DNA of 64,000 bases from Chloroflexota bacterium (GTDB taxonomy: Bacteria > Chloroflexota > Dehalococcoidia > Lucifugimonadales > Lucifugimonadaceae), in contig JABIFF010000008.1 in the NCBI GenBank assembly GCA_018650845.1, positions 62,001-126,000 on the forward strand. The letters run 5' to 3'. The notes under the pieces are model-generated. The model ran no database searches, was not told the origin of the DNA, and saw only the letters and a list, made by a program, of their open reading frames with translations. The stretch's first letter is position 1, and each line of letters opens with the position of its first letter. A program made the translations under genes and the position numbers. Below, one piece after another: positions 1 to 64,000 of the stretch.

Positions 1-320
1 AATCCGAATCCGCCGATAGTGAATCCGACCAGTACCATCTTTCCGGTGCCGAACTTATCGGTTAGCCAACCTTCGAGTGGGCCAAGCAAAGCTCCGCCGA
101 ATCGACCAAACGACGCTACTCCGGTGACGACTGCCCGCGACCATCCAAATTCGTCTTCAATAGCGCGGAATAATGTGCTCGCTGCCTGAAACGTTGGGCC
201 CGAACTAACGATCATGTTCATGGCACCAGCAAGTGCGACCCACCAGCCGTAGAACACGCGACTAGCTTTTCCTTTTGGGCCTTTTGAGCCGCTTGGATTT
301 TGTGAGTCGGTGGTAGTCAT
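1..320 (-). CDS. MFS transporter, N-terminal part (runs off the window)
   Basis: Reading leftwards from an ATG at 320, the frame stays open to the window edge and gives 106 residues. A hydrophilic stretch of about 20 residues (Gly/Ser/Lys rich) is followed by a first membrane helix beginning FYGWWVALAGAMN, a loop with EDEFGWSR, a second helix, and the loop LEGWLTDKFGTGKM. That GxLxD(R/K)xG pattern is the classic MFS loop 2-3 signature. FYGWW at the start of TM1 is typical of the monocarboxylate/oxalate-formate-type MFS group, so an organic acid substrate is a reasonable inference. It is divergent from the enolase-superfamily gene at 511, which could act on the imported acid. Substrate is unknown and the C-terminus lies outside. 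Confidence 0.75.
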   Translation of the reverse strand, partial: MTTTDSQNPSGSKGPKGKASRVFYGWWVALAGAMNMIVSSGPTFQAASTLFRAIEDEFGWSRAVVTGVASFGRFGGALLGPLEGWLTDKFGTGKMVLVGFTIGGFG

Positions 321-376
321 TTAGGGGATTTGGACGTACTTAGGCGTTAGGTGCGATAGATCGAGACATGAGACTA

Positions 377-391
377 CGACCATTCTGGTCG
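377..391. promoter_or_regulatory. Short inverted repeat between divergent genes
   Basis: CGACC-ATTCT-GGTCG is a perfect 5-bp inverted repeat in the 190-bp gap between the divergently transcribed MFS gene and the enolase-superfamily gene. It could be a regulator site shared by both genes. A 5-bp repeat can easily arise by chance and no regulator gene lies beside it. Confidence 0.2.
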
Positions 392-510
392 GCGTGCATC
401 GGTAAACGGCTTCAGTCATCATGCAAATTGCGATTCCTGATATACCCAATTCGTGGCAACGGGCGTAATCTGTCGGCTCGATCTAGATATGAACCAATGG
501 CGGGAACTGA

Positions 511-1623
511 ATGAAAATCACCGAGATCAAGACCTTCATGCTGCACGATCCTGATGGATACGTGATTCAGGACGCCACGATTCCTACGATTGATCCGAAC
601 GCTAAAGGCAAGAATCAGCTCTTCGTTCATATCCACACGGACGAGGGAACTATCGGGCTAGGTTATGCACCCGGCCAACGATCGATTCAGGCTGTAATTG
701 AAGACAATCTGAGCGGCGTGTTGATTGGTCAAGATCCGTTCATGATCGAGAAACTGTGGCAGGACATGTACTGGCGAGTGCGTGGATTTGGTCGCAAGGG
801 TGTGGCATTTCAGGCGATAGCGGCTATTGATATTGCGCTGTGGGATCTCAAGGGCAAAGTTCTCGATCAGCCGATTTACCGATTGCTGGGTCCGGCTCAC
901 GATGAAGTTCCGATCTATGGCTCAGGCGGCTGGACGAACTACTCGCAGGATGAACTCGTCGCTGAGCAGGTGGGCTATGTCGAGCGAGGCATTCCGCGAG
1001 TGAAGATGAAAGTCGGTAAGGACTTCGGCAAGTCGGAACGAGAAGACATCGAACGATTGGCTGCGGTTCGAGCGGCTGTTGGTGATGACGTCGAAATTTT
1101 CGTTGATGCCAACAACGGTTACTACGCTAAGCAGGCGATCAAAATGTCGCAGATATTCGAAGATTTCGATGTGGCTTGGTTCGAAGAACCGGTGCTTGCC
1201 GACGATATTCCGGGATTGGCTCAGGTATCACGCAACACGACAATTCCGGTTGCGACTGGTGAGCACGAGTACACGAAGTACGGCTTTAGAGATCTGTTGG
1301 TAGCCGGCGGTGTAGATATCGTTCAACCAGATGTACATCGAGTTACGGGTATAACCGAGTGGATGAAAGTTGCGGCGATGGCTGATGCTTTCAATTTGCC
1401 TGTGGCACCTCACGCTGTTTCATTGGTTCACTTGCACTGTGCGATGGCGACTCCGAATTTGAAGGTTGTTGAAGTGCTGGGGGCTGACGAAAGTAGCCAG
1501 CCGGTGTGGTGGAAAGAAGTTCCTCCGTACAGCGATCACGGAACGTGGAAACCGTTCGAGGATCGTCCGGGATTAGGGTTGGAGATAAATCCCGATTCGT
1601 TGAAGAACAATTTGGTTGGGTAA
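511..1623 (+). CDS. Enolase-superfamily dehydratase/racemase (mandelate racemase/muconate lactonizing type)
   Basis: This 370-residue protein has the family's usual length and layout: an N-terminal capping domain (about 1-120) and a TIM barrel. Metal ligands are visible as D199 (VDANN), E225 (WFEEP) and E251 (GEHEY). The base on strand 2 is the KxK pair K165/K167 (VKMKVG), and a second catalytic base candidate is H301 (APHA). A KxK plus His arrangement is that of the mandelate racemase subgroup, which abstracts the alpha-proton of a hydroxy acid and often dehydrates sugar acids such as gluconate, mannonate or galactarate. The substrate cannot be assigned. It is divergent from an MFS transporter and followed by an SDR dehydrogenase, which suits a sugar-acid catabolic role. 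ATG start; the upstream GGGA is a weak ribosome site. Confidence 0.9.
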   Translation: MKITEIKTFMLHDPDGYVIQDATIPTIDPNAKGKNQLFVHIHTDEGTIGLGYAPGQRSIQAVIEDNLSGVLIGQDPFMIEKLWQDMYWRVRGFGRKGVAFQAIAAIDIALWDLKGKVLDQPIYRLLGPAHDEVPIYGSGGWTNYSQDELVAEQVGYVERGIPRVKMKVGKDFGKSEREDIERLAAVRAAVGDDVEIFVDANNGYYAKQAIKMSQIFEDFDVAWFEEPVLADDIPGLAQVSRNTTIPVATGEHEYTKYGFRDLLVAGGVDIVQPDVHRVTGITEWMKVAAMADAFNLPVAPHAVSLVHLHCAMATPNLKVVEVLGADESSQPVWWKEVPPYSDHGTWKPFEDRPGLGLEINPDSLKNNLVG

Positions 1624-1643
1624 TCAGCCTGCTTGAGAATTCC

Positions 1644-1680
1644 CCCTCTCCTAGCGAGAGAGGGTTGGGGTGAGGGAGAT
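1644..1680. repeat. Dispersed repeat family D with terminator-like hairpin
   Basis: CCCTCTC (1644-1650) and GAGAGGG (1658-1664) form a 7-bp stem with a 7-nt loop, followed by TTGGGGTGAGGGAG. A reverse-oriented relative lies at 2973-3010. The position just after the stop codon of the enolase-superfamily gene would suit transcript termination, although there is no T-run. Confidence 0.6.
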
Positions 1681-1710
1681 TCGTTCGATAGCGAATAAAT
1701 CAGCGATATT

Positions 1711-1735
1711 GTCATCCTGAACTTGATTCAGGATC
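1711..1735. repeat. Dispersed palindromic repeat family B, copy 1
   Basis: GTCATCCTGAA-CTTGA-TTCAGGATC. ATCCTGAA and TTCAGGAT pair as an 8-bp stem. Related copies are at 1815, 2728, 2903, 19039 and 19210, all intergenic. Confidence 0.8.
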
Positions 1736-1814
1736 AGTGCCCAAAGCGGAAAGATCATTCGAGTTAACATCTCTCGTACTTGCCCGGCAGTTTAGTCGTG
1801 AACTAGTCGATAGT

Positions 1815-1841
1815 GATTCTGAATCAAGTTCAGATTGACAA
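1815..1841. repeat. Dispersed palindromic repeat family B, copy 2
   Basis: Reverse-oriented copy: GATTCTGAA-TCAAG-TTCAGATTGACA. It lies 20 bp upstream of the ribosome site of the SDR gene, so it is probably transcribed in that gene's leader. Confidence 0.75.
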
Positions 1842-1865
1842 CTACAAAACAACAAGGAAAAAGTT

Positions 1866-2636
1866 ATGCCGTCTGGAAAGCGTCTTGAAGGAAAAACTGC
1901 CATCGTCACCGGCGGCGCGTCGGGAATTGGCGAGGCGACTTCACGTATGTTCGTACAAGAAGGTGCGAAGGTCGTAATTGCTGATATCGATGATGCCAAA
2001 GGCAACGCACTTGAAGCGGAGCTAAACGCCAATGGCGAAGTAGCGATGTATCGCCAGTTCGACGTTACGCAGGAGAGCCGTTGGATCGAAGTTGTCGATG
2101 AAATGATGACTAAGTGGGGTCGACTCGATATCGTTGTGAACAATGCTGGGATGTCGGGTGCGAAGGGCAGGGCGACTGTCGAAGACACCATTGTTGAGAA
2201 CTGGGACACCGTGTTTGCCGTGAACTCGACCGCGATCATGCTTGGTACGAAGACTGCTATTCCGGCGATGCGAAAGAACGGCGGCGGATCGGTAGTGAAC
2301 GTTTCTTCTATCTTCGGGATAGTCGGTTCGCCTGCCGGAGCCGCATATCATGCTTCTAAAGGCGCAGCTCGAACGTTCAGTAAGGCTGCGGCTGTTCAGT
2401 ACGCTCCAGACAACATTCGAGTGAACTCAGTGCATCCGGGATTTACCGATACGCCAATGACTTTGGATATTCACTCGCAGCAAGAGATTAGAGATGCTCG
2501 GTTGGCGATGACTCCGATGGGGCGACTTGGGCTTCCTAAAGATATTGCGTACGGAATTCTTTATCTGGCGTCGGACGAAGCAGGTTGGGTGACTGGCACA
2601 GAGCTAGTAATCGACGGCGGCGAAATTGCTTGGTAG
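1866..2636 (+). CDS. SDR-family NAD(P)-dependent oxidoreductase
   Basis: A classical short-chain dehydrogenase of 256 residues. The cofactor-binding TGGASGIG is at 15-22, the NNAG structural motif at 92-95, the catalytic Ser at 147/148 (NVSS), and the YHASK catalytic Tyr161/Lys165. The C-terminal DGG is also typical. D40 in VIADIDD, after the second strand, suggests a preference for NAD over NADP. Such enzymes oxidise secondary alcohols, for example a sugar or hydroxy acid. It starts at ATG 1866 with a good AAGGA ribosome site 7 nt upstream. It follows the enolase-superfamily gene but is separated by 240 bp of repeats, so it is probably a separate transcript. The substrate is unknown. Confidence 0.9.
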   Translation: MPSGKRLEGKTAIVTGGASGIGEATSRMFVQEGAKVVIADIDDAKGNALEAELNANGEVAMYRQFDVTQESRWIEVVDEMMTKWGRLDIVVNNAGMSGAKGRATVEDTIVENWDTVFAVNSTAIMLGTKTAIPAMRKNGGGSVVNVSSIFGIVGSPAGAAYHASKGAARTFSKAAAVQYAPDNIRVNSVHPGFTDTPMTLDIHSQQEIRDARLAMTPMGRLGLPKDIAYGILYLASDEAGWVTGTELVIDGGEIAW

Positions 2637-2727
2637 TGCCAGTGGGCACGTTTTCTGCGGCATGGGTTGCGGTTGGCTGAGTCGATAAGTTGATGCCGCT
2701 GGGCATAGAACGGTGATCTTCCCACAA

Positions 2728-2756
2728 TGTCATTCTGAACTTGATTCAGAATGACA
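2728..2756. repeat. Dispersed palindromic repeat family B, copy 3 (perfect)
   Basis: TGTCATTCTGAA (2728-2739), a 5-nt centre CTTGA, then TTCAGAATGACA (2745-2756). This is a perfect 12-bp inverted repeat and the most symmetrical copy in the window. Confidence 0.85.
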
Positions 2757-2834
2757 ATGTTCGACTAGCTTGCGATAGACCTGCAGGGCAGGAACATGAA
2801 TCTTTGAATCGGATGAATGTTATGTGTCGCCTAC

Positions 2835-2873
2835 TGATTGCCACGTCGCTCAGGGCAGCTTCTCGCAATGGCA
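2835..2873. repeat. Dispersed repeat family A arm
   Basis: TGATTGCCACGTCGC at the left end and TCTCGCAATGGCA at the right. It is a reverse-oriented copy of the element seen at 19094-19132 and, as an inverted pair, at 52557-52671. Confidence 0.7.
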
Positions 2874-2902
2874 GGTATGTTGATGGTTGGTGGTCGCCAT
2901 AG

Positions 2903-2927
2903 ATCCTGAATCAAGTTCAGGATGACA
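2903..2927. repeat. Dispersed palindromic repeat family B, copy 4
   Basis: ATCCTGAA-TCAAG-TTCAGGAT followed by GACA; reverse orientation relative to copy 1 and identical to it in the stem. Confidence 0.8.
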
Positions 2928-2972
2928 TTGGTGAGAGATTTGGTTGCAAGTCGATATTTTCCTGTCGGCGAT

Positions 2973-3010
2973 ACCTCCCTCACCTCAACCCTCTCCCGCT
3001 GGTAGAGCGG
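2973..3010. repeat. Dispersed repeat family D, reverse copy
   Basis: CCTCCCTCACCTCAACCCTC followed by TCCCGCT-GGT-AGAGCGGG, a small hairpin. It is the reverse complement relative of the element at 1644-1680. Confidence 0.6.
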
Positions 3011-3039
3011 GTCTGTAGCCGGTGCCCTAAGCGCTTTAA

Positions 3040-3079
3040 CGCGAGAAGCCTCCTGTGGGTGGACAGGAGGCTTCTCGCG
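3040..3079 (-). terminator. Strong 17-bp hairpin after the response regulator gene
   Basis: A perfect 17-bp stem (3040-3056 with 3063-3079) closes on a 6-nt loop. The arm reads CGCGAGAAGCCTCCTGT. An outer GCCCT/AGGGC pair (3024-3028, 3086-3090) could extend it. It sits 55 bp beyond the stop of the minus-strand gene. No T-run follows on either strand, so it may stabilise 3' ends or terminate in a factor-assisted way instead of acting as a standard intrinsic terminator. Confidence 0.6.
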
Positions 3080-3133
3080 TCTGAGAGGGCTTCTTTAGAC
3101 GGGCGACTTTGCCAACAAAGGCAGGGGAGATGT

Positions 3134-3883
3134 CTAACCCATCATTCCGATAGCGCCGATCATAGAATCGTCGCCTTCACCGGCTTTTGAGCCCTCTTTG
3201 AGTCGACCTGTGTCGGACAAGTAAGCAAGCACTGCCTGAACACGTGCATGTGCCTTAGGCTGTGGCTGCAAACGCATCTTTGAGAAAATTGAACCAATGT
3301 GTCGTTCAACCGTTCGTGGCTGAATGAATAGTTCTTCAGCGATTGCTGCGTTCGAGAGACCTCGAGCCATGCAATCGAGAACTTCACGTTCACGTTCTGT
3401 CAGCTCTGAAAGGAACTGGCTCTCACGGCTGTTCTGCGTACCAGCAAGCTTCGCAACGATTTCGCTAGCGAGGTATGTCTTGCCTTCAGCAACATCCTTC
3501 ACGGCCTGAACAAGGTCGGAAAGGCTCTGAAGAGACTGCTTGAGTAGATATGCTTTACCTCGTACGTTGCCTTTCAGGAACTCTCGAACGAACTCGTCGT
3601 CGTCGAAAGCTGAAAGCAGTACGATCGCCATGTCGGGGTGCTTTTCTCGAATAATTCGAGCGGCATCCACACCGTTGAGTCGTGGCATTCGACCGTCCAT
3701 GATCACAACGTTCGGTCCGAGAGTATCGGCTAGAACGAGTGCTTCCTGACCATCACCAGCGAACCCGACAATTTCGATGTCTGGGTCGGTGTTTAGCAAC
3801 ATTCCGTATGCCTGACGCATGATCTCGTGGTCATCGACCATCAAAACCTTAATGTTCTTACTTGCTCCAGAATCCGTAGTCAC
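3134..3883 (-). CDS. NarL/LuxR-type response regulator
   Basis: A two-domain DNA-binding response regulator of 249 residues. The receiver domain (about 10-130) has acidic residues D17/D18 (MVDDHE), the phosphoacceptor D63 (VVIMDGRMP) and K115. A LuxR-type helix-turn-helix lies near 158-205 (LTEREREVLDCMARGLSNAAIAEEL), with a loose Gly/Met-rich tail after about 225. I chose GTG at 3883 because GAGGAGG sits 5 nt before it; a GTG at 3901 would add six residues. It is the third gene of a minus-strand set, 67 bp after the kinase-like gene, and its partner is presumably that protein. Target genes are unknown. Confidence 0.9.
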   Translation of the reverse strand: MTTDSGASKNIKVLMVDDHEIMRQAYGMLLNTDPDIEIVGFAGDGQEALVLADTLGPNVVIMDGRMPRLNGVDAARIIREKHPDMAIVLLSAFDDDEFVREFLKGNVRGKAYLLKQSLQSLSDLVQAVKDVAEGKTYLASEIVAKLAGTQNSRESQFLSELTEREREVLDCMARGLSNAAIAEELFIQPRTVERHIGSIFSKMRLQPQPKAHARVQAVLAYLSDTGRLKEGSKAGEGDDSMIGAIGMMG

Positions 3884-3950
3884 AGCAGCCTCCTCAGGCA
3901 CTTTGTTTGCGAAAAATCGCTAAAGATCAGTTTTCTATCTGTCTAAATAA

Positions 3951-4694
3951 TTAGTCGGAACTTGCCGGTGGGAGAGTCGCAATGATTCTCCACCCAGTGA
4001 GCTCTTCATCGGTTTCACTGGTCTGAGATTTGACCGGTGTTGGAACGGCATCAGCGATGGTGCCGCCCATATCTTTGAATGACTCCCGCACGTACTCGGG
4101 AATTTTCCACTCGGAAGTGGGATCTTCGTTCCAGGGTTCAGTCAGTAGATCGATTTCAGTGGAACCATCGTTCGACTTGGAGACTTGCCAAACGACAAGG
4201 CCGCCACCGGGAATCGATTCTGGGGCTGAGAGAACTAGCTCGACCAGTATTTGCTGGGCCAGAGCTGAATCTGCATGAGAAATAGCTTCGTCGATAGACG
4301 AAGAGTCTTCGAGTCGAGAGACATCGATTTGGGCGACCTTTACTGCAGGCGCAGTGAGGTGTTGAACTGAGTCGAGTAGTTCGACAACGTTGATATCGGA
4401 GACTGTTCCGGGTTCTGCTTTTGCAAAATTCCAGATACCTCGGGAGAGATTTCGTGCACGTAAGCTGGCCGATTCGATCATCTCGAGATAGCCACGAACT
4501 TTGCTGGTGTCGGCCTGACTAAGCTCAGGAGAGGCTGAAGCATCGATAGCTTCTTTCGCCAGTTCCGAAAAGCCCATTGCGATGCCAATTGGCCCGTTTA
4601 GCTCATGGGCTAAACCTGATGATATTCGGCCGATAAGTTCGAACTTATGGGCTGCTGCGGGGGCGAGTACTGCTTGTCGGTTTTCGGGGCTCAT
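3951..4694 (-). CDS. Histidine-kinase-like protein with degenerate ATPase domain
   Basis: 247 residues, no membrane segment and no sensor domain. The N-terminus has a recognisable HisKA H-box with candidate phospho-acceptor H30 (SSGLAHELNGPIG), followed by helices of a dimerisation domain to about 100. The C-terminal half is positioned like a GHKL ATPase domain and ends in GWRIIATLP, reminiscent of the last strand, but I cannot find the N-box Asn motif, DxGxG or a second Gly-rich box. It may therefore be a phosphotransfer protein or pseudokinase, not an active kinase; a very divergent ATPase remains possible. The start ATG lies 1 nt after the stop of the GntR-receiver gene, so the two are probably translationally coupled. 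Confidence 0.75.
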   Translation of the reverse strand: MSPENRQAVLAPAAAHKFELIGRISSGLAHELNGPIGIAMGFSELAKEAIDASASPELSQADTSKVRGYLEMIESASLRARNLSRGIWNFAKAEPGTVSDINVVELLDSVQHLTAPAVKVAQIDVSRLEDSSSIDEAISHADSALAQQILVELVLSAPESIPGGGLVVWQVSKSNDGSTEIDLLTEPWNEDPTSEWKIPEYVRESFKDMGGTIADAVPTPVKSQTSETDEELTGWRIIATLPPASSD

Positions 4695-4695
4695 A

Positions 4696-5322
4696 TTAGG
4701 CCTTTGCCTGCTTCTGAACGCCGAGAACTTCGAGAACTTGCCTTACCTGCTTCACTCGTACGGGCTTGCGGATAAGGGTGATCGGACCGTGATCCATCGC
4801 TTCGTTGATGAGAGTCGTATCGCCTGCGCCGGTAACGAGAACTACAGGAGTTTTTATCTGCTGTCGTTCAACCGCTTTGAGCAGGTCAATACCGCTTCCA
4901 CCGGGCATGATCAGGTCAAGGAAAATTGCTTGGAAAGTCGAATCGTCAAGCTTGGCGATTCCTTCAGCAGCAGTCGATGCGCTGGTAATCGTCAGGTCTT
5001 CGCCTTCGAGTATTGCCGTAAGGAGATCAACCACTTGTGGGTCGTCATCTACTAGAAGCACTTTCGGGCTGACGTTGCTTGGTCCGGGTGCCTGAGCGAA
5101 CGTTCCAAGTCCGTGAGCTAACCGAACGAGTCCACGCTGTTCAAGAAGATCAACCGCTGATCGTAGGGTTGTAAGAGAAACACCGTACTGCTTCGCCATA
5201 TCGTGCTGGCTGGGCAGACGTTCGCCATCACGAACTTCGCCCGATTCGATCTGTTGCTGCAGTTTGTCAGCGATAGATACGTATCGGAGTCCTGGGCTAT
5301 TTGGTTCTGTCCGTGAAACCAT
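4696..5322 (-). CDS. GntR-type winged helix fused to a receiver domain
   Basis: 208 residues with an unusual order. Residues about 13-78 form a GntR-like winged helix (IADKLQQQIESGEVRDGERL, then LPSQHDMAKQYGVS, VDLLEQRGLV). Residues about 86-205 form a CheY-like receiver with acidic pocket D92-D94 (LLVDDDP), phosphoacceptor D136 (IFLDLIMPGG), T164 (LVTGAG) and K186 (IRKPV). Standard response regulators carry the receiver first and seldom use a GntR head. No GntR effector domain is present, so phosphorylation may take the place of a ligand. It is the first recognised gene of a three-gene signalling set with the kinase-like protein and the NarL-type regulator. ATG start without a clear ribosome site. 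Confidence 0.85.
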   Translation of the reverse strand: MVSRTEPNSPGLRYVSIADKLQQQIESGEVRDGERLPSQHDMAKQYGVSLTTLRSAVDLLEQRGLVRLAHGLGTFAQAPGPSNVSPKVLLVDDDPQVVDLLTAILEGEDLTITSASTAAEGIAKLDDSTFQAIFLDLIMPGGSGIDLLKAVERQQIKTPVVLVTGAGDTTLINEAMDHGPITLIRKPVRVKQVRQVLEVLGVQKQAKA

Positions 5323-5354
5323 TCGATGTGCGTCTCGGGCCGGTGGTATGCCGG

Positions 5355-5495
5355 CTAGATGTCGGTGAAGTTCCAGCGTACGCCGGGTGCTTTACCGTCC
5401 TCTTGATGTAGGTCTTTCGGAAGACCGATACACCAGAAGTTACCATGCTCCACCACCCAGTCAAGTGGGGGGTAGCACACATCTTGCGAGTCCAC
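5355..5495 (-). CDS. Possible 46-residue protein of unknown function, start uncertain
   Basis: From GTG 5495 the frame encodes 46 residues with a protein-like composition: DVCYPPLDWVVEHGNFWC, then LPKDLHQEDGKAPGVRWNF, ending TDI-stop. The same frame extends upstream to an ATG at 5540 that overlaps the gpmI stop as TGATG, but a TAG at 5519-5517 interrupts it after seven codons. Translation would therefore start downstream of the TAG (TTG 5501 or GTG 5495), or the gene has suffered a nonsense change. It lies between gpmI and the GntR-receiver gene on the same strand. I recognise no family. Confidence 0.4.
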   Translation of the reverse strand: MDSQDVCYPPLDWVVEHGNFWCIGLPKDLHQEDGKAPGVRWNFTDI

Positions 5496-5539
5496 ACCCA
5501 ACCAATACCGAGGTTTCTACAGAACCATGCGGAGAAACA

Positions 5540-7519
5540 TCACTCAGTGGCGACCAACGGTCTACCCACGAATCGATCGGCGTCGCCCGACGCACTGACA
5601 TGTTTTCTGATTTTTTCGGCACCGATCAGTTCGAGAACTGTTGGCGCCACATCGAACAGTCTTGCTTGGAACACTGGAATTCCGATCGCTGCGATGGCAT
5701 TGTCGGGCCGAATGATCGTGGTGAGCACATCGTTTACGGAGTGAGCCGATGTGTCGTCTTCGATATTGCCGTGATCCGAAGTGATGACCATGTACCTGCC
5801 GGCCTGTCGAGCTGCAGCTGCCATTTCAACGAGTGAATCAGCGGCTGATCGGTAGGCGACTTTGGCTTCTTCGTAGCGAGCTGGAAGCAGGTGTCCCACC
5901 ATGTCGGGTGCGGCAAGGTTGCAGCATATGAGTCGGGAAGTGCCGGCTGTTATCGCCTTTAGAACGTCGCTAGTTACTTCTGGTGCACGCATACCCGGGT
6001 GAAGGTAGAAGTCGGTATCGGCCTTCACGCCATCCTCTTCTCCGTGCGAAGGAGTGATGAATCGTGCTTCTGTCGCGCCGTCTACTGGGTCTTCACGTCG
6101 ACCCCGGAAGAAGTAGCCCATGTGAGACGACTTCACGCTTTCAGCTACCAATGCGTATTCGTCAGTGCCAACAGTTTCCGGCCACTGAGCTAGAAAGTTG
6201 GCAGTGTGTGGTTCGGTGGGGTAAGCAACGCTCACTCCGAATTCGGCTTCGAAGATGGGGTGATATTCGGCGATGCCGCATATGTCGAGGTTCAAGCCAT
6301 GGTCGATCCATGAACCGTCCCATTGTCGACCTCGAGAACTGCCCTCAGATTCGAGGAACCCGCGTGCGCCCGCGAGGGACGCTATCTTCGAACGCTGACG
6401 ATCCGACCTGAAATTGATATCGATGAAGGCATCGTTTTGGGCAATAGCGGGGAGTGTTCCATCAGCGCGCTTGATGGCGATTGGTGGGATGTCTTGATCG
6501 GTTTTGCCTGAATCGTGCGTTGCTTCGATGATCGATCTAACACCAGCAATATTTGCGACCGCCTCGCCAGCTTTGCCAGTGAGAAGCTCGAAGTCGGTTC
6601 GAGCAGCATTCTCTCGATAATCGCGATCCATAGCGGTTGAACGACCAACCACCCAAGCCAATGAAGATTCGGCTTTGTACTTGCCGAGCAGGCTTTGTAA
6701 CTGGGCAACAAAATCGCCCGATCCGTTTGTTTCGACTATAGAACTGTTCACGGCGGAATCTCGGCCATCGAGAATCGCTTGCATCTGGACTTTGTCGGGA
6801 GTGATGCCGTGTCGTTCGAAGAGCAGTTCTAGTAGAGCTTCGAGATGATTCCAGGCGCTGTGAACTCGACCATCGGCTCCGCCAACTCCTGAGAGCAGGA
6901 AGCAGAAGTTGATCGTCGATCCACGCTCTTTGGCTATTGAAATCGTGCTATTAAGTGCCGGGTTTTCGAAGAAATCACCGGTGTTGATCGAATTGGTGAT
7001 TTCGAGCGGCAGCTGCGGTGCTAGCTGAGTATTTCCGATCTGTTGGTGACCGGTTTCAGAGTTGCCCTGTACCGCTGGGTTCAGGTCTTCAAATCCTGCC
7101 CAAATACCGGCAGCGCTGGTGGGGATAGAAAGGTTGGCGTTTCGCAGAGCCCAGAGATTGCGCGCTCCCGAAGCCCAGGGAACGTATCGCTGTTGATCAG
7201 CGATTATTTCGACGAGCGAATCGATTCGTTCGAGCAGTTCGGCGTTTAGGAATCCTCGGCAAGTCTGTAGATCGGCTATCGTCGTGAGTGCTTCACGAGT
7301 TGGCGTGTCGGCTTCCAGCGATTCAGCTTGAACTGGATAGAGAAGACTTTTTGCCCATACGGAATCGTGACCGATGCGTTCGGCTGCCGATTCAATTAGC
7401 TCTCGGTCGCTTGTAGCTAGCTCAGCCCAAACAGCTTCAATCACTTCTTTTGAGCGACCACGGCTGAAGCCGAGTCCATCGATAACTGCGAGTAGTGCTT
7501 TGTTCTTTTCGTTAGCCAA
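5540..7519 (-). CDS. gpmI: Divergent 2,3-bisphosphoglycerate-independent phosphoglycerate mutase
   Basis: A 659-residue alkaline-phosphatase-superfamily enzyme expected to interconvert 3- and 2-phosphoglycerate in glycolysis. Metal and substrate motifs are recognisable but drifted: IDGLG with D14, GNSETGH with catalytic S154, VHSAWNHLEALLE, DGRDS, GRSTAMDRDYR, NFRSDRQRSK, NLAAPDMVGH and SDHGNIED. Typical enzymes are about 510 residues. The excess is largely an insertion at about 25-125, between the first metal Asp and the Ser nucleophile, a stretch that is nearly absent in classical members. TTG start at 7519. A related phosphomutase activity cannot be excluded given the drift. The gene probably heads the minus-strand run that continues into the signalling genes. 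Confidence 0.75.
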   Translation of the reverse strand: MANEKNKALLAVIDGLGFSRGRSKEVIEAVWAELATSDRELIESAAERIGHDSVWAKSLLYPVQAESLEADTPTREALTTIADLQTCRGFLNAELLERIDSLVEIIADQQRYVPWASGARNLWALRNANLSIPTSAAGIWAGFEDLNPAVQGNSETGHQQIGNTQLAPQLPLEITNSINTGDFFENPALNSTISIAKERGSTINFCFLLSGVGGADGRVHSAWNHLEALLELLFERHGITPDKVQMQAILDGRDSAVNSSIVETNGSGDFVAQLQSLLGKYKAESSLAWVVGRSTAMDRDYRENAARTDFELLTGKAGEAVANIAGVRSIIEATHDSGKTDQDIPPIAIKRADGTLPAIAQNDAFIDINFRSDRQRSKIASLAGARGFLESEGSSRGRQWDGSWIDHGLNLDICGIAEYHPIFEAEFGVSVAYPTEPHTANFLAQWPETVGTDEYALVAESVKSSHMGYFFRGRREDPVDGATEARFITPSHGEEDGVKADTDFYLHPGMRAPEVTSDVLKAITAGTSRLICCNLAAPDMVGHLLPARYEEAKVAYRSAADSLVEMAAAARQAGRYMVITSDHGNIEDDTSAHSVNDVLTTIIRPDNAIAAIGIPVFQARLFDVAPTVLELIGAEKIRKHVSASGDADRFVGRPLVATE

Positions 7520-7590
7520 GTTCCGTGGGTTTCCTATTTGTGTTTGTTCATTAGAGCATTCGCGACCGACCCGATGTCTTTATCGCTTTT

Positions 7591-8238
7591 TCAGCCGGAT
7601 TCGATCTCGTCCCATGTAACCCGTAGATCAAATGTATCGGGATCAAACAACTCTAGATCTGACTTCCAGCCAGCGGGTAATTCCAGCACATATCGATAAG
7701 CGGCTCTCGGTACGTACTCGACTGCTTCGGTCGCACACTTTACCTGCCAATCGTCGTCAGTCAGTCCATCACGAAGACATGGCGACATCCTGATTCTATC
7801 GACGACTAGGCCAGAGTTATCAACATAGAAGATGTCGATTGGAGCATATGTGTTGTACATCCAAAAGGCAGTTGATTGATCATGGGCGTAAGTAAAAAGC
7901 ATCCCTATGCCTGATGGGATTGTTTCCCGGCACATTAATCCTTGAGCGCGCTCGCTGGGTTCGTCGGCTACCTCGACGGTGAGTGCCAGACTGGGCCCGT
8001 CTGCCGGAAGAGTTGGAGCGGTTGAAAGCCGCTCACCGGAAATTTGAAGTTTTGTTAGCGACAACCCACCATGCACAAGATCGTTGCAATCTTCTGAGGT
8101 TATAAATTCTGGTGAATGCGGTAAAACTGTCGGTGTTGGTTCAGGATCGTCAGCCGAACAGGCTGCTACAAGTGCGATACTGGCGACCGCGACGAGAGCG
8201 GTAGCGGCTGTTCGAATATTTTGGATTGGAAACTTCAC
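7591..8238 (-). CDS. DUF192 domain lipoprotein
   Basis: 215 residues. A lipoprotein signal peptide ends in the lipobox VAAC with Cys27, so the mature protein is probably anchored on the outer face of the membrane. A Pro/Thr-rich linker precedes a DUF192 domain at about 80-205, with typical RAQGLMCRE, GMLFTYAHDQSTAFWMYNTY and PIDIFYVD elements. DUF192 proteins are small secreted beta-rich proteins of unsettled function. GTG start. It is divergent from an MFS exporter whose start is only a few bases away, so the promoters must overlap the coding ends. Confidence 0.85.
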   Translation of the reverse strand: MKFPIQNIRTAATALVAVASIALVAACSADDPEPTPTVLPHSPEFITSEDCNDLVHGGLSLTKLQISGERLSTAPTLPADGPSLALTVEVADEPSERAQGLMCRETIPSGIGMLFTYAHDQSTAFWMYNTYAPIDIFYVDNSGLVVDRIRMSPCLRDGLTDDDWQVKCATEAVEYVPRAAYRYVLELPAGWKSDLELFDPDTFDLRVTWDEIESG

Positions 8239-8244
8239 AGATCG

Positions 8245-9612
8245 ATGGTAGCTGACGGTTCAGGTAGTTCGAACGAACAGACCGACGATAGTCGCGCCCA
8301 AGATTCTTCCCAATCTGCTGCAACGAGTTCCGGTAGTTCAGCCGTAAGCACGGAACGACCCACGCAAACGACTCAAGAACCGAACGCGAAGATAACCCCA
8401 TTTGCAGCGTTCAGGATTCGTAGCTTCCGATTCCAATGGGCTGCCGATTCTATGATGACGTGGGGATCGGAGATGGAAACTCTGATTCTTGGCTGGTACA
8501 TCCTCGTCGCAACAGATTCGCCGTTTCTCGTCGGGATACTCGGAGCGCTGAGATTTTCAGGAACGCTTACGGCACCAATCGTAGGGGTGCTGGCTGATCG
8601 AGTAAGCCGAAAGATAATGTTGATTGCTCTCAGAGGTGGAGCGGGAGCAGCTGCTTTGGCATTGCTGATTCTGGTTGCCACCGATCTTCTTGTGCCGTGG
8701 CACATCTTTGTTATCGCTGGGTTCAGTGGTTTGGTGCGAGCATCCGACAACGTGCTGAGGCAGTCGCTAATCGCCGATACCGTACCTCGAAATTTGCTGA
8801 TGAATGCATCGGGGTTAGCCAGAACAACTCAGGACACTGCACGAATCGTGGGAGCACTACTCGGTGCAACACTGTTATCGAAATTGGGTCTTGGCTGGGC
8901 GTACGTTGGTGTCACAGCGTTCTATGTGTTCAGCGTGTTGTTCGGTCTCGGTATAGCGACGATCCGTTCCAGTACGCCAGTCAAACACGTAAACCCTGTT
9001 ACCGAGATGAAGCAGGGCATTCGGTACATGATCGATTCACCCGTGATTCAACCACTCATGTTCCTGGCGTTTCTCGTGAATGCCACTGCATTTCCACTGA
9101 CAAACGGTTTACTGCCAGTCGTGGCGCGTGACGTTTATGGCGGCGATGAAAATGGCTTGGCTCAGATGGTCGCTGTATTCGCTGTTGGGGCGTTGGTTGG
9201 CTCGCTGATCATGGCGGCGGTAGTTCAATCGCGTCGACCTGAGCGGTTCATGATGCTGACCATGGTCGTTTGGTACATCCTGCTGATTGCGTTCGCGCAA
9301 ACCGATTCGAACGCAGTGGGCCTACCGTTACTTGCGTTGATCGGCGCATCGATAAGTTTCTGCATGATCTCGATGTCGGTGGTGTTGATGACGTTCACCA
9401 AGTTCGAAATGCGCGGGCGCGTTATGGGTATTCGCATGCTCGCTGTTTACGGGTTGCCGATGGGATTGGTTATCGGCGGCTGGCTCATAGAGGAGTTTGG
9501 CGTGCCAGTAGCGATCACCGGCTACGCAGTCGGCGGGCTTGTAGCGGTTGTGCTTTCGGTGCTGAAATGGCCGAAGCTGGTGACTGGTTTCTCTGCTGAA
9601 GAGAGAGGGTAG
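8245..9612 (+). CDS. MFS transporter, EntS-like group
   Basis: About 455 residues with roughly 12 hydrophobic segments after a hydrophilic Ser/Thr-rich N-terminal tail of about 50 residues. FRIRSFRFQWAADSMMTWGSEME at the start of TM1 and GVLADRVSRKIML in the first loop match the MFS_3 (enterobactin exporter-like) group, which mostly exports small molecules or drugs. I place the start at ATG 8245, since a TTG at 8221 would overlap the divergent DUF192 gene. No ribosome site is visible for either, so a start further in is possible. The substrate is unknown. Confidence 0.8.
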   Translation: MVADGSGSSNEQTDDSRAQDSSQSAATSSGSSAVSTERPTQTTQEPNAKITPFAAFRIRSFRFQWAADSMMTWGSEMETLILGWYILVATDSPFLVGILGALRFSGTLTAPIVGVLADRVSRKIMLIALRGGAGAAALALLILVATDLLVPWHIFVIAGFSGLVRASDNVLRQSLIADTVPRNLLMNASGLARTTQDTARIVGALLGATLLSKLGLGWAYVGVTAFYVFSVLFGLGIATIRSSTPVKHVNPVTEMKQGIRYMIDSPVIQPLMFLAFLVNATAFPLTNGLLPVVARDVYGGDENGLAQMVAVFAVGALVGSLIMAAVVQSRRPERFMMLTMVVWYILLIAFAQTDSNAVGLPLLALIGASISFCMISMSVVLMTFTKFEMRGRVMGIRMLAVYGLPMGLVIGGWLIEEFGVPVAITGYAVGGLVAVVLSVLKWPKLVTGFSAEERG

Positions 9613-9628
9613 GTTGCGGTTGACCGAC

Positions 9629-10750
9629 CTACTGCATGTGGCCCCAGACGTCGGAAAGCTCTGACGGTTTGTCGCTGCTGCGGCTTCGCATTTTCTCGAG
9701 GTTGTAATCGAGTCCGAGACCGGGGCCGTCTGGAATACGAATGAAGCCATCCTCGACTTCGTAAGGCGTATCTAAAATCGAGTCGTTATCTCGAATTCCA
9801 ACCTCTTCGATGTTGTATTCCTGTGCGTACGGGAAATTGTTGCTTGGTGCGAGCAGATGAGCATGGGCGGCTGTCGAGCCGTATGGCTGCGTGTTGTGCG
9901 TGGTCATGGTCGCGCCATGAGCGGTGAGCACAGCTTCGATTCGCAGGAATTCGGTAATTCCACCGACTTTTACGACGTCGGGCTGAACGATATCGGGTCG
10001 ACCTTCACGAATGAGAGTTAGGTGCTCCCATCGGGTGAATGAATTCTCACCGGAGGCAACAGGAATATCCAGAGCATCAGCAACTTCTGCCATGCCAGCG
10101 TAGTTTCGGATGTGAACGGGCTCTTCGAAATGGAACACACCGAGATCTTGAAGCTGTCGGCCGATTTCGATTGCGTGGTGAACCGAGTAGGCACTGTTCA
10201 CGTCTACTAGGACGTCCATGTCATAGCCGACTTCGTCGCGGATGGCTTTGACAGTTTCTATCGTCAAATCACGCGGGTCATCTATTTTGCCGGGGATCGC
10301 CGAGTGCATTTTGTAGGCAGAGAAGCCTTGATCGCGGAAGTGAGCGACTCGCTTTGCTTCGTCTTTAGGGGCGAGGTCGCGGGCTAGTGAACTGGCGTAG
10401 ACCTTGATCTTGTCTCGACGCTTGCCACCAATGAGGTTGTAGATAGGAGTTCCGAGCGCCTTGCCTTTGAGATCCCATAGTGCGAGATCGACCCCAGCGG
10501 CGGCTGTGAGCAATGCGCCCTGTGGACCAGCGACAGCACCTGCCTTGAACATGTTGTCCCAAATCTCTTCTGAGTCGAACGGAGATTTGCCGACGATTAG
10601 CGGTGCGAAGACCGTCTCAATGGCTGCTTTTGAAACGTAAGGGGCGCGACGGAAACACTCGCCGAATCCTGTAATTCCTTCGTCTGTGTGAAGGATTACA
10701 TATGGGTACTCTTCATCGAGTACCAGAACTTCGACGCTAGTTATCTTCAT
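9629..10750 (-). CDS. Enolase-superfamily enzyme with KxH in place of KxK
   Basis: 373 residues with capping domain and barrel. Metal ligands are D183 (LVDVNS), E209 (HFEEP) and E235 (SGENS), and a His base candidate is H285 (TTHN). The strand-2 motif is K147-M-H149 where mandelate-racemase-type members have KxK, so the second Lys is replaced by His. This changes the likely set of bases and sets it apart from the paralogs at 511 and 62839. A sugar-acid dehydratase is the best guess. The ATG start overlaps the 3' end of ispH by 14 nt, which implies co-transcription and translational coupling although the two functions look unrelated. Confidence 0.9.
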   Translation of the reverse strand: MKITSVEVLVLDEEYPYVILHTDEGITGFGECFRRAPYVSKAAIETVFAPLIVGKSPFDSEEIWDNMFKAGAVAGPQGALLTAAAGVDLALWDLKGKALGTPIYNLIGGKRRDKIKVYASSLARDLAPKDEAKRVAHFRDQGFSAYKMHSAIPGKIDDPRDLTIETVKAIRDEVGYDMDVLVDVNSAYSVHHAIEIGRQLQDLGVFHFEEPVHIRNYAGMAEVADALDIPVASGENSFTRWEHLTLIREGRPDIVQPDVVKVGGITEFLRIEAVLTAHGATMTTHNTQPYGSTAAHAHLLAPSNNFPYAQEYNIEEVGIRDNDSILDTPYEVEDGFIRIPDGPGLGLDYNLEKMRSRSSDKPSELSDVWGHMQ

Positions 10751-11699
10751 CGGGAATTAGCTCTTCTTTGCTGCTGCTGCGGGTTCCATCGCCAACCATT
10801 GTGCGAAGGCTTCGTGGAATAGCGAACGTTGTGCTTTCTTCGCCGGGACCAACTCGGAAAACGTTGGCTGGCGAAATGGCATCGATAACGGCTTTGACCT
10901 GTTTTTCAGGAGTTGAAGCACCTGATGTGATACCGATCTTCTCGACTCCTTCGAGCCAAGTTCGATCCAGTTCTTCTGGACCGTTGATTAGATAAGCCGG
11001 CACGCCTTTTTTGATTGCGACATCTTTCAAACGATTGCAGTTTGAACTGTTCTGCGCACCGATTACCAGAACCAACTCGGTCATATCGGCAAGTTCAGTC
11101 GCGGCTGCTTGTCGATTTGTAGTTGCGTAACAAATGTCGTCTCGAATCACGGCGTTAGGGTGATTCTTCTTGATCTTCTCGATTGCCAGCGCAGTGTCGT
11201 TCACTGAAAGCGTGGTCTGGGTAAGAACCGCAACTTCGGTGTCTTCATCCCAGTGAGGAAGTTCCCAGTCTTGCCGTTCATCGACCAGCGCCATATCGGC
11301 CTGGCCTGTCGTGCCAATAACTTCCTGGTGACCTACGTGACCTACTAGGACGATTTTCTTGCCTTCACGTGTGTACTTCTTAGCTTCGTTATGTACACGG
11401 GTGACAAGCGGGCAAGTGGCATCGAGAACGGTTAGATCGCGCTTTTTCGCCTTCTCGTAATCAGATGGCGGAGAGCCATGTGCTGAGAAAACGACGACTG
11501 CGCCTTCTGGGACTTCTTCGACGTTCTCGACGGTGATTGCGCCTTTGGCTTCGACATCGGCTACAACCTTGGGGTTGTGCACGATTTGATGCTTTACGTA
11601 GACGGGCGTGCCGTACTGCTGGATCGCTAGATCAACGATGTCGACTGCTAGATCAACACCTGCACAAAAGCCTCGGGGGCTGGCGAGGAATACGTCCAT
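10737..11699 (-). CDS. ispH: 4-hydroxy-3-methylbut-2-enyl diphosphate reductase
   Basis: The last enzyme of the MEP isoprenoid pathway, a 4Fe-4S reductase yielding IPP and DMAPP. The 320-residue protein has the three cluster cysteines C12 (GFCAGV), C96 (DATCP) and C190 (DICYAT), substrate-binding H41 and H74 (SAHGS), H124 and catalytic E126 (GHxGHQE), and the NSSNCNRL and TSGAST elements. A hydrophilic tail of some 30 residues follows. ATG start at 11699. The downstream enolase-superfamily gene overlaps its end. Confidence 0.96.
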   Translation of the reverse strand: MDVFLASPRGFCAGVDLAVDIVDLAIQQYGTPVYVKHQIVHNPKVVADVEAKGAITVENVEEVPEGAVVVFSAHGSPPSDYEKAKKRDLTVLDATCPLVTRVHNEAKKYTREGKKIVLVGHVGHQEVIGTTGQADMALVDERQDWELPHWDEDTEVAVLTQTTLSVNDTALAIEKIKKNHPNAVIRDDICYATTNRQAAATELADMTELVLVIGAQNSSNCNRLKDVAIKKGVPAYLINGPEELDRTWLEGVEKIGITSGASTPEKQVKAVIDAISPANVFRVGPGEESTTFAIPRSLRTMVGDGTRSSSKEELIPDEDN

Positions 11700-11817
11700 T
11701 TATCGAGTGTCCGGTTCGGTACTAGAAACGTGCCAACAAGCTTGTTGGGTTCGCGTATGTTCGATTCTGATTGAATTCGAGACAACAGTATATCGGCGTA
11801 CCAACTGAAAATCGGGA

Positions 11818-13242
11818 TCAGTCGGATGCTGAATTCGCCGGTGCGGAAGCTGGTGAAGAACTGGCAGAGACTTGATCGGGGTTTTTGACCAATCTGGCGA
11901 GGATGAACGCGGATAGTGCAAAAGATATCGCTACGGATATGAGGATCGCTTTGTAGCCAAGGTTTGGCGAGACGCTGTTCAGTTCGTCGATTCCGATTCC
12001 AGCTAACCGTGCAGCAGTTGCACCGGCGAGAGTGGCGACACTTGTGTAGCCGAGATCTCTGGCGGCAGATGATCGACTGACGAGATCGTTCGCTACTGCC
12101 CATGTGAGTGTCATGAATAGGCCGACCGAAAGGCCAATGATCGCACCAATCCCGAGCACAGGGCCTATTGAATCCACAAGCAGAAGTAGTAACGAGGAAA
12201 CTACACCGGCGAGTCCGGCGATGATGAACAGGTTGGTCTTTCCGTACTTATCGGCGAGATATCCGGCAGGTAGGACGGTGATGCCAGCCGTAACAACGAT
12301 GACGATGACGAGTAGATCAGCTCCATCGGCGGGATTTTCTAGGCCGACCACATCTTGAAGGAAGAAGAGAGCATAGATTTGCATGGACGACATCGCTGCT
12401 ATCGCGAAGGCAAGAGCCACCAGAAATGCCAGGTAGTTTCGACTGATTCTCGGTTTAGCTTGTTCGGGAGCACGGGTGTCGGCACTTGAGACATGTTCTC
12501 GTTCTGGTCGTTTGAGAGTTGGAATAAACATTCCTGTTTTTGGGCGAACGGTTATGACAGTCCAAAGCACTCCGGCAACGAGCATTGTCACCATGAGCGC
12601 TATCGAATACCAGAGCCACTCCGGTGCGTCTTGGCTGTCATATCTCGCCATAAATTGCAGCACGATTACGGTGATCGAGCCTGCGCCGATTAATCGCCAT
12701 AGGTTCAGAACTCCAGCTGCCTCACCACGTTCCGTGGCCGGCACATGATCGATGATCAGTGCATTTGCCGGACCCTGAGCAGAATTCCCAAACATCTGCA
12801 TAGCGACTATCGCCAGTAGTAGGCTCACAAACGATGCTGTGAAGCCAAATACGATAGTGATGCTTGCGAGTCCGATACTTCCTATTAGAAGAAACGGGAG
12901 ACGTCGTCCGATACGTGGATCACGATCGCTCAGTGCACCTGATCCGAGTTGCGCGGCTGCTGCGACAATTAATCCGAGTAGTGAGAGAACTCCAAGTGCG
13001 CCGTTTTTATCGAGTGAATAGCCAACTACGCTCACGTCGCCAAGTTCGAGTGCTTCGAGCACTTTGAACGGAAGGATTCCGGCGCCGATGCCTGTCCAGA
13101 CTCCCGAAAGTCCGAAGGCGTAGAGGCTTAGATTCGTAAAATTGTTCGAACCGCCCCGAGTTCCGTCGATAGCGCGCCGGTACAGAGAGCGGCGAGATCG
13201 CTCTTGAAGATCACCTGCATTATCGTTGAACTGGTTACTCAT
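11818..13242 (-). CDS. MFS transporter (SLC45/sugar-cation-symporter-like)
   Basis: 474 residues with about 12 predicted membrane segments. The first loop contains GALSDRDPRIGRRLPFLLIG, which resembles the D-x-x-x-GRR(R/K)P motif of the sucrose/GPH (melibiose permease-like) branch of MFS. A longer hydrophilic central loop (about 230-265) separates the halves and the C-terminus is Ser/Ala-rich. ATG start with AAAGG 6 nt upstream. It is divergent from the selenoprotein-like gene at 13383. A sugar or glycoside substrate is inferred only from the motif. Confidence 0.8.
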   Translation of the reverse strand: MSNQFNDNAGDLQERSRRSLYRRAIDGTRGGSNNFTNLSLYAFGLSGVWTGIGAGILPFKVLEALELGDVSVVGYSLDKNGALGVLSLLGLIVAAAAQLGSGALSDRDPRIGRRLPFLLIGSIGLASITIVFGFTASFVSLLLAIVAMQMFGNSAQGPANALIIDHVPATERGEAAGVLNLWRLIGAGSITVIVLQFMARYDSQDAPEWLWYSIALMVTMLVAGVLWTVITVRPKTGMFIPTLKRPEREHVSSADTRAPEQAKPRISRNYLAFLVALAFAIAAMSSMQIYALFFLQDVVGLENPADGADLLVIVIVVTAGITVLPAGYLADKYGKTNLFIIAGLAGVVSSLLLLLVDSIGPVLGIGAIIGLSVGLFMTLTWAVANDLVSRSSAARDLGYTSVATLAGATAARLAGIGIDELNSVSPNLGYKAILISVAISFALSAFILARLVKNPDQVSASSSPASAPANSASD

Positions 13243-13302
13243 CGAGTACCTTTGCTGTTACGGTGCAGCGTACTCCAACATTGTTGCTGTGATGACGTAT
13301 GA

Positions 13303-13322
13303 ATGCAATTTAAGGATTGCAT
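13303..13322. promoter_or_regulatory. Inverted repeat between divergent genes
   Basis: ATGCAAT-TTAAGG-ATTGCAT is a perfect 7-bp inverted repeat with a 6-nt centre in the 140-bp gap between the MFS gene and the Spx/ArsC-like gene. The spacing would suit a dimeric repressor. No regulator is adjacent. Confidence 0.35.
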
Positions 13323-13382
13323 CTGTTGTACCCGCTGAGCACCCTAATTTAAATAACGATTCGAAAATCGGAGAGCACTCAA

Positions 13383-13730
13383 GTGTCTGCTGAACTGAAA
13401 TTTTATTGCTGGTCTCGTTGAAGTACGTGTTCGAAAGCCCGTGCGGCTCTCAACGACTCAAGTTCTGAATACGAATTTCGAGATTTCTTCAAAGATCAAC
13501 TTTCCGCAGACGAGATTCGAAACCTCGCCAAGCTAACTTCTATCGATGAGATGTTCGCGTGGAAAAGCCCCAGCTCGAAGCCGTTTCGAGATCGCCGAGG
13601 CGAGGCAACTGACGACGAGCTGATTGATTTGATGCTCGAAAACCCTCGTTTGATTAGGCGCCCGATGCTTACCGACGGATCGCAAATAGTGTTCGGATAC
13701 AAGCAGGGCGCATACGACGAAATGCTCTAA
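13383..13730 (+). CDS. Probable selenoprotein of the Spx/ArsC thioredoxin-fold family (in-frame TGA)
   Basis: Translated through one TGA, this frame gives 115 residues that fit the Spx/ArsC family end to end. It has strand LKFYCWSR, the redox motif [TGA]-S-T-C-S-K-A-R at 13-20, YEFRDFFKDQLSADEIRNLA, and the C-terminal ELIDLMLENPRLIRRPM with FGYKQGAYDEML. Spx has CxxC at the redox site; the TGA (13419-13421) lies exactly where the first Cys is expected, giving UxxC. A bSECIS-like hairpin starts just after it. GTG start at 13383 with GGAGA 9 nt upstream. Selenocysteine is an inference; a point mutation or sequence error would look the same without the hairpin. Function is probably thiol/selenol redox or arsenate reduction. 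Confidence 0.8.
13419..13455 (+). promoter_or_regulatory. Candidate bSECIS element (TGA plus hairpin)
   Basis: After the TGA, 18 nt precede an apical loop CGTGC (13440-13444). The inner stem AGCC/GGCT (13436-13439, 13445-13448) is followed by an A-C mismatch, a GA/TC pair, a bulged C at 13432, and TGTT/AACG. Bacterial SECIS hairpins lie directly 3' of the UGA, with the apical loop about 16-37 nt away and a G in its first two positions; all of this is met here. Confidence 0.65.
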
Positions 13731-13911
13731 TCGTCGTTTCGGTAATGGGGCTAATGCCAGATATTTGCGAAGGCAAGTAACTAAAGGGTCACGGATTTGT
13801 GTGCAGGCACACATAAATCTTGTCGGCGTGACCTGTTCGGTAGTCGGCACTACTCGGGCTAATCTTTTCGCACTTCTTAGTCGATCCTAATAAATAGGAA
13901 AGAGGACCGGA

Positions 13912-14103
13912 ATGCTGTACTTGAAATCTTGCCCGCGATGCACTGGCGACATTAATGCCGATAGCGATACGCACGGTACTTTCTTAAAGTGTCTACAGTG
14001 TGGATTCTCGAAAGATCTTTCGCCAGATATGGCTGCACGCCTGTTTGGTCGACGAATCACTCCTGCTGTTCCGATTATTGAACCAGGTCAACAAGCAGCC
14101 TAA
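13912..14103 (+). CDS. Small zinc-ribbon protein
   Basis: 63 residues. Two CxxC pairs, C7/C10 (SCPRCTG) and C27/C30 (KCLQCGF), separated by 16 residues, form a zinc ribbon. The C-terminal 30 residues are hydrophilic and unstructured-looking. The ATG is preceded by GAGGA at a good distance. Such small ribbons can bind nucleic acid or protein; no specific role can be assigned. It lies between the Spx/ArsC-like gene and an enoyl-CoA hydratase gene on the same strand. Confidence 0.75.
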   Translation: MLYLKSCPRCTGDINADSDTHGTFLKCLQCGFSKDLSPDMAARLFGRRITPAVPIIEPGQQAA

Positions 14104-14306
14104 TTTCGTTGTTTGTACTGGGTATGTAACTGGCCGAAATGGGACTGCGCCTGAGCCGCCTATGAGCGAAGCTCTGTTGTCGTAGTTCGGCTTGGTCTTG
14201 ATTACTCGCTATTCGTTGCTTGCCAGTAGTTATTGAACATTTTTCGCTTGTTGTGAGTGCTAGAATCTCGGCACATTTCCAGCAGATTTGATGGGCAGAG
14301 GTTCCG

Positions 14307-15122
14307 ATGAGTTCAAGCGTGATTCGAGAATTTAACGACAAAGACGGATTTGTCACTCTCACGCTGAACCGCCCCGATCAACTTAATTCCTTAAGCAATG
14401 ATCTACTTGAATCGCTTGCCGCAGCTCTAGACGATGTGGCGACCGACGATTCAATTCGTGCGGTGATTATTACTGGCGCAGGTCGGGCTTTTTGTTCGGG
14501 TGCCGATACCGACGAACTGACTGGTGGTTCTGGCGACGGCCCACACAAGCCCGGACCCGGTGGAGCAGAAGAACTACGCCGCGGATTTCGTTTAGCTCGC
14601 AAGGTGATTCTCGGTATATACGAGATGGAAAAGCCGGTTATCGCCGCTATTCACGGTTCAGCCGTTGGCGCTGGATTTGATCTAGCCTGTGCGTGCGACA
14701 TTCGTATCGCTGCAGACACCGCTCGATTCATGGCCGCTTACATTCACGTTGGGCTTTTCCCCGGATATGGCGGAACGTGGCTTTACCCTCGACTTGTTGG
14801 TTCTGCCAAAGCTGCAGAGTTGATGTACACCGGGAATTTCATGGAAGTCGACGAAGCAAAATCTCTAGGCTTTCTCAACAGTGTTGTCACTGAAGATGAA
14901 CTGATTCCGGCAGCCGAGAAGATGGCGCGCCGTATAGCTGCAGGTCCGCCGATTGCAATTAGGTTGGCGAAGACGATGATGCGGCGTGGAATGTCGATGG
15001 ATCTAGAAACTAGCCTCGAAATTACCGCCGCAGCGGAGGCAATCACGTTATCCTCAGAGGATCATGTTGAAGGCATGGGCGCTTTGCGCCAAAAACGACG
15101 TCCAGAGTTCAAGGGGATCTAA
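14307..15122 (+). CDS. Enoyl-CoA hydratase/isomerase family protein
   Basis: 271 residues of crotonase fold. The substrate region LNRPDQLNSLS, the oxyanion-hole segments GAGRAFCSGAD and GSAVGAGFDLA, and LFPGYGGTWLYPRLVG are clear. The catalytic acids of true hydratases are not both conserved: GGGCELA is GAGFDLA here, and the second Glu position reads PGYGGT. The reaction could therefore be isomerisation, hydrolysis or hydration of an acyl-CoA. AGAGG lies 5 nt before the ATG. The stop overlaps the prs start as TAATG, so the two are coupled. Confidence 0.9.
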   Translation: MSSSVIREFNDKDGFVTLTLNRPDQLNSLSNDLLESLAAALDDVATDDSIRAVIITGAGRAFCSGADTDELTGGSGDGPHKPGPGGAEELRRGFRLARKVILGIYEMEKPVIAAIHGSAVGAGFDLACACDIRIAADTARFMAAYIHVGLFPGYGGTWLYPRLVGSAKAAELMYTGNFMEVDEAKSLGFLNSVVTEDELIPAAEKMARRIAAGPPIAIRLAKTMMRRGMSMDLETSLEITAAAEAITLSSEDHVEGMGALRQKRRPEFKGI

Positions 15123-16078
15123 TGTACGGGGTTAACGGAAATCCAGTAATTTTCGCTGGGAACTCTCACCCGGAGCTGGTGCAACAGATTTGCGACTACC
15201 TTCAGCAGGATGTCGGCCAGATCGAAGTGTTCAAGTTCACTAACGACAACACGTTCGTAAAGATTCTCGAAAACGTCCGCCAAAGAGACGTGTTTATCGT
15301 GCAATCGGATGTTGAACCGGTGAACGACAACATCATGGAGCTGCTGATTATGATCGATGCTGCAAAGCGAGCATCAGCAGGTCGTATCACCGCAGTAATT
15401 CCTTATTACAGCTACGCTCGCACCGATAAAAAAGACCAGCCGCGAGTGCCGATTACCGGCCGTCTTATCGCTGATCTTCTTGAAACCGCCGGTGCCGATC
15501 GCGCCATCATGGTCGATCTTCACGCAGGGCAGGTACAGGGTTTCTTCCATGTTCCTGTTGACGAACTAACGGCGATGCCGAAGCTGGTCGACTACTTCTT
15601 GAAGCGAGATCTTAAGGATCCTGTGGTTGTCGCTGTCGATATCGGGATATCGAAAAAGGCACGTTACTTCGCCGATGCCATCAGTGCTCCTCTCGCCATC
15701 GTTGAAAAACGGCGTCTCGGAAATGAAGACCGAGTTGAGAGTATGAACGTAATTGGTGATGTGGGAGATCAACCAGTGATTCTGTTTGATGACGAGATTA
15801 GTACGGGCGGAACCGTGATCTCGGCTGTCGAGGCAATCACCGCTCGGGGAGCCAACGATATTTACGTCGTTGCGACTCACGGCGTACTGCCTGGCGAAGC
15901 ATCATCCCGTATTACAAACATCCCACATATCAAAGAATTGGTAATAACCGACACAGTGCCTTTGTCGGAACACAAAGTAAACTCAAAGATCAAGGTAATT
16001 TCAGTCGCACCGCTTCTTGGAGAAGCGATAAGGCGAATTCACGAAGGCCGATCAGTTGGAGAACTGTTCATTAACTAG
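15122..16078 (+). CDS. prs: Ribose-phosphate pyrophosphokinase
   Basis: Makes PRPP from ribose 5-phosphate and ATP for nucleotide, His and Trp synthesis. 318 residues, standard length. SYARTDKKDQPRVPITG and the VDLHAGQVQGFF segment are family hallmarks. The PRPP-binding loop reads DDEISTGGT where most bacterial enzymes have DDMIDTGGT; Ser in this position recalls archaeal-type enzymes. DLHADQ also appears as DLHAGQ. These differences might alter allosteric control but the catalytic frame seems intact. Start ATG overlaps the upstream stop. Confidence 0.93.
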   Translation: MYGVNGNPVIFAGNSHPELVQQICDYLQQDVGQIEVFKFTNDNTFVKILENVRQRDVFIVQSDVEPVNDNIMELLIMIDAAKRASAGRITAVIPYYSYARTDKKDQPRVPITGRLIADLLETAGADRAIMVDLHAGQVQGFFHVPVDELTAMPKLVDYFLKRDLKDPVVVAVDIGISKKARYFADAISAPLAIVEKRRLGNEDRVESMNVIGDVGDQPVILFDDEISTGGTVISAVEAITARGANDIYVVATHGVLPGEASSRITNIPHIKELVITDTVPLSEHKVNSKIKVISVAPLLGEAIRRIHEGRSVGELFIN

Positions 16079-16162
16079 TCACTGGCAATTGGCCACAGGC
16101 TAGAGATGATCGAGTTCAGACCCTGAGCAAGGTACTTGCGATGGATGAGCCAGTAACCGTAT

Positions 16163-18919
16163 ATGTTCAAGCTGTTCAACAAACTCGTTGGTGATTCCAA
16201 CGAAAAAGCCCTAAAAGATATTCAACCCCTCGTCGATGAGATTAGTAGTCTCGAGCCTGAGTTTGAAAAACTCAGCGATGAAGAGCTCAAAGGCGTAACC
16301 GCCGACTACCGTTCCCGGTACAACGGCGGGGAAAGCCTCGACGACATTCTTCCAGAAGCATTCGCTGCTGTTCGGGAAGCGTCACGTCGAGCCGTTGGAA
16401 TGCGACCGTTCGACGTTCAGATGATCGGTGGAATTGTTCTTCACCAAGGCAAAATCGCTGAAATGCGCACGGGTGAGGGCAAAACCCTTGTAGCCACCAT
16501 GCCGGCGTATTTGAACGCTATTTCCGGCGGAGGCGCACACGTAATTACCGTGAACGACTATCTCGCAAAGCTTCATGCTGGCTGGATGGGTAACGTTCAT
16601 CACGCGCTTGGAATAACCGTTGGATGTCTGCAGAACGACGCATCGTGGGTATTTAATCCCGATGCTCCGCTGGCTGTTGGTGCTGGTGAAGAGCACAACG
16701 AAGATGATGCCGACGCCGCTCCACCGGTGCGAACGCCCGAAGACAACTTCAACTCTGCTACGAAGCAAGAGGCGTACGCCTGCGATATCACTTATGGCAC
16801 GAACAACGAGTTCGGCTTCGACTATCTTCGCGACAACATGGTTGAAGAATCAGAGCGTCGTGTTCAGCGCGGTCGTACTTACGCAATCGTCGATGAAGTA
16901 GACAGCATTCTGATTGACGAAGCTCGAACTCCGCTGATCATTTCTGGTCCTGCGAAGGAACAAGGTCAGGAATACCGACGATTCTCGGTGCTGGCCAAGC
17001 GACTAACAGTCGATGTGCATTTCGAGATCGAAGATAAGCGCAAGACGATTATGCTTTCTGACGAAGGTATCGCAGCTGTTGAGCGTGAGCTGAAGGTCGA
17101 AAACCTCTACGCCCCTGAAAACGATGTTCTTTCTCACTTCACTGAGAACGCCATCCGCGCAGAGCACGTTTACGCAAAAGATCGTGAGTATGTGGTTCAG
17201 GGCCAGGAAGTTGTTCTAGTCGACGAATTTACAGGTCGACTGATGACTGGTCGCCGCTTTTCAGATGGTCTTCATCAGGCTCTCGAAGCTAAAGAGGGTG
17301 TCAGAGTTCAGCGTGAATCGAACACCTACGCCACTATTACGCTTCAGAACTACTTCCGCATGTACGACAAGCTCGCTGGGATGACCGGTACTGCTGCTAC
17401 AGAAGCGGAAGAACTCGACAAGATTTACAAGCTTGAAGTAGTCGATATTCCTACGAACAAGCCGATTCAACGACAGGACCTTGGCGACTACATCTACATG
17501 ACCGAAGAGGCCAAGTGGAACGCCATCGCTGAGAAAATTTCTGAACTTCATCACGACGGACGACCAGTTCTAGTTGGTACGACCAGCATCGACAAATCTG
17601 AACTCCTAGGTGACTTGCTCAAGAAAAAGCACGTTCCCCACAACGTTCTAAACGCTAAGCAGCACGAGCGTGAAGCCAACGTGGTTGCCGAAGCCGGTAA
17701 GGCTGGCGCTGTAACGGTTGCAACCAACATGGCAGGTCGTGGTACCGACATCATTCTTGGCGGTAATCCTGATGTGACTACGCCGACCGAGGCTGGTTGG
17801 GATACCGACCACGACACTATTGTTCAAAAGGGTGGTCTATTCGTTCTAGGTACGGAGCGACATGAATCACGCCGCATCGATAACCAGCTACGTGGACGTT
17901 GTGGTCGACAGGGTGACCCGGGTGAAACTCAGTTCTTCCTTTCTACTGAAGATGACATCGTTCGACGGTTCGGTGGCGACAAAATTCGCGGCGCAATGAG
18001 CCTGTTCCGTTGGGAAGCTGATGTTCCTATCGAGAACAAAATGGTCTCGAAATCGGTTGAAACGGCCCAAACCAAAGTTGAAGCCCAGAACTTCGAAATT
18101 CGAAAGTATTTGGTCGACTACGACGACGTTGTGAACACGCAGCGTGACGTGATTTACCAGCTCCGCGACAAGATTATTGATGGCGAGGATCTCCGCCCAA
18201 CGATTTCCGAATATATCGAAGAAGAAGTTCGGATTATCGTTAGCGAACGCATCAATGGCGGCAGTGAGAACTATGATGTTGAAGGTCTGTTCCGTGACTT
18301 GATGCTGGTATTCCCAACACCTGAAGGCTTCCCTGAACGAGACGATATCTTTGACATGCGGCCTGAAGAGGCAGTAGATACCTTCCTTGAACTGATCGAC
18401 ACTATCTATGACAAACGTACCGGCGAGTTTGGGGCAGAGCTGCTTCACAAGCTGGAACGCACGATCATGCTTCGTACTATCGATGAACACTGGGTTGAGC
18501 ACCTGACTTCGATGGACAACATGAGGCAGGGAATTGGTCTTGAGGCTGCAGGTCAGCGTGACCCGCTCGTTGCTTACAAGCGACAGGCTTTTGAGATGTT
18601 CACGCAGCTGGATACGACTATAAAGTCGACGGTAGCTCGTACTATCTTCCGTGTGGCGCTTACACAGCAGCCACCACCGTCTGCAGCGCCTGTAACGAGT
18701 GCAACGAAGGCTGATGCCGATGTTTCGACGCAGAAGGCGAATGCCGTTGCGAACCAGAAATCGGTGATGTCGAGCGTCAACTCAGGGCACGGCAGTGGTC
18801 AGCAGGGCGGTAATAGCCTTGCTCAGGTGCCGACACACACGCCTGATGGTCGAAAGATGACCCGAGCAGAGCGTCGCAAGATCGAACGCCTCCAACGCAA
18901 GCAGTCGAAGCAGGACTAA
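16163..18919 (+). CDS. secA: Preprotein translocase ATPase SecA
   Basis: 918 residues. The motor powers Sec export at the inner face of the membrane. Walker A is MRTGEGKT (101-108), the DEAD-type Walker B is within IVDEVDSILIDEARTPLIISG, and the second helicase half contains TNMAGRGTDIILGG and the arginine-finger region QLRGRCGRQGDPG. An acidic insertion rich in Glu/Asp sits at about 162-197 between Walker A and the DEVD box. The C-terminus is Lys/Arg-rich (RRKIERLQRKQSK) and lacks the zinc-binding SecB motif. No clear ribosome site precedes the ATG. Confidence 0.97.
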   Translation: MFKLFNKLVGDSNEKALKDIQPLVDEISSLEPEFEKLSDEELKGVTADYRSRYNGGESLDDILPEAFAAVREASRRAVGMRPFDVQMIGGIVLHQGKIAEMRTGEGKTLVATMPAYLNAISGGGAHVITVNDYLAKLHAGWMGNVHHALGITVGCLQNDASWVFNPDAPLAVGAGEEHNEDDADAAPPVRTPEDNFNSATKQEAYACDITYGTNNEFGFDYLRDNMVEESERRVQRGRTYAIVDEVDSILIDEARTPLIISGPAKEQGQEYRRFSVLAKRLTVDVHFEIEDKRKTIMLSDEGIAAVERELKVENLYAPENDVLSHFTENAIRAEHVYAKDREYVVQGQEVVLVDEFTGRLMTGRRFSDGLHQALEAKEGVRVQRESNTYATITLQNYFRMYDKLAGMTGTAATEAEELDKIYKLEVVDIPTNKPIQRQDLGDYIYMTEEAKWNAIAEKISELHHDGRPVLVGTTSIDKSELLGDLLKKKHVPHNVLNAKQHEREANVVAEAGKAGAVTVATNMAGRGTDIILGGNPDVTTPTEAGWDTDHDTIVQKGGLFVLGTERHESRRIDNQLRGRCGRQGDPGETQFFLSTEDDIVRRFGGDKIRGAMSLFRWEADVPIENKMVSKSVETAQTKVEAQNFEIRKYLVDYDDVVNTQRDVIYQLRDKIIDGEDLRPTISEYIEEEVRIIVSERINGGSENYDVEGLFRDLMLVFPTPEGFPERDDIFDMRPEEAVDTFLELIDTIYDKRTGEFGAELLHKLERTIMLRTIDEHWVEHLTSMDNMRQGIGLEAAGQRDPLVAYKRQAFEMFTQLDTTIKSTVARTIFRVALTQQPPPSAAPVTSATKADADVSTQKANAVANQKSVMSSVNSGHGSGQQGGNSLAQVPTHTPDGRKMTRAERRKIERLQRKQSKQD

Positions 18920-19038
18920 GTGGCGAAGCCACGTTTTCTGAGAGATTGATCGTTGTTGGCTAACTTGTGAGTTGAGGCTTCGGGTGACTTCTCGCTAGCT
19001 GCGACAATCGCTCTAGAGCAATAGCTTCGTTCGACCAC

Positions 19039-19062
19039 TGTCATCCCGAACCTGATTCACGA
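19039..19062. repeat. Dispersed palindromic repeat family B, diverged copy 5
   Basis: TGTCATCCCGAACCTGATTC then ACGA; it differs from the other copies at several stem positions, so the palindrome is partly lost. Confidence 0.6.
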
Positions 19063-19093
19063 ACTCATACATCTGCCTGGATTCGCCTTGCTT

Positions 19094-19132
19094 GTCATTG
19101 CGAGGAGTTGCCCGGAACGACGTGGCAATCAG
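19094..19132. repeat. Dispersed repeat family A arm, forward copy
   Basis: GTCATTGCGAGGAG at the left and GACGTGGCAATCAG at the right, with a variable centre. Other copies are at 2835 and 52557-52671. Confidence 0.75.
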
Positions 19133-19209
19133 TGAGCAAACGACGGAATCAACCGAATCTGCAATCATCGTCCTTGTCTTAACATTTCATTTTTGAGCAG
19201 TCGAACATG

Positions 19210-19234
19210 ATTCTGAATCAAGTTCAGAATGACA
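19210..19234. repeat. Dispersed palindromic repeat family B, copy 6
   Basis: ATTCTGAA-TCAAG-TTCAGAAT followed by GACA; identical in the stem to the perfect copy at 2728-2756, in the opposite orientation. Confidence 0.8.
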
Positions 19235-19283
19235 GTGCTAGATGATGCACCTTGCTTGCTCCGCCCGCGATAACCTGTAGGGC

Positions 19284-21053
19284 ATGGACAACAATTCGAT
19301 TTCTCAGGTGCTTGCCGATGTCGCCGTGCTGATGCAGGCGAAGGGCGAGAACGTATTCAAAGTTCGTGCTCATTCGAAGGCATCGGATCAGATAAAAAGC
19401 CTTTCGTATCCGATCACCGACATCGCGGAGGACGCGGACAAGCTCGGAGAAATTCCAGGCTTTGGTGCAGGGATAATCGAGATCGTCCAAGAATTGACTC
19501 GTACGGGTCGGCTTGGATTATTTGAGGAACTGTCGGAAGAACTTCCAGATGGCGTTCTTGAACTTGTTCAGATTCCCGGCATTGGCCCAAAGATTGCAGT
19601 AACGGCTGCGAATGATCTTGGAATTAGCACGTATGAGCAGCTCGCCGCTTCGATCGAATCAGGCGATTTTCAAAGCCTCCCGCGGATTAGTAAAAAGGGC
19701 GCAGTTCAGATTCTTCGCCACGTGAATGCGCGTGTGGAGCAAGGGAAGCGAATTGGGATAGGTCCGGCGACTCAGGCGGCAAGCGATGTGATCGCTGAAC
19801 TGAAAGAGCGTTGTCCGCAAATTGCGAAGATAGAAGTTGCTGGAAGCGTGCGTCGGTCGGCAGAGCTTATTGGCAATATCAACATCGTGTGTGCGGTGTC
19901 GGATGCGAGCGATTCACCGGCAATCACGGATGCGTTCACGACTCTATCGAACGTTCACGAAGTGCAAAGTCATGATGACCGGGCCGCCGTGTTTACCGAT
20001 TCGAAGGGCTTCAGTTTTTTGATAACTGTTGTTGGCGAAAATGCTTTCGCCGGCGCGCTGGTCTACGCCACGGGATCTGTAGCGCACGGCAAGCAGTTGG
20101 AAAAGCTTGCTATTGAGCATGGCAGCGAGCTAACGTCGTTTGGTCTCATTGATGCTGGTGATGGTTCGGTTGTAGATGTTCAGTCAGAGGAAGATCTATA
20201 TAGCCGTTTGGGGCTTGATTTCGTTCCACCGGAGATGCGTGAGAACAGCGGCGAGCTAGAAATTGCTGCTAAACACGAACTACCAAAGATGGTCACTCTC
20301 GACGATATTCGTGGCGATCTGCACTCGCACACGAACTGGTCGGACGGTCGATACCCGATGGAGGATATGGTCGCCGCGGCTGCCAACGGGCGCGGTTTCG
20401 AGTATCTCGCCGTAACCGATCACTCGCCGAGCGCCACTGTCGCCAACGGACTCAAACCCGACATGCTGCTTGCCCACAATACGGCCGTTCGGGAATTATC
20501 TGAATCCTCTCCAATACGACTGCTCACTGGTACTGAGATGGACATCAAGCCCGATGGATCACTGGACTACAGTGATGAACTACTGGCTGATCTCGATATC
20601 GTTATTGCCTCGATTCATTCGGGAATGGATCAAGACAGCGCGACGATGACTCAGCGGGTTATCGACGCCATGGCAAGTCCGCACGTTGACGTCATCTGCC
20701 ACCTCACGGCGCGCCTGCTAGGTAAGCGTGCTCCTGTCGAGATGGACGTCGAAGCCGTACTCGAAGCGGCAGTTCGAACCGGTACGGTGATGGAGATAAA
20801 TGCTTCGCCAGACCGCGTTGATTTGAGGGCTGACCACGTACGGCGAGCGGTCGATCTGGGTGTAATCTTTGCAATTAACACCGACTCGCATCGGACGTGG
20901 CAGTTCGACAACATGCGGTTTGGCGTAAACACAGCGATTCGCGGTGGGGTTGAACCCAAACGTGTAATCAACACTCTTCACTATGCGGAGCTCATGGCGT
21001 TCCTTGCGCTCCCAAAATCAGAACGATACGCATTCAACGAATCACGTGGTTAG
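19284..21053 (+). CDS. PolX-family protein: inactive-looking polymerase core plus intact PHP domain
   Basis: 589 residues. The N-terminal helix-hairpin-helix segments (IPGFGAGI near 57, IPGIGPKI near 97) and GSVRR (187-191) identify the family-X polymerase core. The catalytic DxD expected after GSxRR reads N198-I-N200, and the third Asp, usually in VDL, aligns with FLI at 245-247. Polymerase activity is therefore unlikely. The PHP domain keeps its nine usual metal ligands: H347, H349, D354, H380, E418, H445, H473, D534 and H536. In bacterial PolX this domain is a metal-dependent 3'-5' exonuclease/phosphoesterase. The protein may act as a structure-recognising nuclease in repair. ATG start at 19284. 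Confidence 0.88.
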   Translation: MDNNSISQVLADVAVLMQAKGENVFKVRAHSKASDQIKSLSYPITDIAEDADKLGEIPGFGAGIIEIVQELTRTGRLGLFEELSEELPDGVLELVQIPGIGPKIAVTAANDLGISTYEQLAASIESGDFQSLPRISKKGAVQILRHVNARVEQGKRIGIGPATQAASDVIAELKERCPQIAKIEVAGSVRRSAELIGNINIVCAVSDASDSPAITDAFTTLSNVHEVQSHDDRAAVFTDSKGFSFLITVVGENAFAGALVYATGSVAHGKQLEKLAIEHGSELTSFGLIDAGDGSVVDVQSEEDLYSRLGLDFVPPEMRENSGELEIAAKHELPKMVTLDDIRGDLHSHTNWSDGRYPMEDMVAAAANGRGFEYLAVTDHSPSATVANGLKPDMLLAHNTAVRELSESSPIRLLTGTEMDIKPDGSLDYSDELLADLDIVIASIHSGMDQDSATMTQRVIDAMASPHVDVICHLTARLLGKRAPVEMDVEAVLEAAVRTGTVMEINASPDRVDLRADHVRRAVDLGVIFAINTDSHRTWQFDNMRFGVNTAIRGGVEPKRVINTLHYAELMAFLALPKSERYAFNESRG

Positions 21054-21852
21054 CAGTCAAGAATCAAGCACATCTACCAAATCGCTAGCGCGAGAAGCGC
21101 GGGCGGTTATCTCGCGACTGAAAACTGAACTCGAACCGATCGAGATTGGTGGTGAGCGGTGGAAGCTTACGATTCTCGAAACCATCGCAAAATGGCCGTT
21201 AGCGAGCGAGAAGCATGCTGGCGAAGTTTTGGATTATTTGATCGGCGGCGAAGCGTTCGACTGGCGTCTGCTGGCTCAGCGATTACTTACTGAGTGCGGT
21301 TCTTCGATCGACGAAGATAAGTGGCGAGATTGGCTGAACGACCCCGTGCTGTTTGCAGGTTTCGAAGAGCCTGAGTTCATGCGTGCTGTGGGCGTAGACA
21401 AGGGCAGGGCGCACCTTTCGTACTTCTATGGTGTGACTGTCGAGCAGGCACTAGTGGTGGCTGTCGAAGAAGAAGTAACTCATCGACGGGTTGCTGCAGG
21501 ACGGCAGTTGAGCGACAAATCGCTGGAGCTGGCGTACGAGACTCTTTACGGCAATACTCGTGACCAACTTTGGGAAGTTTTTAAACTTGAAAGCGGCACT
21601 AAAGCTCCCCGTGACGGTTGGCGACATCGAGATGAACATACTTTGGGCGCGGAGGATGCGTTTACCTACTGGCTGTTCAAGCTTCGCATGGAACGTTCCG
21701 ATCCTGCCAAGATCGCTAGCGACACCCGAAAAGGTCTAGCCAAGTTAGAGCGAATGCGACAGAACGATGTGCGACGAAAGAAACTCGTTCATTCAGACGA
21801 TATGCGGAAGAAAATGCGAGTGGGTCGCCGACGTCGTCGAACGAAGGCGTAA
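21046..21852 (+). CDS. Protein of unknown function, basic C-terminus
   Basis: 268 residues if GTG 21046 is the start; this overlaps the end of the PolX-like gene by 8 nt and suggests coupling. An earlier start at 20983 would lie deep in that gene. The sequence is mostly helical and soluble. The stretch HAGEVLDYLIGGEAFDWRLL recalls small helical repeats, and the last 45 residues are strongly basic (RRKKL, KKMRVGRRRRRTKA), which could bind nucleic acid. I recognise no family. The link to a DNA-repair-type nuclease suggests, but does not show, a DNA-related role. Confidence 0.75.
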   Translation: MVSSQESSTSTKSLAREARAVISRLKTELEPIEIGGERWKLTILETIAKWPLASEKHAGEVLDYLIGGEAFDWRLLAQRLLTECGSSIDEDKWRDWLNDPVLFAGFEEPEFMRAVGVDKGRAHLSYFYGVTVEQALVVAVEEEVTHRRVAAGRQLSDKSLELAYETLYGNTRDQLWEVFKLESGTKAPRDGWRHRDEHTLGAEDAFTYWLFKLRMERSDPAKIASDTRKGLAKLERMRQNDVRRKKLVHSDDMRKKMRVGRRRRRTKA

Positions 21853-21917
21853 GCAGTAATAGGCATTGCGTTCGTACGAACTAACGGCTAGCCTGAATGT
21901 GATATTGAATCAGCTTC

Positions 21918-22193
21918 GACGAGAAGTAGTAGCGGGCAGGCAGGGTCAAAGAGATCCGGTGGTTGGTGTGAACCGGAACCCTTGCATTCGTGAAGTCATC
22001 TCCGAGCTGGTGTCCTGAAATCTTCGTAGTGCTGAGCACTCGAAATTAGTAAGTTCACCCGGTTGCTCCGTTACAGCTAATTGAGTGGTTCGCTCGCAGC
22101 AAGATGCGCGAGTGGGCAACGAAGGTGGTACCGCGGTTAACCCGTCCTTTGATGAAGTTCAAATAAGTAATTTCTGAAGTGGATGGGTTTTTT
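21918..22193 (+). promoter_or_regulatory. T-box riboswitch ahead of valS (GUC specifier)
   Basis: A canonical transcriptional T-box leader. The AG bulge AAGAGA (21949-21954) is followed by GGTGG and GGTGTGAACC of the stem I top. The segment GTGAAGTCATCTCCGAG places the specifier codon GTC (valine) at 21995-21997. The T-box sequence AAGGTGGTACCGCGG is at 22122-22136, where TGGT would pair with the ACCA end of uncharged tRNA-Val. CCCGTCC (22141-22147) and GGATGGG (22181-22187) then form the terminator stem before a T-run (22188-22193). Uncharged tRNA-Val should favour read-through into valS. Confidence 0.95.
22141..22193 (+). terminator. T-box-controlled intrinsic terminator
   Basis: AACCCGTCC pairs with GGATGGGTT (one G-T pair) around a 33-nt loop, followed by six T. 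Its left arm directly follows the T-box sequence, which forms the competing antiterminator when tRNA is bound. Confidence 0.9.
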
Positions 22194-22259
22194 ATTGCCC
22201 ATTTTTGAGCGGTACGAAACGGTCAGCAATTGGTCAGTAAGACCAAATAGGAAAATAAA

Positions 22260-24920
22260 TTGAAGTCGATAGAGTTTGGCGATCTTCCAAAGCGCTTTGA
22301 TGCTAACGAGCGTGAACTGCACTGGCGAAAGCGCTGGGATGAACTGGGTGTAGCGAAGCGCGACCCGGACGCACCGCGTGAGAAATCGTTCGTGATCGAC
22401 TCACCACCGCCAACTGTTAGCGGATCACTGCACATTGGTCACATATTTTCGTACACGCATCAGGACCTAATCGCCCGTTACAAGCGAATGGCTGGCTGGA
22501 ACGTTGCTTACCCAATGGGCTGGGACGACAACGGCCTGCCTACCGAACGGCGTGTTCAGAATTACTTCTCGGTTCGCGCCGAACGGGGAGTGCCTTACAT
22601 CGAGAATCTTGATGTAGAGGCGAAGCGCGCAGAGCTGGGGCTCAAGAAGGGCCGACAGCTAGTAATCAACCGCCAGAACTTCATCGAACTATGTCGAGTT
22701 GTAACCGAGATGGACGAGATCGTCTTCAAAGAGACATTCGACCGCATGGGCTACTCGATCGACTGGGGCGATGAGTACGCGACTATCGACGACAAGAGCC
22801 GTCGTATCGCGCAGCGTTCGTTCCTAGACCTCCACGAGAAGAACCACGTGTACCAGTTGGAATCGCCAACAATGTGGGACGTCGATTTCCAGACAGCCGT
22901 TGCACAGGCCGAAGTCGAAGATCGTGAAAAGGGTGGGGCTTACCACGACATTGAATTTGGTGTGTTCGAAGAGGACGCACCGGTCAAGAGCTTTGTTATT
23001 TCTACTACTCGACCAGAGCTACTCGCTGCCTGTGTCGGAATCACCGCTCACCCTGACGACGAACGGTTCAAAGGACTGTTCGGCAAGCACGCTGTGACGC
23101 CTGGATTCTTCGCGAAGGTTCCAATCTTTCCAAGCACCGAAGCCGATCCCGAAAAGGGAACCGGAATTTTGATGGTGTGTACGTTCGGTGACCAGACCGA
23201 CGTAGCGTGGTGGCGTGAAGAAGGACTCGAACTGCGCCAGATTATGGGGCGTAATGGTCGAATACTCGATCACGAGTTCGTTGCTGCAGGAAGCGAAGGC
23301 TGGGAGAGCCTGAATCCTGAAAAAGCGAACGAGAACTATCAAACGATCGTAGGAAAGCGCACGCCTTCCGCTAAGTCGTTGATAGTTGACATGATGCGTG
23401 AAGCTGAGAACTCGGCGACCGGCAACGGTGCGCCGCTTCAGGATGAGCCAAAGCAGATTCAGCACCCCGTTCGTTATTACGAGAAGGGCGACAGTCCGCT
23501 TGAATATCTCACCACTCGTCAGTGGTTCGTTCGCATGCTCGACAAGACCGACCAGATGATCGAAATGGGGCGCAAGATTACTTGGCACCCAGAGTTCATG
23601 CGTAAGCGATTCGAGAACTGGACCGAGAACTTGAACGTCGACTGGTGCATTTCGCGCCAGCGGTATTTTGGTGTTCCGATTCCTGTTTGGTACCCGCTCG
23701 ATGATCAGGGCGAACCTCAGTACGATCAGGCGATTATTGCTACGCCTGACATGCTTCCTGTCGACCCTGAATCAGTGGCGGCTCCTGGTTATGAAGAAAG
23801 CCAGCGCGGCGTTCCGGGCGGATTCGCTGGAGAGCCAGATATTTTCGACACGTGGTTCACTTCATCACTCAGCCCACAGACTGTGGCTCGCTGGGGTGAT
23901 GAGGACGATCAGATGAATTCGTTGTTCCCAATGGACGTACGTCCACAGGGTCACGACATCATCCGGACTTGGGCGTTCTACACGATCGCTAAGGCGATGC
24001 TGCATCAGGAATCGGTTCCATGGCACAACATCAACCTTTCGGGTTGGGTGCTTGATCCGGATCGCAAGAAGATGTCGAAGTCGAAGGGCAACGTGGTTAC
24101 GCCGGTTGATGTACTCGATCGATTCGGAGCGGACGCTGTTCGGTACTGGTCGGCATCGTTCAAACTGGGCGTTGACGCAGCTAACGACGAAGCGATTTTC
24201 AAAATCGGTGGCAAGCTAGTCACCAAGTTGTACAACGCTGGAAAATTTGTGTTGGCTCAGACGGCTGAAGATGGACCGATCACCAACGAGCTTGACCGAG
24301 CGTTTATCGCCGAGCTCAAGGAAGTTGTTCGAATCGCCGGTGAAGCATTCGATAAATTTGAGTTCTCGGCTGCGCTACAAGAGACAGAAAAATTCTTCTG
24401 GGGGGCGTTTACCGATAACTACATCGAACTGTTGAAGCGACGATCACGTTCGGAAGACGACCCCGCTGGCAGGGCTTCGGCGGTTGCGACATTGCGACTT
24501 GGACTGAACGTGGTGTTGCGATTGTTTGCACCTGTCGTTCCGACCATTACAGAGGAAGTTTGGAGCTGGGTATTCGCGGAAGAGACTGGCGAGCCTTCGA
24601 TTCACAAAGCTCCGTGGCCAACGGTTGAAGAGCTTGATTCGATTGCTGCGCCTGAGATTGCTGGGTCGTTCCCGGCAGCATGTGATGCGATTTCAGCCAT
24701 TCGAAAAGCCAAGAGCGAGAGCGGTGTGAGCTTGAATCGTGAGCTGTTGAGTCTTGTGCTCGAAGCTGACGAAACTGGCGAGTCGGATCTACGACTGGTG
24801 CTTGATGACGTTGCTGCTGCCGGTGGTGCTGAGGCGATTAGTTTCGCTCCAGGCACGCCGACTGCCGATTGGCGTTACACAGCCCAGATCGAAGCTGCTG
24901 AGGCACCTGAGAAGAAGTAG
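22260..24920 (+). CDS. valS: Valyl-tRNA synthetase
   Basis: Charges tRNA-Val. 886 residues of class Ia synthetase: the HIGH motif appears in PPTVSGSLHIGHIFSYTHQD (about 50-70), the editing domain lies in the middle, the KMSKS loop is in DPDRKKMSKSKGN, and an anticodon-binding helical bundle follows. It ends soon after that bundle in TADWRYTAQIEAAEAPEKK, without the C-terminal coiled-coil arm of most bacterial ValRS; the shorter form recalls the archaeal/alphaproteobacterial type. TTG start with AGGA upstream, directly after the T-box leader. No neighbour on the same strand follows closely. Confidence 0.96.
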   Translation: MKSIEFGDLPKRFDANERELHWRKRWDELGVAKRDPDAPREKSFVIDSPPPTVSGSLHIGHIFSYTHQDLIARYKRMAGWNVAYPMGWDDNGLPTERRVQNYFSVRAERGVPYIENLDVEAKRAELGLKKGRQLVINRQNFIELCRVVTEMDEIVFKETFDRMGYSIDWGDEYATIDDKSRRIAQRSFLDLHEKNHVYQLESPTMWDVDFQTAVAQAEVEDREKGGAYHDIEFGVFEEDAPVKSFVISTTRPELLAACVGITAHPDDERFKGLFGKHAVTPGFFAKVPIFPSTEADPEKGTGILMVCTFGDQTDVAWWREEGLELRQIMGRNGRILDHEFVAAGSEGWESLNPEKANENYQTIVGKRTPSAKSLIVDMMREAENSATGNGAPLQDEPKQIQHPVRYYEKGDSPLEYLTTRQWFVRMLDKTDQMIEMGRKITWHPEFMRKRFENWTENLNVDWCISRQRYFGVPIPVWYPLDDQGEPQYDQAIIATPDMLPVDPESVAAPGYEESQRGVPGGFAGEPDIFDTWFTSSLSPQTVARWGDEDDQMNSLFPMDVRPQGHDIIRTWAFYTIAKAMLHQESVPWHNINLSGWVLDPDRKKMSKSKGNVVTPVDVLDRFGADAVRYWSASFKLGVDAANDEAIFKIGGKLVTKLYNAGKFVLAQTAEDGPITNELDRAFIAELKEVVRIAGEAFDKFEFSAALQETEKFFWGAFTDNYIELLKRRSRSEDDPAGRASAVATLRLGLNVVLRLFAPVVPTITEEVWSWVFAEETGEPSIHKAPWPTVEELDSIAAPEIAGSFPAACDAISAIRKAKSESGVSLNRELLSLVLEADETGESDLRLVLDDVAAAGGAEAISFAPGTPTADWRYTAQIEAAEAPEKK

Positions 24921-25032
24921 TGGATTAGCCACACCTGTCATTGGATGATTCAGCCTCGCGTCGCAGGGCGTTTAAGGTCCGGGCGTCATCGGATGACTTG
25001 GGACCTCGTCGCAATCTACCCTCCCTCTAACT

Positions 25033-25052
25033 CCCTCCCGAAGGAGGGAGGA
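25033..25052. terminator. Hairpin between convergent valS and RraA-like genes
   Basis: CTCCCTCC-CGAA-GGAGGGAG is a perfect 8-bp stem with a CGAA tetraloop. It could serve both converging genes. No T-run is present, and the surrounding sequence resembles the CCCTC-rich repeat family D. Confidence 0.5.
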
Positions 25053-25066
25053 CAGGGCAGGCCGGA

Positions 25067-25753
25067 CTAGCTCTTGGATTTCCATTTTTCCCACATGACT
25101 GGGGTGAAGTTTGGAACTGAGAAGAACTTGTGAAGTGCGCCTTCTTTGGCACGGACTTCAGCGCACATCTTGGCGACATCAGCCGCTTCGTCGACTGCCA
25201 CTCGTGTTGCGCCATCGGCGTCACAAACGAGAATGTCGCCGGGAGCGATTTTCAGGCTCGCAACGGTAACCGGAATTTCGTGCTCGATCATATTGAATGG
25301 TCCGTGACCGGGAACACGCCCGGTCGCCCACAGCGGCAGACCAGCCTGCTGAATGCCGGGAATGTCTCGTGCGTTGCCTTCTACAAGCGCACCGACTGCG
25401 CCTAGAGCCGCCATCTGAAACGCCATGCCATCTCCGATGATCGCCCCACGGTTGGCAGGATTATCGATGTCTTGCTGTACGACAATCACTGGGGCGTTCG
25501 CTTTGGCGATTGAATCGAAATAATCGGTTCGAGCATAGCCGTTGTCATCGCCAGCCGAGATCGGAGTCCAAGTAGACGTCAGCGCATAGCCGACCGCAGG
25601 CTTGTCACCGGGTGAGATGTACTCGCGCACTCTCGAATCGGTGTAATCATCGTCTGCGGGAATGTAGCCCCGAACGAGTATTCCGGCGTTCTGAACTGTG
25701 GCTGAATCGTATTCGGCGAGGGTGTCGAGAATCGACTGATCAACGGTTTTCAT
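25067..25753 (-). CDS. RraA-like protein (HMG aldolase/RNase E inhibitor family)
   Basis: 228 residues. The family core is clear: GDGMAFQMAALGAVGALVEGNARDIPGI carries the conserved Arg-Asp pair, followed by PLWATGRVPGHG, PGDILVCDADGATRV and a C-terminal helix. Members of this fold act as 4-hydroxy-4-methyl-2-oxoglutarate aldolases/oxaloacetate decarboxylases or, in enterobacteria, as RNase E inhibitors. Among the many sugar-acid genes here an aldolase/decarboxylase is more likely, but this is inference. A small unknown gene lies 27 bp upstream on the same strand and may be co-transcribed. Confidence 0.85.
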   Translation of the reverse strand: MKTVDQSILDTLAEYDSATVQNAGILVRGYIPADDDYTDSRVREYISPGDKPAVGYALTSTWTPISAGDDNGYARTDYFDSIAKANAPVIVVQQDIDNPANRGAIIGDGMAFQMAALGAVGALVEGNARDIPGIQQAGLPLWATGRVPGHGPFNMIEHEIPVTVASLKIAPGDILVCDADGATRVAVDEAADVAKMCAEVRAKEGALHKFFSVPNFTPVMWEKWKSKS

Positions 25754-25780
25754 TATGGCGTGATTTTCCGGGAGTGAAGG

Positions 25781-26053
25781 CTATTGTTCGAGTGGCAGGA
25801 TGTCGGGTTCGATAGAAAGAACTTCACCGGGGAAGAATTCTCGCCATGACTCGAACTGTTCGACGAAGGTTTTGCCTTCTTCGATGGAACTAAGGCCTTT
25901 TATGGCGCGACCTGGGTCGTAGCCAGTGGTTTTAGCGAGAGCTTCGATGCCACGCTTGGTGTCACGAACGCCACCGACGGAGAACGTGTCGCCCTCGTCA
26001 TTTTCGACGATGAGGTCGATACCTTTTTTCTTTTGCTTCCAGTACAGCCGCAT
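25781..26053 (-). CDS. Small protein of unknown function
   Basis: 90 residues, start ATG 26053 with GAGG 7 nt upstream. The N-terminus (MRLYWKQKKKGIDLIVEND) is basic and then strand-like, and the rest is acidic with FVEQFESWREFFPG. No signal peptide, membrane segment or cysteine. I do not recognise it. The close spacing to the RraA-like gene suggests an operon. Confidence 0.65.
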   Translation of the reverse strand: MRLYWKQKKKGIDLIVENDEGDTFSVGGVRDTKRGIEALAKTTGYDPGRAIKGLSSIEEGKTFVEQFESWREFFPGEVLSIEPDILPLEQ

Positions 26054-26210
26054 TCAAGCACCTCGTTATGAATTCGTTCAGAGTCGTTCGACAGTATTTA
26101 TGCGGACATTCTAAGGCCAAGTACGGTGATCTGGGCGCTGGGAACGAGCGTCGGAGCGTCGAGAATTTATCTGTTCGCTGCTGGTGATGATCGATAGGCA
26201 GCAATAGATT

Positions 26211-26243
26211 TCCCGAGTGCTGCCGAGGGATCCTGTGCTGGGG
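26211..26243. repeat. Dispersed repeat family E, copy 1
   Basis: TCCCGAGTGCTGCCGAGGGA followed by TCCTGTGCTGGGG. Related copies are at 55032-55065 and, reversed, at 61348-61374. Confidence 0.6.
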
Positions 26244-26321
26244 AGCGATGCTGTCATGCAGGGAAGCTGGGTGCGCTGAGGTCTCTCCACTTCGCTTTGC
26301 TTCGGTCGAGAAGTAGGGAAT

Positions 26322-27557
26322 CTAGCGCTTAGTTAGCAGTGGTAGTGCTCGATCGAGAATTGCATGACCTACGTCGAGCTTGTCCATCAGAGGCTGCGGA
26401 TCGGTATTGCCATCGGCATCGACGAACGTGACTTTGTTCGTATCGGTGCCGAATCCGCTTCCCGGTTCGCTCACGTTATTTGCCACAACGAACGCTGCGC
26501 CCTTCGGAGCTGCTTTGGCCTGAGCGTTTGATTCGAGATCGTTTGTTTCGGCTGCGAAGGCAACTTTCACTAGATTCTTACCCTGAGAAAGAGGCATGAA
26601 ATCTTCTACTTTGTCGAGATCGATTGTCATGCTTCCTTCGCCCTGTTTTTTGATCTTGTGATCGGCAACATTGGCAGGTGTGAAGTCTGAAATCGCAGCC
26701 GCCATTATCAGTAGATCGGCGTCTGAGGAAGCAGGAACGATAGCGTCACGCATGGCTTCCACGGTTGAAGTCTTTACAACTTTTACGCCTGCTGGATTCG
26801 GTAGATTGGCAGCTGTGACTAGCGTTACGTTTGCGCCACGGTCCCGGGCGGCTTCGGCAATTGCGTAGCCCATTTTTCCGGTAGAGCGGTTCGAGATATA
26901 TCGCACAGGATCGATTGGTTGCTTCGTTCCTCCGGCGGAGACGATAACGTTTCGACCCGCGTAGTCGCCGTGTTTGCCGATTGCTTGACGAACCAGACCT
27001 ACGAGTTCTGCCGTTTCCACCAGTCGACCTTTGCCAACTAACCCGGAAGCGAGCCGTCCTTCGGATGGACCAGCGATTACGACGCCATCGTTTTGAAGAG
27101 TGGTTACGTTTCGCTGAGTCGATGGACTAGCGAACATATCGGCGTCCATTGCTGGCGCAATGATTACTGGAGCCTCAGTCGCAAGGTAGGTGGCAGTTAT
27201 CGGATCGTCGGTGATGCCGAGAGCCAGCTTGGCGATAGTGTTGGCAGTTGCTGGTGCGATGAGCACGCAATCGGCGCGCAATGCGAGCGCAACGTGGTCA
27301 ATACTCAGTTCAGATTGAGCTTCCCAAAGTCCAGTCGTGACAGGACGGTGGGTGAGTGCTTCGAAGGTCGATTTACCAACAAATTGTGCTGCCGACTTGG
27401 TCATGATGACTTCGACAATTGCACCTAACTGAACCAACTTGCTGGCAACATCGGCAGCTTTATAGGCAGCGATGGAACCGGTTACGCAAAGAACTACAGT
27501 CTTGCCTTCGAGAGGTGGACGTGAAATCGGTTGAATTGGGCTAATCGGAGGAGTCAT
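26322..27557 (-). CDS. coaBC: Bifunctional phosphopantothenoylcysteine decarboxylase/phosphopantothenate-cysteine ligase
   Basis: Two consecutive steps of coenzyme A synthesis. 411 residues. The FMN-dependent CoaC half (about 1-190) has VTGSIAAYKAADVASKL, the His-containing SIDHVALALRADC, and PAMDADMF where many enzymes have PAMN. The CoaB half starts near 205 with VIVSAGGTKQPIDPVRYISNRSTGKMGYAIA and includes the KKQG region. The CoaX pantothenate kinase gene lies immediately upstream on the same strand with a 32-bp gap, so steps 1 to 3 of CoA synthesis are clustered. Confidence 0.95.
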   Translation of the reverse strand: MTPPISPIQPISRPPLEGKTVVLCVTGSIAAYKAADVASKLVQLGAIVEVIMTKSAAQFVGKSTFEALTHRPVTTGLWEAQSELSIDHVALALRADCVLIAPATANTIAKLALGITDDPITATYLATEAPVIIAPAMDADMFASPSTQRNVTTLQNDGVVIAGPSEGRLASGLVGKGRLVETAELVGLVRQAIGKHGDYAGRNVIVSAGGTKQPIDPVRYISNRSTGKMGYAIAEAARDRGANVTLVTAANLPNPAGVKVVKTSTVEAMRDAIVPASSDADLLIMAAAISDFTPANVADHKIKKQGEGSMTIDLDKVEDFMPLSQGKNLVKVAFAAETNDLESNAQAKAAPKGAAFVVANNVSEPGSGFGTDTNKVTFVDADGNTDPQPLMDKLDVGHAILDRALPLLTKR

Positions 27558-27589
27558 GCCAAGTATCCCGTGACCAAGATGGCCAGTGA

Positions 27590-28375
27590 CTAAGCGTTGT
27601 TCATTTCGTGAACCAGTCGTAGACCAATGAGGGTCAATTCAGGGTTCACGTGGTTGAAAGATTCCGTGTGTTCGGCCATAAGGTTTGCCAAACCGCCTGT
27701 CGCAACTACAGTTACATCGTCGGGAGCATCTGGATTGAGTTCCATTTTGAACCGCGCCAGCATGCCTTCGATAAGTTCGGCGAAACCGTAAACAAATCCC
27801 GATTGCATTGAGGCAACCGTGCTTCGGCCGATTACTCTGTCGGGCGCAACAAGTTCGACCCGTCGTAGCTGAGAAGTGTTTCGGAACATTGCATCGGCTG
27901 CGATTTCCATGCCGGGTGAAATAGCTCCACCGATGTAGTCGCCATCGGCGGTAATCGCGTCAAATACTGTGGCCGTGCCGATATCTACGACGACGATTGG
28001 CCCGCCGTAAAGCTGATGAGCTGCGACAGCGTCGACGATTCTGTCGGCACCGACATCTTGCGTTCGGTCGTAGTGAATTCGGATGCCAGTTCGTACGCCG
28101 GGACCGATTACGAGTGGCTCGACTGTTGTTAGCTGGGCGAGCGCATCGACATAGGCTTCGGTTAGTGGTGGAACCACTGAGCAAATAACTACCGCATCGA
28201 AAGAATCGGGCTCTACGCCCTTTGATCGAAGTACGCCTTGGAGTGCCCAAGCGTGTTCATCGACAGTGCGAGTTTCGCGTGTTGCTAGCCGCCAAGTTGC
28301 GGTTAGTTCTTGATCGCTGAATGCACCGATCGTGATGTTCGAGTTGCCGATATCGACAGTAAGTAGGGATGTCAC
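27590..28375 (-). CDS. coaX: Type III pantothenate kinase
   Basis: First step of CoA synthesis, in the ASKHA fold. With GTG 28375 as start the protein is 261 residues, the usual length, and begins directly at the phosphate-binding VDIGNSN (7-13). GGGA lies a few bases upstream. An ATG at 28417 would add 14 residues without family support. Further motifs are GADRIVDAVAAHQLYGG, VVDIGTATVFDAI, GGAISPGM and the late VVATGGLA. Monovalent-cation dependence and insensitivity to CoA feedback are family properties. It forms an operon with coaBC. Confidence 0.94.
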   Translation of the reverse strand: MTSLLTVDIGNSNITIGAFSDQELTATWRLATRETRTVDEHAWALQGVLRSKGVEPDSFDAVVICSVVPPLTEAYVDALAQLTTVEPLVIGPGVRTGIRIHYDRTQDVGADRIVDAVAAHQLYGGPIVVVDIGTATVFDAITADGDYIGGAISPGMEIAADAMFRNTSQLRRVELVAPDRVIGRSTVASMQSGFVYGFAELIEGMLARFKMELNPDAPDDVTVVATGGLANLMAEHTESFNHVNPELTLIGLRLVHEMNNA

Positions 28376-28472
28376 TGTTTCCCAGTATAAGAGCGTTGCA
28401 TCAGAAAACGCGGGCAATTACACGCGAACGGGTGCTTTCGTGCGGGAAATTAGTGACCTGGAGACTGTTCGA

Positions 28473-30035
28473 CTAGCTGAAGTCGTACTGAACAGCGTCT
28501 CGGAAGAAGTGCCCAAGACGTTCGATTACATCGGTTGAGCGCATGCCTGTTTCACCGAGTTCATTGCGGGCTATATCCGCAGCGTAGCCGTGGACGAACA
28601 CAGCCGCCGAAGCCATTTCGAACAATTCATCTGGCTGTTGCGCTACTAATCCGCCAAGAAGCCCTGCCAACACGTCGCCACTACCGCCTTTGGCGAGGCC
28701 AGAGTTCACCCATGGTGAGACGTTGAGGCGACCATCGGGCGATGCGATGAGAGTGGCAGCACCCTTCAGCACGATAATTTTGTTGAATTTTTGAGCGGCT
28801 TCGAGGGCGGTAGATTGTCGGTTGCTCTGGACCTGCTCAGTGGGAATGTCGAGTAAGCGACTCATCTCACCGGGGTGAGGAGTCAATATTGCTGGGTTTT
28901 CGAATCGTTCCCACCATTTGTACGTTTTAGCAAGGATGTTCAGGGCGTCTGCATCGAGGACAATCGGTTGGTTGGATTGGATTTGCGACAGCACGATGGA
29001 CACGAATTCAGTTGCGGATGAATTGCTTCCCAAGCCGGGACCGATTACCAGCGAAGTGCTTCGCTCCGCGAGATCGATAACCGTTCTTGCGGCATCGGTT
29101 GGAACTAAATCGCCTGTTTCGGTGGAAGCGAGCGGACGATACATCGCTTCAGGAATATTTCCAGCGATTCGGTTGTAAGCAGGTTGCGGGGTGGCGACGA
29201 AAGTGAGTCCAACCCCTGAGCGAGTCGCGGCGTCTGTCGCCATGGTTACTGCGCCGAGATAATCCTTAGAGCCACCAACTATGAGCGTCGAACCGAACGT
29301 TCCCTTATGTCCGTCTACCGGGCGTTCCGGGAGAAGGTGGGCGGCGTGTTCGGCAGTGATGAGTTGTGAGTGAACTGGAGAGTCGAGACCTTCTGGGATG
29401 CCGATATCCAGTACGGAGGATTCCCCAATGACAGACGGGTCCCCGGCGAGCGCGGGGCCGATCTTTGGATAGCCAAGCATCAGGGTTATGTCGGCGGGTA
29501 GGCCTGCAACGTCGAACTCACATGTATCGGAATTTAGTCCGGTTGGCATATCAAGTGCCACAACAGGAACTGCCGATTCGAGCACTGCAAATAGCAATGA
29601 TGAGAGCGGTTCGGCGATTGGGCGAGATGCGCCGGTGCCGAGTACTGCATCGACCACTAGATCGGTTGTTGTCAGACGTTGTGTGAGTGAATCAAGGCCT
29701 GACTCACCTAAGCCGTCTTCGACCACTACACCAGCTTCCAAGGCGAGTTCACGCTTAAGGTCTGGGCTTTTGCGAGGGGAGCAAAGAACAGCTGTTACGT
29801 TCGCTCCCCACTTTGAAAGATGCCGACCTGCTACAAATCCGTCAGCTCCGTTGTTTCCGGGGCCTATGAGAAAAAGAATCCGCTTGCCGAACAGTTCCTG
29901 GTGGGTACCGAGATCGTCTCGAACGGCTTCCGCAACTGCTAGCCCGGCGTTTTCCATCAGCGCGTCGAGCGATACTCCAGCTTCGACACTGGACTGTTCT
30001 ATCGCTCGCATTTGGGCAGCAGTTACGAGTTTCAT
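28473..30035 (-). CDS. nnr: Bifunctional NAD(P)HX epimerase/dehydratase
   Basis: Repairs hydrated NADH/NADPH. 520 residues. The N-terminal YjeF epimerase half (about 1-215) has AAQMRAIEQ, GPGNNGADGFVAGRHL, the VDAVLGTGASRP segment and DMPTGLNSDT. The C-terminal ribokinase-like dehydratase half (about 225-515) has HKGTFGSTLIVGGSKDYLGA, GPGLGSN, LTPHPGEMSRLL, VLKGAATLI and GLAKGGSGDVLAGLLGGL. The start ATG overlaps the acpS stop by 4 nt. This pairing with acpS is common in bacteria. Confidence 0.95.
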   Translation of the reverse strand: MKLVTAAQMRAIEQSSVEAGVSLDALMENAGLAVAEAVRDDLGTHQELFGKRILFLIGPGNNGADGFVAGRHLSKWGANVTAVLCSPRKSPDLKRELALEAGVVVEDGLGESGLDSLTQRLTTTDLVVDAVLGTGASRPIAEPLSSLLFAVLESAVPVVALDMPTGLNSDTCEFDVAGLPADITLMLGYPKIGPALAGDPSVIGESSVLDIGIPEGLDSPVHSQLITAEHAAHLLPERPVDGHKGTFGSTLIVGGSKDYLGAVTMATDAATRSGVGLTFVATPQPAYNRIAGNIPEAMYRPLASTETGDLVPTDAARTVIDLAERSTSLVIGPGLGSNSSATEFVSIVLSQIQSNQPIVLDADALNILAKTYKWWERFENPAILTPHPGEMSRLLDIPTEQVQSNRQSTALEAAQKFNKIIVLKGAATLIASPDGRLNVSPWVNSGLAKGGSGDVLAGLLGGLVAQQPDELFEMASAAVFVHGYAADIARNELGETGMRSTDVIERLGHFFRDAVQYDFS

Positions 30036-30415
30036 GGCTTCCAGGCGTCGTCTCTAGCTTCACCAACTGCCGAGGCCGTGGCGAGTTCACGAGAATGGGA
30101 GAGGCTTAGGGCGATTCGGGTAATGCCCATTTTGTCAGCACGAGCTTTTGCTGGACCGTGAAGAATAATTTCAGGCGGACCGCCTCGTTTACGAGTTACT
30201 TCGATTGATTTCCATGGAACGCCACGAACGCCAGTACCGAGTAGCTTCATCACAGCTTCTTTGGCGGCGAATCGGCTCGCCAGCTGGTGAGCGCGACCAC
30301 GGGCGTATCGTTGTTCGCCTTCTGTGAACACCTTTGCGAGGAAGCGTTCAGGGTAGCGCTCAAGTACTCCAGCAACCCGTGGAATCTCGATCAGATCGAT
30401 TCCTGTGTAGATCAT
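30032..30415 (-). CDS. acpS: Holo-[acyl-carrier-protein] synthase
   Basis: Transfers 4'-phosphopantetheine from CoA to ACP. I choose ATG 30415 (127 residues) because GGAGG lies 10 nt before it and the protein then opens with the family-typical MIYTGIDLIEIPRV. The magnesium ligands are the Asp of GIDLIEI (D6) and the Glu of FAAKEAVMK; LGTG and SLSHSRELATA complete the signature. It directly overlaps the NAD(P)HX repair gene, whose cofactor-repair role and CoA-linked neighbours make this a cofactor-maintenance cluster. Confidence 0.94.
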   Translation of the reverse strand: MIYTGIDLIEIPRVAGVLERYPERFLAKVFTEGEQRYARGRAHQLASRFAAKEAVMKLLGTGVRGVPWKSIEVTRKRGGPPEIILHGPAKARADKMGITRIALSLSHSRELATASAVGEARDDAWKP

Positions 30416-30562
30416 ATGAGTTGTGCCTCCGAGGCGATCCAAATAGTGGGGTTCAAATGATGGTCGAAATGATACTTGTTTGGGGATTTGTCGGTTACGA
30501 TTTTAAGCACGCGATTACGAAATTCGACACAGCTTCGTTTTAGTTGAGATGGGGACCAATCA

Positions 30563-31450
30563 GTGACAGCACGAATTATTGACGGCAAAGAAGTAGCGTC
30601 AAAGGTCCACGAAGAGGTAGCTGCGGGCGTAGCCGAGTACAAATCCAAGTACGCCAAAGTCCCGGGACTTACGGTTGTCCTTGTCGGTGACGATCCAGCG
30701 TCGCATTCCTATGTAAAAGGAAAAGAACGTGCGTGCGAGAAGGTTGGTATTGCAACCGAGACTATTCGCCGTGACGCATCGACCACTCAAGAAGAACTAC
30801 TTGAGATCGTTGAAGGCCTAAACAACGATCCTGCAGTAAGTGGGATTCTCGTTCAGCTTCCACTGCCAAAGCATCTCGACGAAGATGCTGTGATCCACGC
30901 CATCGACCCTATGAAGGATGTCGACGGTCTTCACCCCGAGAACGCCGGGTTACTCATGCTGGGGCAGCCTCGATTCGCTCCTGCTACTCCGCTCGGTGTT
31001 CAACGCATGCTCGTTGAACAGAACGTCGATATGAACGGTGCGCAGGTGGTTATCGTTGGTCGCAGCAAGCTCGTAGGCATGCCACTGACGGCATTGCTGC
31101 TACAAAAAGGTGTCGGTGCGAACTCGACTGTTACCGTTTGCCACACGGGTACGAAAGATATGGCTGCTGAGACGCGTCGTGCAGACGTTTTGATAGCTGC
31201 AGCAGGTTTCCCCGGGGCAGTTACGCCCGACATGGTGAAGCCCGGTGCGGTGGTTATCGATGTTGGAGTTTCACGAGTGGAAGATTCGACTCGCAAACGT
31301 GGATATCGACTAACCGGCGATGTGGAATTTGAAGGGGCTAAAGAAGTGGCTTCAGCGATTACCCCAGTTCCTGGCGGAGTGGGGCCTATGACTATCTCAA
31401 TGCTGTTGGTTAACGTACTGCAAGCGGCCAATTTGGCAGCTTCAAACTGA
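30563..31450 (+). CDS. folD: Methylenetetrahydrofolate dehydrogenase/methenyltetrahydrofolate cyclohydrolase
   Basis: One-carbon metabolism. 295 residues. Catalytic Lys lies in SYVKGKERACEKVGI, followed by VQLPLPKHLDEDAVIHAIDPMKDVDGLH, the Rossmann segment VVIVGRSKLVGMPLTALLL, VVIDVGVS and PVPGGVGPMTISMLL. GTG start at 30563 with GGGGA about 8 nt upstream. It is divergent from acpS, with 147 bp between the two starts. Confidence 0.96.
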   Translation: MTARIIDGKEVASKVHEEVAAGVAEYKSKYAKVPGLTVVLVGDDPASHSYVKGKERACEKVGIATETIRRDASTTQEELLEIVEGLNNDPAVSGILVQLPLPKHLDEDAVIHAIDPMKDVDGLHPENAGLLMLGQPRFAPATPLGVQRMLVEQNVDMNGAQVVIVGRSKLVGMPLTALLLQKGVGANSTVTVCHTGTKDMAAETRRADVLIAAAGFPGAVTPDMVKPGAVVIDVGVSRVEDSTRKRGYRLTGDVEFEGAKEVASAITPVPGGVGPMTISMLLVNVLQAANLAASN

Positions 31451-31569
31451 GATCACATTAGAGAATCTAATAATTTCCGGTAGAATGATCGTTTCGTCGC
31501 AGACGCCAACGTAGCGATCAGGGTAGTTTGTTTGGCGTCGATAGTTTGTTCGTGTGCATCAGATAATTT

Positions 31570-32628
31570 ATGGCCAGTTCCACAAAATCCAGCTCAAAGA
31601 CCTCGTCAAAATCAGCGAAGTCGTCTAAGAACGGCAAAAGCGGTGCGGCGGGTCAGGATGACAGTGGTGTTGGTGCCAAGACGGACTACCTCGAACTCTT
31701 CCGGCAGATGTACCTCATTCGCCAGTTCGAGATTGCATGTGGCGAGAACTATTCAAAGGGTCTGATTCGCGGATTCCTTCACCTCTACATCGGTCAAGAA
31801 GCGACTGGTGTCGGAGCGATTTCTACTCTTCGTGATGATGACTACATCGTTAGCGCATACCGCGATCACGGTCACGCACTCGCCCGCGGGCTCGATGTAA
31901 ACCGATCGATGGCCGAGCTATTTGGTCGTGCCACAGGCACATCGAAGGGCAAGGGCGGATCGATGCACTTGTTCGACGCCGCTAAAGGCTTCATGGGTGG
32001 GCACGCTATCGTCGCAGGTCAGCTACCGCTTGCTGCAGGGCTAGCTCTTGCGCAGCAGTACGAAAAGACCGACGCACTGACTATCTGCTTCTTCGGTGAT
32101 GGTTCAACGAACCAGGGCGTTTACCACGAGACGATGAACCTAGCTGCTGTTTGGAAGCTGCCGGTTCTGTTCTTCCTCGAAAACAATATGTACGGCATGG
32201 GCTCGTCGATCGAACGTGTTCGCGCTGGCGGAATTGATTTCTACCCGGGCATGGCAACTTACGGCATCCCTGCCGCTGAAGTTGATGGCATGGACGTTCT
32301 CGCAGTGAAAGAAGCCACCGAGCTTGCTGTTGAACGAATTCGTAACGGTGAGGGGCCTCAATTTATCGAGGCAAAAACTTTCCGTTTCGTTGGTCACTCG
32401 CTTGCTGATGGTCAGAAGTACCGTGGGCAGGAAGAGGTCAAGGAGTGGGAAGAGCGTGACCCTGTCATTACATTCCCGGCTCAATTGATCGAACGAGGTC
32501 TTGCCACTGCCGATCAAGTCAACGAGATTAAAGCTACTGTCGATGAACAGGTAGCCAAATCTGTTGAATTCGCCGAGCAGAGTCCTGAACCTGAGCTATC
32601 TGAAATTCACAACGACGTACTCGCCTAA
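31570..32628 (+). CDS. pdhA: Pyruvate dehydrogenase E1 component, alpha subunit
   Basis: Thiamine-diphosphate-dependent decarboxylation of pyruvate in the PDH complex. 352 residues. The first 35 residues are Ser/Lys-rich and probably disordered. The core has RQFEIACGENYSKGLIRGFLHLYIGQEA, RDHGHALARG, KGKGGSMHLF, and the TPP motif GDGSTNQG followed later by LENNMYGMG. Branched-chain 2-oxoacid or acetoin dehydrogenase E1 is possible, but the heteromeric E1alpha/E1beta/E2 cluster suits PDH. The E1beta gene follows 5 bp downstream. Confidence 0.92.
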   Translation: MASSTKSSSKTSSKSAKSSKNGKSGAAGQDDSGVGAKTDYLELFRQMYLIRQFEIACGENYSKGLIRGFLHLYIGQEATGVGAISTLRDDDYIVSAYRDHGHALARGLDVNRSMAELFGRATGTSKGKGGSMHLFDAAKGFMGGHAIVAGQLPLAAGLALAQQYEKTDALTICFFGDGSTNQGVYHETMNLAAVWKLPVLFFLENNMYGMGSSIERVRAGGIDFYPGMATYGIPAAEVDGMDVLAVKEATELAVERIRNGEGPQFIEAKTFRFVGHSLADGQKYRGQEEVKEWEERDPVITFPAQLIERGLATADQVNEIKATVDEQVAKSVEFAEQSPEPELSEIHNDVLA

Positions 32629-32633
32629 TTTAT

Positions 32634-33611
32634 ATGACTGAAATCGTTCTAAGAGAAGCACTAAAACGGGGACTCGAGGAAGCACTCGAAAACGACCCCA
32701 AAGTATTCATGATGGGTGAAGACATCGGTGAATACGGTGGCGCCTATGCCGTGACCGATGGCTTCTTAAAGAAATTCGGGCCAGATCGAATCAAAGACAC
32801 ACCTATTTCAGAACAGGCGTTTCTTGGTGCCGGAATTGGTGCCGCTGCGGCTGGACTTCGACCAATCGTCGAATTCATGTCGATATCTTTCACGCTCGTT
32901 GCCTTCGACCAGATCGTCAACATGGCTGCCAACTTGCGATACATGTCGGGTGGCCAAATCAGCGTTCCGATGGTCATTCGAGCGCCTACTGGTGCCGGTG
33001 TTCAGCTCGGAGCAACTCACTCACAGAGTTTCGAGACTTGGCTCGCTGAAGTGCCGGGAATGAAGGTCGTATGTCCTTCCAATCCTTATGACGCACTTGG
33101 CTTGATGCGCTCGGCTATCAAGGACAACAACCCTGTGCTGGTCGCTGAACCAGCTTTGCTTTACGGAGCCAAGGGTGAAGTTCCTGACGAGTACTACGAA
33201 ATCGAAATCGGTAAAGCTGATGTAACCCGAGAGGGAAGCGATATCACTTTGGTTTCCTACGGTTACGGAATGCGACCTACAAACGATGCAGCCGACGTTT
33301 TGGCAGCTCGTGGTGTTTCCGCTGAAGTGATCGACCTTCGTTCGCTTAGCCCGGTCGACATGGAAGCAATCGTCAATTCTGTCAAGAAGACCAACCGTGT
33401 GGTTGTTGTCGATAACGCTCGCCGCAAGGGTGGAGTTATGGCCGAGATCGCTGCTGATTTGCAGGAACAGGCGAGTGAATGGCTCGATGGTCCTGTGAAA
33501 CGAGTTGGATCAGTCGACGTTCCATGGCCATACAACCGTGGTCTCGAACGAGAAGTTCTTGTCGATAAAGACAACGTTCTCACAGCCGTCACCGAAGGCT
33601 ACGGGCTTTAG
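32634..33611 (+). CDS. pdhB: Pyruvate dehydrogenase E1 component, beta subunit
   Basis: 325 residues. Typical segments include MGEDIGEYGGAYAVTDGFLKKFG near the N-terminus, DTPISEQAFLGAGIGAAAAGLRPI, the potassium/TPP-contacting region PTGAGVQLGATHSQSFE, and the C-terminal transketolase domain with RSLSPVD and VPWPYNRGLE. It associates with the E1alpha subunit encoded immediately upstream. Operon position and near-zero spacing support co-translation. Confidence 0.94.
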   Translation: MTEIVLREALKRGLEEALENDPKVFMMGEDIGEYGGAYAVTDGFLKKFGPDRIKDTPISEQAFLGAGIGAAAAGLRPIVEFMSISFTLVAFDQIVNMAANLRYMSGGQISVPMVIRAPTGAGVQLGATHSQSFETWLAEVPGMKVVCPSNPYDALGLMRSAIKDNNPVLVAEPALLYGAKGEVPDEYYEIEIGKADVTREGSDITLVSYGYGMRPTNDAADVLAARGVSAEVIDLRSLSPVDMEAIVNSVKKTNRVVVVDNARRKGGVMAEIAADLQEQASEWLDGPVKRVGSVDVPWPYNRGLEREVLVDKDNVLTAVTEGYGL

Positions 33612-33935
33612 CCTGTCGGGCGCTGTATTCCGTGTTCTCACTCACTAATTCTTGTGAGTGAATCTGAACAATTCCCAGCGACGCTGTAACATCTGTTCAG
33701 CTAGAGTGACGTTTGCCCAACTTGGCAGTACGACTGGACCAGTTCCTGAAGTTTGGATTCTGGACGCGAGGAGGATCGATTCAATGAATGTACTTGAACT
33801 CAATCTCCACCCAATCGCGCCCATCTCTGAAGTCAGTGCAGGTCAGTCGCTCGTGTCCCTAATCTAGGTATTAGTTTTGATACGTGCGGTAGATTTTCCC
33901 GAAAGCTTCCTGAGAAGTTATAGAGAACCCCCACG
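33612..33935 (+). other. Gap between pdhB and rsgA: hairpin and a 27-codon frame
   Basis: TCACTCAC (33638-33645) and GTGAGTGA (33654-33661) form a perfect 8-bp hairpin after pdhB, without a T-run, possibly attenuating read-through. Further on, ATG 33784 with GAGGAGG nearby opens a 27-codon frame ending at 33867 (NVLELNLHPIAPISE). It could be a leader peptide for rsgA, but a frame this short needs independent support. Nothing else is seen. Confidence 0.4.
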
Positions 33936-35126
33936 TTGAACACGTCACCACATAACGACAATCTAGACCAACCAATTATCGATACGACTCCAACTTCTGG
34001 CTCTGCCGCTGAGCTTGCCAATCTTGTGCAGTACGGACTTACTGATTCTGTAGCTGCTCGATTCGCTTCCATTACATCCAAAGATTCTGAATTTGTCCCC
34101 GGGCGAGTCGCTCGGGTTGATGGCATCTCGACTTTCGTTCATGCGAGCTCTACCGATTTTCGAGCTGTGAGCACGTTCGCTCGTATAGCCCATGACGATG
34201 AATTCGAGATCGAACCTGCGCAACCGACTGTTGGCGATTGGGTGCTGGTTCGTCCCGGTAAGAATCAAGACCCAGACGAAATCGAACTCGTTCTACCACG
34301 CTCTTCACTACTCGCCCGTAAACGGGTTCAAAGGGGTAAAGAAGAGGGTGATGAACAGGTTCTGGCCGCAAACATCACTACTGCATTTATCGTTCAGGCT
34401 GCGACCTATTTCAATTCGAACCGGTTGGAGCGTGAGATAGCACTCGTGTGGGGCAGCGGTGCTACTCCGGTAGTCGTTCTTTCTAAAACTGACCTGCTCG
34501 AAGACGATGATCCATCTGAGGTAATCGAACAAGCTCGATTGTCGGCTCCCGGCGTTGAAGTGTTCGCTGTAAGCGGAATTACCGGAGCCGGAACGGATCC
34601 ACTTCGGGCTTACACAGTAGCTGGTTCAACTGTCGTGCTGATCGGTGCTTCAGGAGTTGGTAAGTCGACTCTGCTGAATCATTTGATGGGGCATGAGGCG
34701 ATGGAGACCGGCGAGATTCGTGAATCGGATACACGGGGTCGACATACGACCGTGACTCGCCAGTTGCTGCCGCTTCCAAATGGTGGCGTCTTGATCGACA
34801 CCCCCGGAATTCGTTCAATCGCTCTCGTATCGGGAAGTGAAGAAGCACTTGCAAAGACGTTCTCTGAAGTCGAGCAATTTCTTGGTCAATGTCGATTCAA
34901 TGACTGCGGTCATACTGGTGAACCGGGATGTGCGATAGGCGCTGCAATCAAATCAGGCGAACTGTCGGCCGATCGTTTCGAATCGTACAAACGCATGGGA
35001 CGTGAGCTTGAATACGAAGAAACAAAGCACAACCCTGCAGTGAAAACCGAGCATCAGCGACGCATGAGAGTGATCGCTAAGAATAATCGCCAGAAAAACC
35101 GTGCTAAAAAAAGCAGGAATAAGTAA
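33936..35126 (+). CDS. rsgA: Ribosome small subunit-dependent GTPase A
   Basis: A circularly permuted GTPase that assists 30S maturation. 396 residues. An OB-fold lies at about 45-120. The G motifs come in permuted order: G4-like LSKTDL (Ser in place of the usual Asn), then G1 GASGVGKST, G2/G3 region SDTRGRHTT and DTPGIRS. A zinc-binding CRFNDCGHTGEPGC follows, and the C-terminus is very basic (NNRQKNRAKKSRNK), fitting rRNA contact. TTG start at 33936. It sits between E1beta and E2 of pyruvate dehydrogenase, an unrelated insertion. Confidence 0.93.
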   Translation: MNTSPHNDNLDQPIIDTTPTSGSAAELANLVQYGLTDSVAARFASITSKDSEFVPGRVARVDGISTFVHASSTDFRAVSTFARIAHDDEFEIEPAQPTVGDWVLVRPGKNQDPDEIELVLPRSSLLARKRVQRGKEEGDEQVLAANITTAFIVQAATYFNSNRLEREIALVWGSGATPVVVLSKTDLLEDDDPSEVIEQARLSAPGVEVFAVSGITGAGTDPLRAYTVAGSTVVLIGASGVGKSTLLNHLMGHEAMETGEIRESDTRGRHTTVTRQLLPLPNGGVLIDTPGIRSIALVSGSEEALAKTFSEVEQFLGQCRFNDCGHTGEPGCAIGAAIKSGELSADRFESYKRMGRELEYEETKHNPAVKTEHQRRMRVIAKNNRQKNRAKKSRNK

Positions 35127-35284
35127 CTTTATATCGTCGTTAGACGGCTTCTATTGAGCGGCATTTCTGCTCACCTATGGTGGATTCTTGTGTACCCTCT
35201 ATCGACGGGTCTTTTGAGACCCGCAAGGCGAGTGCGCCAAACCTACGATTTTTGCGACCTAATCGTTCCCGCAGGAGTGCCGAT

Positions 35285-36535
35285 TTGATCAGTGAAGTGA
35301 CTATGCCCTCGATGGGTGCCGACATGACCGAAGGCACGATCGCAAAGTGGCTCAAGGCCGAGGGCGATGCCGTTGGCCGCGGGGACAAAATTGCCGAGAT
35401 CGAGACCGATAAAACGGTTGTCGAGATGGAAGCATATTCCGAAGGTCTACTGCGCAAGATTGTTGTTCCGGAAGGATCGATGGTCGATGTTGGAACTGTG
35501 ATCGCATTTATTGGCGATGCAGAAGACGAAATTCCAGAAGTCGCCGCTGCTCCTGCTGCTGAAGCTCCAAAGGCTGAAGCCGCTCCCGCTGCTGCACCTC
35601 CAGCACCTGCTCCTGTTCAACAGGCTGCACCCACTCCAGCACCGGCGCCGGTCGCAACCGCAGCCCCAGGTGGTCGAGTAAAAGCTTCTCCGATCGCTCG
35701 TAAGATCGCTGAAGAGAAGGGCTTTGATATCGCCGCTGTTCCGGGAACCGGACCTGGCGGACGAATCACAAAATCTGACGTCGAGAATTTCACTCCTTCA
35801 CCACAGTTCGCTGCTTCAGGCGGTCGAGCTCCAGTGGTTATGGACGGTTCAGACACTCCTCTGTCTTCCATGCGACAGGCAATTGCTCGTGTCACCGTAA
35901 AGTCGAAGTCAGAATCACCTCACTATTACGTGACTCACGAAGTGAACATGGCTCCAGCTATGACTTTCCGGGCGCAGCTTAACGAGGCGATCGTTGACGA
36001 TGGTGACCGTGTTTCCGTGAACGACATGGTGCTTAAGGCGGTTACGACTGCTCTGTTGAAGCACCCAAAATGGAATTCATCATTCGATGGCGACAAGCTG
36101 ATTGGTCATTCGGACATCAATCTTGGAGTTGCTATCGCACTCGATGAGGGACTGATCGTTCCGGCTGTTATCGGCATTCAGAACATGTCGCTAATCGAGA
36201 TTTCACGAGCTGTTCGAGACATGGGCAAGCGTGCTCGTGGCGAGGGCGGATCACTCACTCAGGCTGAGATGACGCAGGGTACGTTCGGCACGTCCAACTT
36301 GGGCATGTTCGGTACTGACACTTTTGCAGCGATCATCGTTCCTCCTAACGCTGGAATCATCGCTGTTGGCGCTATCAAGGATGTGCCGGTCGTCAAGGAC
36401 GGGCAGATCGTTCCTGGCAAGGTGATGAACGCAACAATCTCAGCTGATCACCGTGTTGGTGATGGGGCTGAGGCAGCGATTTTGATGGGCGAGTTCCAGA
36501 AGACACTTGAGAACCCCGCCCGCCTAATGCTGTAG
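35285..36535 (+). CDS. pdhC: Dihydrolipoamide acyltransferase (E2) of pyruvate dehydrogenase
   Basis: With TTG 35285 as start (AGGAG 7 nt upstream) the protein has 416 residues and opens with the family-typical SEVTMPSMGADM. One lipoyl domain (about 1-75) carries the lipoyl Lys in EIETDKTVVEMEA. An Ala/Pro-rich flexible linker (about 83-125) leads to a subunit-binding domain (SPIARKIAEEKGFDIAAVPGTGPGGRITKSDV). The acyltransferase domain ends with the catalytic DHRVGDG. An ATG at 35177 would add 36 residues without lipoyl homology. No E3 gene is in the window, so dihydrolipoamide dehydrogenase is encoded elsewhere. Confidence 0.93.
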   Translation: MISEVTMPSMGADMTEGTIAKWLKAEGDAVGRGDKIAEIETDKTVVEMEAYSEGLLRKIVVPEGSMVDVGTVIAFIGDAEDEIPEVAAAPAAEAPKAEAAPAAAPPAPAPVQQAAPTPAPAPVATAAPGGRVKASPIARKIAEEKGFDIAAVPGTGPGGRITKSDVENFTPSPQFAASGGRAPVVMDGSDTPLSSMRQAIARVTVKSKSESPHYYVTHEVNMAPAMTFRAQLNEAIVDDGDRVSVNDMVLKAVTTALLKHPKWNSSFDGDKLIGHSDINLGVAIALDEGLIVPAVIGIQNMSLIEISRAVRDMGKRARGEGGSLTQAEMTQGTFGTSNLGMFGTDTFAAIIVPPNAGIIAVGAIKDVPVVKDGQIVPGKVMNATISADHRVGDGAEAAILMGEFQKTLENPARLML

Positions 36536-36608
36536 GCACTTAGGTACTGGTAACGATTGATCTGCGCTTGCTTGGGTTGGGCAGGCGCGGGATGGCGAAC
36601 ATCAAACT

Positions 36609-36627
36609 CCCCGTTCGATGAGCGGGG
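36609..36627 (+). other. Hairpin in the leader of the ThyX-like gene
   Basis: CCCCGTTC-GAT-GAGCGGGG forms an 8-bp stem with a 3-nt loop in the 113-bp gap between pdhC and the ThyX-like gene. It lacks a T-run. It could end pdhC transcripts or lie in the next gene's leader. Confidence 0.35.
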
Positions 36628-36648
36628 CAGTCGATAGGCACACGCACG

Positions 36649-38268
36649 ATGTACGTACGGGAAACATTCAGCACGGAAGAACGAGCGGTACTAAGCCGTT
36701 TCTTCACGAATATCGATGGTCCCGTATTCGCTCTTATCAATCTTCCTGAGGTTGTGAAGGGGGCGCTGTTCGCACGATACAGCCGTTCACCAAAATCTTT
36801 ACGCCGTCTCTTTCTAGACGAGTTTTACGATCAGCCTGAAATTCCGTTAGAAGAACTCTCTGAAAATTCTGATAACCAGCAGTTGGTTTCGCTGAACCGT
36901 GCGGAAGGCCTTTTCGATCGAGTCTTTTCACAGTTTGGTGATGATTCCGTAGCTCAGCTCGGTGGCGCACATATTGCGTGCGAGCAGGCTTCGAATATTC
37001 TGACCAAAGTGCTTGAGTGGGGCCGGCTCGCCGCTTACTTGGAGCAGTCGACTCGCTACATTTTTTACGATCAGAAGCAGGGCGATAAATATCGTTACAT
37101 CGCACCGCCTGAGATCGAGACAGGCCCGCTGGCTGATGAGTACACGAAGACCATGGATTGGTTGTTCGATGAGTACTCAGCGCTAGTTCACACGTGTGTC
37201 CCATTCTTTGAGAATCAATTCCCAAGGCAAGATGGCGATTCTAAGTTCATCTACACCTCGTCGATTCGAGCTAAGGCTTGCGATTCGGCAAGAGGTCTGC
37301 TGCCCGCCGCAACAACTTCCAACTTAGGAGTGTTTGGCACTGGGCAGGCGTTTGAGTCGATGCTGATTCGGATGAACAGTCATCCTCTGGAAGAAGCTCG
37401 AGATTACGCCCGAATGATGCTCGAAGAGCTTCGTAAAGTAATTCCGTCGTTCCTGAAACGAGTCGACCTTCCAGATCGCGGGGGAGCATGGTCGGGCTAT
37501 TTCCAAGAGAACCACGAAGCGATGGAACGTATCGCTGCCGGCTTCGGAGCTGAGCCCGACGGCATCGACGAGGTAACGCTTGTTGAGTGGGATCACGATG
37601 CTGAAGATAAGATCGCAGCCGCTGCTTTGTACGCACATAGCGATCTTCCAGATACTCAGCTTCAAGCAATTGTGAGTGGTATGAATACCGCCGATAAAGC
37701 CGAAGTGATTCGTGCTTACGTTGGCGATCGACAGAACAGACGGCACAAGCCAGGTCGTGGCATGGAGCGATCGTTCTATCGCTTCGATGTGCTTTCAGAT
37801 TTCGGTAGCTTTAGGGATTTGCAGCGTCATCGCATGATGACTGTCGATTGGCAGCGACTTGGTGTGAAACACGGATACTCGACCCCACCAGCTATCGAAG
37901 AGGTCGGCTGGACTCAGCGTTGGGACGACGCGATGGGGCGGATGAGCGATTTCCACGAGACTGTGATGAACGAGCATGGTCCTGACGTGTCTCAGTACGT
38001 TGTGCCGTTCGGTTTCAAGCTTCGATATTCGATGCAGTTCAACGCTCGAGAAGCGTTCCACATGCTGGAGCTCCGAACTTCTCAGCAGGGACACCCTGAC
38101 TACCGACGTGTGTGTCAGGAGATGCACAAGTTGATTCGGGACAAGGCAGGTCACAAAGCACTTGCCGACGCTATGACGTACGTCGATCACGGATCGTACG
38201 ACCTTGAACGGCTAGAGGCCGAGCGCAGGGCAGAGCAGAAGCGGGAAGCTTCGAGCTCGGCTGATTAG
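36649..38268 (+). CDS. Double-length ThyX-like (FAD-dependent thymidylate synthase) protein
   Basis: 539 residues, more than twice the usual 220-250 of ThyX. Two ThyX-like halves are apparent. The first (about 20-260) has FGDDSVAQLGGAHIACEQAS and ends its motif with LEWGRLAAYLEQSTRYIFYD, where the usual RHR is lost. The second (about 340-520) has FGSFRDLQRHRMMTVDWQRLG near 390 and NAREAFHMLELRTSQQGHPDYR, closer to the flavin- and dUMP-binding pattern. ThyX functions as a homotetramer, so a fused dimer with one degenerate half is plausible. Whether it makes dTMP is inferred. No ribosome site is evident before the ATG. Confidence 0.8.
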   Translation: MYVRETFSTEERAVLSRFFTNIDGPVFALINLPEVVKGALFARYSRSPKSLRRLFLDEFYDQPEIPLEELSENSDNQQLVSLNRAEGLFDRVFSQFGDDSVAQLGGAHIACEQASNILTKVLEWGRLAAYLEQSTRYIFYDQKQGDKYRYIAPPEIETGPLADEYTKTMDWLFDEYSALVHTCVPFFENQFPRQDGDSKFIYTSSIRAKACDSARGLLPAATTSNLGVFGTGQAFESMLIRMNSHPLEEARDYARMMLEELRKVIPSFLKRVDLPDRGGAWSGYFQENHEAMERIAAGFGAEPDGIDEVTLVEWDHDAEDKIAAAALYAHSDLPDTQLQAIVSGMNTADKAEVIRAYVGDRQNRRHKPGRGMERSFYRFDVLSDFGSFRDLQRHRMMTVDWQRLGVKHGYSTPPAIEEVGWTQRWDDAMGRMSDFHETVMNEHGPDVSQYVVPFGFKLRYSMQFNAREAFHMLELRTSQQGHPDYRRVCQEMHKLIRDKAGHKALADAMTYVDHGSYDLERLEAERRAEQKREASSSAD

Positions 38269-38279
38269 TTCGTAGCTGT

Positions 38280-39752
38280 CTATTCAGTCGGCCTAGATCT
38301 CGTCATTAGCCATGCCGGAATTAGTGCTGCTGCCGAGATGATCGCTCCGTACAAGAAGAAGCGGGTGAAGACTGTCACTCCGGCGTGGGTGGCGCTGTCG
38401 AGAATCTGTTTTTGCACATCTGGATCGAGCGAGAACGCCGGAACGTCCGCAACGAGATCTTGGAACTGAACTGTGCCAAGAGCCGTCATCACCGCGAGAC
38501 CTGCAGTCATCCCAACCATTCGAGAAACACTGAGCAATGATGATGCTGCACCACGTTGATCGGTCTGAACGCCCCAGAGCGCCGTTTCAGCAATAGGCGA
38601 GACAAGTAATCCTAGTCCGAGTCCTGTGATCGCCAGATGAATCGTGAGCGCTGGTTCTGCGATGTCGATTGTCCAACTGGCTAGCAGTAGGAATCCAGCG
38701 GTCGTGATCAGCAGTCCAACGATAGAAGGAATTCTGGCGCCGTATCGCTGGGTCACATAACCGCCGGCGACTGCGCCGATACCAATTGCGATGGTCATTC
38801 TCAGTAGCTGTAAGCCGCCTTCAAGTGGCGATTTTCCAAAGACTGATGCTGCCATTAGCGGCACTGTGACCATTCCGATGATCAGCACTGCTCCAACAAG
38901 GAAGTGGGTGAGATTGGAGTAGTTGAATGATGGGAGCTGGAAGAGCCGTTTTGGGAACAACGGGTCTTGTGATCGGTTGTTCAAAACAGCCAACAAGATA
39001 AACAGGACTACCGACGCACCCAGCGAAATCGCCATGAGCGCGTCTGGTTCGCCGACCCTGACTAATCCGATTGTCAGCAACGAAAGCAAGGCTGCGAAAA
39101 CAGTTGCTGAAGGCAAGTCGATCTTCACTGCGTTTCGCTTACCCGGAGGGTTGCGAAGAATCCATATTGCTGCGATTACTGTGAACGGAATGTTCAACCA
39201 GAACGCCCATTCCCATGACATCCAAGTAGTAATTCCACCACCCCAAAGAGGTCCGAAAACTCCACCTGCCTCAGCACTAGCACCGATTAGACCGTATGCG
39301 ATTGCCCGGTGTTTGCCATCAACCAATTCGCCGGCGGCTGCGATTGAAATCGGTATTACGGCTCCGCCGCCGATTGCTTGGAAAACTCGTGTTCCAATTA
39401 GCCAGTTGTACTCAGGCGGCCCGCCGTAGAGCCAGCGCGGGATATCGGGCGATACAGCAACTAATGCTGAACCTAGTGTGAAGACCGCCATCGCCAGCAA
39501 GAATGCTCGACGATAGCCGGTGCGGTCGGAAATACGCCCCATGAGCGGCATGGCGGCGGTGTAGCCGATTAGGTAACCGGTTATCGACCACGAGGCGCGA
39601 TCAAGTTCCGAAACTCCCACTCTCAGATCGGCAAGCATGTCGGGTAATAAAGTTACGACTACCGTTTGATCATCGGCGGCAATGAACACGCCGAAGCAGA
39701 GCGGCAGCAGCAGCTTGTAGGGGGAGATTATTTGCCGGAGTTTGGTGAACAT
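38280..39752 (-). CDS. DHA2-family (14-TM) MFS exporter, P55-like by context
   Basis: 490 residues with about 14 hydrophobic segments. TM1 contains the acidic FGVFIAADDQTVVVTLLPDM, loop 2-3 reads GRISDRTGYRRAFLL, and motif C (PLWGGGITTWMSWEWAFWLNIPF) in TM5 is the antiporter signature of the EmrB/QacA group. The start ATG lies 3 nt after the stop of an LppX/LprG-like lipoprotein gene. In mycobacteria the lipoprotein LprG and the 14-TM MFS protein P55 form an operon that exports lipids and glycolipids. The same job is inferred here from gene order and family. Confidence 0.88.
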   Translation of the reverse strand: MFTKLRQIISPYKLLLPLCFGVFIAADDQTVVVTLLPDMLADLRVGVSELDRASWSITGYLIGYTAAMPLMGRISDRTGYRRAFLLAMAVFTLGSALVAVSPDIPRWLYGGPPEYNWLIGTRVFQAIGGGAVIPISIAAAGELVDGKHRAIAYGLIGASAEAGGVFGPLWGGGITTWMSWEWAFWLNIPFTVIAAIWILRNPPGKRNAVKIDLPSATVFAALLSLLTIGLVRVGEPDALMAISLGASVVLFILLAVLNNRSQDPLFPKRLFQLPSFNYSNLTHFLVGAVLIIGMVTVPLMAASVFGKSPLEGGLQLLRMTIAIGIGAVAGGYVTQRYGARIPSIVGLLITTAGFLLLASWTIDIAEPALTIHLAITGLGLGLLVSPIAETALWGVQTDQRGAASSLLSVSRMVGMTAGLAVMTALGTVQFQDLVADVPAFSLDPDVQKQILDSATHAGVTVFTRFFLYGAIISAAALIPAWLMTRSRPTE

Positions 39753-39755
39753 CGG

Positions 39756-40478
39756 TTAGATGGGCGGCTCGAGCGAAACCTGCTTGTTGAACTCTGAAAG
39801 CGTGATTACGCGGATTGTACCGTCCTCGTCTTCAGGTTGGACATGGCCGGAGATGACGATCTTGTTCAGGCGGTTGGTTCCCGAGTCTAACGAAAGCGTA
39901 ACTTCTGGAATGGCATCGGGGTCGACCGATCCGACGAGAGCTGCCAGTGACTGCGCTGGGATAGTTCCGGAGATTTGGATTTCTCCGTTGGATGGTGCTG
40001 GATTTGGATATGACGCTTGCTGCGTATCGCCAAGAATATCGGCGACTAGCTTTACGGGGTCTAGGAACGAGAATGGGCTGTCTTCCGGAGCGATTTCCGA
40101 CCATACGCCGGTGAGCGGGTTGGTCATCCATGTTTGCTCATCGATCACGATGGCTTCGACTCGCACGAATGCTCGACCGATGTTGGCTTCTGCTTCCAGA
40201 TCGAGTCCGTTGGTGGCTACAAGTCCACCTGCTCGGCTGAGTTCCAGTGCGCCGGAAAGAGTTGTGTGTCCTGATTCGTGGGTGAGTTGAAAGCTGAAAC
40301 TATCGAGGGCGGTCATTGCTGCACGCGATAGGTCAACTGCTTCAGAAGCGGTTACGGTCGGTTCGACCGGCACGGGCGTCGGATCTTCGCTTGAGCAGCC
40401 AAGGACCGACACTACAAGTAGTGCTGTGATAAGTGCGAGAGCTGATAGCGAAAATGTTCGGCGCGTACGAATGATCAT
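39756..40478 (-). CDS. LppX/LprAFG-like lipoprotein
   Basis: 240 residues. The signal peptide ends with lipobox SVLGC, lipidated Cys28, followed by a Pro/Thr linker. The mature domain has the half-barrel pattern of the LppX_LprAFG family: LSRAAMTALDSFSFQLTHES, DLEAEANIGRAFVRVEAIVIDEQTWMTNPLTGVWSEI, then ADILGD and SGTIPAQSLAALVG. These proteins hold lipids in a hydrophobic cavity on the outer face of the membrane. The gene runs directly into the MFS exporter gene (3-nt gap). Family assignment is from pattern recognition and should be confirmed by profile search. Confidence 0.8.
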   Translation of the reverse strand: MIIRTRRTFSLSALALITALLVVSVLGCSSEDPTPVPVEPTVTASEAVDLSRAAMTALDSFSFQLTHESGHTTLSGALELSRAGGLVATNGLDLEAEANIGRAFVRVEAIVIDEQTWMTNPLTGVWSEIAPEDSPFSFLDPVKLVADILGDTQQASYPNPAPSNGEIQISGTIPAQSLAALVGSVDPDAIPEVTLSLDSGTNRLNKIVISGHVQPEDEDGTIRVITLSEFNKQVSLEPPI

Positions 40479-40551
40479 GTTCGAAATTGTGACCTAAGGT
40501 AGGTCTTCACGATACATGGAAGCGGTGTTGGAAAGTAGTAGTTTCGGGTGC

Positions 40552-40674
40552 TTACGGATCGCTGCAATCACGCATGAAGCCGCACGAATCGCACCGCAGT
40601 TTGCAGTGCAAATCAACGAGCTCGGCATCGCAACGATCACATACCCAAGTTTTAGTATCTGAATCGGTCGTCAC
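40552..40674 (-). CDS. Tiny cysteine-rich (zinc-ribbon-like) protein
   Basis: GTG 40674 opens 40 residues ending at TAA 40552. Cysteines are C12 and C15 (WVCDRCDAEL), C24, C28 and C31 (HCKLRCDSCGF), and C36 (RDCSDP). Two CxxC pairs make a zinc site likely. The composition and the Cys-Gly-Phe turn leave little doubt that it is coding. I see no strong ribosome site. It lies between the lipoprotein gene and the anti-sigma gene on the same strand. Function unknown. Confidence 0.7.
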   Translation of the reverse strand: MTTDSDTKTWVCDRCDAELVDLHCKLRCDSCGFMRDCSDP

Positions 40675-40766
40675 TAGATTCAACTCGAATCGTCTGATTA
40701 CTTACCTGCACAAATCGGTAGGCGAGTGATCAGATTCTAAGAATTCCCTGTTTTGACCGTAAGCGA

Positions 40767-41816
40767 TCAGTTCGTTTCAGCAGATAGAACCATCGTGCCA
40801 GACGGATCGTTTCCGATTTGGTTTACCTGTTCCTGAGTCACCCTAACGCTCGAGTAGAACTGAAGCGGGTTGGGAAGAAGGAAAGCAATGTTGGCCGAAC
40901 CGATTTCACTGACTTCAAATTGAGCGACCGGAGTTGGATTGCCATTTCCCATAAGCCACAGCGTGTAGGCGTGGCCGGGTTGAGGCTGGGGTAGACCGTG
41001 AACCTGGAACACTGCCTCGTTGCCAACGACTCGAACTGCGATGAGTCCTGAAGCGGCTGGTTCGGTTGCGGTGACTTGCTGAGTGTTGCTCGCAAGCCAG
41101 CTTTCGACTTGGTAGCCCTCTTTCATAGCGACGTACATGAGGCGATTGTTGTCGCTTAGCGCTTGTCGTAGGGCGTTATTGGCAGTTGCGAGTTCTGAAA
41201 CCATCTCTTCTTGGTGAACCACCATTTCATTGGTTGCACCGAACTCATCTTCCATCACTTCCATTTCCGATTTCATGGACGCCACTTTGGTTTCTGAGTC
41301 GGTCATCGTGGTGGAAAGTTCGCTTTGGAGATTGGTGACAAGAACAGTCTCGGCAGTGAGATCGGATCGGAGGGAATCGATTTCGTTGCCAAGCTGGTTG
41401 TTCTGGTAGCCGAGAACTCCCGCAACGACTAGAACGAGAACCGCAGCCGCAGCAGAAGTTGCCAGTCCTGACTGGAAGGCGCGCTGCCACCATGGTGCTC
41501 TGAGAGAGCCTCTTGCTGCGTACTCAGCGGCTTTTAGCTGGACGAGTGAAGGCGCCGATTCTTTTTCAATCATCTTCAGAAGGTTGGCTTTGAGATGGGC
41601 AGGCGGCTCGACTGGAGGAACACTCATTGCCAGATAGTCGGTGACTTCTGAGAGTTCTTCGTATTCAGCCTGAACTTCTGGGAATCGCTCGATTAGGTGT
41701 TCGACTGCGGCGCGTGCTTCTGCATCGTCGAGTGCACCGAGAGCGTACGCAGAGAGGTTTTCGAAGCGCTGATCCATGTCGTCGTTTAGTTCAATATTGT
41801 CTTTAGTTTCGGTCAT
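40767..41816 (-). CDS. RskA-type anti-sigma factor
   Basis: 349 residues. The N-terminal cytoplasmic part (about 1-90) has the zinc-less anti-sigma helices (FENLSAYALGALDDAEARAAVEHL). A membrane helix lies near 117-138 (ATSAAAAVLVLVVAGVLGY). A long extracytoplasmic coiled coil (about 140-235) precedes an RskA C-terminal domain with LPQPQPGHAYTLWLM and SSVRVTQEQ. It should hold the ECF sigma factor encoded upstream until regulated proteolysis. The start overlaps the sigma stop as ATGA. The coiled-coil insertion seems longer than usual for the family. Confidence 0.9.
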   Translation of the reverse strand: MTETKDNIELNDDMDQRFENLSAYALGALDDAEARAAVEHLIERFPEVQAEYEELSEVTDYLAMSVPPVEPPAHLKANLLKMIEKESAPSLVQLKAAEYAARGSLRAPWWQRAFQSGLATSAAAAVLVLVVAGVLGYQNNQLGNEIDSLRSDLTAETVLVTNLQSELSTTMTDSETKVASMKSEMEVMEDEFGATNEMVVHQEEMVSELATANNALRQALSDNNRLMYVAMKEGYQVESWLASNTQQVTATEPAASGLIAVRVVGNEAVFQVHGLPQPQPGHAYTLWLMGNGNPTPVAQFEVSEIGSANIAFLLPNPLQFYSSVRVTQEQVNQIGNDPSGTMVLSAETN

Positions 41817-42388
41817 ACTTGCGCGCCCATTTCAGCACTTAGTGCCGTGCGTAACTTTTTCAATGCCAACCGCATTCGTGTTTTGACCGTGCCGAGCGGT
41901 TGGCCGGTTTTTGTTGCAATTTCAGTTTGGGTGAGCCCCTTGAAGTAGGAGAGTTCAACCACTTGTTGTTGTTCTTCAGGAAGATTTTTCATTGCTTCAC
42001 GGATCTTTGCGTATTCAGATTGGGCGACCGCAGCATCGGCAGGAGAAACGTCTCCCGATTGGATGTTCAAATGGTCGTCTATGTCGTCGTTTTCTCGGCT
42101 TCGATCCCTGCGTCGTTTTCTAAGCTCATCGATTGTTCTGTTGTGTGCAATTGAGAACAACCAAGTTGTGAATTTTCCCTTTTTCGTTGTGTAGGTCGCT
42201 CCGCGACGCCACACACTCATGAACACGTCTTGTGTTACTTCTTCCGATCCAACTGGGTCGTTGAGCATCCGAACTGCGAGCGCGAACACCCGCCGACCGT
42301 ACCTGTCGTACAAAGTCGCGAGAGCATCTCGATCTTTTTCACTGATCTTCGCAAGCAGTTCCAGATCTTCTAGATCCTGGTAATTCAA
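41813..42388 (-). CDS. ECF-type RNA polymerase sigma factor (SigK-like group)
   Basis: 191 residues from TTG 42388, which has GAGG 6 nt upstream; an ATG at 42451 would add 21 residues of unlike composition. Region 2 contains LATLYDRYGRRVFALAVRML and DVFMSVWRRGATYTTKKGKFTTWLFSIAHNRTIDELRKRRR. Region 4 contains LPEEQQQVVELSYFKGLTQTEIATKTGQPLGTVKTRMRLALKKL. The pair with an RskA-type anti-sigma suggests a cell-envelope or oxidative stimulus. Target promoters, perhaps including its own, are not identifiable by eye. Confidence 0.93.
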   Translation of the reverse strand: MNYQDLEDLELLAKISEKDRDALATLYDRYGRRVFALAVRMLNDPVGSEEVTQDVFMSVWRRGATYTTKKGKFTTWLFSIAHNRTIDELRKRRRDRSRENDDIDDHLNIQSGDVSPADAAVAQSEYAKIREAMKNLPEEQQQVVELSYFKGLTQTEIATKTGQPLGTVKTRMRLALKKLRTALSAEMGAQV

Positions 42389-42556
42389 GCGGCACCTCGT
42401 CCAATTAGGACCCGACCGACCGTGCAGTGCATTCGCCGTGCGCGAATTCATCTAGCCGTTCAGGTAACCAATAGAGAATACGTCAGGTATGCGGAAGCGG
42501 TTTTCGCTGATTCCGCTATTTTCGCTGGTATTTTTTCCAGCAATCCTGAAGGGAGA

Positions 42557-43426
42557 TTATTCGGGTGATTCGTCGCTGCCACGTGCTGTGAGAGCTTTTA
42601 GCTTGCGGAGTGCGCTTTCAGCTTGTTCAGTGTTGGAACCAGCAGGAGCACGTTCGAGGAATTGGGTGAGAGAATCGACTGCGTCTCCGAAGTTGCCGAC
42701 TTTTGTCTGCAGGTGTGCGAGTTCGCTGAGGTTTCGGAGGTTGGAAGGATCGAGTAGTTGAATACGTTCTGAAGCTGAGAGCGCAAGTTCGTAATTCTTG
42801 TGCTTTTCGTGAGCGACTTTGAGATTGCTGAGCAATCGACGGAGCATTGCTCGTTTCGGTGCCGGGTTTAGGAACTTTCGCTCCAGATCGTCGAAGTCGC
42901 CGTTCTTGATTCGGTCTTTACCGAGGATGTTGGTGATGCACTCTTTGCGAGAGAGGAGACCGCCGTTGTGGAAGGGATCGACGAATATCCTGTCTTCACC
43001 CGTACCGATGGCGACGACGAAGTGCTTGCGAAGCGATATTCCGTCGACTGCCATTCCCGCTACTCGAGCCACTTCGATGTAGAGAATGGATAGGGCAACA
43101 GGGTTGCCTTTGAGATGGTCGATTACCTCGTTGAGGTGACTATTGTTTGGGTCAAAGTAGTCTTTTGAATCGCCAGTGAATCCGGCTTCATCAAAGAGCA
43201 CTTCGTGCATAGCGCCAACGAAATCGTAGTTCGAGTATTTAGCTGCGAGCCGGGATTTGACCTTGGAGCCGAACTGGGCAATGCGACCTTGGTAGGCGAT
43301 TACGTCGAGTTCGGGGAATTCATTGGAGGCTGCGTAGAGGCTAGCCGCGCCGAGATTGATCTCTTCGTCGGGGCAGCGAATTGCCCGGGCGAAATTTTCT
43401 TTTGGTGAGAGAGAGCTAGTTCCCAA
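42557..43426 (-). CDS. SirB1/transglutaminase-like family protein with TPR tail
   Basis: 289 residues. The N-terminal two thirds match the SirB1 (Transglut_core2) family: LNEVIDHLKGNPVALSILYIEVARVAGMAVDGISLRKHFVVAI and IFVDPFHNGGLLSRKEC. The usual Cys of active transglutaminases is not obvious at the NP(V/I)ALS position. The last 80 residues read as tetratricopeptide helices (LALSASERIQLLDPSNLRNLSELAHLQ). The reaction is unknown. TTG start at 43426. It is divergent from the thiamine-transport operon. Confidence 0.85.
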   Translation of the reverse strand: MGTSSLSPKENFARAIRCPDEEINLGAASLYAASNEFPELDVIAYQGRIAQFGSKVKSRLAAKYSNYDFVGAMHEVLFDEAGFTGDSKDYFDPNNSHLNEVIDHLKGNPVALSILYIEVARVAGMAVDGISLRKHFVVAIGTGEDRIFVDPFHNGGLLSRKECITNILGKDRIKNGDFDDLERKFLNPAPKRAMLRRLLSNLKVAHEKHKNYELALSASERIQLLDPSNLRNLSELAHLQTKVGNFGDAVDSLTQFLERAPAGSNTEQAESALRKLKALTARGSDESPE

Positions 43427-43621
43427 AATCTACGGCTGTTTCCTGCACATTATTCGGCGCTTCCAAACTGGAATATGCGCATTCTAGCTGCCCCAGCATG
43501 AAGCCGCAAACTCGGCGAGGTGAGGAAATACTGGACGATTTGACATTGAGTTGTTTGGTTGCAAAACTTGCCATAGACGAAGCAACGCTTTGTCGGTGTT
43601 GATCGCAGCATAGCGACCAAC
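43427..43621. other. Divergent promoter region, no firm gene
   Basis: About 195 bp between the SirB1-like start (minus) and the TPP riboswitch (plus). It must hold promoters for both directions, but no clear -35/-10 pair stands out. A 34-codon plus-strand frame from ATG 43498 lacks a ribosome site and is not called. Confidence 0.4.
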
Positions 43622-43710
43622 ACACGGGGAGCTCGGGTAGCCGGGCTGAGAGGGCAGACGCAATACTCTGCCAACCCTTGAACCTGATCTGGGTAATGCC
43701 AGCGTAGGAA
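43622..43710 (+). promoter_or_regulatory. TPP (THI-box) riboswitch
   Basis: The conserved thiamine-pyrophosphate aptamer is present: ACACGGGGAGC, then GGGCTGAGA, the variable P3 arm closed by GGCAGA/TCTGCC, ACCCTTGAACCTGATCTGGG, TAATGCCAGCGTAGGAA. Downstream, ATTACCCAG (43739-43747) is the exact complement of CTGGGTAAT in the aptamer (43689-43697), and CCCAG can alternatively pair with CTGGG at 43759-43763. These mutually exclusive pairings would make an expression platform close to the start codon at 43779. Binding of TPP should repress the transporter. Confidence 0.96.
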
Positions 43711-43778
43711 ATCGGCCGAGTGCCACATCCAAGCGAAGATTACCCAGATAACGACTGACTGGGGATTACGCAGGAACG

Positions 43779-44603
43779 ATGAGCTCGGCCCGACCAAATA
43801 CAGAAACTCGAACGAACAATGGTGCTTCCAGCGTCGATGAAAGCGCGCTCGTTTCGGTTTCGGGTGTCGGTTTCGACTATGAAGATGCTCCAATTCTTGA
43901 GAACGTCAACTTAGCCGTCGAGCGTGGTGAATTCGTTGCGCTGGTAGGTCCTTCAGGTTGCGGCAAGAGCACGATTCTCAATTTGATATCAGGGGTGTTG
44001 TCTCCACGAGATGGCATGATCAGTGCAGACGGGATGACCAATCGTTCAGATCGGCTTGGGAACGTTTCGTACATGCAGCAGAAAGATTTACTTCTGCCGT
44101 GGCGAACAGTCGCTGAAAACAGTCGACTGGGGCTGGAGATACGTGGCGTCCGTCCTAATGAATCGAACGCTGCTGTTGAGAAGTTAGCCGAGTCGTTCGG
44201 AATCGCCGATGTACTTGATTCGATGCCGTGGCAGCTTTCTGGTGGGATGCGTCAACGAGTTGCTTTACTTCGGGCGGTGCTCCCTGACAACCCGGTGCTA
44301 CTTCTCGACGAACCGTTTGGCGCTCTTGATGCGATTACTCGTAGGTCGTTGCAACACTGGTTGTTGAACGTACTCGACACAGCCAACAAGGCCGTTGTGC
44401 TTGTTACTCACGATGTGGAAGAAGCGATTCTGCTTGCCGATCGTGTGCTGGTGATGTCGTCTAATCCTGGGCAAATTATCGATGAGATTTCAATTGATCT
44501 AGACGGCACCACAACGAACGGCGACACAACTACCAGCCCTGAATTTATCGAATTAAAGAAGCGAATTATGGCTTCGCTGGGTGATCAGGAGATGACTCGA
44601 TGA
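43779..44603 (+). CDS. thiZ: ABC transporter ATP-binding protein for thiamine precursor
   Basis: 274 residues. Walker A GPSGCGKST, Q-loop MQQKDLLLPWR, signature LSGGMRQRVALLRA, Walker B VLLLDEPFGALD and switch VTHDVEEA are intact. It belongs to the nitrate/taurine/HMP subfamily. The upstream TPP riboswitch and the downstream permease and NMT1/THI5-like binding protein identify it as ThiZ of a ThiXYZ-type importer for a pyrimidine precursor (such as formyl-aminopyrimidine). AGGA sits close before the ATG, within reach of the riboswitch platform. Confidence 0.93.
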   Translation: MSSARPNTETRTNNGASSVDESALVSVSGVGFDYEDAPILENVNLAVERGEFVALVGPSGCGKSTILNLISGVLSPRDGMISADGMTNRSDRLGNVSYMQQKDLLLPWRTVAENSRLGLEIRGVRPNESNAAVEKLAESFGIADVLDSMPWQLSGGMRQRVALLRAVLPDNPVLLLDEPFGALDAITRRSLQHWLLNVLDTANKAVVLVTHDVEEAILLADRVLVMSSNPGQIIDEISIDLDGTTTNGDTTTSPEFIELKKRIMASLGDQEMTR

Positions 44604-45403
44604 AGTTGTTTTCTAATCTGCGCAGCCGGCTAATCGAATGGCTACCTGCAATCGTCCTGATCGTCGCGCTATTGGTCGCTTGGGAAGTGTTGGTTGATGT
44701 GATGGATGTGCAACGTTGGTTGCTGCCAGCGCCGAGCGTGATCGCCACTGAAATTTCTGGTGAGTTTGGCTTTTTGATGAAGCACGCACGGGTCACTTTG
44801 TCGGAAACGGTTGTTGGGTTCGCATTTTCCATAGCCCTTGCGGTAATTCTCGCTTCGGGGATTGTTTGGTCACGCACAGTCGAACGATCTGTGTACCCGA
44901 TCATCATCACCTCGCAAACGATTCCCATCATCACGCTCGCACCGTTGCTCATCATCTGGGTTGGTGCAGACATGCGGTCGAAAGTTATCGTGATCGTTCT
45001 ATTCACCTTCTTCCCAATCGTTATAAGCCTTGTATCTGGCTTGCGATCAGTCGATCAAGAGATGGTCGACATGTTCCGCACGATGGGCGCATCGCCGTGG
45101 CAGACGTTCAAGAAGCTGATGATTCCTGCTGCACTGCCTAATTTCTTTTCCGGACTCAAAGTTGCCGCAGTATTTTCGGTAATTGGCGCCGTTATAGGCG
45201 AGTGGTTCGGAGCGAGTGCAGGACTTGGCTGGCTGATGAAAATCGCCGGCGGTCAATTTCAAACGGCGAGAATTTTCGCCGCGATTGTTGTGCTTTCAAT
45301 ATTGGCGATGCTGCTATTTGCAGCAGTGGTCGCCATAGAAAAGTGGTCGTTGCGGAAATACCCGCCGACTGCAAAAAGAGTTATTCGACTAGGAGAGTCA
45401 TGA
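44600..45403 (+). CDS. thiX: ABC transporter permease for thiamine precursor
   Basis: 267 residues with about six membrane helices. The first is LPAIVLIVALLVAWEVLVDV. The coupling-helix EAA-like loop reads FRTMGASPWQTFKKLMIPAALPNFFSGLKVAA. ATG overlaps the ATPase stop as ATGA. The protein belongs to the SsuC/TauC/ThiX permease group; the riboswitch decides for thiamine precursor. It works with the ATPase and the lipoprotein encoded on either side. Confidence 0.93.
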   Translation: MKLFSNLRSRLIEWLPAIVLIVALLVAWEVLVDVMDVQRWLLPAPSVIATEISGEFGFLMKHARVTLSETVVGFAFSIALAVILASGIVWSRTVERSVYPIIITSQTIPIITLAPLLIIWVGADMRSKVIVIVLFTFFPIVISLVSGLRSVDQEMVDMFRTMGASPWQTFKKLMIPAALPNFFSGLKVAAVFSVIGAVIGEWFGASAGLGWLMKIAGGQFQTARIFAAIVVLSILAMLLFAAVVAIEKWSLRKYPPTAKRVIRLGES

Positions 45404-46452
45404 AAAAGTTAGTGCTACTTGTAGCAATATTGGCGTCGGTTGCAATCGTCGCTTGTTCGAGCGATTCGGAAGAAGCAACACCAGTTACCGTTGCGCCGAC
45501 CGCAGTTCCTTCGACAGCAACTTCGGTACCACCTACCGAAGTTCCAGAGCCAGATGATGTTGTTGTAACTCTGGACTGGTTCCAGAACGCAAACCACGTT
45601 GGCGTTTACGAAGCGGTTGGCAAGGGTTACTTCGAAGAAGAAAACTTGAACGTTTCTGTTGTGCCACCTGCCGACCCTGCTGCGATTCTCGGACTTGTGG
45701 CAACTGGTGAGAGCGACTTTGCGTTCTACTACCAACCCGACCTGCTTCAGGCTCGTCAGGAAGGTATTCCAGTTGTAGCTGTCGCCGGTATCGTGCAGCG
45801 ACCGCTTAACTCGATCATGACGCTCGCGTCATCGGGAATTACTGAACCTGGTCAGCTTGCTGGCAAGAAAGTCGGGACCCCGGGGCTTCCGTGGAACGAC
45901 GCTATGCTCGACACGATGCTCAAAGCCGATGGCGCTTCGATTGACGATGTTGAAGTTGTTGATCTTGGCTGGAATGTAAGCCCGGGTCTGATGGCTGGTG
46001 AAGTCGATGCGATCATTGGCGTTTACTGGACATATGAATCGATCATCATGGGTAACGAAGGTCACGAGACTAACGTTATTTCTCCTGACGACTGGGACGT
46101 TCCTAGCTACTACGAGCTGGTTCTTGTCACTTCAGAAGACAACGTAAAGAACAATCCTGAATTGGTAGAACGATTCGTTCGAGCGTTCAACAAGGGCTAC
46201 GCTCAGGCTGCTTCTGATCCTCAAGGATCGGTAGACACAATGCTTGAGCTCAATCCTGACGCTGAAATCGACGAACCTACCGACCGTGAAGGTGTTGAGC
46301 TACTCGCACCGCTTTGGAAGTCGGAGGGTGCTCCGGTTGGATCGCTTTCGAGCGACCGATGGGAATCGTTGGTTGAATGGATGAAGGGGCAAGACCTTCT
46401 AGACGATTCTCAGAACGCAGCTGATGCGTTCGACGCCAGCTTTAGTAAATAG
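45400..46452 (+). CDS. thiY: Thiamine precursor-binding lipoprotein (NMT1/THI5-like)
   Basis: 350 residues. I place the start at ATG 45400, overlapping the permease stop as ATGA and preceded by AGGAG. The signal peptide ends with lipobox VAC, Cys19, then a Thr/Pro linker. The binding domain starts VVVTLDWFQNANHVGVYEAVGKGYFEEENLNV, the typical opening of ThiY/THI5-like HMP-binding proteins, and contains LGLVATGESDFAFYYQPDLLQAR and GTPGLPWNDAMLDTML. It captures the precursor outside the membrane and delivers it to the permease. Confidence 0.93.
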   Translation: MKKLVLLVAILASVAIVACSSDSEEATPVTVAPTAVPSTATSVPPTEVPEPDDVVVTLDWFQNANHVGVYEAVGKGYFEEENLNVSVVPPADPAAILGLVATGESDFAFYYQPDLLQARQEGIPVVAVAGIVQRPLNSIMTLASSGITEPGQLAGKKVGTPGLPWNDAMLDTMLKADGASIDDVEVVDLGWNVSPGLMAGEVDAIIGVYWTYESIIMGNEGHETNVISPDDWDVPSYYELVLVTSEDNVKNNPELVERFVRAFNKGYAQAASDPQGSVDTMLELNPDAEIDEPTDREGVELLAPLWKSEGAPVGSLSSDRWESLVEWMKGQDLLDDSQNAADAFDASFSK

Positions 46453-46528
46453 ATTCCGACGGCACGTTTTCGTCAATTAGCTTGTTAGTCCCGAATCAAA
46501 CTGGCTAGTAGACGAGGTGTCGTTAGTG

Positions 46529-47413
46529 TTAACGCAACGGGACGGTCTTTTTTGAGATCGTCCCGTTTTCGCGTGTCAGGACTTTGATCTCACTGATTCC
46601 CTGACCCAACAGATACTCACGCCCCTCGGCTAAGTTTTCGCCCACTGCGCTAATTCTGTGGCTGTCATCGCCGAAGCAGAACGGTATGCCGAGTTCTTTC
46701 GCCTTGGCGACTATTTGAGGTGCAGGGTAGGGGTGTTCGAGTTCTTTTCTGATGGCGCTGACGTTGAGATCGAGAATGCAGCCAGCGTCCTTGCAAGCCT
46801 GAAGCGCGCTGTTCGCTGCTTCGACCACGGAAGCAGATTCGAACTCGGGTGCGTTGTCGGTATAGAGCCGTGGTCGATCAAAGTGCCCAACCACTTCGGG
46901 TTGAAGGTCGTTCACCATCTCCTCAACCAAGTTGAAATAACGAACGAGGAACGGCTCTAGCCCGCCACGTTTATTGACCGCCTCGTCGAAGAGTTCTCGA
47001 GTTACGTCTATCGGCATTTCGTCGACCCAGTGAACCGATCCGACGATGTAGTCGAGATCGTGTCGATTTCTGAGATCGGCCATCTCTTTGGCGTATCCAG
47101 ATTCTGGGACGATCTCGATTTCAGCACCAACTAATACTTCTAGGCGCCCTTCGAATTTCCTAGCCAGTTCTCGGCACTTCGACACATAACTGGCGAAGTC
47201 ACGATCTAGATCTGCAGGAGAGTAACCCGCTTCTATCTCTTCTGGGTACAGAAAGTTAGCATCCGACCGAGGCGAGTGAGCTGTGACGCCGAACGTCGTG
47301 TAGCCAAACGCCACAGCGGCATCGAGCATCTCTTCGAGCGTGTCTCCGCCGTGCAGGCAAAAATCACCGCTGTGACCGCCGTGAAGCGAAACTTTCCAGG
47401 GTGCGGATGCCAC
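46529..47413 (-). CDS. PHP-domain phosphatase, histidinol-phosphatase (HisK) type
   Basis: 294 residues. Metal-binding segments of the PHP fold are clear: SLHGGHSGDFCLHG, FGVTAHSP, VGAEIEI, IVGSVHWVDEMPID, VVGHFDRPRLY, LDLNVSAIRK and FGDDSHR. This arrangement is that of HisK-type histidinol phosphate phosphatases, which complete an early step of histidine synthesis, though other phosphoesters are possible. GTG start at 47413, 3 nt after the stop of the SMP-30 gene, so it is in an operon with two lactonase-like genes and may have a catabolic role instead. Confidence 0.85.
   Translation of the reverse strand: MASAPWKVSLHGGHSGDFCLHGGDTLEEMLDAAVAFGYTTFGVTAHSPRSDANFLYPEEIEAGYSPADLDRDFASYVSKCRELARKFEGRLEVLVGAEIEIVPESGYAKEMADLRNRHDLDYIVGSVHWVDEMPIDVTRELFDEAVNKRGGLEPFLVRYFNLVEEMVNDLQPEVVGHFDRPRLYTDNAPEFESASVVEAANSALQACKDAGCILDLNVSAIRKELEHPYPAPQIVAKAKELGIPFCFGDDSHRISAVGENLAEGREYLLGQGISEIKVLTRENGTISKKTVPLR
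46536..46570. terminator. Bidirectional hairpin at the end of the thi operon
   Basis: AACGGGACG (46536-46544) pairs with CGTCCCGTT (46559-46567), extended by GTC/GAT near the loop, and is followed by TTTC. It lies inside the last codons of the convergent PHP gene, so the hairpin also shapes that coding end. Confidence 0.6.
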
Positions 47414-47416
47414 TTG

Positions 47417-48313
47417 CTAGAAACGTCGCTGTGGGAATGCGAGGTGACCGGTTTGGCCGACGTTGTCGACCTGATAAACCTCACCACCTGCGAAAGTTAC
47501 GAACAGCGTTCCGAGCGATGACCCGCCGAACGTGCAGTTCGTTGGGTTGTCAGCGGGAGTCGGGTGCGTGCGAACGACTCGACCTGATGTTTCGAATTCG
47601 TAGATCATCGCACCGGGGCCACCAGATGAGTTCGATCCTGCTGTAGCGAGAATCGTTCCCGAAGAGGTCATAGTCATTCCATCGATGCTTCGACCACGAC
47701 CGAAATCGTGCAAAACCTGACTTTCACCAAGCGTTCCGTTGTCGTTCACTGGGTAGGCGAGAAGCCGCTTTGGCTCGTCCGCACCGTTTGGGGTGTCGGC
47801 AACGAACAGAGTCTTCTGGTCAATAGAAAATAGGATGCCGTTCGGCTTGTGAGTGTCGAACGTAACTCGGGTGGTGTTCCAGTTTCCGCCGAACGTGTGC
47901 TCGACCATGTAGACCGATTCGTGCTCGAGATTGCCCGGGCCGCCGGTGTAGTTTGGGTCGGTGAAATAGACTCGACCCTGCTGATCGACAGCTAGATCGT
48001 TTGGCCAGTTGATCGTCTCACCACCGAACGCATCGCTCAGTACAAGCGGGTCGGCATCGGGATTTTCGGCGTCGATCTTCGTTACTCGGTGCGCTCCACC
48101 CTCACAGCAAAACAGTTGACCCTGTCGATCAAAAGTCATGCCGTTGGTTTCGCCGGTGTTAGTGCGCCATACGGTGCTTTCGTTCGTCTTGGGATCCCAG
48201 CGGAACGTAGTGCTGGCTGCGCACTCGTTGTAGAGCAGGGCTTTTCCGTCCCACACTGGCCCTTCGGTCAGTGATTCGTGCTTTGCGATCTGAGTCCAAT
48301 TCCATTCGGACAT
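47417..48313 (-). CDS. SMP-30/gluconolactonase-family protein (copy 1)
   Basis: 298 residues, six-bladed beta-propeller. An acidic metal ligand is expected in LTEGPVWDGKALLYNE (Glu16 region), and NDLAVDQQGRVYFTDPNYTGG and KTLFVADTPNG hold further calcium-ligand positions (NDL; D of VADT). Such proteins hydrolyse sugar lactones to aldonic acids. It follows a paralog at 48390 on the same strand, 76 bp upstream, and leads into the PHP phosphatase gene. The specific lactone is unknown. Confidence 0.9.
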   Translation of the reverse strand: MSEWNWTQIAKHESLTEGPVWDGKALLYNECAASTTFRWDPKTNESTVWRTNTGETNGMTFDRQGQLFCCEGGAHRVTKIDAENPDADPLVLSDAFGGETINWPNDLAVDQQGRVYFTDPNYTGGPGNLEHESVYMVEHTFGGNWNTTRVTFDTHKPNGILFSIDQKTLFVADTPNGADEPKRLLAYPVNDNGTLGESQVLHDFGRGRSIDGMTMTSSGTILATAGSNSSGGPGAMIYEFETSGRVVRTHPTPADNPTNCTFGGSSLGTLFVTFAGGEVYQVDNVGQTGHLAFPQRRF

Positions 48314-48389
48314 TTTTGATTCCAGTATTTTGATTTCAGCTTGAGAAGTTGCTGGCTGTATTGATGGTAGAAGGCGGTCGAGTCAGCTC

Positions 48390-49259
48390 TTAGTTCGGCC
48401 AGAGCAGGTGGCCGGTCATGCCAGTGTTGCGGGCGACTAGGCAGTGGCCTTCGATTGACGAAATGTAGAGATCTTCGCCAACGAACGTGCAGTTGGTTGG
48501 GCGTTGAGCTGGCGTTGGGTGAGTCTCGATGATTCGCCCTTTGGGATCGAAGATAGTGATCATGCCGCCGGGGCCAGAAAGCTCCCAACCCGTGCAAGCA
48601 ACGATGTTGCCTTCGCTCGAAAGCGTCATGCCATCGATACCGCGGTGCGGACCGAAATCGTGAAGCAGTTCGTACTCGCCCAGTGAGCCGTCGTCTTTCA
48701 CGGGGTAGGCTCGTAAATGCCGATCTTCGCTTGCTCGGTAGTCGCTTTGAGCTACGTAAAGAGTCTTGTAATCGGCAGAGAACAGCAGACCGTTCGGCAT
48801 GCTGGAATCGAACGTGCGGCGAACGGTTTTGTAAGTTCCGTCTTCCTGCGGCTCGGCTGAAATGATTGCTGAGTAGGTGATTCCGTTGTCGGGGCTGACG
48901 TCGGCAACTCGGTCGGAGAAATAGATCGATCCAGAAGGCGTGATCGCAAGATCGTTGGGTGAATTGATTCGCTGGCCGTCGACACGATCGGCGATAACAA
49001 CGGTTTGGCCGTTGGGGTCGAATCTGACGATTGCTCGTCCATCTCCTGAGCAGCCAAATAGTCGACCTTCGCTATCGAAGTTCAGGCCGTTGGTGCCTTC
49101 GGTGTTTTCCTTGAATACTTCGACCAGCCCCGAGTTCACGTCGAGCGACATGATGCGGTTCATGGCGATGTTGGAGTAGAGCAGCTTCTCGCCGTTCCAG
49201 GCGTTGCCTTCGGTGATGGAGCCGATTACCGGCGCCGCATGTTCAAAATCCCAGCTCAT
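48390..49259 (-). CDS. SMP-30/gluconolactonase-family protein (copy 2)
   Basis: 289 residues, paralog of the following gene with the same blade motifs: SITEGNAWNGEKLLYSN, NDLAITPSGSIYFSDRVAD and KTLYVAQSD. In the last, the expected Asp ligand (VADT) is replaced by VAQS, so metal binding or substrate may differ from copy 1. Both end in similar PTPA(Q/D)-x-PTNCTF segments, indicating a tandem duplication. A haloacid-dehalogenase-like gene lies upstream on the same strand. Confidence 0.9.
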   Translation of the reverse strand: MSWDFEHAAPVIGSITEGNAWNGEKLLYSNIAMNRIMSLDVNSGLVEVFKENTEGTNGLNFDSEGRLFGCSGDGRAIVRFDPNGQTVVIADRVDGQRINSPNDLAITPSGSIYFSDRVADVSPDNGITYSAIISAEPQEDGTYKTVRRTFDSSMPNGLLFSADYKTLYVAQSDYRASEDRHLRAYPVKDDGSLGEYELLHDFGPHRGIDGMTLSSEGNIVACTGWELSGPGGMITIFDPKGRIIETHPTPAQRPTNCTFVGEDLYISSIEGHCLVARNTGMTGHLLWPN

Positions 49260-49327
49260 TTTTTCTCTCTTAGCGTGAGGCGTTTGCGCCTCAGGTGGTT
49301 GATGGGTCAGTTTGGGGTTGTTGGCTT

Positions 49328-50044
49328 TTAGTCGCAGCCTAGTTGGTCTGCCAAGTCGTGAAAATCTTTTGCGAAATAGTCGAAATCGGGGTCTGGTTCG
49401 AGGTCAGGTTCCTTGGCGTCACCGAATTCATCGGGTCTAGTGACAAGCGCTGCTTTTAGGCCTGCTGTTATAGCACCTCGTAGATCGTCATTGTGAGCAG
49501 CAACTAGCATCACTTCGTCATATTCGAGTCCGAGCAATTCAGCCGTTTTTGTGTACGCCCGAGGATGGCGTTTGTACTTGCCAGCGAGTTCAGCCGAAAG
49601 CACCGCATCCCACGGCAGATTGGCGTACTTTGCCATGTTGGTGAGTAGGGCTATGTTGCCGTTCGAGAGCGAAGAAATGATGAATTTCGACTTGAGTCGA
49701 GTGAGACCAGCGGTCGAATCCGGCCAGCCATCGAGTCGATGCCAGGCTTTGTTGAATTCTGTTAGTTCAGCGTCGCCAATCGACGGAAAGCCGTACTCAT
49801 CGAGAATTACTTCGAGTCGTTCACGATGAATTTCATCAACGATCTTCCATTCGTCTTCGCCAGAGTTCACCTTCGCCATGCCAGCACCGTAACCGGCGCG
49901 CCAGTCGTCGGCGAACTTTAGCCAGTCAGCTTCAACGCCGTGCTTTGCGCCAAATTCGGCGGCCTGGCGAGAGATCGAAGTACGCCAATCGACAACCGTG
50001 CCGAACACGTCGAACACAAGGGCTTTGATTTGGCTATCGCTCAT
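49328..50044 (-). CDS. Haloacid dehalogenase type II-like hydrolase
   Basis: 238 residues of the HAD superfamily. Nucleophile Asp12 is in LVFDVFGTVVDWR, where the FGTVVDW pattern is characteristic of (S)-2-haloacid dehalogenases. Motif II is ISSLSNGN, the motif III Lys lies in ELAGKYKRHPRAY, and motif IV is AAHNDDLRGAITAGL. The reaction is likely hydrolytic dehalogenation or dephosphorylation of a small acid. The ATG is divergent from the ornithine-cyclodeaminase-like gene at 50258. Confidence 0.88.
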   Translation of the reverse strand: MSDSQIKALVFDVFGTVVDWRTSISRQAAEFGAKHGVEADWLKFADDWRAGYGAGMAKVNSGEDEWKIVDEIHRERLEVILDEYGFPSIGDAELTEFNKAWHRLDGWPDSTAGLTRLKSKFIISSLSNGNIALLTNMAKYANLPWDAVLSAELAGKYKRHPRAYTKTAELLGLEYDEVMLVAAHNDDLRGAITAGLKAALVTRPDEFGDAKEPDLEPDPDFDYFAKDFHDLADQLGCD

Positions 50045-50257
50045 TGATTACCTCGCTGCTAAGTGGCGCAACGGATTGCTACTGCTGCTCTGGAAATATC
50101 GAACTAACTGAAAAGAAAATTATCGACATTGTGCTGATGGGCGGTATTCTAGTTGCCCGCATCGGTCTGTCCAGATCAGACTCGCCGATAGAACGGTAAT
50201 TTTGCTGAGATCATTTCGAATCCACAGCCATTACCCATTACAAGGAACCCACCGACC

Positions 50258-51211
50258 ATGCCTGAGAACGTAAAGCGACTGTACCTAACCGAAGCTGAAG
50301 TGAATGAGATGCTCGACATGAATTTGGCACTTGAAGCGCTGGATGATGTGTTCAGGGCACGATCGGCAGGTGAGGTTCGGAACGAGCCCCGGCATCGTTT
50401 AGCTGCTGGGAATGGCTCGATGAACTTTATGGCTGCTACATGGCCCGAAAAGGGTTGGGCAGGGCACAAGTCGTACGTGTCCGGCGACTTCCGAGTAACG
50501 CTTTACGGCACGAACGGCGAAGGCTTGCTGGCATTGATTGGTGCGGGTCGGATGGGGCAGGTTCGCACTGGTGCAGCATCGGGAATCGCTACGAAGTACA
50601 TGGCGCGAGAAAACTCTTCTTCGGTCGGGATTATCGGGTCTGGCTATCAGGCCGAGACTCAGCTTGAGGCTGTTTGTGCGGTACGAGATATCAAAGATGT
50701 GAAGGTGTTTTCTCGAACTGCTGAAAAGCGAGAAAAGTTTGCTTCGACGATGAGTGAGCGACTCGGGGTGAACGTTGTGGCGGTCGATTCGAAGGAAGCT
50801 GCTGCCGAAGGTATGGACGTTCTAGTTGCGGTTACTTCTTCTGTTGAACCAGTGATTACTGGCGACATGGTCGAGCCGGGTATGCACATTAACGCCGCTG
50901 GAAATAATTCGTGGATGAAGCGTGAGCTTGATACGGCTGCGATTGTGAAGGCCGATCTGGTGGCGTGCGACGATATAGATCAGACTCGAATCGAGTGCGG
51001 TGAGCTTATGCGGGCTGTCGAAGTGGGGCGATTCGCTTGGGAGTCGATGGTTCGATTGGATCGGATCGTGGCTGGGCTGCGAACGGCGCGTTACTCGGAT
51101 GATGATGTGACGTTGTTCGAATCGCAGGGAGTGGCGTTCGAAGATCTGGCGGTATGCGGTCGGTTGTACGAGCTTGCTTTGGAGCGTGGGATCGGGACTG
51201 AGCTGGGTTAG
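50258..51211 (+). CDS. Ornithine cyclodeaminase/mu-crystallin family protein
   Basis: 317 residues. The N-terminal dimerisation domain has MLDMNLALEALDDVFRA. The NAD-binding Rossmann fold starts with SVGIIGSGYQAETQLEAV and contains AVTSSVEPVITGDMVEPGMHINAAGNN. Family members reduce imines (alanine dehydrogenase, ketimine reductase) or cyclise ornithine; the actual activity is unknown. AAGGAA precedes the ATG. Confidence 0.9.
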   Translation: MPENVKRLYLTEAEVNEMLDMNLALEALDDVFRARSAGEVRNEPRHRLAAGNGSMNFMAATWPEKGWAGHKSYVSGDFRVTLYGTNGEGLLALIGAGRMGQVRTGAASGIATKYMARENSSSVGIIGSGYQAETQLEAVCAVRDIKDVKVFSRTAEKREKFASTMSERLGVNVVAVDSKEAAAEGMDVLVAVTSSVEPVITGDMVEPGMHINAAGNNSWMKRELDTAAIVKADLVACDDIDQTRIECGELMRAVEVGRFAWESMVRLDRIVAGLRTARYSDDDVTLFESQGVAFEDLAVCGRLYELALERGIGTELG

Positions 51212-51237
51212 GGTTACTCCTCGCAGTGACATTAACG

Positions 51238-51271
51238 ACAATGACCGAAGCAATCCCGCTTCGGTCATTGT
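51238..51271. terminator. 14-bp hairpin between convergent genes
   Basis: ACAATGACCGAAGC (51238-51251), 6-nt loop AATCCC, GCTTCGGTCATTGT (51258-51271): a perfect stem. It lies 27 bp after the ornithine-cyclodeaminase-like gene and before the convergent DUF4242-like gene. No long T-run. Confidence 0.6.
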
Positions 51272-51287
51272 TCGAGTTTGTCTGAGA

Positions 51288-51312
51288 CCCTTCGACGGTG
51301 CTCAGGATGACA
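51288..51312. repeat. Dispersed repeat family C, copy 1
   Basis: CCCTTCGACGGTGCTCAGGA followed by TGACA. A second copy is at 52702. The end CAGGATGACA is shared with family B. Confidence 0.7.
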
Positions 51313-51346
51313 ACACTTCAGTAGTTGGCTCTTGCCAATTGAACTA

Positions 51347-51607
51347 CTACTTGCCGCCCATGCTTACTACTTCGTGGACGTCTCCGGCTGACATTGGCAC
51401 GCCTTTTGAGGTGTGCGAGTTGACGACAGAAGCGACGTCGGGTGCATCGGTGATGCAGAAGGCTGTGCCATCGGTGCCAGCGAGAACGTCGACTGCTGTT
51501 GCGTTGAACTCGTCGGCTGCACCGCTGGCAATTCTGTCTTGAACCTGCTGAACCATCTCGGCTGGCATTTCGGGCATTTCGTTATGTATGTCTATGAATC
51601 GTGGCAT
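51347..51607 (-). CDS. DUF4242-like small protein
   Basis: 86 residues from ATG 51607, chosen because GGAGG lies 6 nt before it and the protein then opens MPRFIDIHNEM, typical for DUF4242. The later GTDGTAFCITDAPDVASVVNSH also fits, with a conserved Cys and His. Some DUF4242 members have been linked to nickel binding; the function is otherwise open. An upstream ATG at 51667 lacks support. Confidence 0.8.
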   Translation of the reverse strand: MPRFIDIHNEMPEMPAEMVQQVQDRIASGAADEFNATAVDVLAGTDGTAFCITDAPDVASVVNSHTSKGVPMSAGDVHEVVSMGGK

Positions 51608-51711
51608 TTTGTGCCTCCTTGTGGACGTTGTTTGTCGTTCCCACGGTCCCGGTCGGGCGTGGGCCAATTAGTCGTTCCGTGCTGTGCGCCAATTTTGGCG
51701 AGAGTAGATCG

Positions 51712-52176
51712 TTAGGCGTCGGCAGGTGGGTTGGCTACAGGGTCTGGACCCGCATCGCCGCCGGTCGCTGCAGTAGCAAGTCGAGCCAAGTAGTGGTCCC
51801 AGCCGCCGCCGTGTTCTTCGACCGCTGCGACAAGTTCGGAATGGAACAGTTTTACTAGCGTCGAACCGTTGCTTTCTTCGAGAGTGATTTCAACCTTCGA
51901 AGACCCGACTGTCACCGGATTTTCGCCACCCTCCCAGCCGAACGTATAGACGATCTTCTGGTCTTGTACGACTTCCAGTACCTTGCCGCCAGCAACGATG
52001 TTCTCGTTGATTTCGCAGCGGTACTCGCCACCCTCGAACGGCTCGAATACGCAAGCCTGACCCATCCATGTGCACATTAATTCTGGATCGATCAGGTACT
52101 TGAATACCGTCGCCGCTGGGGCGTCGATGCTTATCTGGCGCGTAAGACTCGTAGTGTCAGCTTTTGGTGTTGTCAT
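51712..52176 (-). CDS. SRPBCC (AHSA1-like) domain protein
   Basis: 154 residues. ISIDAPAATVFKYLIDPELMCTWMG, the FEPFEGGEYRCEI turn and the closing helix GGGWDHYLARLA match the AHSA1/START-like fold, which encloses a hydrophobic ligand. The C-terminus is Pro/Ala-rich. It overlaps the 3' end of an ArsR-type regulator gene by 20 nt. ArsR-SRPBCC pairs are common, and the regulator usually controls its partner. The ligand is unknown. Confidence 0.9.
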   Translation of the reverse strand: MTTPKADTTSLTRQISIDAPAATVFKYLIDPELMCTWMGQACVFEPFEGGEYRCEINENIVAGGKVLEVVQDQKIVYTFGWEGGENPVTVGSSKVEITLEESNGSTLVKLFHSELVAAVEEHGGGWDHYLARLATAATGGDAGPDPVANPPADA

Positions 52177-52489
52177 CGCAGGTTTCCTTTTTCTTGGTAT
52201 CTGCTTCTACAGCAGCCTTTAGTCGACTGAGTCGCACGTCCCAGAACATCTCTAAGAACGCTTTTAGCTCTGCCATGCCTTCCACCTTCGTTCGGTACAG
52301 GCGTTTTACGCCCGACCTTCGTTCGTCGATTAGACCCGCTGATTTGAGCACTGCAAGGTGCTGCGAGATTGCGGGTCGGCTTACGGTGAAGTTCGACGCT
52401 ATCGCCCCGGCGGCTAGTTCTTCGTGCTGAACAAGCTGAAGAATTTCGCGCCGGGTGGGGTCGGACATTGCTTTGAGTGCGGCTTCCAT
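52157..52489 (-). CDS. ArsR-family transcriptional regulator
   Basis: 110 residues. A winged helix spans about 5-85: LKAMSDPTRREILQLVQHEELAAGAIASNFTVSRPAISQHLAVLKSAGLIDERRSG. There is no clear metal-binding Cys pair, so it may sense something other than metal. The wing VKRLYRTKVEGM is typical of the SRPBCC-linked ArsR group. Two tandem GTAAG-N6-CTTAC boxes lie directly upstream of its start, consistent with autoregulation. Confidence 0.92.
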   Translation of the reverse strand: MEAALKAMSDPTRREILQLVQHEELAAGAIASNFTVSRPAISQHLAVLKSAGLIDERRSGVKRLYRTKVEGMAELKAFLEMFWDVRLSRLKAAVEADTKKKETCDDNTKS

Positions 52490-52498
52490 GACATATAT

Positions 52499-52530
52499 GT
52501 AAGCATATTCTTACGTAAGTGTCAACTTAC
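52499..52530. promoter_or_regulatory. Tandem ArsR-type operator
   Basis: GTAAG-CATATT-CTTAC (52499-52514) is followed without a gap by GTAAG-TGTCAA-CTTAC (52515-52530). Two identical 5-bp half-site pairs with 6-bp centres, 10 bp ahead of the ArsR gene start, make a good operator for a dimeric repressor. Confidence 0.7.
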
Positions 52531-52556
52531 GGAATGGGTGGCGCGCTGCTGCGGTT

Positions 52557-52671
52557 GTCATTGTGAGGAGTTCGGCGACGTGGCAATCACGTTCAGCTGC
52601 TGACAATTTTCTTGACAGGAGGTAGCGTTCATCAGACTGCTGATTGCCACGTCCTTCCTCCTCGCAATGAC
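52557..52671. repeat. MITE-like inverted pair of family A arms
   Basis: Left arm 52557-52589 (GTCATTGTGAGGAG ... GACGTGGCAATCAC) and right arm 52641-52671 (TGATTGCCACGTC ... CTCGCAATGAC) are near-complementary over about 31 bp around a 51-bp centre. No transposase is nearby. It could be a non-autonomous mobile element or two repeats that landed in opposite orientation. Confidence 0.65.
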
Positions 52672-52701
52672 AAGGTCGAGATATTTGGGCAATCGGAGGA
52701 A

Positions 52702-52726
52702 CCCTTCGGAGGGGCTCAGGATGATG
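52702..52726. repeat. Dispersed repeat family C, copy 2
   Basis: CCCTTCGGAGGGGCTCAGGA followed by TGATG, matching 51288-51312 at most positions. Confidence 0.65.
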
Positions 52727-52827
52727 ATCAGTATGAGCACAAACTCGCCCGGGCTGGCGTACACTCGCCGCCGGAATGCTCTCCATACGGCGATGAGCAT
52801 CGGCAAGCCAAGTGAAAAGAAACGTCT

Positions 52828-53907
52828 GTGGCACTCGACTATCTGAAACTCAACGAATCGAACTCTATCCGAGTTCCAAAAGACGATCTGCACAAGCAGG
52901 TTTCGGCAATATTGCAGGGAGTGGGCACGCCAGAAGAGCACGCCGATATCGTTGCGAAAATTCTCGTTTCGTCGAGCCTGCGTGGAGTCGAAACCCACGG
53001 AGTCGGTAACGCGGTGCGGTACGCAGAATCGATCGAGAGCGGCGAGTACACCGTTCCTCAGACGGTGGAGATAATCACCGAAACCGATACTACGGCCCTT
53101 CTTAGCTGTGGCAACGGATTGGGGTTTGTGGCTGCTCATCAGGGCATGGAGATGTCGATAGCGAAGGCACGTGAGTTTGGCATCGGCATGACCACGATCA
53201 AAGATGGTCACCACATCGGCATGGTTGGTTACTACCCGATGATGGCTGTTGCTGAAGACATGATCGGCATGACCATGACCAACGCCAGCCGCAGTGTGCG
53301 ACCCGCCCTCGGTGCCCGGCCTAGGGTCGGCACGAACCCGATTGCATTTGGTGCACCGGCGGGTGAAGAGAGAGATTTCATATTCGATATGGCGACCAGC
53401 ACTATCGCCAGTGGGAAGATCGGACTGGCAAAACGACTTGGCGTTCAGATGCCGGTTGGTTGGGCGGTTACTGCTGAAGGCGAACCGCTTACCGAGCCAC
53501 GTGGTGATAGGGGTGAAGACTGGGCGATGAACCCGCTCGGCGGCACGCGCGAGCAGGGAGCTCACAAGGGCTACGGGCTTGGAGTGGTTGTCGATATTTT
53601 GTGTGGCGTGCTTTCTGGCGGTGGATTTGGTGCGCAGCTTTCGGGTGGCGAGAACATGACCTGGACCATGGCTATCGATATCGCGAAATTCAGGGATGTT
53701 GATGATTTCAAGGCGATGATGGACGACATGGTTGGCGCACTTCACGCCACGCCAGCACTGCCGGGCGAAGACGGAGTTTTGGTGGCAGGTGACCCTGAAG
53801 CTGATTTCGAGGATGATCGAACGGTTAACGGCGTGCCAGTGGAGAACGGTCAGTACGACGAGATGCGTCAAAAAGCGATTCAGCTAGGCGTCGAGGTGTT
53901 TATCTAA
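52828..53907 (+). CDS. Malate/L-lactate dehydrogenase (Ldh2) family oxidoreductase (copy 1)
   Basis: 359 residues of the NAD(P)-dependent Ldh2/MDH2 fold, distinct from classical LDH. Typical segments are SSLRGVETHGVGN with the catalytic His, IKDGHHIGMVGYY, GTNPIAFGAPAG, FIFDMATSTIASGKI, GTREQGAHKGYGLGVVVDILCGVLSGG and MAIDIAKF. Known members oxidise malate, lactate, ureidoglycolate, sulfolactate or 2,3-diketogulonate. GTG start. The paralog follows with a 1-nt overlap. The substrate is unknown; a 2-hydroxy acid is expected. Confidence 0.92.
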   Translation: MALDYLKLNESNSIRVPKDDLHKQVSAILQGVGTPEEHADIVAKILVSSSLRGVETHGVGNAVRYAESIESGEYTVPQTVEIITETDTTALLSCGNGLGFVAAHQGMEMSIAKAREFGIGMTTIKDGHHIGMVGYYPMMAVAEDMIGMTMTNASRSVRPALGARPRVGTNPIAFGAPAGEERDFIFDMATSTIASGKIGLAKRLGVQMPVGWAVTAEGEPLTEPRGDRGEDWAMNPLGGTREQGAHKGYGLGVVVDILCGVLSGGGFGAQLSGGENMTWTMAIDIAKFRDVDDFKAMMDDMVGALHATPALPGEDGVLVAGDPEADFEDDRTVNGVPVENGQYDEMRQKAIQLGVEVFI

Positions 53908-54986
53908 TGGTCAGCAAAGTAAAACTCAACGATTCCAATTCGACTCGTGTGCCAGCAGAAGCACTGCAAACACAGCTGTCATCAATTTTTGAAGCTGTCG
54001 GGTGTTCAGAACGACACGCTGAAATTGCAGCAAAGGTTCTTGTTGCAGCTAGTGTTCGAGGAGTTGATACACACGGTGTTGCAAATGTCGTTGGCTACTC
54101 GAAGAATGCCGCTGATGGCACTTATACCGTTCCGCAAGAAACGTCTGTAATCAGCGAATCTGAAACCACTGCGCTGGTCAGCGGTGGCAACGGCATTGGG
54201 CTGGTTTCTGCCTACGAAGCGATGGAAATAGCTATCGAGAAGGCGAAGAAGCACGGGCTGGGGATGGTGAGCATCAAAGACGGCCATCACGTCGGCATGG
54301 TCGCCTACTACGCCTCTATGGCGCTAGAGCACGACATGATCGGCATGTCGATGACCACGGCGGCTCCTGCTGTTCGTCCAGCTCTTGGTGCGAAGAAGAT
54401 GTTGGGTACTAACCCGATTGGATTCGCTGCACCCGCTGGCGAAGAGCGTGATTTCTTTCTCGACATGGCTACTTCGACTGTGGCAAGCGGCAAGGTCGGG
54501 CTTGCTCGAAGAATCGGAGTTCCGATTCCCGCTGGCTGGGGAGTGACCATTCCTGAAGGTGGCGAAATTACAGAGCCGCCAAACGGTGAGAACAAAGATT
54601 GGGCGTTGAATCCGCTAGGGAACACTCGTGAGCAGGGCTCCCACAAGGGTTATGGACTCAGCGTGATGGTCGACATTCTTTGCGGTGTTCTTTCGGGCGG
54701 AGGGTTCAGCTCGCAACTCAAGAGCGGCGAAAACATGAGCTGGGTGATGGCGATTGATATCGCAAAATTCCGTGACATCGACGATTTCAAGGCGATGATG
54801 GACGACATGATTCGTGAGCTTCACGCCACACCGCCACTTCCGGGTGTCGAGAAAGTTTTGGTGGCTGGAGATCCCGAAGCCGATGCTATGGATGATCGAT
54901 TGGCGAACGGTGTGCCGGTCGAAAACGGCCAGTACGCAGCGATTCGAAAACGTGCAGCTGAGGTTGGTGTCGAGGTGATTATTTAG
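53907..54986 (+). CDS. Malate/L-lactate dehydrogenase (Ldh2) family oxidoreductase (copy 2)
   Basis: 359 residues, the same length as the preceding gene, and clearly a tandem duplicate: ASVRGVDTHGVAN, IKDGHHVGMVAYY, GTNPIGFAAPAG, FFLDMATSTVASGKVGL, NTREQGSHKGYGLSVMVDILCGVLSGG. The ATG overlaps the upstream stop as TAATG, so both are made from one transcript. The two may act on different 2-hydroxy acids or form mixed oligomers. Confidence 0.92.
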   Translation: MVSKVKLNDSNSTRVPAEALQTQLSSIFEAVGCSERHAEIAAKVLVAASVRGVDTHGVANVVGYSKNAADGTYTVPQETSVISESETTALVSGGNGIGLVSAYEAMEIAIEKAKKHGLGMVSIKDGHHVGMVAYYASMALEHDMIGMSMTTAAPAVRPALGAKKMLGTNPIGFAAPAGEERDFFLDMATSTVASGKVGLARRIGVPIPAGWGVTIPEGGEITEPPNGENKDWALNPLGNTREQGSHKGYGLSVMVDILCGVLSGGGFSSQLKSGENMSWVMAIDIAKFRDIDDFKAMMDDMIRELHATPPLPGVEKVLVAGDPEADAMDDRLANGVPVENGQYAAIRKRAAEVGVEVII

Positions 54987-55031
54987 CTGGAATGGTGACA
55001 CTGGGTCCGCACTCAACAGCGACCAGCTGAC

Positions 55032-55065
55032 TGCCCGAGTGCATCCGAGGGATCTGGGGTTGGGG
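55032..55065. repeat. Dispersed repeat family E, copy 2
   Basis: TGCCCGAGTGCATCCGAGGG followed by ATCTGGGGTTGGGG, between the second Ldh2 gene and the alpha/beta hydrolase gene. Confidence 0.65.
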
Positions 55066-55129
55066 ACAGGAGCATAGTCGGTCGGATAACCTGCACGTTC
55101 GTGGTCACGAATAAAGAAAGTAAGTTGCA

Positions 55130-55972
55130 ATGATCCAGTCCGTGACAGTCAATGAAATTGAAATCTCATACGAGGTATTCGGTGACGGATCTAAAACGCT
55201 GATTCTTATCGCTGGTGGCGGAAACCAGATGTTGGAGTGGAGTGAGAGCTTTTGCCAGCAGTTCGTCGAACACGACTTTCGAGTTATTAGGTTCGACAAC
55301 CGGGACGTCGGCACTTCATCGAAGCTCGAGAATGACGAAGCCGATCCTTACACGCTGGATGATATGGCAGACGATGTTGCTGGATTGATTCGGCATATCG
55401 CCGACGAACCAGTGCATGTTCTCGGGGGATCGATGGGTGGAATGATCGCTCAGCGATTGGCAATTCGACATGCTGAATTAGTCGCCACTTTATGTTTGTA
55501 CATCTCGACTACCGGAAACGCCGCTCTCTTCAAACCGTCGGCTTCCATGGATGCGTTGATGACCCCACTTTCGGAGAATCCCTATGAGTACATAGACCAG
55601 CGCGTTGAGCTAGACCGGATATTGTCTGGGACTGCATTTGAATTCGATGAATCCACCAAACGGCGATCAAGGCTTGAGGCACTGGAACGTTGCGACGACC
55701 GTGCAGGTCAGGCGCGTCATGGTCGCGCGTTTATGTTGGGTATTGAGGAATCTGCGTATCAAAACCATGCCCAAAATCTTCGGAAATTGAAATTACCTGT
55801 GGCAGTAATTCAAGGGGGTGCCGATGATCTTTTCGACACCGATCATGGTGCAGGATTCGTCAGTCTAATTCCGGGGGCATCTTACAAAGTTATCGACGGT
55901 CTGGGGCATGAGTTGCCGAAAGAGGTTTGGGCAGTTCTTGTGGATGCAGTGGTTGGATTTGCCGACGACTGA
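55130..55972 (+). CDS. Alpha/beta hydrolase
   Basis: 280 residues. The nucleophile elbow is GGSMGGM (Ser near 104), the oxyanion region LIAGGGNQMLEW follows the first core strand, the acid lies in IQGGADDLFD and the catalytic His in VIDGLGHELPKE. A helical lid spans about 140-200. It resembles esterases/hydrolases related to 3-oxoadipate enol-lactonase. It starts at ATG 55130. The substrate is unknown; it converges on the M24 peptidase gene with only one base between the stops. Confidence 0.9.
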   Translation: MIQSVTVNEIEISYEVFGDGSKTLILIAGGGNQMLEWSESFCQQFVEHDFRVIRFDNRDVGTSSKLENDEADPYTLDDMADDVAGLIRHIADEPVHVLGGSMGGMIAQRLAIRHAELVATLCLYISTTGNAALFKPSASMDALMTPLSENPYEYIDQRVELDRILSGTAFEFDESTKRRSRLEALERCDDRAGQARHGRAFMLGIEESAYQNHAQNLRKLKLPVAVIQGGADDLFDTDHGAGFVSLIPGASYKVIDGLGHELPKEVWAVLVDAVVGFADD

Positions 55973-55973
55973 A

Positions 55974-57197
55974 CTAACTAGTCTTGATTTGAACGATTTT
56001 GGTTTGGCGGTTGCCGGTGATTTCGGGGCCGTCTTCGCCGAGGTAGACGTCCATTTCGGATCGGACACCGAACTCGTTGGGCAAGTAAATTCCGGGTTCG
56101 ATAGTTACACCCACGCCGTTGATTACGGTGCGAGTGTCGTGAGTCTCCCAATCGTCGAGGTTCACGCCGTTTGAGTGGGTATCGTGACCGAGAGAGTGTC
56201 CAAGTCGGTGGACGTAGTATTTTCCGTACCCGGCTTTTTCGATCACTTCCCTAGAGGCGCGGTCTATCTCCCAGCCCTGCGGGTTATCACCTTCGAGAAC
56301 TCGTGATTCAAGAAGCTCGAAAGCCGCGTCTCTTGCACCAGTGACAGCGTCGAAAACTTCTTGCTGTTTGGCTGTTGGGGGACCGCCCAGCTTGGCTGTC
56401 CAAGTTATATCGGCAGATATGTTTCGCTGCTCGGGCGTCTCAGGCTTTTTTCTTGCCCAGAGGTCGATCAGCAGCCAGCCTTCGCGCCTGATCACAGCAG
56501 CTTCGCCGGGAATTGGATCGTAATGCGGATCGGATGAGTGTTCGTTGAAAGAAACCGACGGGCCGTTGTCCCATTCGAGTCCGGCGCGATCGAATCGACC
56601 CCGTATGTGCTCAGCAATATCGTGCTCGGTCAGCGCCCAGCGAATGTTTTCGCCGACGTACTTGAACGTTTGCTTCACGATATTGTCGAGCGCGTCGACT
56701 GCGAAGAAGTGAGACTGAAGCTGCTCGGGAGTCCAGCGTTCAGTTGCGTACTGGATCACATCGCCAGAAGACACGATTTCAGGTCCGAGCGAACTAATTA
56801 GCTCGATAGTCCCGGCGTCTACTCGTCCTACCCGTGGAAGTTCGTACATCGGCGAATATTCCATCGCTACTTTCGATGCGTTCCCGACGAAGGATTTTAG
56901 GCCGGCGATCATTTGATCACGATTTCCGAAGGCGGTTATGGTGGGTGATCCCGCAGGGATGCGCCCGGTGTCGACTTCATGTGCCAGCAACTGTGGCTCG
57001 CCATTGGACGGAATCCAGAGCCAAACGGGGCGTGTGAGATGCTCAACGTGTCGGCCTAGGGCTGCTTCGAAGACGGGATTTGAGTTGCGATAGTCTCGGG
57101 TTAACCAACCATCGATTCCTGCTTGCTGTAGGAATTCTCGGGCGTCGTCGAGCGGCTTGCCGCCGTAAGAATTTAGATCGATATCTCTAAGGCTCAT
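55974..57197 (-). CDS. M24-family metallopeptidase (Xaa-Pro aminopeptidase-like)
   Basis: 407 residues. The N-terminal creatinase-like domain (about 1-165) precedes the pita-bread domain. Metal ligands are recognisable: the Asp of LLIDLWA, the Asp of NISADITW, His in VHRLGHSLGHDTH, Glu in VTIEPGIY and Glu in GVRSEMDVYL. The family cleaves Xaa-Pro bonds or acts on small amide substrates. Its start overlaps the preceding membrane protein gene by 11 nt, suggesting coupling. Confidence 0.9.
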   Translation of the reverse strand: MSLRDIDLNSYGGKPLDDAREFLQQAGIDGWLTRDYRNSNPVFEAALGRHVEHLTRPVWLWIPSNGEPQLLAHEVDTGRIPAGSPTITAFGNRDQMIAGLKSFVGNASKVAMEYSPMYELPRVGRVDAGTIELISSLGPEIVSSGDVIQYATERWTPEQLQSHFFAVDALDNIVKQTFKYVGENIRWALTEHDIAEHIRGRFDRAGLEWDNGPSVSFNEHSSDPHYDPIPGEAAVIRREGWLLIDLWARKKPETPEQRNISADITWTAKLGGPPTAKQQEVFDAVTGARDAAFELLESRVLEGDNPQGWEIDRASREVIEKAGYGKYYVHRLGHSLGHDTHSNGVNLDDWETHDTRTVINGVGVTIEPGIYLPNEFGVRSEMDVYLGEDGPEITGNRQTKIVQIKTS

Positions 57198-57552
57198 AGT
57201 ATTTGTTTTTGATCGGACCTTTAGGTCGATCCTCGCCAGTCTTTGAGTACCACGGAGTGTTTGCTTCCGTGTACTTCTTTTCCCATTTTTGTTTGCGCTT
57301 GAAGTCGCGGTACTTCCAGATTACAAACCAATCGGCGATTAGTACTGGTACGCCGGTGAAAATTGCACCGAAAACTCGTGCACCAGCAGCCCATTCTGGG
57401 GTCGTGATCGGCGTGCAGGCACACGCAAACTCGATCGCCGACAAGTGGATGAGCGCCCAAACGTAAAGCGATGGGATCCCAAGAAAAATGAGCGCCGGCA
57501 AGTAGAGAAGTTTTACCCAGCGTTTATCTCGGACAGGAGTTGGTGACGACAT
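57187..57552 (-). CDS. Small membrane protein of unknown function
   Basis: 121 residues with two membrane helices (about 14-36, LLYLPALIFLGIPSLYVWALIHL; about 58-80, VFGAIFTGVPVLIADWFVIW). The short loop between them has FACACTPITTPEW, and the C-terminal 40 residues are strongly charged and Lys/Tyr-rich. No family recognised. It overlaps the M24 peptidase gene and follows the MocA-like gene with a 12-bp gap. Confidence 0.75.
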   Translation of the reverse strand: MSSPTPVRDKRWVKLLYLPALIFLGIPSLYVWALIHLSAIEFACACTPITTPEWAAGARVFGAIFTGVPVLIADWFVIWKYRDFKRKQKWEKKYTEANTPWYSKTGEDRPKGPIKNKYYEP

Positions 57553-57564
57553 GATCGCCTCATC

Positions 57565-58188
57565 TTACAGTTTCGACTTGGCGAGTTCTGTGTACGACAC
57601 CAGCGCGTCCTCGTAAGCTTCTGGCGTGTTGATATCGAGGCGAACGACCGCTGAGTCGAACTTCACGCGGTGGTGGTCTACACCAGGCTTCTTGAATATC
57701 GCCCGAACGCCTTCAGATTCTTCGTTCACCGCTGCGAGATCGGTGCGCAGACCAGCATCAAATATCAACGGGTGACCGCCGTGACCGTCGTATCCGGGAG
57801 AGGTGATGTCGGCTCCGAAGTCGGTGTGAGTCCTGAGAACTTTTTCAATAACCCATGCTGGCCGTGGTTGATCAACTGCTAGCAGCACGATCGAGTGAAT
57901 GCCATCGGGTAATTCCCAAACCCCGGCTTTGACCGATGTGGTTTTGCCTTCGAGATATTTTGGGTTATACGCCCTGATGATGCCTGGGCGATCCTTCAGC
58001 AGGGGAGCCATCTCTTCGTCGTACTTGCCGGTAACGACGATTACTTTGTCGCAGCCTCCCTGAAGGAGCGAGTTCATCTGGTATTCGATGAGAGTTGTGC
58101 CGCGCCAAGGCAAAAGACCTTTTGGGCGGCCCATTCGACTTGATTCACCGGCTGCCAGCAGTATTCCAACTGCGTTGTAGTCGGGCAC
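57565..58188 (-). CDS. mocA: MocA-like molybdenum cofactor nucleotidyltransferase
   Basis: 207 residues. The nucleotide-binding VGILLAAGESSRMGRPKGLLPWRGTTLIEYQ is the GT-A-type signature (LAAGxSxRMGxxK), followed by LLAVDQPRP, GYDGHGGHPLIFDAGL and RLDINTPEAYEDAL. MocA attaches CMP to Mo-molybdopterin for xanthine-dehydrogenase-type enzymes. The neighbouring XdhC gene, 1 nt upstream, supports this over a sugar nucleotidyltransferase. GTG start. Confidence 0.88.
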   Translation of the reverse strand: MPDYNAVGILLAAGESSRMGRPKGLLPWRGTTLIEYQMNSLLQGGCDKVIVVTGKYDEEMAPLLKDRPGIIRAYNPKYLEGKTTSVKAGVWELPDGIHSIVLLAVDQPRPAWVIEKVLRTHTDFGADITSPGYDGHGGHPLIFDAGLRTDLAAVNEESEGVRAIFKKPGVDHHRVKFDSAVVRLDINTPEAYEDALVSYTELAKSKL

Positions 58189-58189
58189 G

Positions 58190-59341
58190 TTAGTCGGCGC
58201 CTACCGGCGTCTGCTTATCGGCGTTACGAGCTGCCTTTTCGGCTGCCTTGTCGATGAGTCCTTGGTCGAGCTTGAGAGTCCCGCCTTCGCCACCTAGCCT
58301 GAAACCAACGATTTCAGCCATGATAGAAAGTGCGATTTCTTCTGGCGTTCGGGCTGAGATGTTGAGTCCGATTGGCGAACGAACGCTCTGGACTTCTTCC
58401 ATCGTGAAGCCTTCGGCGAAGAGTTCTTCAAATATGAGGATGGTTTTGCGTTTGGATCCGAGTAGGCCAACGTAGCTTGCGGGAGTCCGCATCGCAGAAG
58501 CTGTTGCTGAAGCGTCGTAGCGGTGACCGCGAGTGGCGATTACTACAAACGAGTTTGTGCCGATAGGAAGCTTTTCGAACGCAGATCCGTAGTCGGAGAC
58601 GACAGTTTGTTCAGCTTCAGGGAATCGATCGGGATTAGAAAATTCTTCTCGGTCGTCGATGATGAAAATTCGGAAGCCGAGACTGGCAGCGATGTTCGAG
58701 ATTGCCTTCGAAACGTGACCACCACCAGCAAGTACCAGCGTTGGCGGTGTCGTGTAGGCCTCGACGAAATATTCATCGCCCGATTCAGCAGTGACGTAAT
58801 CGTTCTTGCCCATCGCCATCAGTTTTCGAGCTGAATTCATGGCGTGTGAATCGAGTATTTCATCTCCAAGCGAACCTGAAGTTGAGCCGTTTTCCCGAAT
58901 TAGCAGCTTTGCACCAATAGTGAGATCCGAGCCCTCGGAAGTCTTCATCAGGCTGGCTACAGCAACAGGTGCGCCACCCTCGTAAGCCGCTACAACTTCG
59001 TCGTTGAACTCTTTGGCTATTTCGGGCTTGCGGATTGGATCGAGCAGGAAGTACATCGTGCCGCCACAGACAAGTCCGTCTTCGGCAGCAAGGTCTTCGT
59101 TCAGCTCGTAGTCACGCATCTCGGCAACGCCACCGCTTTTGAGAAGCTGTGATGCTGCGAACCAAATATCGCCCTCTACACAACCGCCACCAAGCGTTCC
59201 GACACCCGAGCCATCGGCACGGACGAGCAGTTTTGCTCCGGGTTTTTGAGGTGTTGATCCAGAGGTTTTTACAACAGTTGCAACGACCATTTCGTTGCCG
59301 GCTGTTATTTCATCTGATGCAGCTCGGAATACCTGTTCCAT
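58190..59341 (-). CDS. xdhC: XdhC-family molybdenum hydroxylase maturation protein
   Basis: 383 residues from ATG 59341. XdhC/CoxI N-terminal segments are VVKTSGSTPQKPGAKLLVRADGSGVGTLGGGCVEGD and AAEDGLVCGGTMYFLLDP. The Rossmann domain starts LVLAGGGHVSKAISNIAASLGF and holds VIATRGHRYD, YVGLLGSKRK and IGLNISARTPEEIALSIMAEI. XdhC sulfurates or inserts the Mo cofactor into hydroxylases of the xanthine dehydrogenase family. An in-frame start at 59401 would add 20 residues outside the domain. Likely clients are the CoxS/CoxM-type subunits encoded at 61.4-62.8 kb. Confidence 0.9.
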   Translation of the reverse strand: MEQVFRAASDEITAGNEMVVATVVKTSGSTPQKPGAKLLVRADGSGVGTLGGGCVEGDIWFAASQLLKSGGVAEMRDYELNEDLAAEDGLVCGGTMYFLLDPIRKPEIAKEFNDEVVAAYEGGAPVAVASLMKTSEGSDLTIGAKLLIRENGSTSGSLGDEILDSHAMNSARKLMAMGKNDYVTAESGDEYFVEAYTTPPTLVLAGGGHVSKAISNIAASLGFRIFIIDDREEFSNPDRFPEAEQTVVSDYGSAFEKLPIGTNSFVVIATRGHRYDASATASAMRTPASYVGLLGSKRKTILIFEELFAEGFTMEEVQSVRSPIGLNISARTPEEIALSIMAEIVGFRLGGEGGTLKLDQGLIDKAAEKAARNADKQTPVGAD

Positions 59342-59416
59342 TAATACGTGTTGCCTAAAGGACTTGTTAGTTCGTTGTAAGTGTTGGATGCGGACCAGCA
59401 CCGACTCGGTGCGATG

Positions 59417-59450
59417 TTGATCAGCTTGATCAATCTCGTGTGAGTACGAG
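59417..59450. promoter_or_regulatory. Dyads upstream of xdhC
   Basis: TTGATCA-GCT-TGATCAA (59417-59433) is a perfect 7-bp dyad. It is followed by CTCGT-GTGAGT-ACGAG (59435-59450). Their place upstream of the xdhC-mocA pair suggests an operator. Confidence 0.4.
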
Positions 59451-59501
59451 TTCAGATTAGCATATTGCCGCTGAATTCTGAGGTTCTAAGAGGGGCGACG
59501 A

Positions 59502-59720
59502 CTAATGGGGAGTCGTGCCGGGGTTCATGTCAGAACGGGGAGTTCTGATCTCGCCTGGGCGGGAGGATTGCTTGATTGCACCTTCCCAGATGGCGATTTT
59601 CTCGGGCGATTCGATCTCTTCTTGCCTGTAGCCGTGATGCTCGAGGGCGTGCTGCTGAACCGAATTCAGCAGTTCGGCTAGTGAATCTCCTGCGACCGTG
59701 GCTCCACAGTCGTATCCCAT
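59502..59720 (-). CDS. DUF1059-like small protein (copy 1)
   Basis: 72 residues: MGYDCGATVAGDSLAELLNS, then VQQHALEHHGYRQEEIESP, ending PGTTPH. One Cys after the start, a helix rich in His (HALEHHG) and an acidic segment match the DUF1059 pattern, whose role is unknown. A paralog is at 60636. Between them, on the other strand, is a dienelactone hydrolase. ATG at 59720. Confidence 0.7.
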   Translation of the reverse strand: MGYDCGATVAGDSLAELLNSVQQHALEHHGYRQEEIESPEKIAIWEGAIKQSSRPGEIRTPRSDMNPGTTPH

Positions 59721-59886
59721 ATCAACTCAAGCAATGTTTATGAGCAAGATGATCTTTCCTTGGCTATGAACTAGACGGCAGGTTAGCACACGGCTGCGTT
59801 TGAACTGGAATGAGGGAGGCGTGTGGTATTGTCCGGACTCATTCGCTTGTTAGCCGAAATACCAACTAATGTTTGTAGGGGATTCG

Positions 59887-60633
59887 ATGCCGAAATATGA
59901 AGGATTGCTCGCTGAAACGGTGATGTTCGAAGGCGATGACGGAGACGTGATCAATGCCTACATGGCTCGACCTTTGGGCGATGGACCGTTCCCGGGCGTT
60001 ATCGTCGTTCATCACATGCCGGGTTGGGACGAAGCGACGAAGGAAATCACGCGCCGATTTGCTCATCATGGGTATGTGGCTGTGGTGCCTAACCTTCACT
60101 TTCGAGAAGGGGCAGATAGTTCGCCCGACGATGCAGCAGCGGTTTCGAGAGCGGCTGGTGGAGTTCCCGACGATAGGTTTATTGGCGATGCTGACGGAGC
60201 CGCTTCGTATCTTCGCAAATTGCCATATTTCTCAGGCAAATTGGGCATGATTGGCTTTTGCTCGGGTGGTCGACAGACCTACCTTGCTGCAGGGCGAATG
60301 GATGTGCTGGATGCGGCAGTCGATTGTTGGGGCGGGCGAGTAATCGCTCAGCCAGAAGATCTCACCGAGAAGCAGCCGGTAGCACCGATCGACTACACAG
60401 CTGATATCACCATTCCACTACTGGGAATTTTTGGTCAGGATGATGGATCACCCAGCCCAGAGCAGGTCGATGCGACCGAGGAGATTTTGAAGGAGCACGG
60501 TATCGACTACGAGTTCCATCGATACGAGGGTGCCGGCCACGGCTTCTTCGCTACGGATAGACCGGGATTCCGTCCTATCCAAGCGAAAGAAGCGTGGGGC
60601 GAAGTTTTTAAATTCTTCGGGGCGAACCTGTGA
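59887..60633 (+). CDS. Dienelactone hydrolase family protein
   Basis: 248 residues from ATG 59887 (AGGGGA 6 nt upstream; an ATG at 59869 would add six residues). The fold is alpha/beta with the Cys nucleophile in MIGFCSGGRQTYLAA, Asp in LGIFGQDDGSPSPEQ and His in EGAGHGFFATDRPGF. The N-terminal region has GVIVVHHMPGWDEATKEITRRFAHHGYVAVVPNL, typical of the family. Dienelactone hydrolases open lactone rings in aromatic degradation, but many members are general esterases. Confidence 0.92.
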   Translation: MPKYEGLLAETVMFEGDDGDVINAYMARPLGDGPFPGVIVVHHMPGWDEATKEITRRFAHHGYVAVVPNLHFREGADSSPDDAAAVSRAAGGVPDDRFIGDADGAASYLRKLPYFSGKLGMIGFCSGGRQTYLAAGRMDVLDAAVDCWGGRVIAQPEDLTEKQPVAPIDYTADITIPLLGIFGQDDGSPSPEQVDATEEILKEHGIDYEFHRYEGAGHGFFATDRPGFRPIQAKEAWGEVFKFFGANL

Positions 60634-60635
60634 AC

Positions 60636-60881
60636 CTAGTGAGGTTTCACGTCTCGATCACTCTCGTCCCGGGGAGTGCGAAGAGCGTCGGGTCGAGCTG
60701 ACTGGCGAATTTCACCCTTCCATCTTTCGATGACATCGGGTGAGCTAAGTTCTTCTTCTGAATAGCCGTGGAACTCAAGAGAGTGATGTTTGATACCACT
60801 GATGATCTGATCCATAGATTGCCCGGAGATCCCATATCCACATTCGTACCCCATTGCGGCACACGTAATTGTCATAGCCAA
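60636..60881 (-). CDS. DUF1059-like small protein (copy 2)
   Basis: 81 residues from TTG 60881 (AGGAGG 7 nt before); ATG 60875 or 60854 are alternatives. MGYECGYGISGQSMDQIISG and KHHSLEFHGYSEEELSSP align with copy 1 at 59502, and both end in PH. The stop lies 2 bp from the convergent stop of the dienelactone hydrolase gene. The function is unknown. Confidence 0.7.
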   Translation of the reverse strand: MAMTITCAAMGYECGYGISGQSMDQIISGIKHHSLEFHGYSEEELSSPDVIERWKGEIRQSARPDALRTPRDESDRDVKPH

Positions 60882-61046
60882 TAGAGTCCTCCTCTGGACT
60901 TACTCAAAATCGTCACGATGTGACGGTCAAAACTGAATATTGCAGAAAGTTTACTGATTCATCCGCAGAAATGAGATGCCATTTGGTTCAATTCGATTCC
61001 AATGTGGCAGTTTGAGCGGAGTAAAGATTGTTAGGGAGATTGAAAT

Positions 61047-61313
61047 ATGTGTACTTGGATTATCGAAAAAGCAGAGATGGAAGGTTCAGCAAAAGGACCT
61101 GATGGCTGGTTCAAACTGGCGCAAGCGAATGTGTACTACGACCACCCATACGATGCGCCACTTGATCATGCGCTTGTGATCGATTTTGTGAAGAATCCCG
61201 ATAAGCCCGAAGGCCGAGTTGCGGTTGAGATCAGTGCTGAGTCAGCCAAGAGACTAATCGAGAGCATTCAAACGGCACTTGAGACGGGTGAGCGAGAGCA
61301 CGCGTTAGGGTAG
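61047..61313 (+). CDS. DUF6295-like small protein
   Basis: 88 residues. MCTWIIEKAEMEGSAKGPDGWFKLAQANVYYDHPYDAPLDHALVIDF is the recognisable DUF6295-type opening, with Cys2 and a Tyr-Asp-His-Pro motif. The C-terminus is a helix (SAESAKRLIESIQTALE). The ATG is preceded by GGGAG 8 nt upstream. It is divergent from the second DUF1059-like gene. Function unknown; family from memory and to be checked. Confidence 0.7.
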   Translation: MCTWIIEKAEMEGSAKGPDGWFKLAQANVYYDHPYDAPLDHALVIDFVKNPDKPEGRVAVEISAESAKRLIESIQTALETGEREHALG

Positions 61314-61347
61314 GGACGGGTTCGATTCCGTGAGACGTTGCGCGACT

Positions 61348-61374
61348 CCACCCCAGATCCCTCGTTCCTCGGGA
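61348..61374. repeat. Dispersed repeat family E, reverse copy 3
   Basis: CCACCCCAGATCCCTCGTTC followed by CTCGGGA, the reverse complement of the core of the copies at 26211 and 55032. It lies between convergent genes. Confidence 0.65.
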
Positions 61375-61433
61375 AATAGATTCTGGAGTTAGTAAGTTCG
61401 GTGCGAGCGACCCTAATAAGGACGACGCTGAAA

Positions 61434-61910
61434 TTACGACTTGGTTAGGCGCTCTGCGGCGTCTTGTACTGAGCGGACGATCTTGTCGTAGCCGGTGCAG
61501 CGGCACAGGTTTCCAGCAAGTTTTAGCCTGATTTCGTTCTCGGTTGGGTGCGGATTGTCGTTCAGCAGGGCAGTAGTAGCGATCATGAAGCCCGGTGTGC
61601 AGAATCCGCACTGGAGCCCCGAATTATCGACGAACGCATCCTGAACCGGAGTTAGGTGGCCGTGATCTGCGAGGCCTTCAACGGTCGTGATTTCTCGACC
61701 GTTGGCTTCCGGTGCTAGAACGAGACATGAACATGACGACTTGCCGTCGACCATGACCGTGCAGGCTCCGCAGTTACCGTTTGAGCAACCTTCTTTAGTG
61801 CCGGTAAGTTTGAGCTGATCTCGAAGTGTTTCGAGCAGCGTCCAAGTTGAATCGACGAGAATCTCGTGCTCAACACCGTTCACAGTGGTTTTGATCTGTT
61901 TCTTACTCAT
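61434..61910 (-). CDS. 2Fe-2S subunit of a xanthine dehydrogenase/CO-dehydrogenase-type hydroxylase
   Basis: 158 residues, CoxS-like. The plant-type ferredoxin cluster is held by C42, C47, C50 and C62 (GCSNGNCGACTV ... CSCLV). The second, helical cluster is held by C101, C104, C136 and C138 (QCGFCTPGFMI ... NLCRCTGY). It passes electrons from the Mo centre to the FAD subunit, encoded directly upstream with no gap. The large Mo-binding subunit gene is not adjacent; XdhC and MocA genes are about 2-4 kb away on the same strand. Confidence 0.93.
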   Translation of the reverse strand: MSKKQIKTTVNGVEHEILVDSTWTLLETLRDQLKLTGTKEGCSNGNCGACTVMVDGKSSCSCLVLAPEANGREITTVEGLADHGHLTPVQDAFVDNSGLQCGFCTPGFMIATTALLNDNPHPTENEIRLKLAGNLCRCTGYDKIVRSVQDAAERLTKS

Positions 61911-62801
61911 TTAGGCGAGTCGCTCCAGGCAAATAGTCAGGGTTCGTTTGGTTAGAACTCTGATCAGTTCTTTTCGATATTCGGCAGAGCCTCGGACGTC
62001 GGTGATCGGTACTGCTGATCCGACGGCCAGATCGGCAGTCTTTTCGATTGCATCGGCATCGATCTTCGTGCCTTCGAGGAACTCTTCGGCTGCGTATGCC
62101 CGTACTGGAGTCGGAGCTACGGAAGCGAGAGCGATTCGGGCTTTGGTTACAACGTTGGTTGAAGGATCGACTTCGATGAGTGATCCAACTCCCGCAACTG
62201 CGATATCCATTTCGTTTCGTGGGATGAATCGCAGGTAGGCAGATGCTGTGTTTGCTGATGGAGTAGGGAGGACGAGCTCTTTGAGAATTTCGCCCTTTTC
62301 AAGAACCGTTTGTCCGGGTCCTGCAAAGAAGTCGATCAGCGGGATTTCACGTTCACCGGAAGCGCTTGCCGTGTGGGCAACGGCTTCGTGGATGAGGAGC
62401 GACGGAATCGTGTCGGCTGAAGGAGCAGCGTTGCAGACGTTTCCGCCTACGCTCGCCCGATTTTGAATATGGACTGATCCAACAAGTTCCGATGCTTCGG
62501 CCAGTGCAGCGAATCCGCCATTTCCAGCGGTGAAGTTGTGTACTTCGGTGCATGAAACGGCTGATCCGATGTGCAGGCCCGAACCGTTAGATTCGATGTT
62601 AAGCAGTTCGGGAATTCGTTTTAGATCGACAACGAGATCGGCATTACGCCGGTTGCTCTTCAGTTGGTCGATGACATCCGTACCACCGGCAAGAGGTCGG
62701 TTTTCGCCGGGTTGCCCCAGCAGTTCAAGCGCACTCGATAGAGACGTAGGCGCTTCGTAATCAAAATTCGGCATTCGTTCGTGCTTCTCCAGTAATTTCA
62801 T
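61911..62801 (-). CDS. FAD-binding subunit of a xanthine dehydrogenase/CO-dehydrogenase-type hydroxylase
   Basis: 296 residues, CoxM-like. The FAD-binding segments are RPLAGGTDVIDQLKSNRRNADLVVDLKRIPEL and VGSVHIQNRASVGGNVCNAAPSADTIPSLL, followed by FFAGPGQTVLEKGEIL and a C-terminal domain (ALASVAPTPVRAYAAEEFL). Residue 10 is a second Met (MPNFDYEAPTSL) and may be the true start at 62774, since related proteins usually begin there. Neither start has a good ribosome site. The stop abuts the ATG of the 2Fe-2S subunit gene. Confidence 0.92.
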   Translation of the reverse strand: MKLLEKHERMPNFDYEAPTSLSSALELLGQPGENRPLAGGTDVIDQLKSNRRNADLVVDLKRIPELLNIESNGSGLHIGSAVSCTEVHNFTAGNGGFAALAEASELVGSVHIQNRASVGGNVCNAAPSADTIPSLLIHEAVAHTASASGEREIPLIDFFAGPGQTVLEKGEILKELVLPTPSANTASAYLRFIPRNEMDIAVAGVGSLIEVDPSTNVVTKARIALASVAPTPVRAYAAEEFLEGTKIDADAIEKTADLAVGSAVPITDVRGSAEYRKELIRVLTKRTLTICLERLA

Positions 62802-62838
62802 GAGCTTTAAAAGCTCAGTCGGGCGAGATTGTACGCCT

Positions 62839-63939
62839 CTATCCCACTCGGTATTCGGCTAGCGTGTCCCATTTTGGGGTCAGACCGAGTCCGGGTAGGT
62901 CGGGTGCGGAGACGTATCCGTCTTCGATGGTGAGTTCGTGCTCCCATACTTTTCCGTGCATCGGGTTCACCGATTCGCGGTAGTACTCAAGCACTAGGCC
63001 GTTTGGAATGGCGGCCATTAGGTGAATGTGAACTTCCTGTGCTCCGTGGGGAGAGATATCTAGATCGTTCGCCTGTGCGAGTGCTGCTACCTTCATAAAT
63101 TCAGTGATCCCACCCAGAATCAGGGCGTCGGGCTGCAAAATATCAACGGCGCGGGCGTTGATCATGTCCCTAAAGCCGTAGCGGGTGTATTCGTTCTCAC
63201 CGGCAGCGATTGGAACTGACGTGGCGCGAGTTATTTCTGCTTGTCCAATGTAGTCATCTGGCTCAACAGGCTCTTCGAACCAGAATAGGTCGTACTGTTC
63301 AGCTTTTCGAGCGAATTCGATCGCCTGGTAGTGACGGTAAGCATTGTTGGCATCGACCATCAGTCGAACGTCGGGGCCGATCGTTTCACGGCAAACTCGT
63401 ACTCGTTCGATATCTTCGTTAATAGATACTGCGCCGACCTTGATCTTGACCGCCCGTACGCCGAGATCGACGTTCTCTTGCATCTCTTGGGCCAGCTCTT
63501 TAAGGCCTTTGCCTTCCTCGTAGTAGCCGCCAGCGATGTAGGTGTCGACTTTGTCGGTGAACCCGCCGAGCATCTTGTAGACAGGCATGTTGGCGACCTT
63601 GCCTTTGATATCCCAAAGTGCGATATCGATACCAGCGATGATGCGGGTTGAAATGCCGCGCCGACCGACTAGCTTGGGTCGCCACATTGCGTGCCATAGG
63701 GCTTCGTTGTTCAAAGGATCTTGGCCGATGAGGCCCTTCTTGAAGTGTTCAACGAAGGCGAGACCAACTTCGGGAGTTTTTTCGATTCCGCCAGCGAGAC
63801 CAATTCCCTGAATGTCGGGATCGTCGGTATCTATCACAACGATGTTCAGGAGATTGTGGGTGTATGTGTACAGACCGTTCGTGATCGGGACGGCTCGTGG
63901 CCACTTGAACATTTCCAGTCGCACATCTGTGATCTTCAT
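62839..63939 (-). CDS. Enolase-superfamily dehydratase/racemase (third paralog)
   Basis: 366 residues. KxK bases K165/K167 (VKIKVG), metal ligands D196 (VDANN), E222 (WFEEP) and E248 (GENEY), and His base H298 (SPHGA) are all present. The block GENEYTRYGFRDMINARAVDILQPDALILGG resembles the first paralog at 511 (GEHEYTKYGFRDLLVAGGVDIVQPD), so these two are closer to each other than to the copy at 9629. A sugar-acid substrate is inferred. ATG at 63939. It lies upstream of the CoxM-like gene, about 37 bp away, and may be in the same transcript. Confidence 0.92.
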   Translation of the reverse strand: MKITDVRLEMFKWPRAVPITNGLYTYTHNLLNIVVIDTDDPDIQGIGLAGGIEKTPEVGLAFVEHFKKGLIGQDPLNNEALWHAMWRPKLVGRRGISTRIIAGIDIALWDIKGKVANMPVYKMLGGFTDKVDTYIAGGYYEEGKGLKELAQEMQENVDLGVRAVKIKVGAVSINEDIERVRVCRETIGPDVRLMVDANNAYRHYQAIEFARKAEQYDLFWFEEPVEPDDYIGQAEITRATSVPIAAGENEYTRYGFRDMINARAVDILQPDALILGGITEFMKVAALAQANDLDISPHGAQEVHIHLMAAIPNGLVLEYYRESVNPMHGKVWEHELTIEDGYVSAPDLPGLGLTPKWDTLAEYRVG

Positions 63940-64000
63940 CGAGTAATTACCTTTGGCGTGGGTCTGAGACCTGGCAGTTCAGCAACTTCGCTCTTATAAC

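Follow-up and report, generated by a model that had tools for sequence, protein, structure and literature searches.

The analysed stretch of 64,000 nucleotides (the window) contains a short gene on its forward strand, located between a divergently oriented MFS transporter gene and a small open reading frame, and preceded by a Shine-Dalgarno-like hexamer (Table 1). The gene starts with GTG at position 13383 and ends with TAA (13728–13730), with a single in-frame TGA between them. In the protein translated through this TGA, the active-site motif is U-S-T-C, standing where C-x-x-C would be expected (U being selenocysteine, Sec). On re-reading the sequence, the GTG frame and its one TGA proved to be exactly as given in the initial annotation of this DNA.

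Table 1. Features of the locus. Coordinates are positions in the window.
Feature	Coordinates	Strand	Remarks
Divergent MFS transporter	11818..13242	-	Pfam MFS_1; near the gene in 36/42 neighbourhood-sharing named loci
Shine-Dalgarno-like GGAGAG	13370..13375	+	7 nt 5' of the GTG start; sequence read directly
Predicted selenoprotein gene, Spx/ArsC fold	13383..13730	+	115 codons plus TAA; codon 13 TGA as Sec
Putative Sec codon TGA (codon 13), at first Cys of CxxC	13419..13421	+	Homologues: TGA 91/99, Cys codon 8/99
TGT, Cys16, second (resolving) Cys of UxxC	13428..13430	+	Cys in 40/41 rows, Ser in 1/41 (alignment A2)
bSECIS-like hairpin, starting 11 nt past the TGA	13433..13451	+	Stem 13436-13439/13445-13448; 2 lower pairs below a mismatch
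Arg92-Arg93-Pro94	13656..13664	+	Invariant across 41/41 aligned homologues
Small CxxC zinc-ribbon-like ORF, 63 aa, directly downstream	13912..14103	+	Pfam zf_Rg 19.3 bits, below cut-off 25.5
PRPP synthetase	15122..16078	+	Pfam; downstream in 40/42 neighbourhood-sharing named loci
SecA	16163..18919	+	Pfam; 3' of PRPP synthetase

The read-through product matches the Pfam family ArsC (PF03960) with 53.7 bits (cut-off 24, E-value 2.7e-14) and the NCBIfam model TIGR01617 (Spx/MgsR) with 76.6 bits, narrowly passing the cut-off of 75.05, by 1.5 bits. Both matches run over nearly the full length of the protein, in agreement with the alignment to Spx and ArsC that had been proposed for this frame. A scan of the window was made for frames in which a TGA is preceded by at least 8 codons and followed by at least 50, dropping those with 30% or more overlap with long open reading frames. 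The overlap filter reduced 124 TGA frames to seven, among which only the 13383–13730 frame has a redox-like motif at its TGA. When the 102 codons following the TGA are compared with those of the gene of strain JH1073 (L028, identical to L093), 40 synonymous and eight non-synonymous codon changes are found, indicating that the coding sequence downstream of the TGA is under purifying selection.

An AlphaFold model of the protein, calculated with Cys in place of Sec, has a thioredoxin-type fold and a mean pLDDT of 92.3. Its best matches in the PDB are Spx chains (E-value 9.9e-9, 25–30% identity), followed by YffB and ArsC-like proteins. In an alignment of 41 members of the family, the invariant columns include position 13 (with Sec counted as Cys), Phe36, Glu44, Phe58, Ser62 and Pro63, and, towards the carboxy-terminus, Pro88, Ile91, Arg92, Arg93, Pro94 and Gly105.

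Homologues were searched for in two sets of genomes. A protein search of 100 genomes (the source genome and 99 relatives) gave 62 matches in 61 genomes; the codon at the site is TGA in 55 of these, TGC in four and TGT in two, while in one match the end of a contig truncates the gene. All 19 genomes of the genus contain the gene, as do 20 of 42 from the rest of the family and 22 of 39 from the rest of the order; in this search it was not found in the family genera g4 to g7. The nearest relative with the gene among the 100 genomes belongs to the same genus (G013, 91% identity), and we infer that the source of the window is a SAR202-type member of the Chloroflexota near Candidatus Lucifugimonas. 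A search of named genomes gave 144 loci, of which the best 80 contain TGA at the site in 72 cases, TGC in five and TGT in two, with one cut off; these 80 also include records from Syntrophaceae/Smithella and from Latescibacterota. One of the TGA forms (L093) comes from Candidatus Lucifugimonas marina JH1073, for which a closed PacBio genome is available (PMC10444878). A further locus, L108, comes from a record titled Alphaproteobacteria, yet it is a same-genus copy with SAR202-type synteny, and its taxon label is probably a binning error.

The pooled set contains 99 distinct genes, leaving out exact duplicate coding sequences, two loci that reach a contig end before the site (L049 and L114) and the viral locus L057. 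The site is occupied by TGA in 91 of them, by TGC in six and by TGT in two; no other codon occurs. Each of the 99 thus has Cys or TGA at position 13, and the alignment of homologues places the TGA on the first Cys of the CxxC motif, as had been claimed. The records with TGA span Chloroflexota, Thermodesulfobacteriota, Myxococcota and Latescibacterota. UxxC is present in 90 of the 91 distinct Sec genes; the remaining Sec homologue (L054/L117) has UxxS, indicating that loss of the resolving Cys is possible. In a maximum-likelihood tree of 97 rows, built from few columns and rooted at the midpoint, two changes between Sec and Cys are needed; the tree leaves out a partial sequence (L087), duplicate proteins and distant Cys homologues such as Spx. 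Viral contigs contained one distant Cys homologue (L057, 29% identity), excluded from the hairpin counts given below.

The hairpin downstream of the TGA has a four-base-pair stem and the loop CGUGC (13440–13444). The loop begins 18 nt past the TGA and has G in the second place; this geometry, already described in the initial annotation, was confirmed and is conserved across relatives. The published bSECIS consensus comprises a loop of 3–9 nt, a stem of 4–16 bp, a G in the first two loop places and a distance of 16–37 nt from the UGA, together with a minimum free energy of -7.5 kcal/mol or lower (PMC13188914). In stem, loop, G and spacing, the hairpin of the window falls within these limits, while its minimum free energies of -6.2 (23 nt), -7.8 (36 nt) and -8.0 kcal/mol (40 nt) are borderline with respect to the energy limit. 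Its folding does not stand out against shuffled sequences, with z-scores of -1.43, -0.03 and -0.62 for three stretches. At gathering thresholds, Rfam gives no match at the hairpin; elsewhere in the window it reports a T-box leader (21907–22152) and a TPP riboswitch (43615–43728). Taken alone the hairpin of the window is weak, and the case for an RNA signal is therefore comparative.

Within the genus, a complete five-base-pair stem is present in 18 of 19 genes; the window is the sole exception, having lost the top pair. When the genes of the genus were re-coded synonymously (1000 trials), the five-base-pair stem was complete in a mean of 2.9 genes and in at most nine. The other 70 TGA genes have an eight-base-pair stem, sited 4 nt farther from the TGA than in the genus. 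At this main position all eight pairs are formed in 50 of the 70 genes and at least seven in 66, with fewer than seven in the other four; in 1000 synonymous re-codings, at most three of the 70 had the complete stem. At several of the stem pairs, two-sided changes (GC/AT, CG/TA) occur among these genes. Shifting the pairing partner by one lowers the paired fraction in the genus from 0.99 to no more than 0.70; among the other genes, a fraction of 0.95 falls to about 0.50 or below. Among the eight Cys genes, none has seven or more of the eight pairs at the main position, and one has the five-base-pair stem at the position used in the genus, by chance or otherwise. From these sequence comparisons, the hairpin is judged to be conserved beyond the requirements of the protein.

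One gene family thus contains two hairpin positions 4 nt apart, and the simplest reading would be that one position moved from the other during evolution. In L062 and L063, which belong to another genus, the hairpin is also found at the nearer place, with eight and seven pairs, respectively. The residues encoded by the 3' arm track the position of the hairpin: LSQ or LLQ where the hairpin is far (55 of 70 genes), LND, LNE or LDD in the genus (15 of 19 genes), and LDx in the Cys genes (seven of eight).

The source genome (24 contigs totalling 2.48 Mb, completeness 87%) was searched for the Sec decoding machinery. Profile searches identified SelA (428 bits), SelB (330 bits for the main part, 350 bits including the carboxy-terminal part) and SelD (L022, 368 bits). 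The selD gene carries an in-frame TGA of its own, and SelD is probably a selenoprotein too. A tRNA-Sec was found with 66 bits and is also called as SeC, with anticodon tca, by ARAGORN. There are two tRNA-Sec matches of equal score (L001 and L002), one of them located where contig C17 ends, perhaps the result of an assembly overlap. The source cell can decode Sec: the complete absence of such machinery, named in the initial annotation as an observation that would speak against a selenoprotein, is not what the genome contains.

Among the 100 genomes, SelB was detected with an E-value of 1e-60 or better in 86 and above the cut-off in 84. In each of the 54 genomes that contain the TGA form, the source genome among them, SelB exceeds the cut-off. 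Of the 14 genomes lacking a SelB match at 1e-60, none contains the TGA form and one (G090) contains the Cys form; G090 has no tRNA-Sec match either. The association between the TGA form and SelB has a Fisher p-value of 5e-6, with genomes counted without correction for relatedness. The presence of SelB does not predict a TGA-form gene, as 32 of the 86 SelB genomes are without one (five have the Cys form, and in G003 the gene is cut off). A tRNA-Sec of about 60 bits or more is found in 47 of the 54 TGA-form genomes; three (G001, G008 and G015) have only a match of about 53 bits, and four (G026, G029, G035 and G098) have no match, most genomes being incomplete and the filters strict. The overall tally of 77 genomes with tRNA-Sec out of 100 includes some of the 53-bit matches, which are probably tRNA-Ser; a match of this type in the source genome itself (L003 in G000) is called tRNA-Ser by ARAGORN. 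In genus g11, SelB and tRNA-Sec are retained in all five genomes with a Cys form (G028, G037, G046, G053 and G058), so that Cys is used there although Sec can still be decoded.

The gene neighbourhood of the window is common to 42 of the best 80 named loci, most of the 42 also containing LytB and SecA. The remaining 38 have none of this neighbourhood, and no single alternative context is common to them. In same-genus loci (L093–L109), the zinc-ribbon-like open reading frame directly follows the gene in 13 of 17 cases. An MFS gene upstream and a PRPP synthetase gene downstream also flank the gene in seven of the eight Cys-form loci (L119, L120, L123, L125, L126, L128 and L129); the synteny comparison covered these seven, the eighth being L076 of G090. 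The shared flanks indicate that these seven are orthologues in place, in which TGA was exchanged for TGC or TGT. A different context is found in nine loci (L135, L140, L142, L145, L161, L163, L164, L167 and L168), where a MutS-like gene is located directly 5' of the gene and, in eight of the nine, a MutL-like gene downstream; the Pfam typing was done on one representative of each. This MutS/MutL context corresponds to one clade, outside the lineage of the window.

The TGA could be imagined to be a real stop codon, or to result from a sequencing error or from mutation in a pseudogene, leaving the gene broken or truncated; TGA is a stop in the standard code, and the hairpin of the window is unremarkable alone. 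Against this stand the TGA at the same codon in most of the distinct genes, over four phyla and including the closed PacBio genome of JH1073, the restriction of the site to TGA, TGC and TGT in all 99, and the excess of synonymous changes past the TGA. Translation could not restart before codon 57 either, the first in-frame ATG, GTG or TTG following the TGA. The reading as a stop, error or pseudogene was rejected on the conserved TGA and the selection downstream of it, and we regard it as extremely improbable. The window gene is instead, as far as sequence comparison can tell, very probably a true selenoprotein gene, its TGA being decoded as Sec. The UGA at codon 13 would be decoded via SelB and tRNA-Sec, aided by the downstream hairpin, giving a single thioredoxin-fold domain of the Spx/YffB/ArsC superfamily with a predicted Sec-x-x-Cys active site. 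In the proposed mechanism, the selenolate of Sec13 would attack an oxidised or electrophilic substrate and Cys16 would resolve the intermediate, forming a selenenylsulfide that a cellular thiol donor would re-reduce; the invariant Arg92 and Arg93 may help to hold the selenolate. A general role of this kind, as a UxxC thiol/selenol oxidoreductase, is our favoured prediction, held with moderate confidence.

Two more specific functions can be weighed against this prediction. A selenium-dependent arsenate reductase would agree with the Pfam ArsC match and with the name given to similar selenoproteins (PMC1088965, PMC2398784), and all 41 aligned members match the arsenate reductase model TIGR00014 with E-values of 0.001 or lower, the best being 5.8e-16. 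However, the window protein scores 36.7 bits with this model, for a cut-off of 106.05, no ars gene is present among the nine neighbouring proteins typed with Pfam (six and three), and the contexts are SecA and PRPP synthetase in one group and MutS and MutL in another; we consider an arsenate reductase unlikely. Alternatively, the protein might bind RNA polymerase as a regulator of the Spx type, in which a Se-S redox switch replaces the disulfide. Spx chains are its best matches in both sequence and fold, TIGR01617, which it just passes, is named for Spx/MgsR, all 41 members match the Spx models at the same E-value limit (best 1.7e-19), and its genome contains no other ArsC-family match. On the other hand, it falls far short of three Spx-specific models, with 45.1, 44.9 and 35.8 bits for cut-offs of 123, 152 and 159, respectively. 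The column aligned with Gly52 of Spx, which we take to be a contact with RNA polymerase, contains no conserved Gly (Ser in 18, Pro in nine and Gly in four of the 41 members), and the chain ends at residue 115, compared with 131–132 in most Spx chains. A regulatory role of the Spx type is therefore quite improbable, and we likewise give little credence to its elaborated form, in which a redox-sensing selenium Spx of SAR202-type bacteria would exert a selenenylsulfide switch on RNA polymerase and the Sec signal would have moved by 4 nt, with the encoded residues following. The doubt falls on the regulator, as the data support the two hairpin positions and a move from one to the other is their simplest reading. 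The original label "Spx/ArsC-like" holds for fold and sequence; as a statement of function, neither half of it is supported. The favoured prediction remains that of a general oxidoreductase.

Members of the SAR202 Chloroflexota occur throughout the ocean (PMC10444878). In the literature searched, no paper was found that treats SAR202 together with a selenoprotein, and the main text of the paper on the cultivation of Candidatus Lucifugimonas contains no term that starts with "selen" (PMC10444878). Ordinary gene calling would lose the gene or shorten it to 12 residues. What the analysis contributes is the lineage, together with two positions of the hairpin and a series of Sec and Cys forms that occupy a single locus. 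A series with Sec or Cys at the same locus, combined with two hairpin sites, should be useful for understanding how a Sec signal is kept or lost, and the lost top pair in the hairpin of the window raises the question of weaker Sec insertion in this species.

UxxC selenoproteins similar to ArsC and Spx are already known from the published descriptions, and the window gene belongs to that kind. In the Sargasso Sea, selenoproteins of the ArsC family with a UxxS motif and a predicted bSECIS element were described as arsenate reductases (PMC1088965). They share with our protein the Sec in the redox motif of an ArsC-family protein and the predicted bSECIS element, but differ in having UxxS, where UxxC predominates here. 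The Global Ocean Sampling study of 2008 described "Arsenate reductase 2" (cd03032), with UxxC and 42 sequences (PMC2398784). Like the present family, it belongs to the ArsC/Spx superfamily, has UxxC, is marine and is a predicted Sec form; compared by description only, the branch to which the window belongs may be the same group. An arsenate reductase-like UxxC protein is also included in a 2022 review (PMC9312934), and in a 2026 review, which cites the Global Ocean Sampling study, NF041106 is the entry for an arsenate reductase-like UxxC selenoprotein (PMC13188914). The NF041106 model, ArsC_rel_Se_1, resembles our protein in being of the ArsC superfamily with Sec at the position of the first Cys, but the window protein scores only 36.2 bits, far under the cut-off of 85, and the best E-value among the 41 members is 2e-10. 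This suggests that annotation pipelines may miss the gene. The structure predicted for the window protein is similar to that of Spx (PDB entries 1z3e and 3gfk), with a TM-score of 0.87–0.88 by query length and a sequence identity of 27%. The position of the CxxC motif and the Arg-Arg-Pro motif are conserved between the two, while the window protein differs from Spx in having Sec for the first Cys, a shorter chain, no conserved equivalent of Gly52 and scores below the cut-offs of the Spx-specific models.
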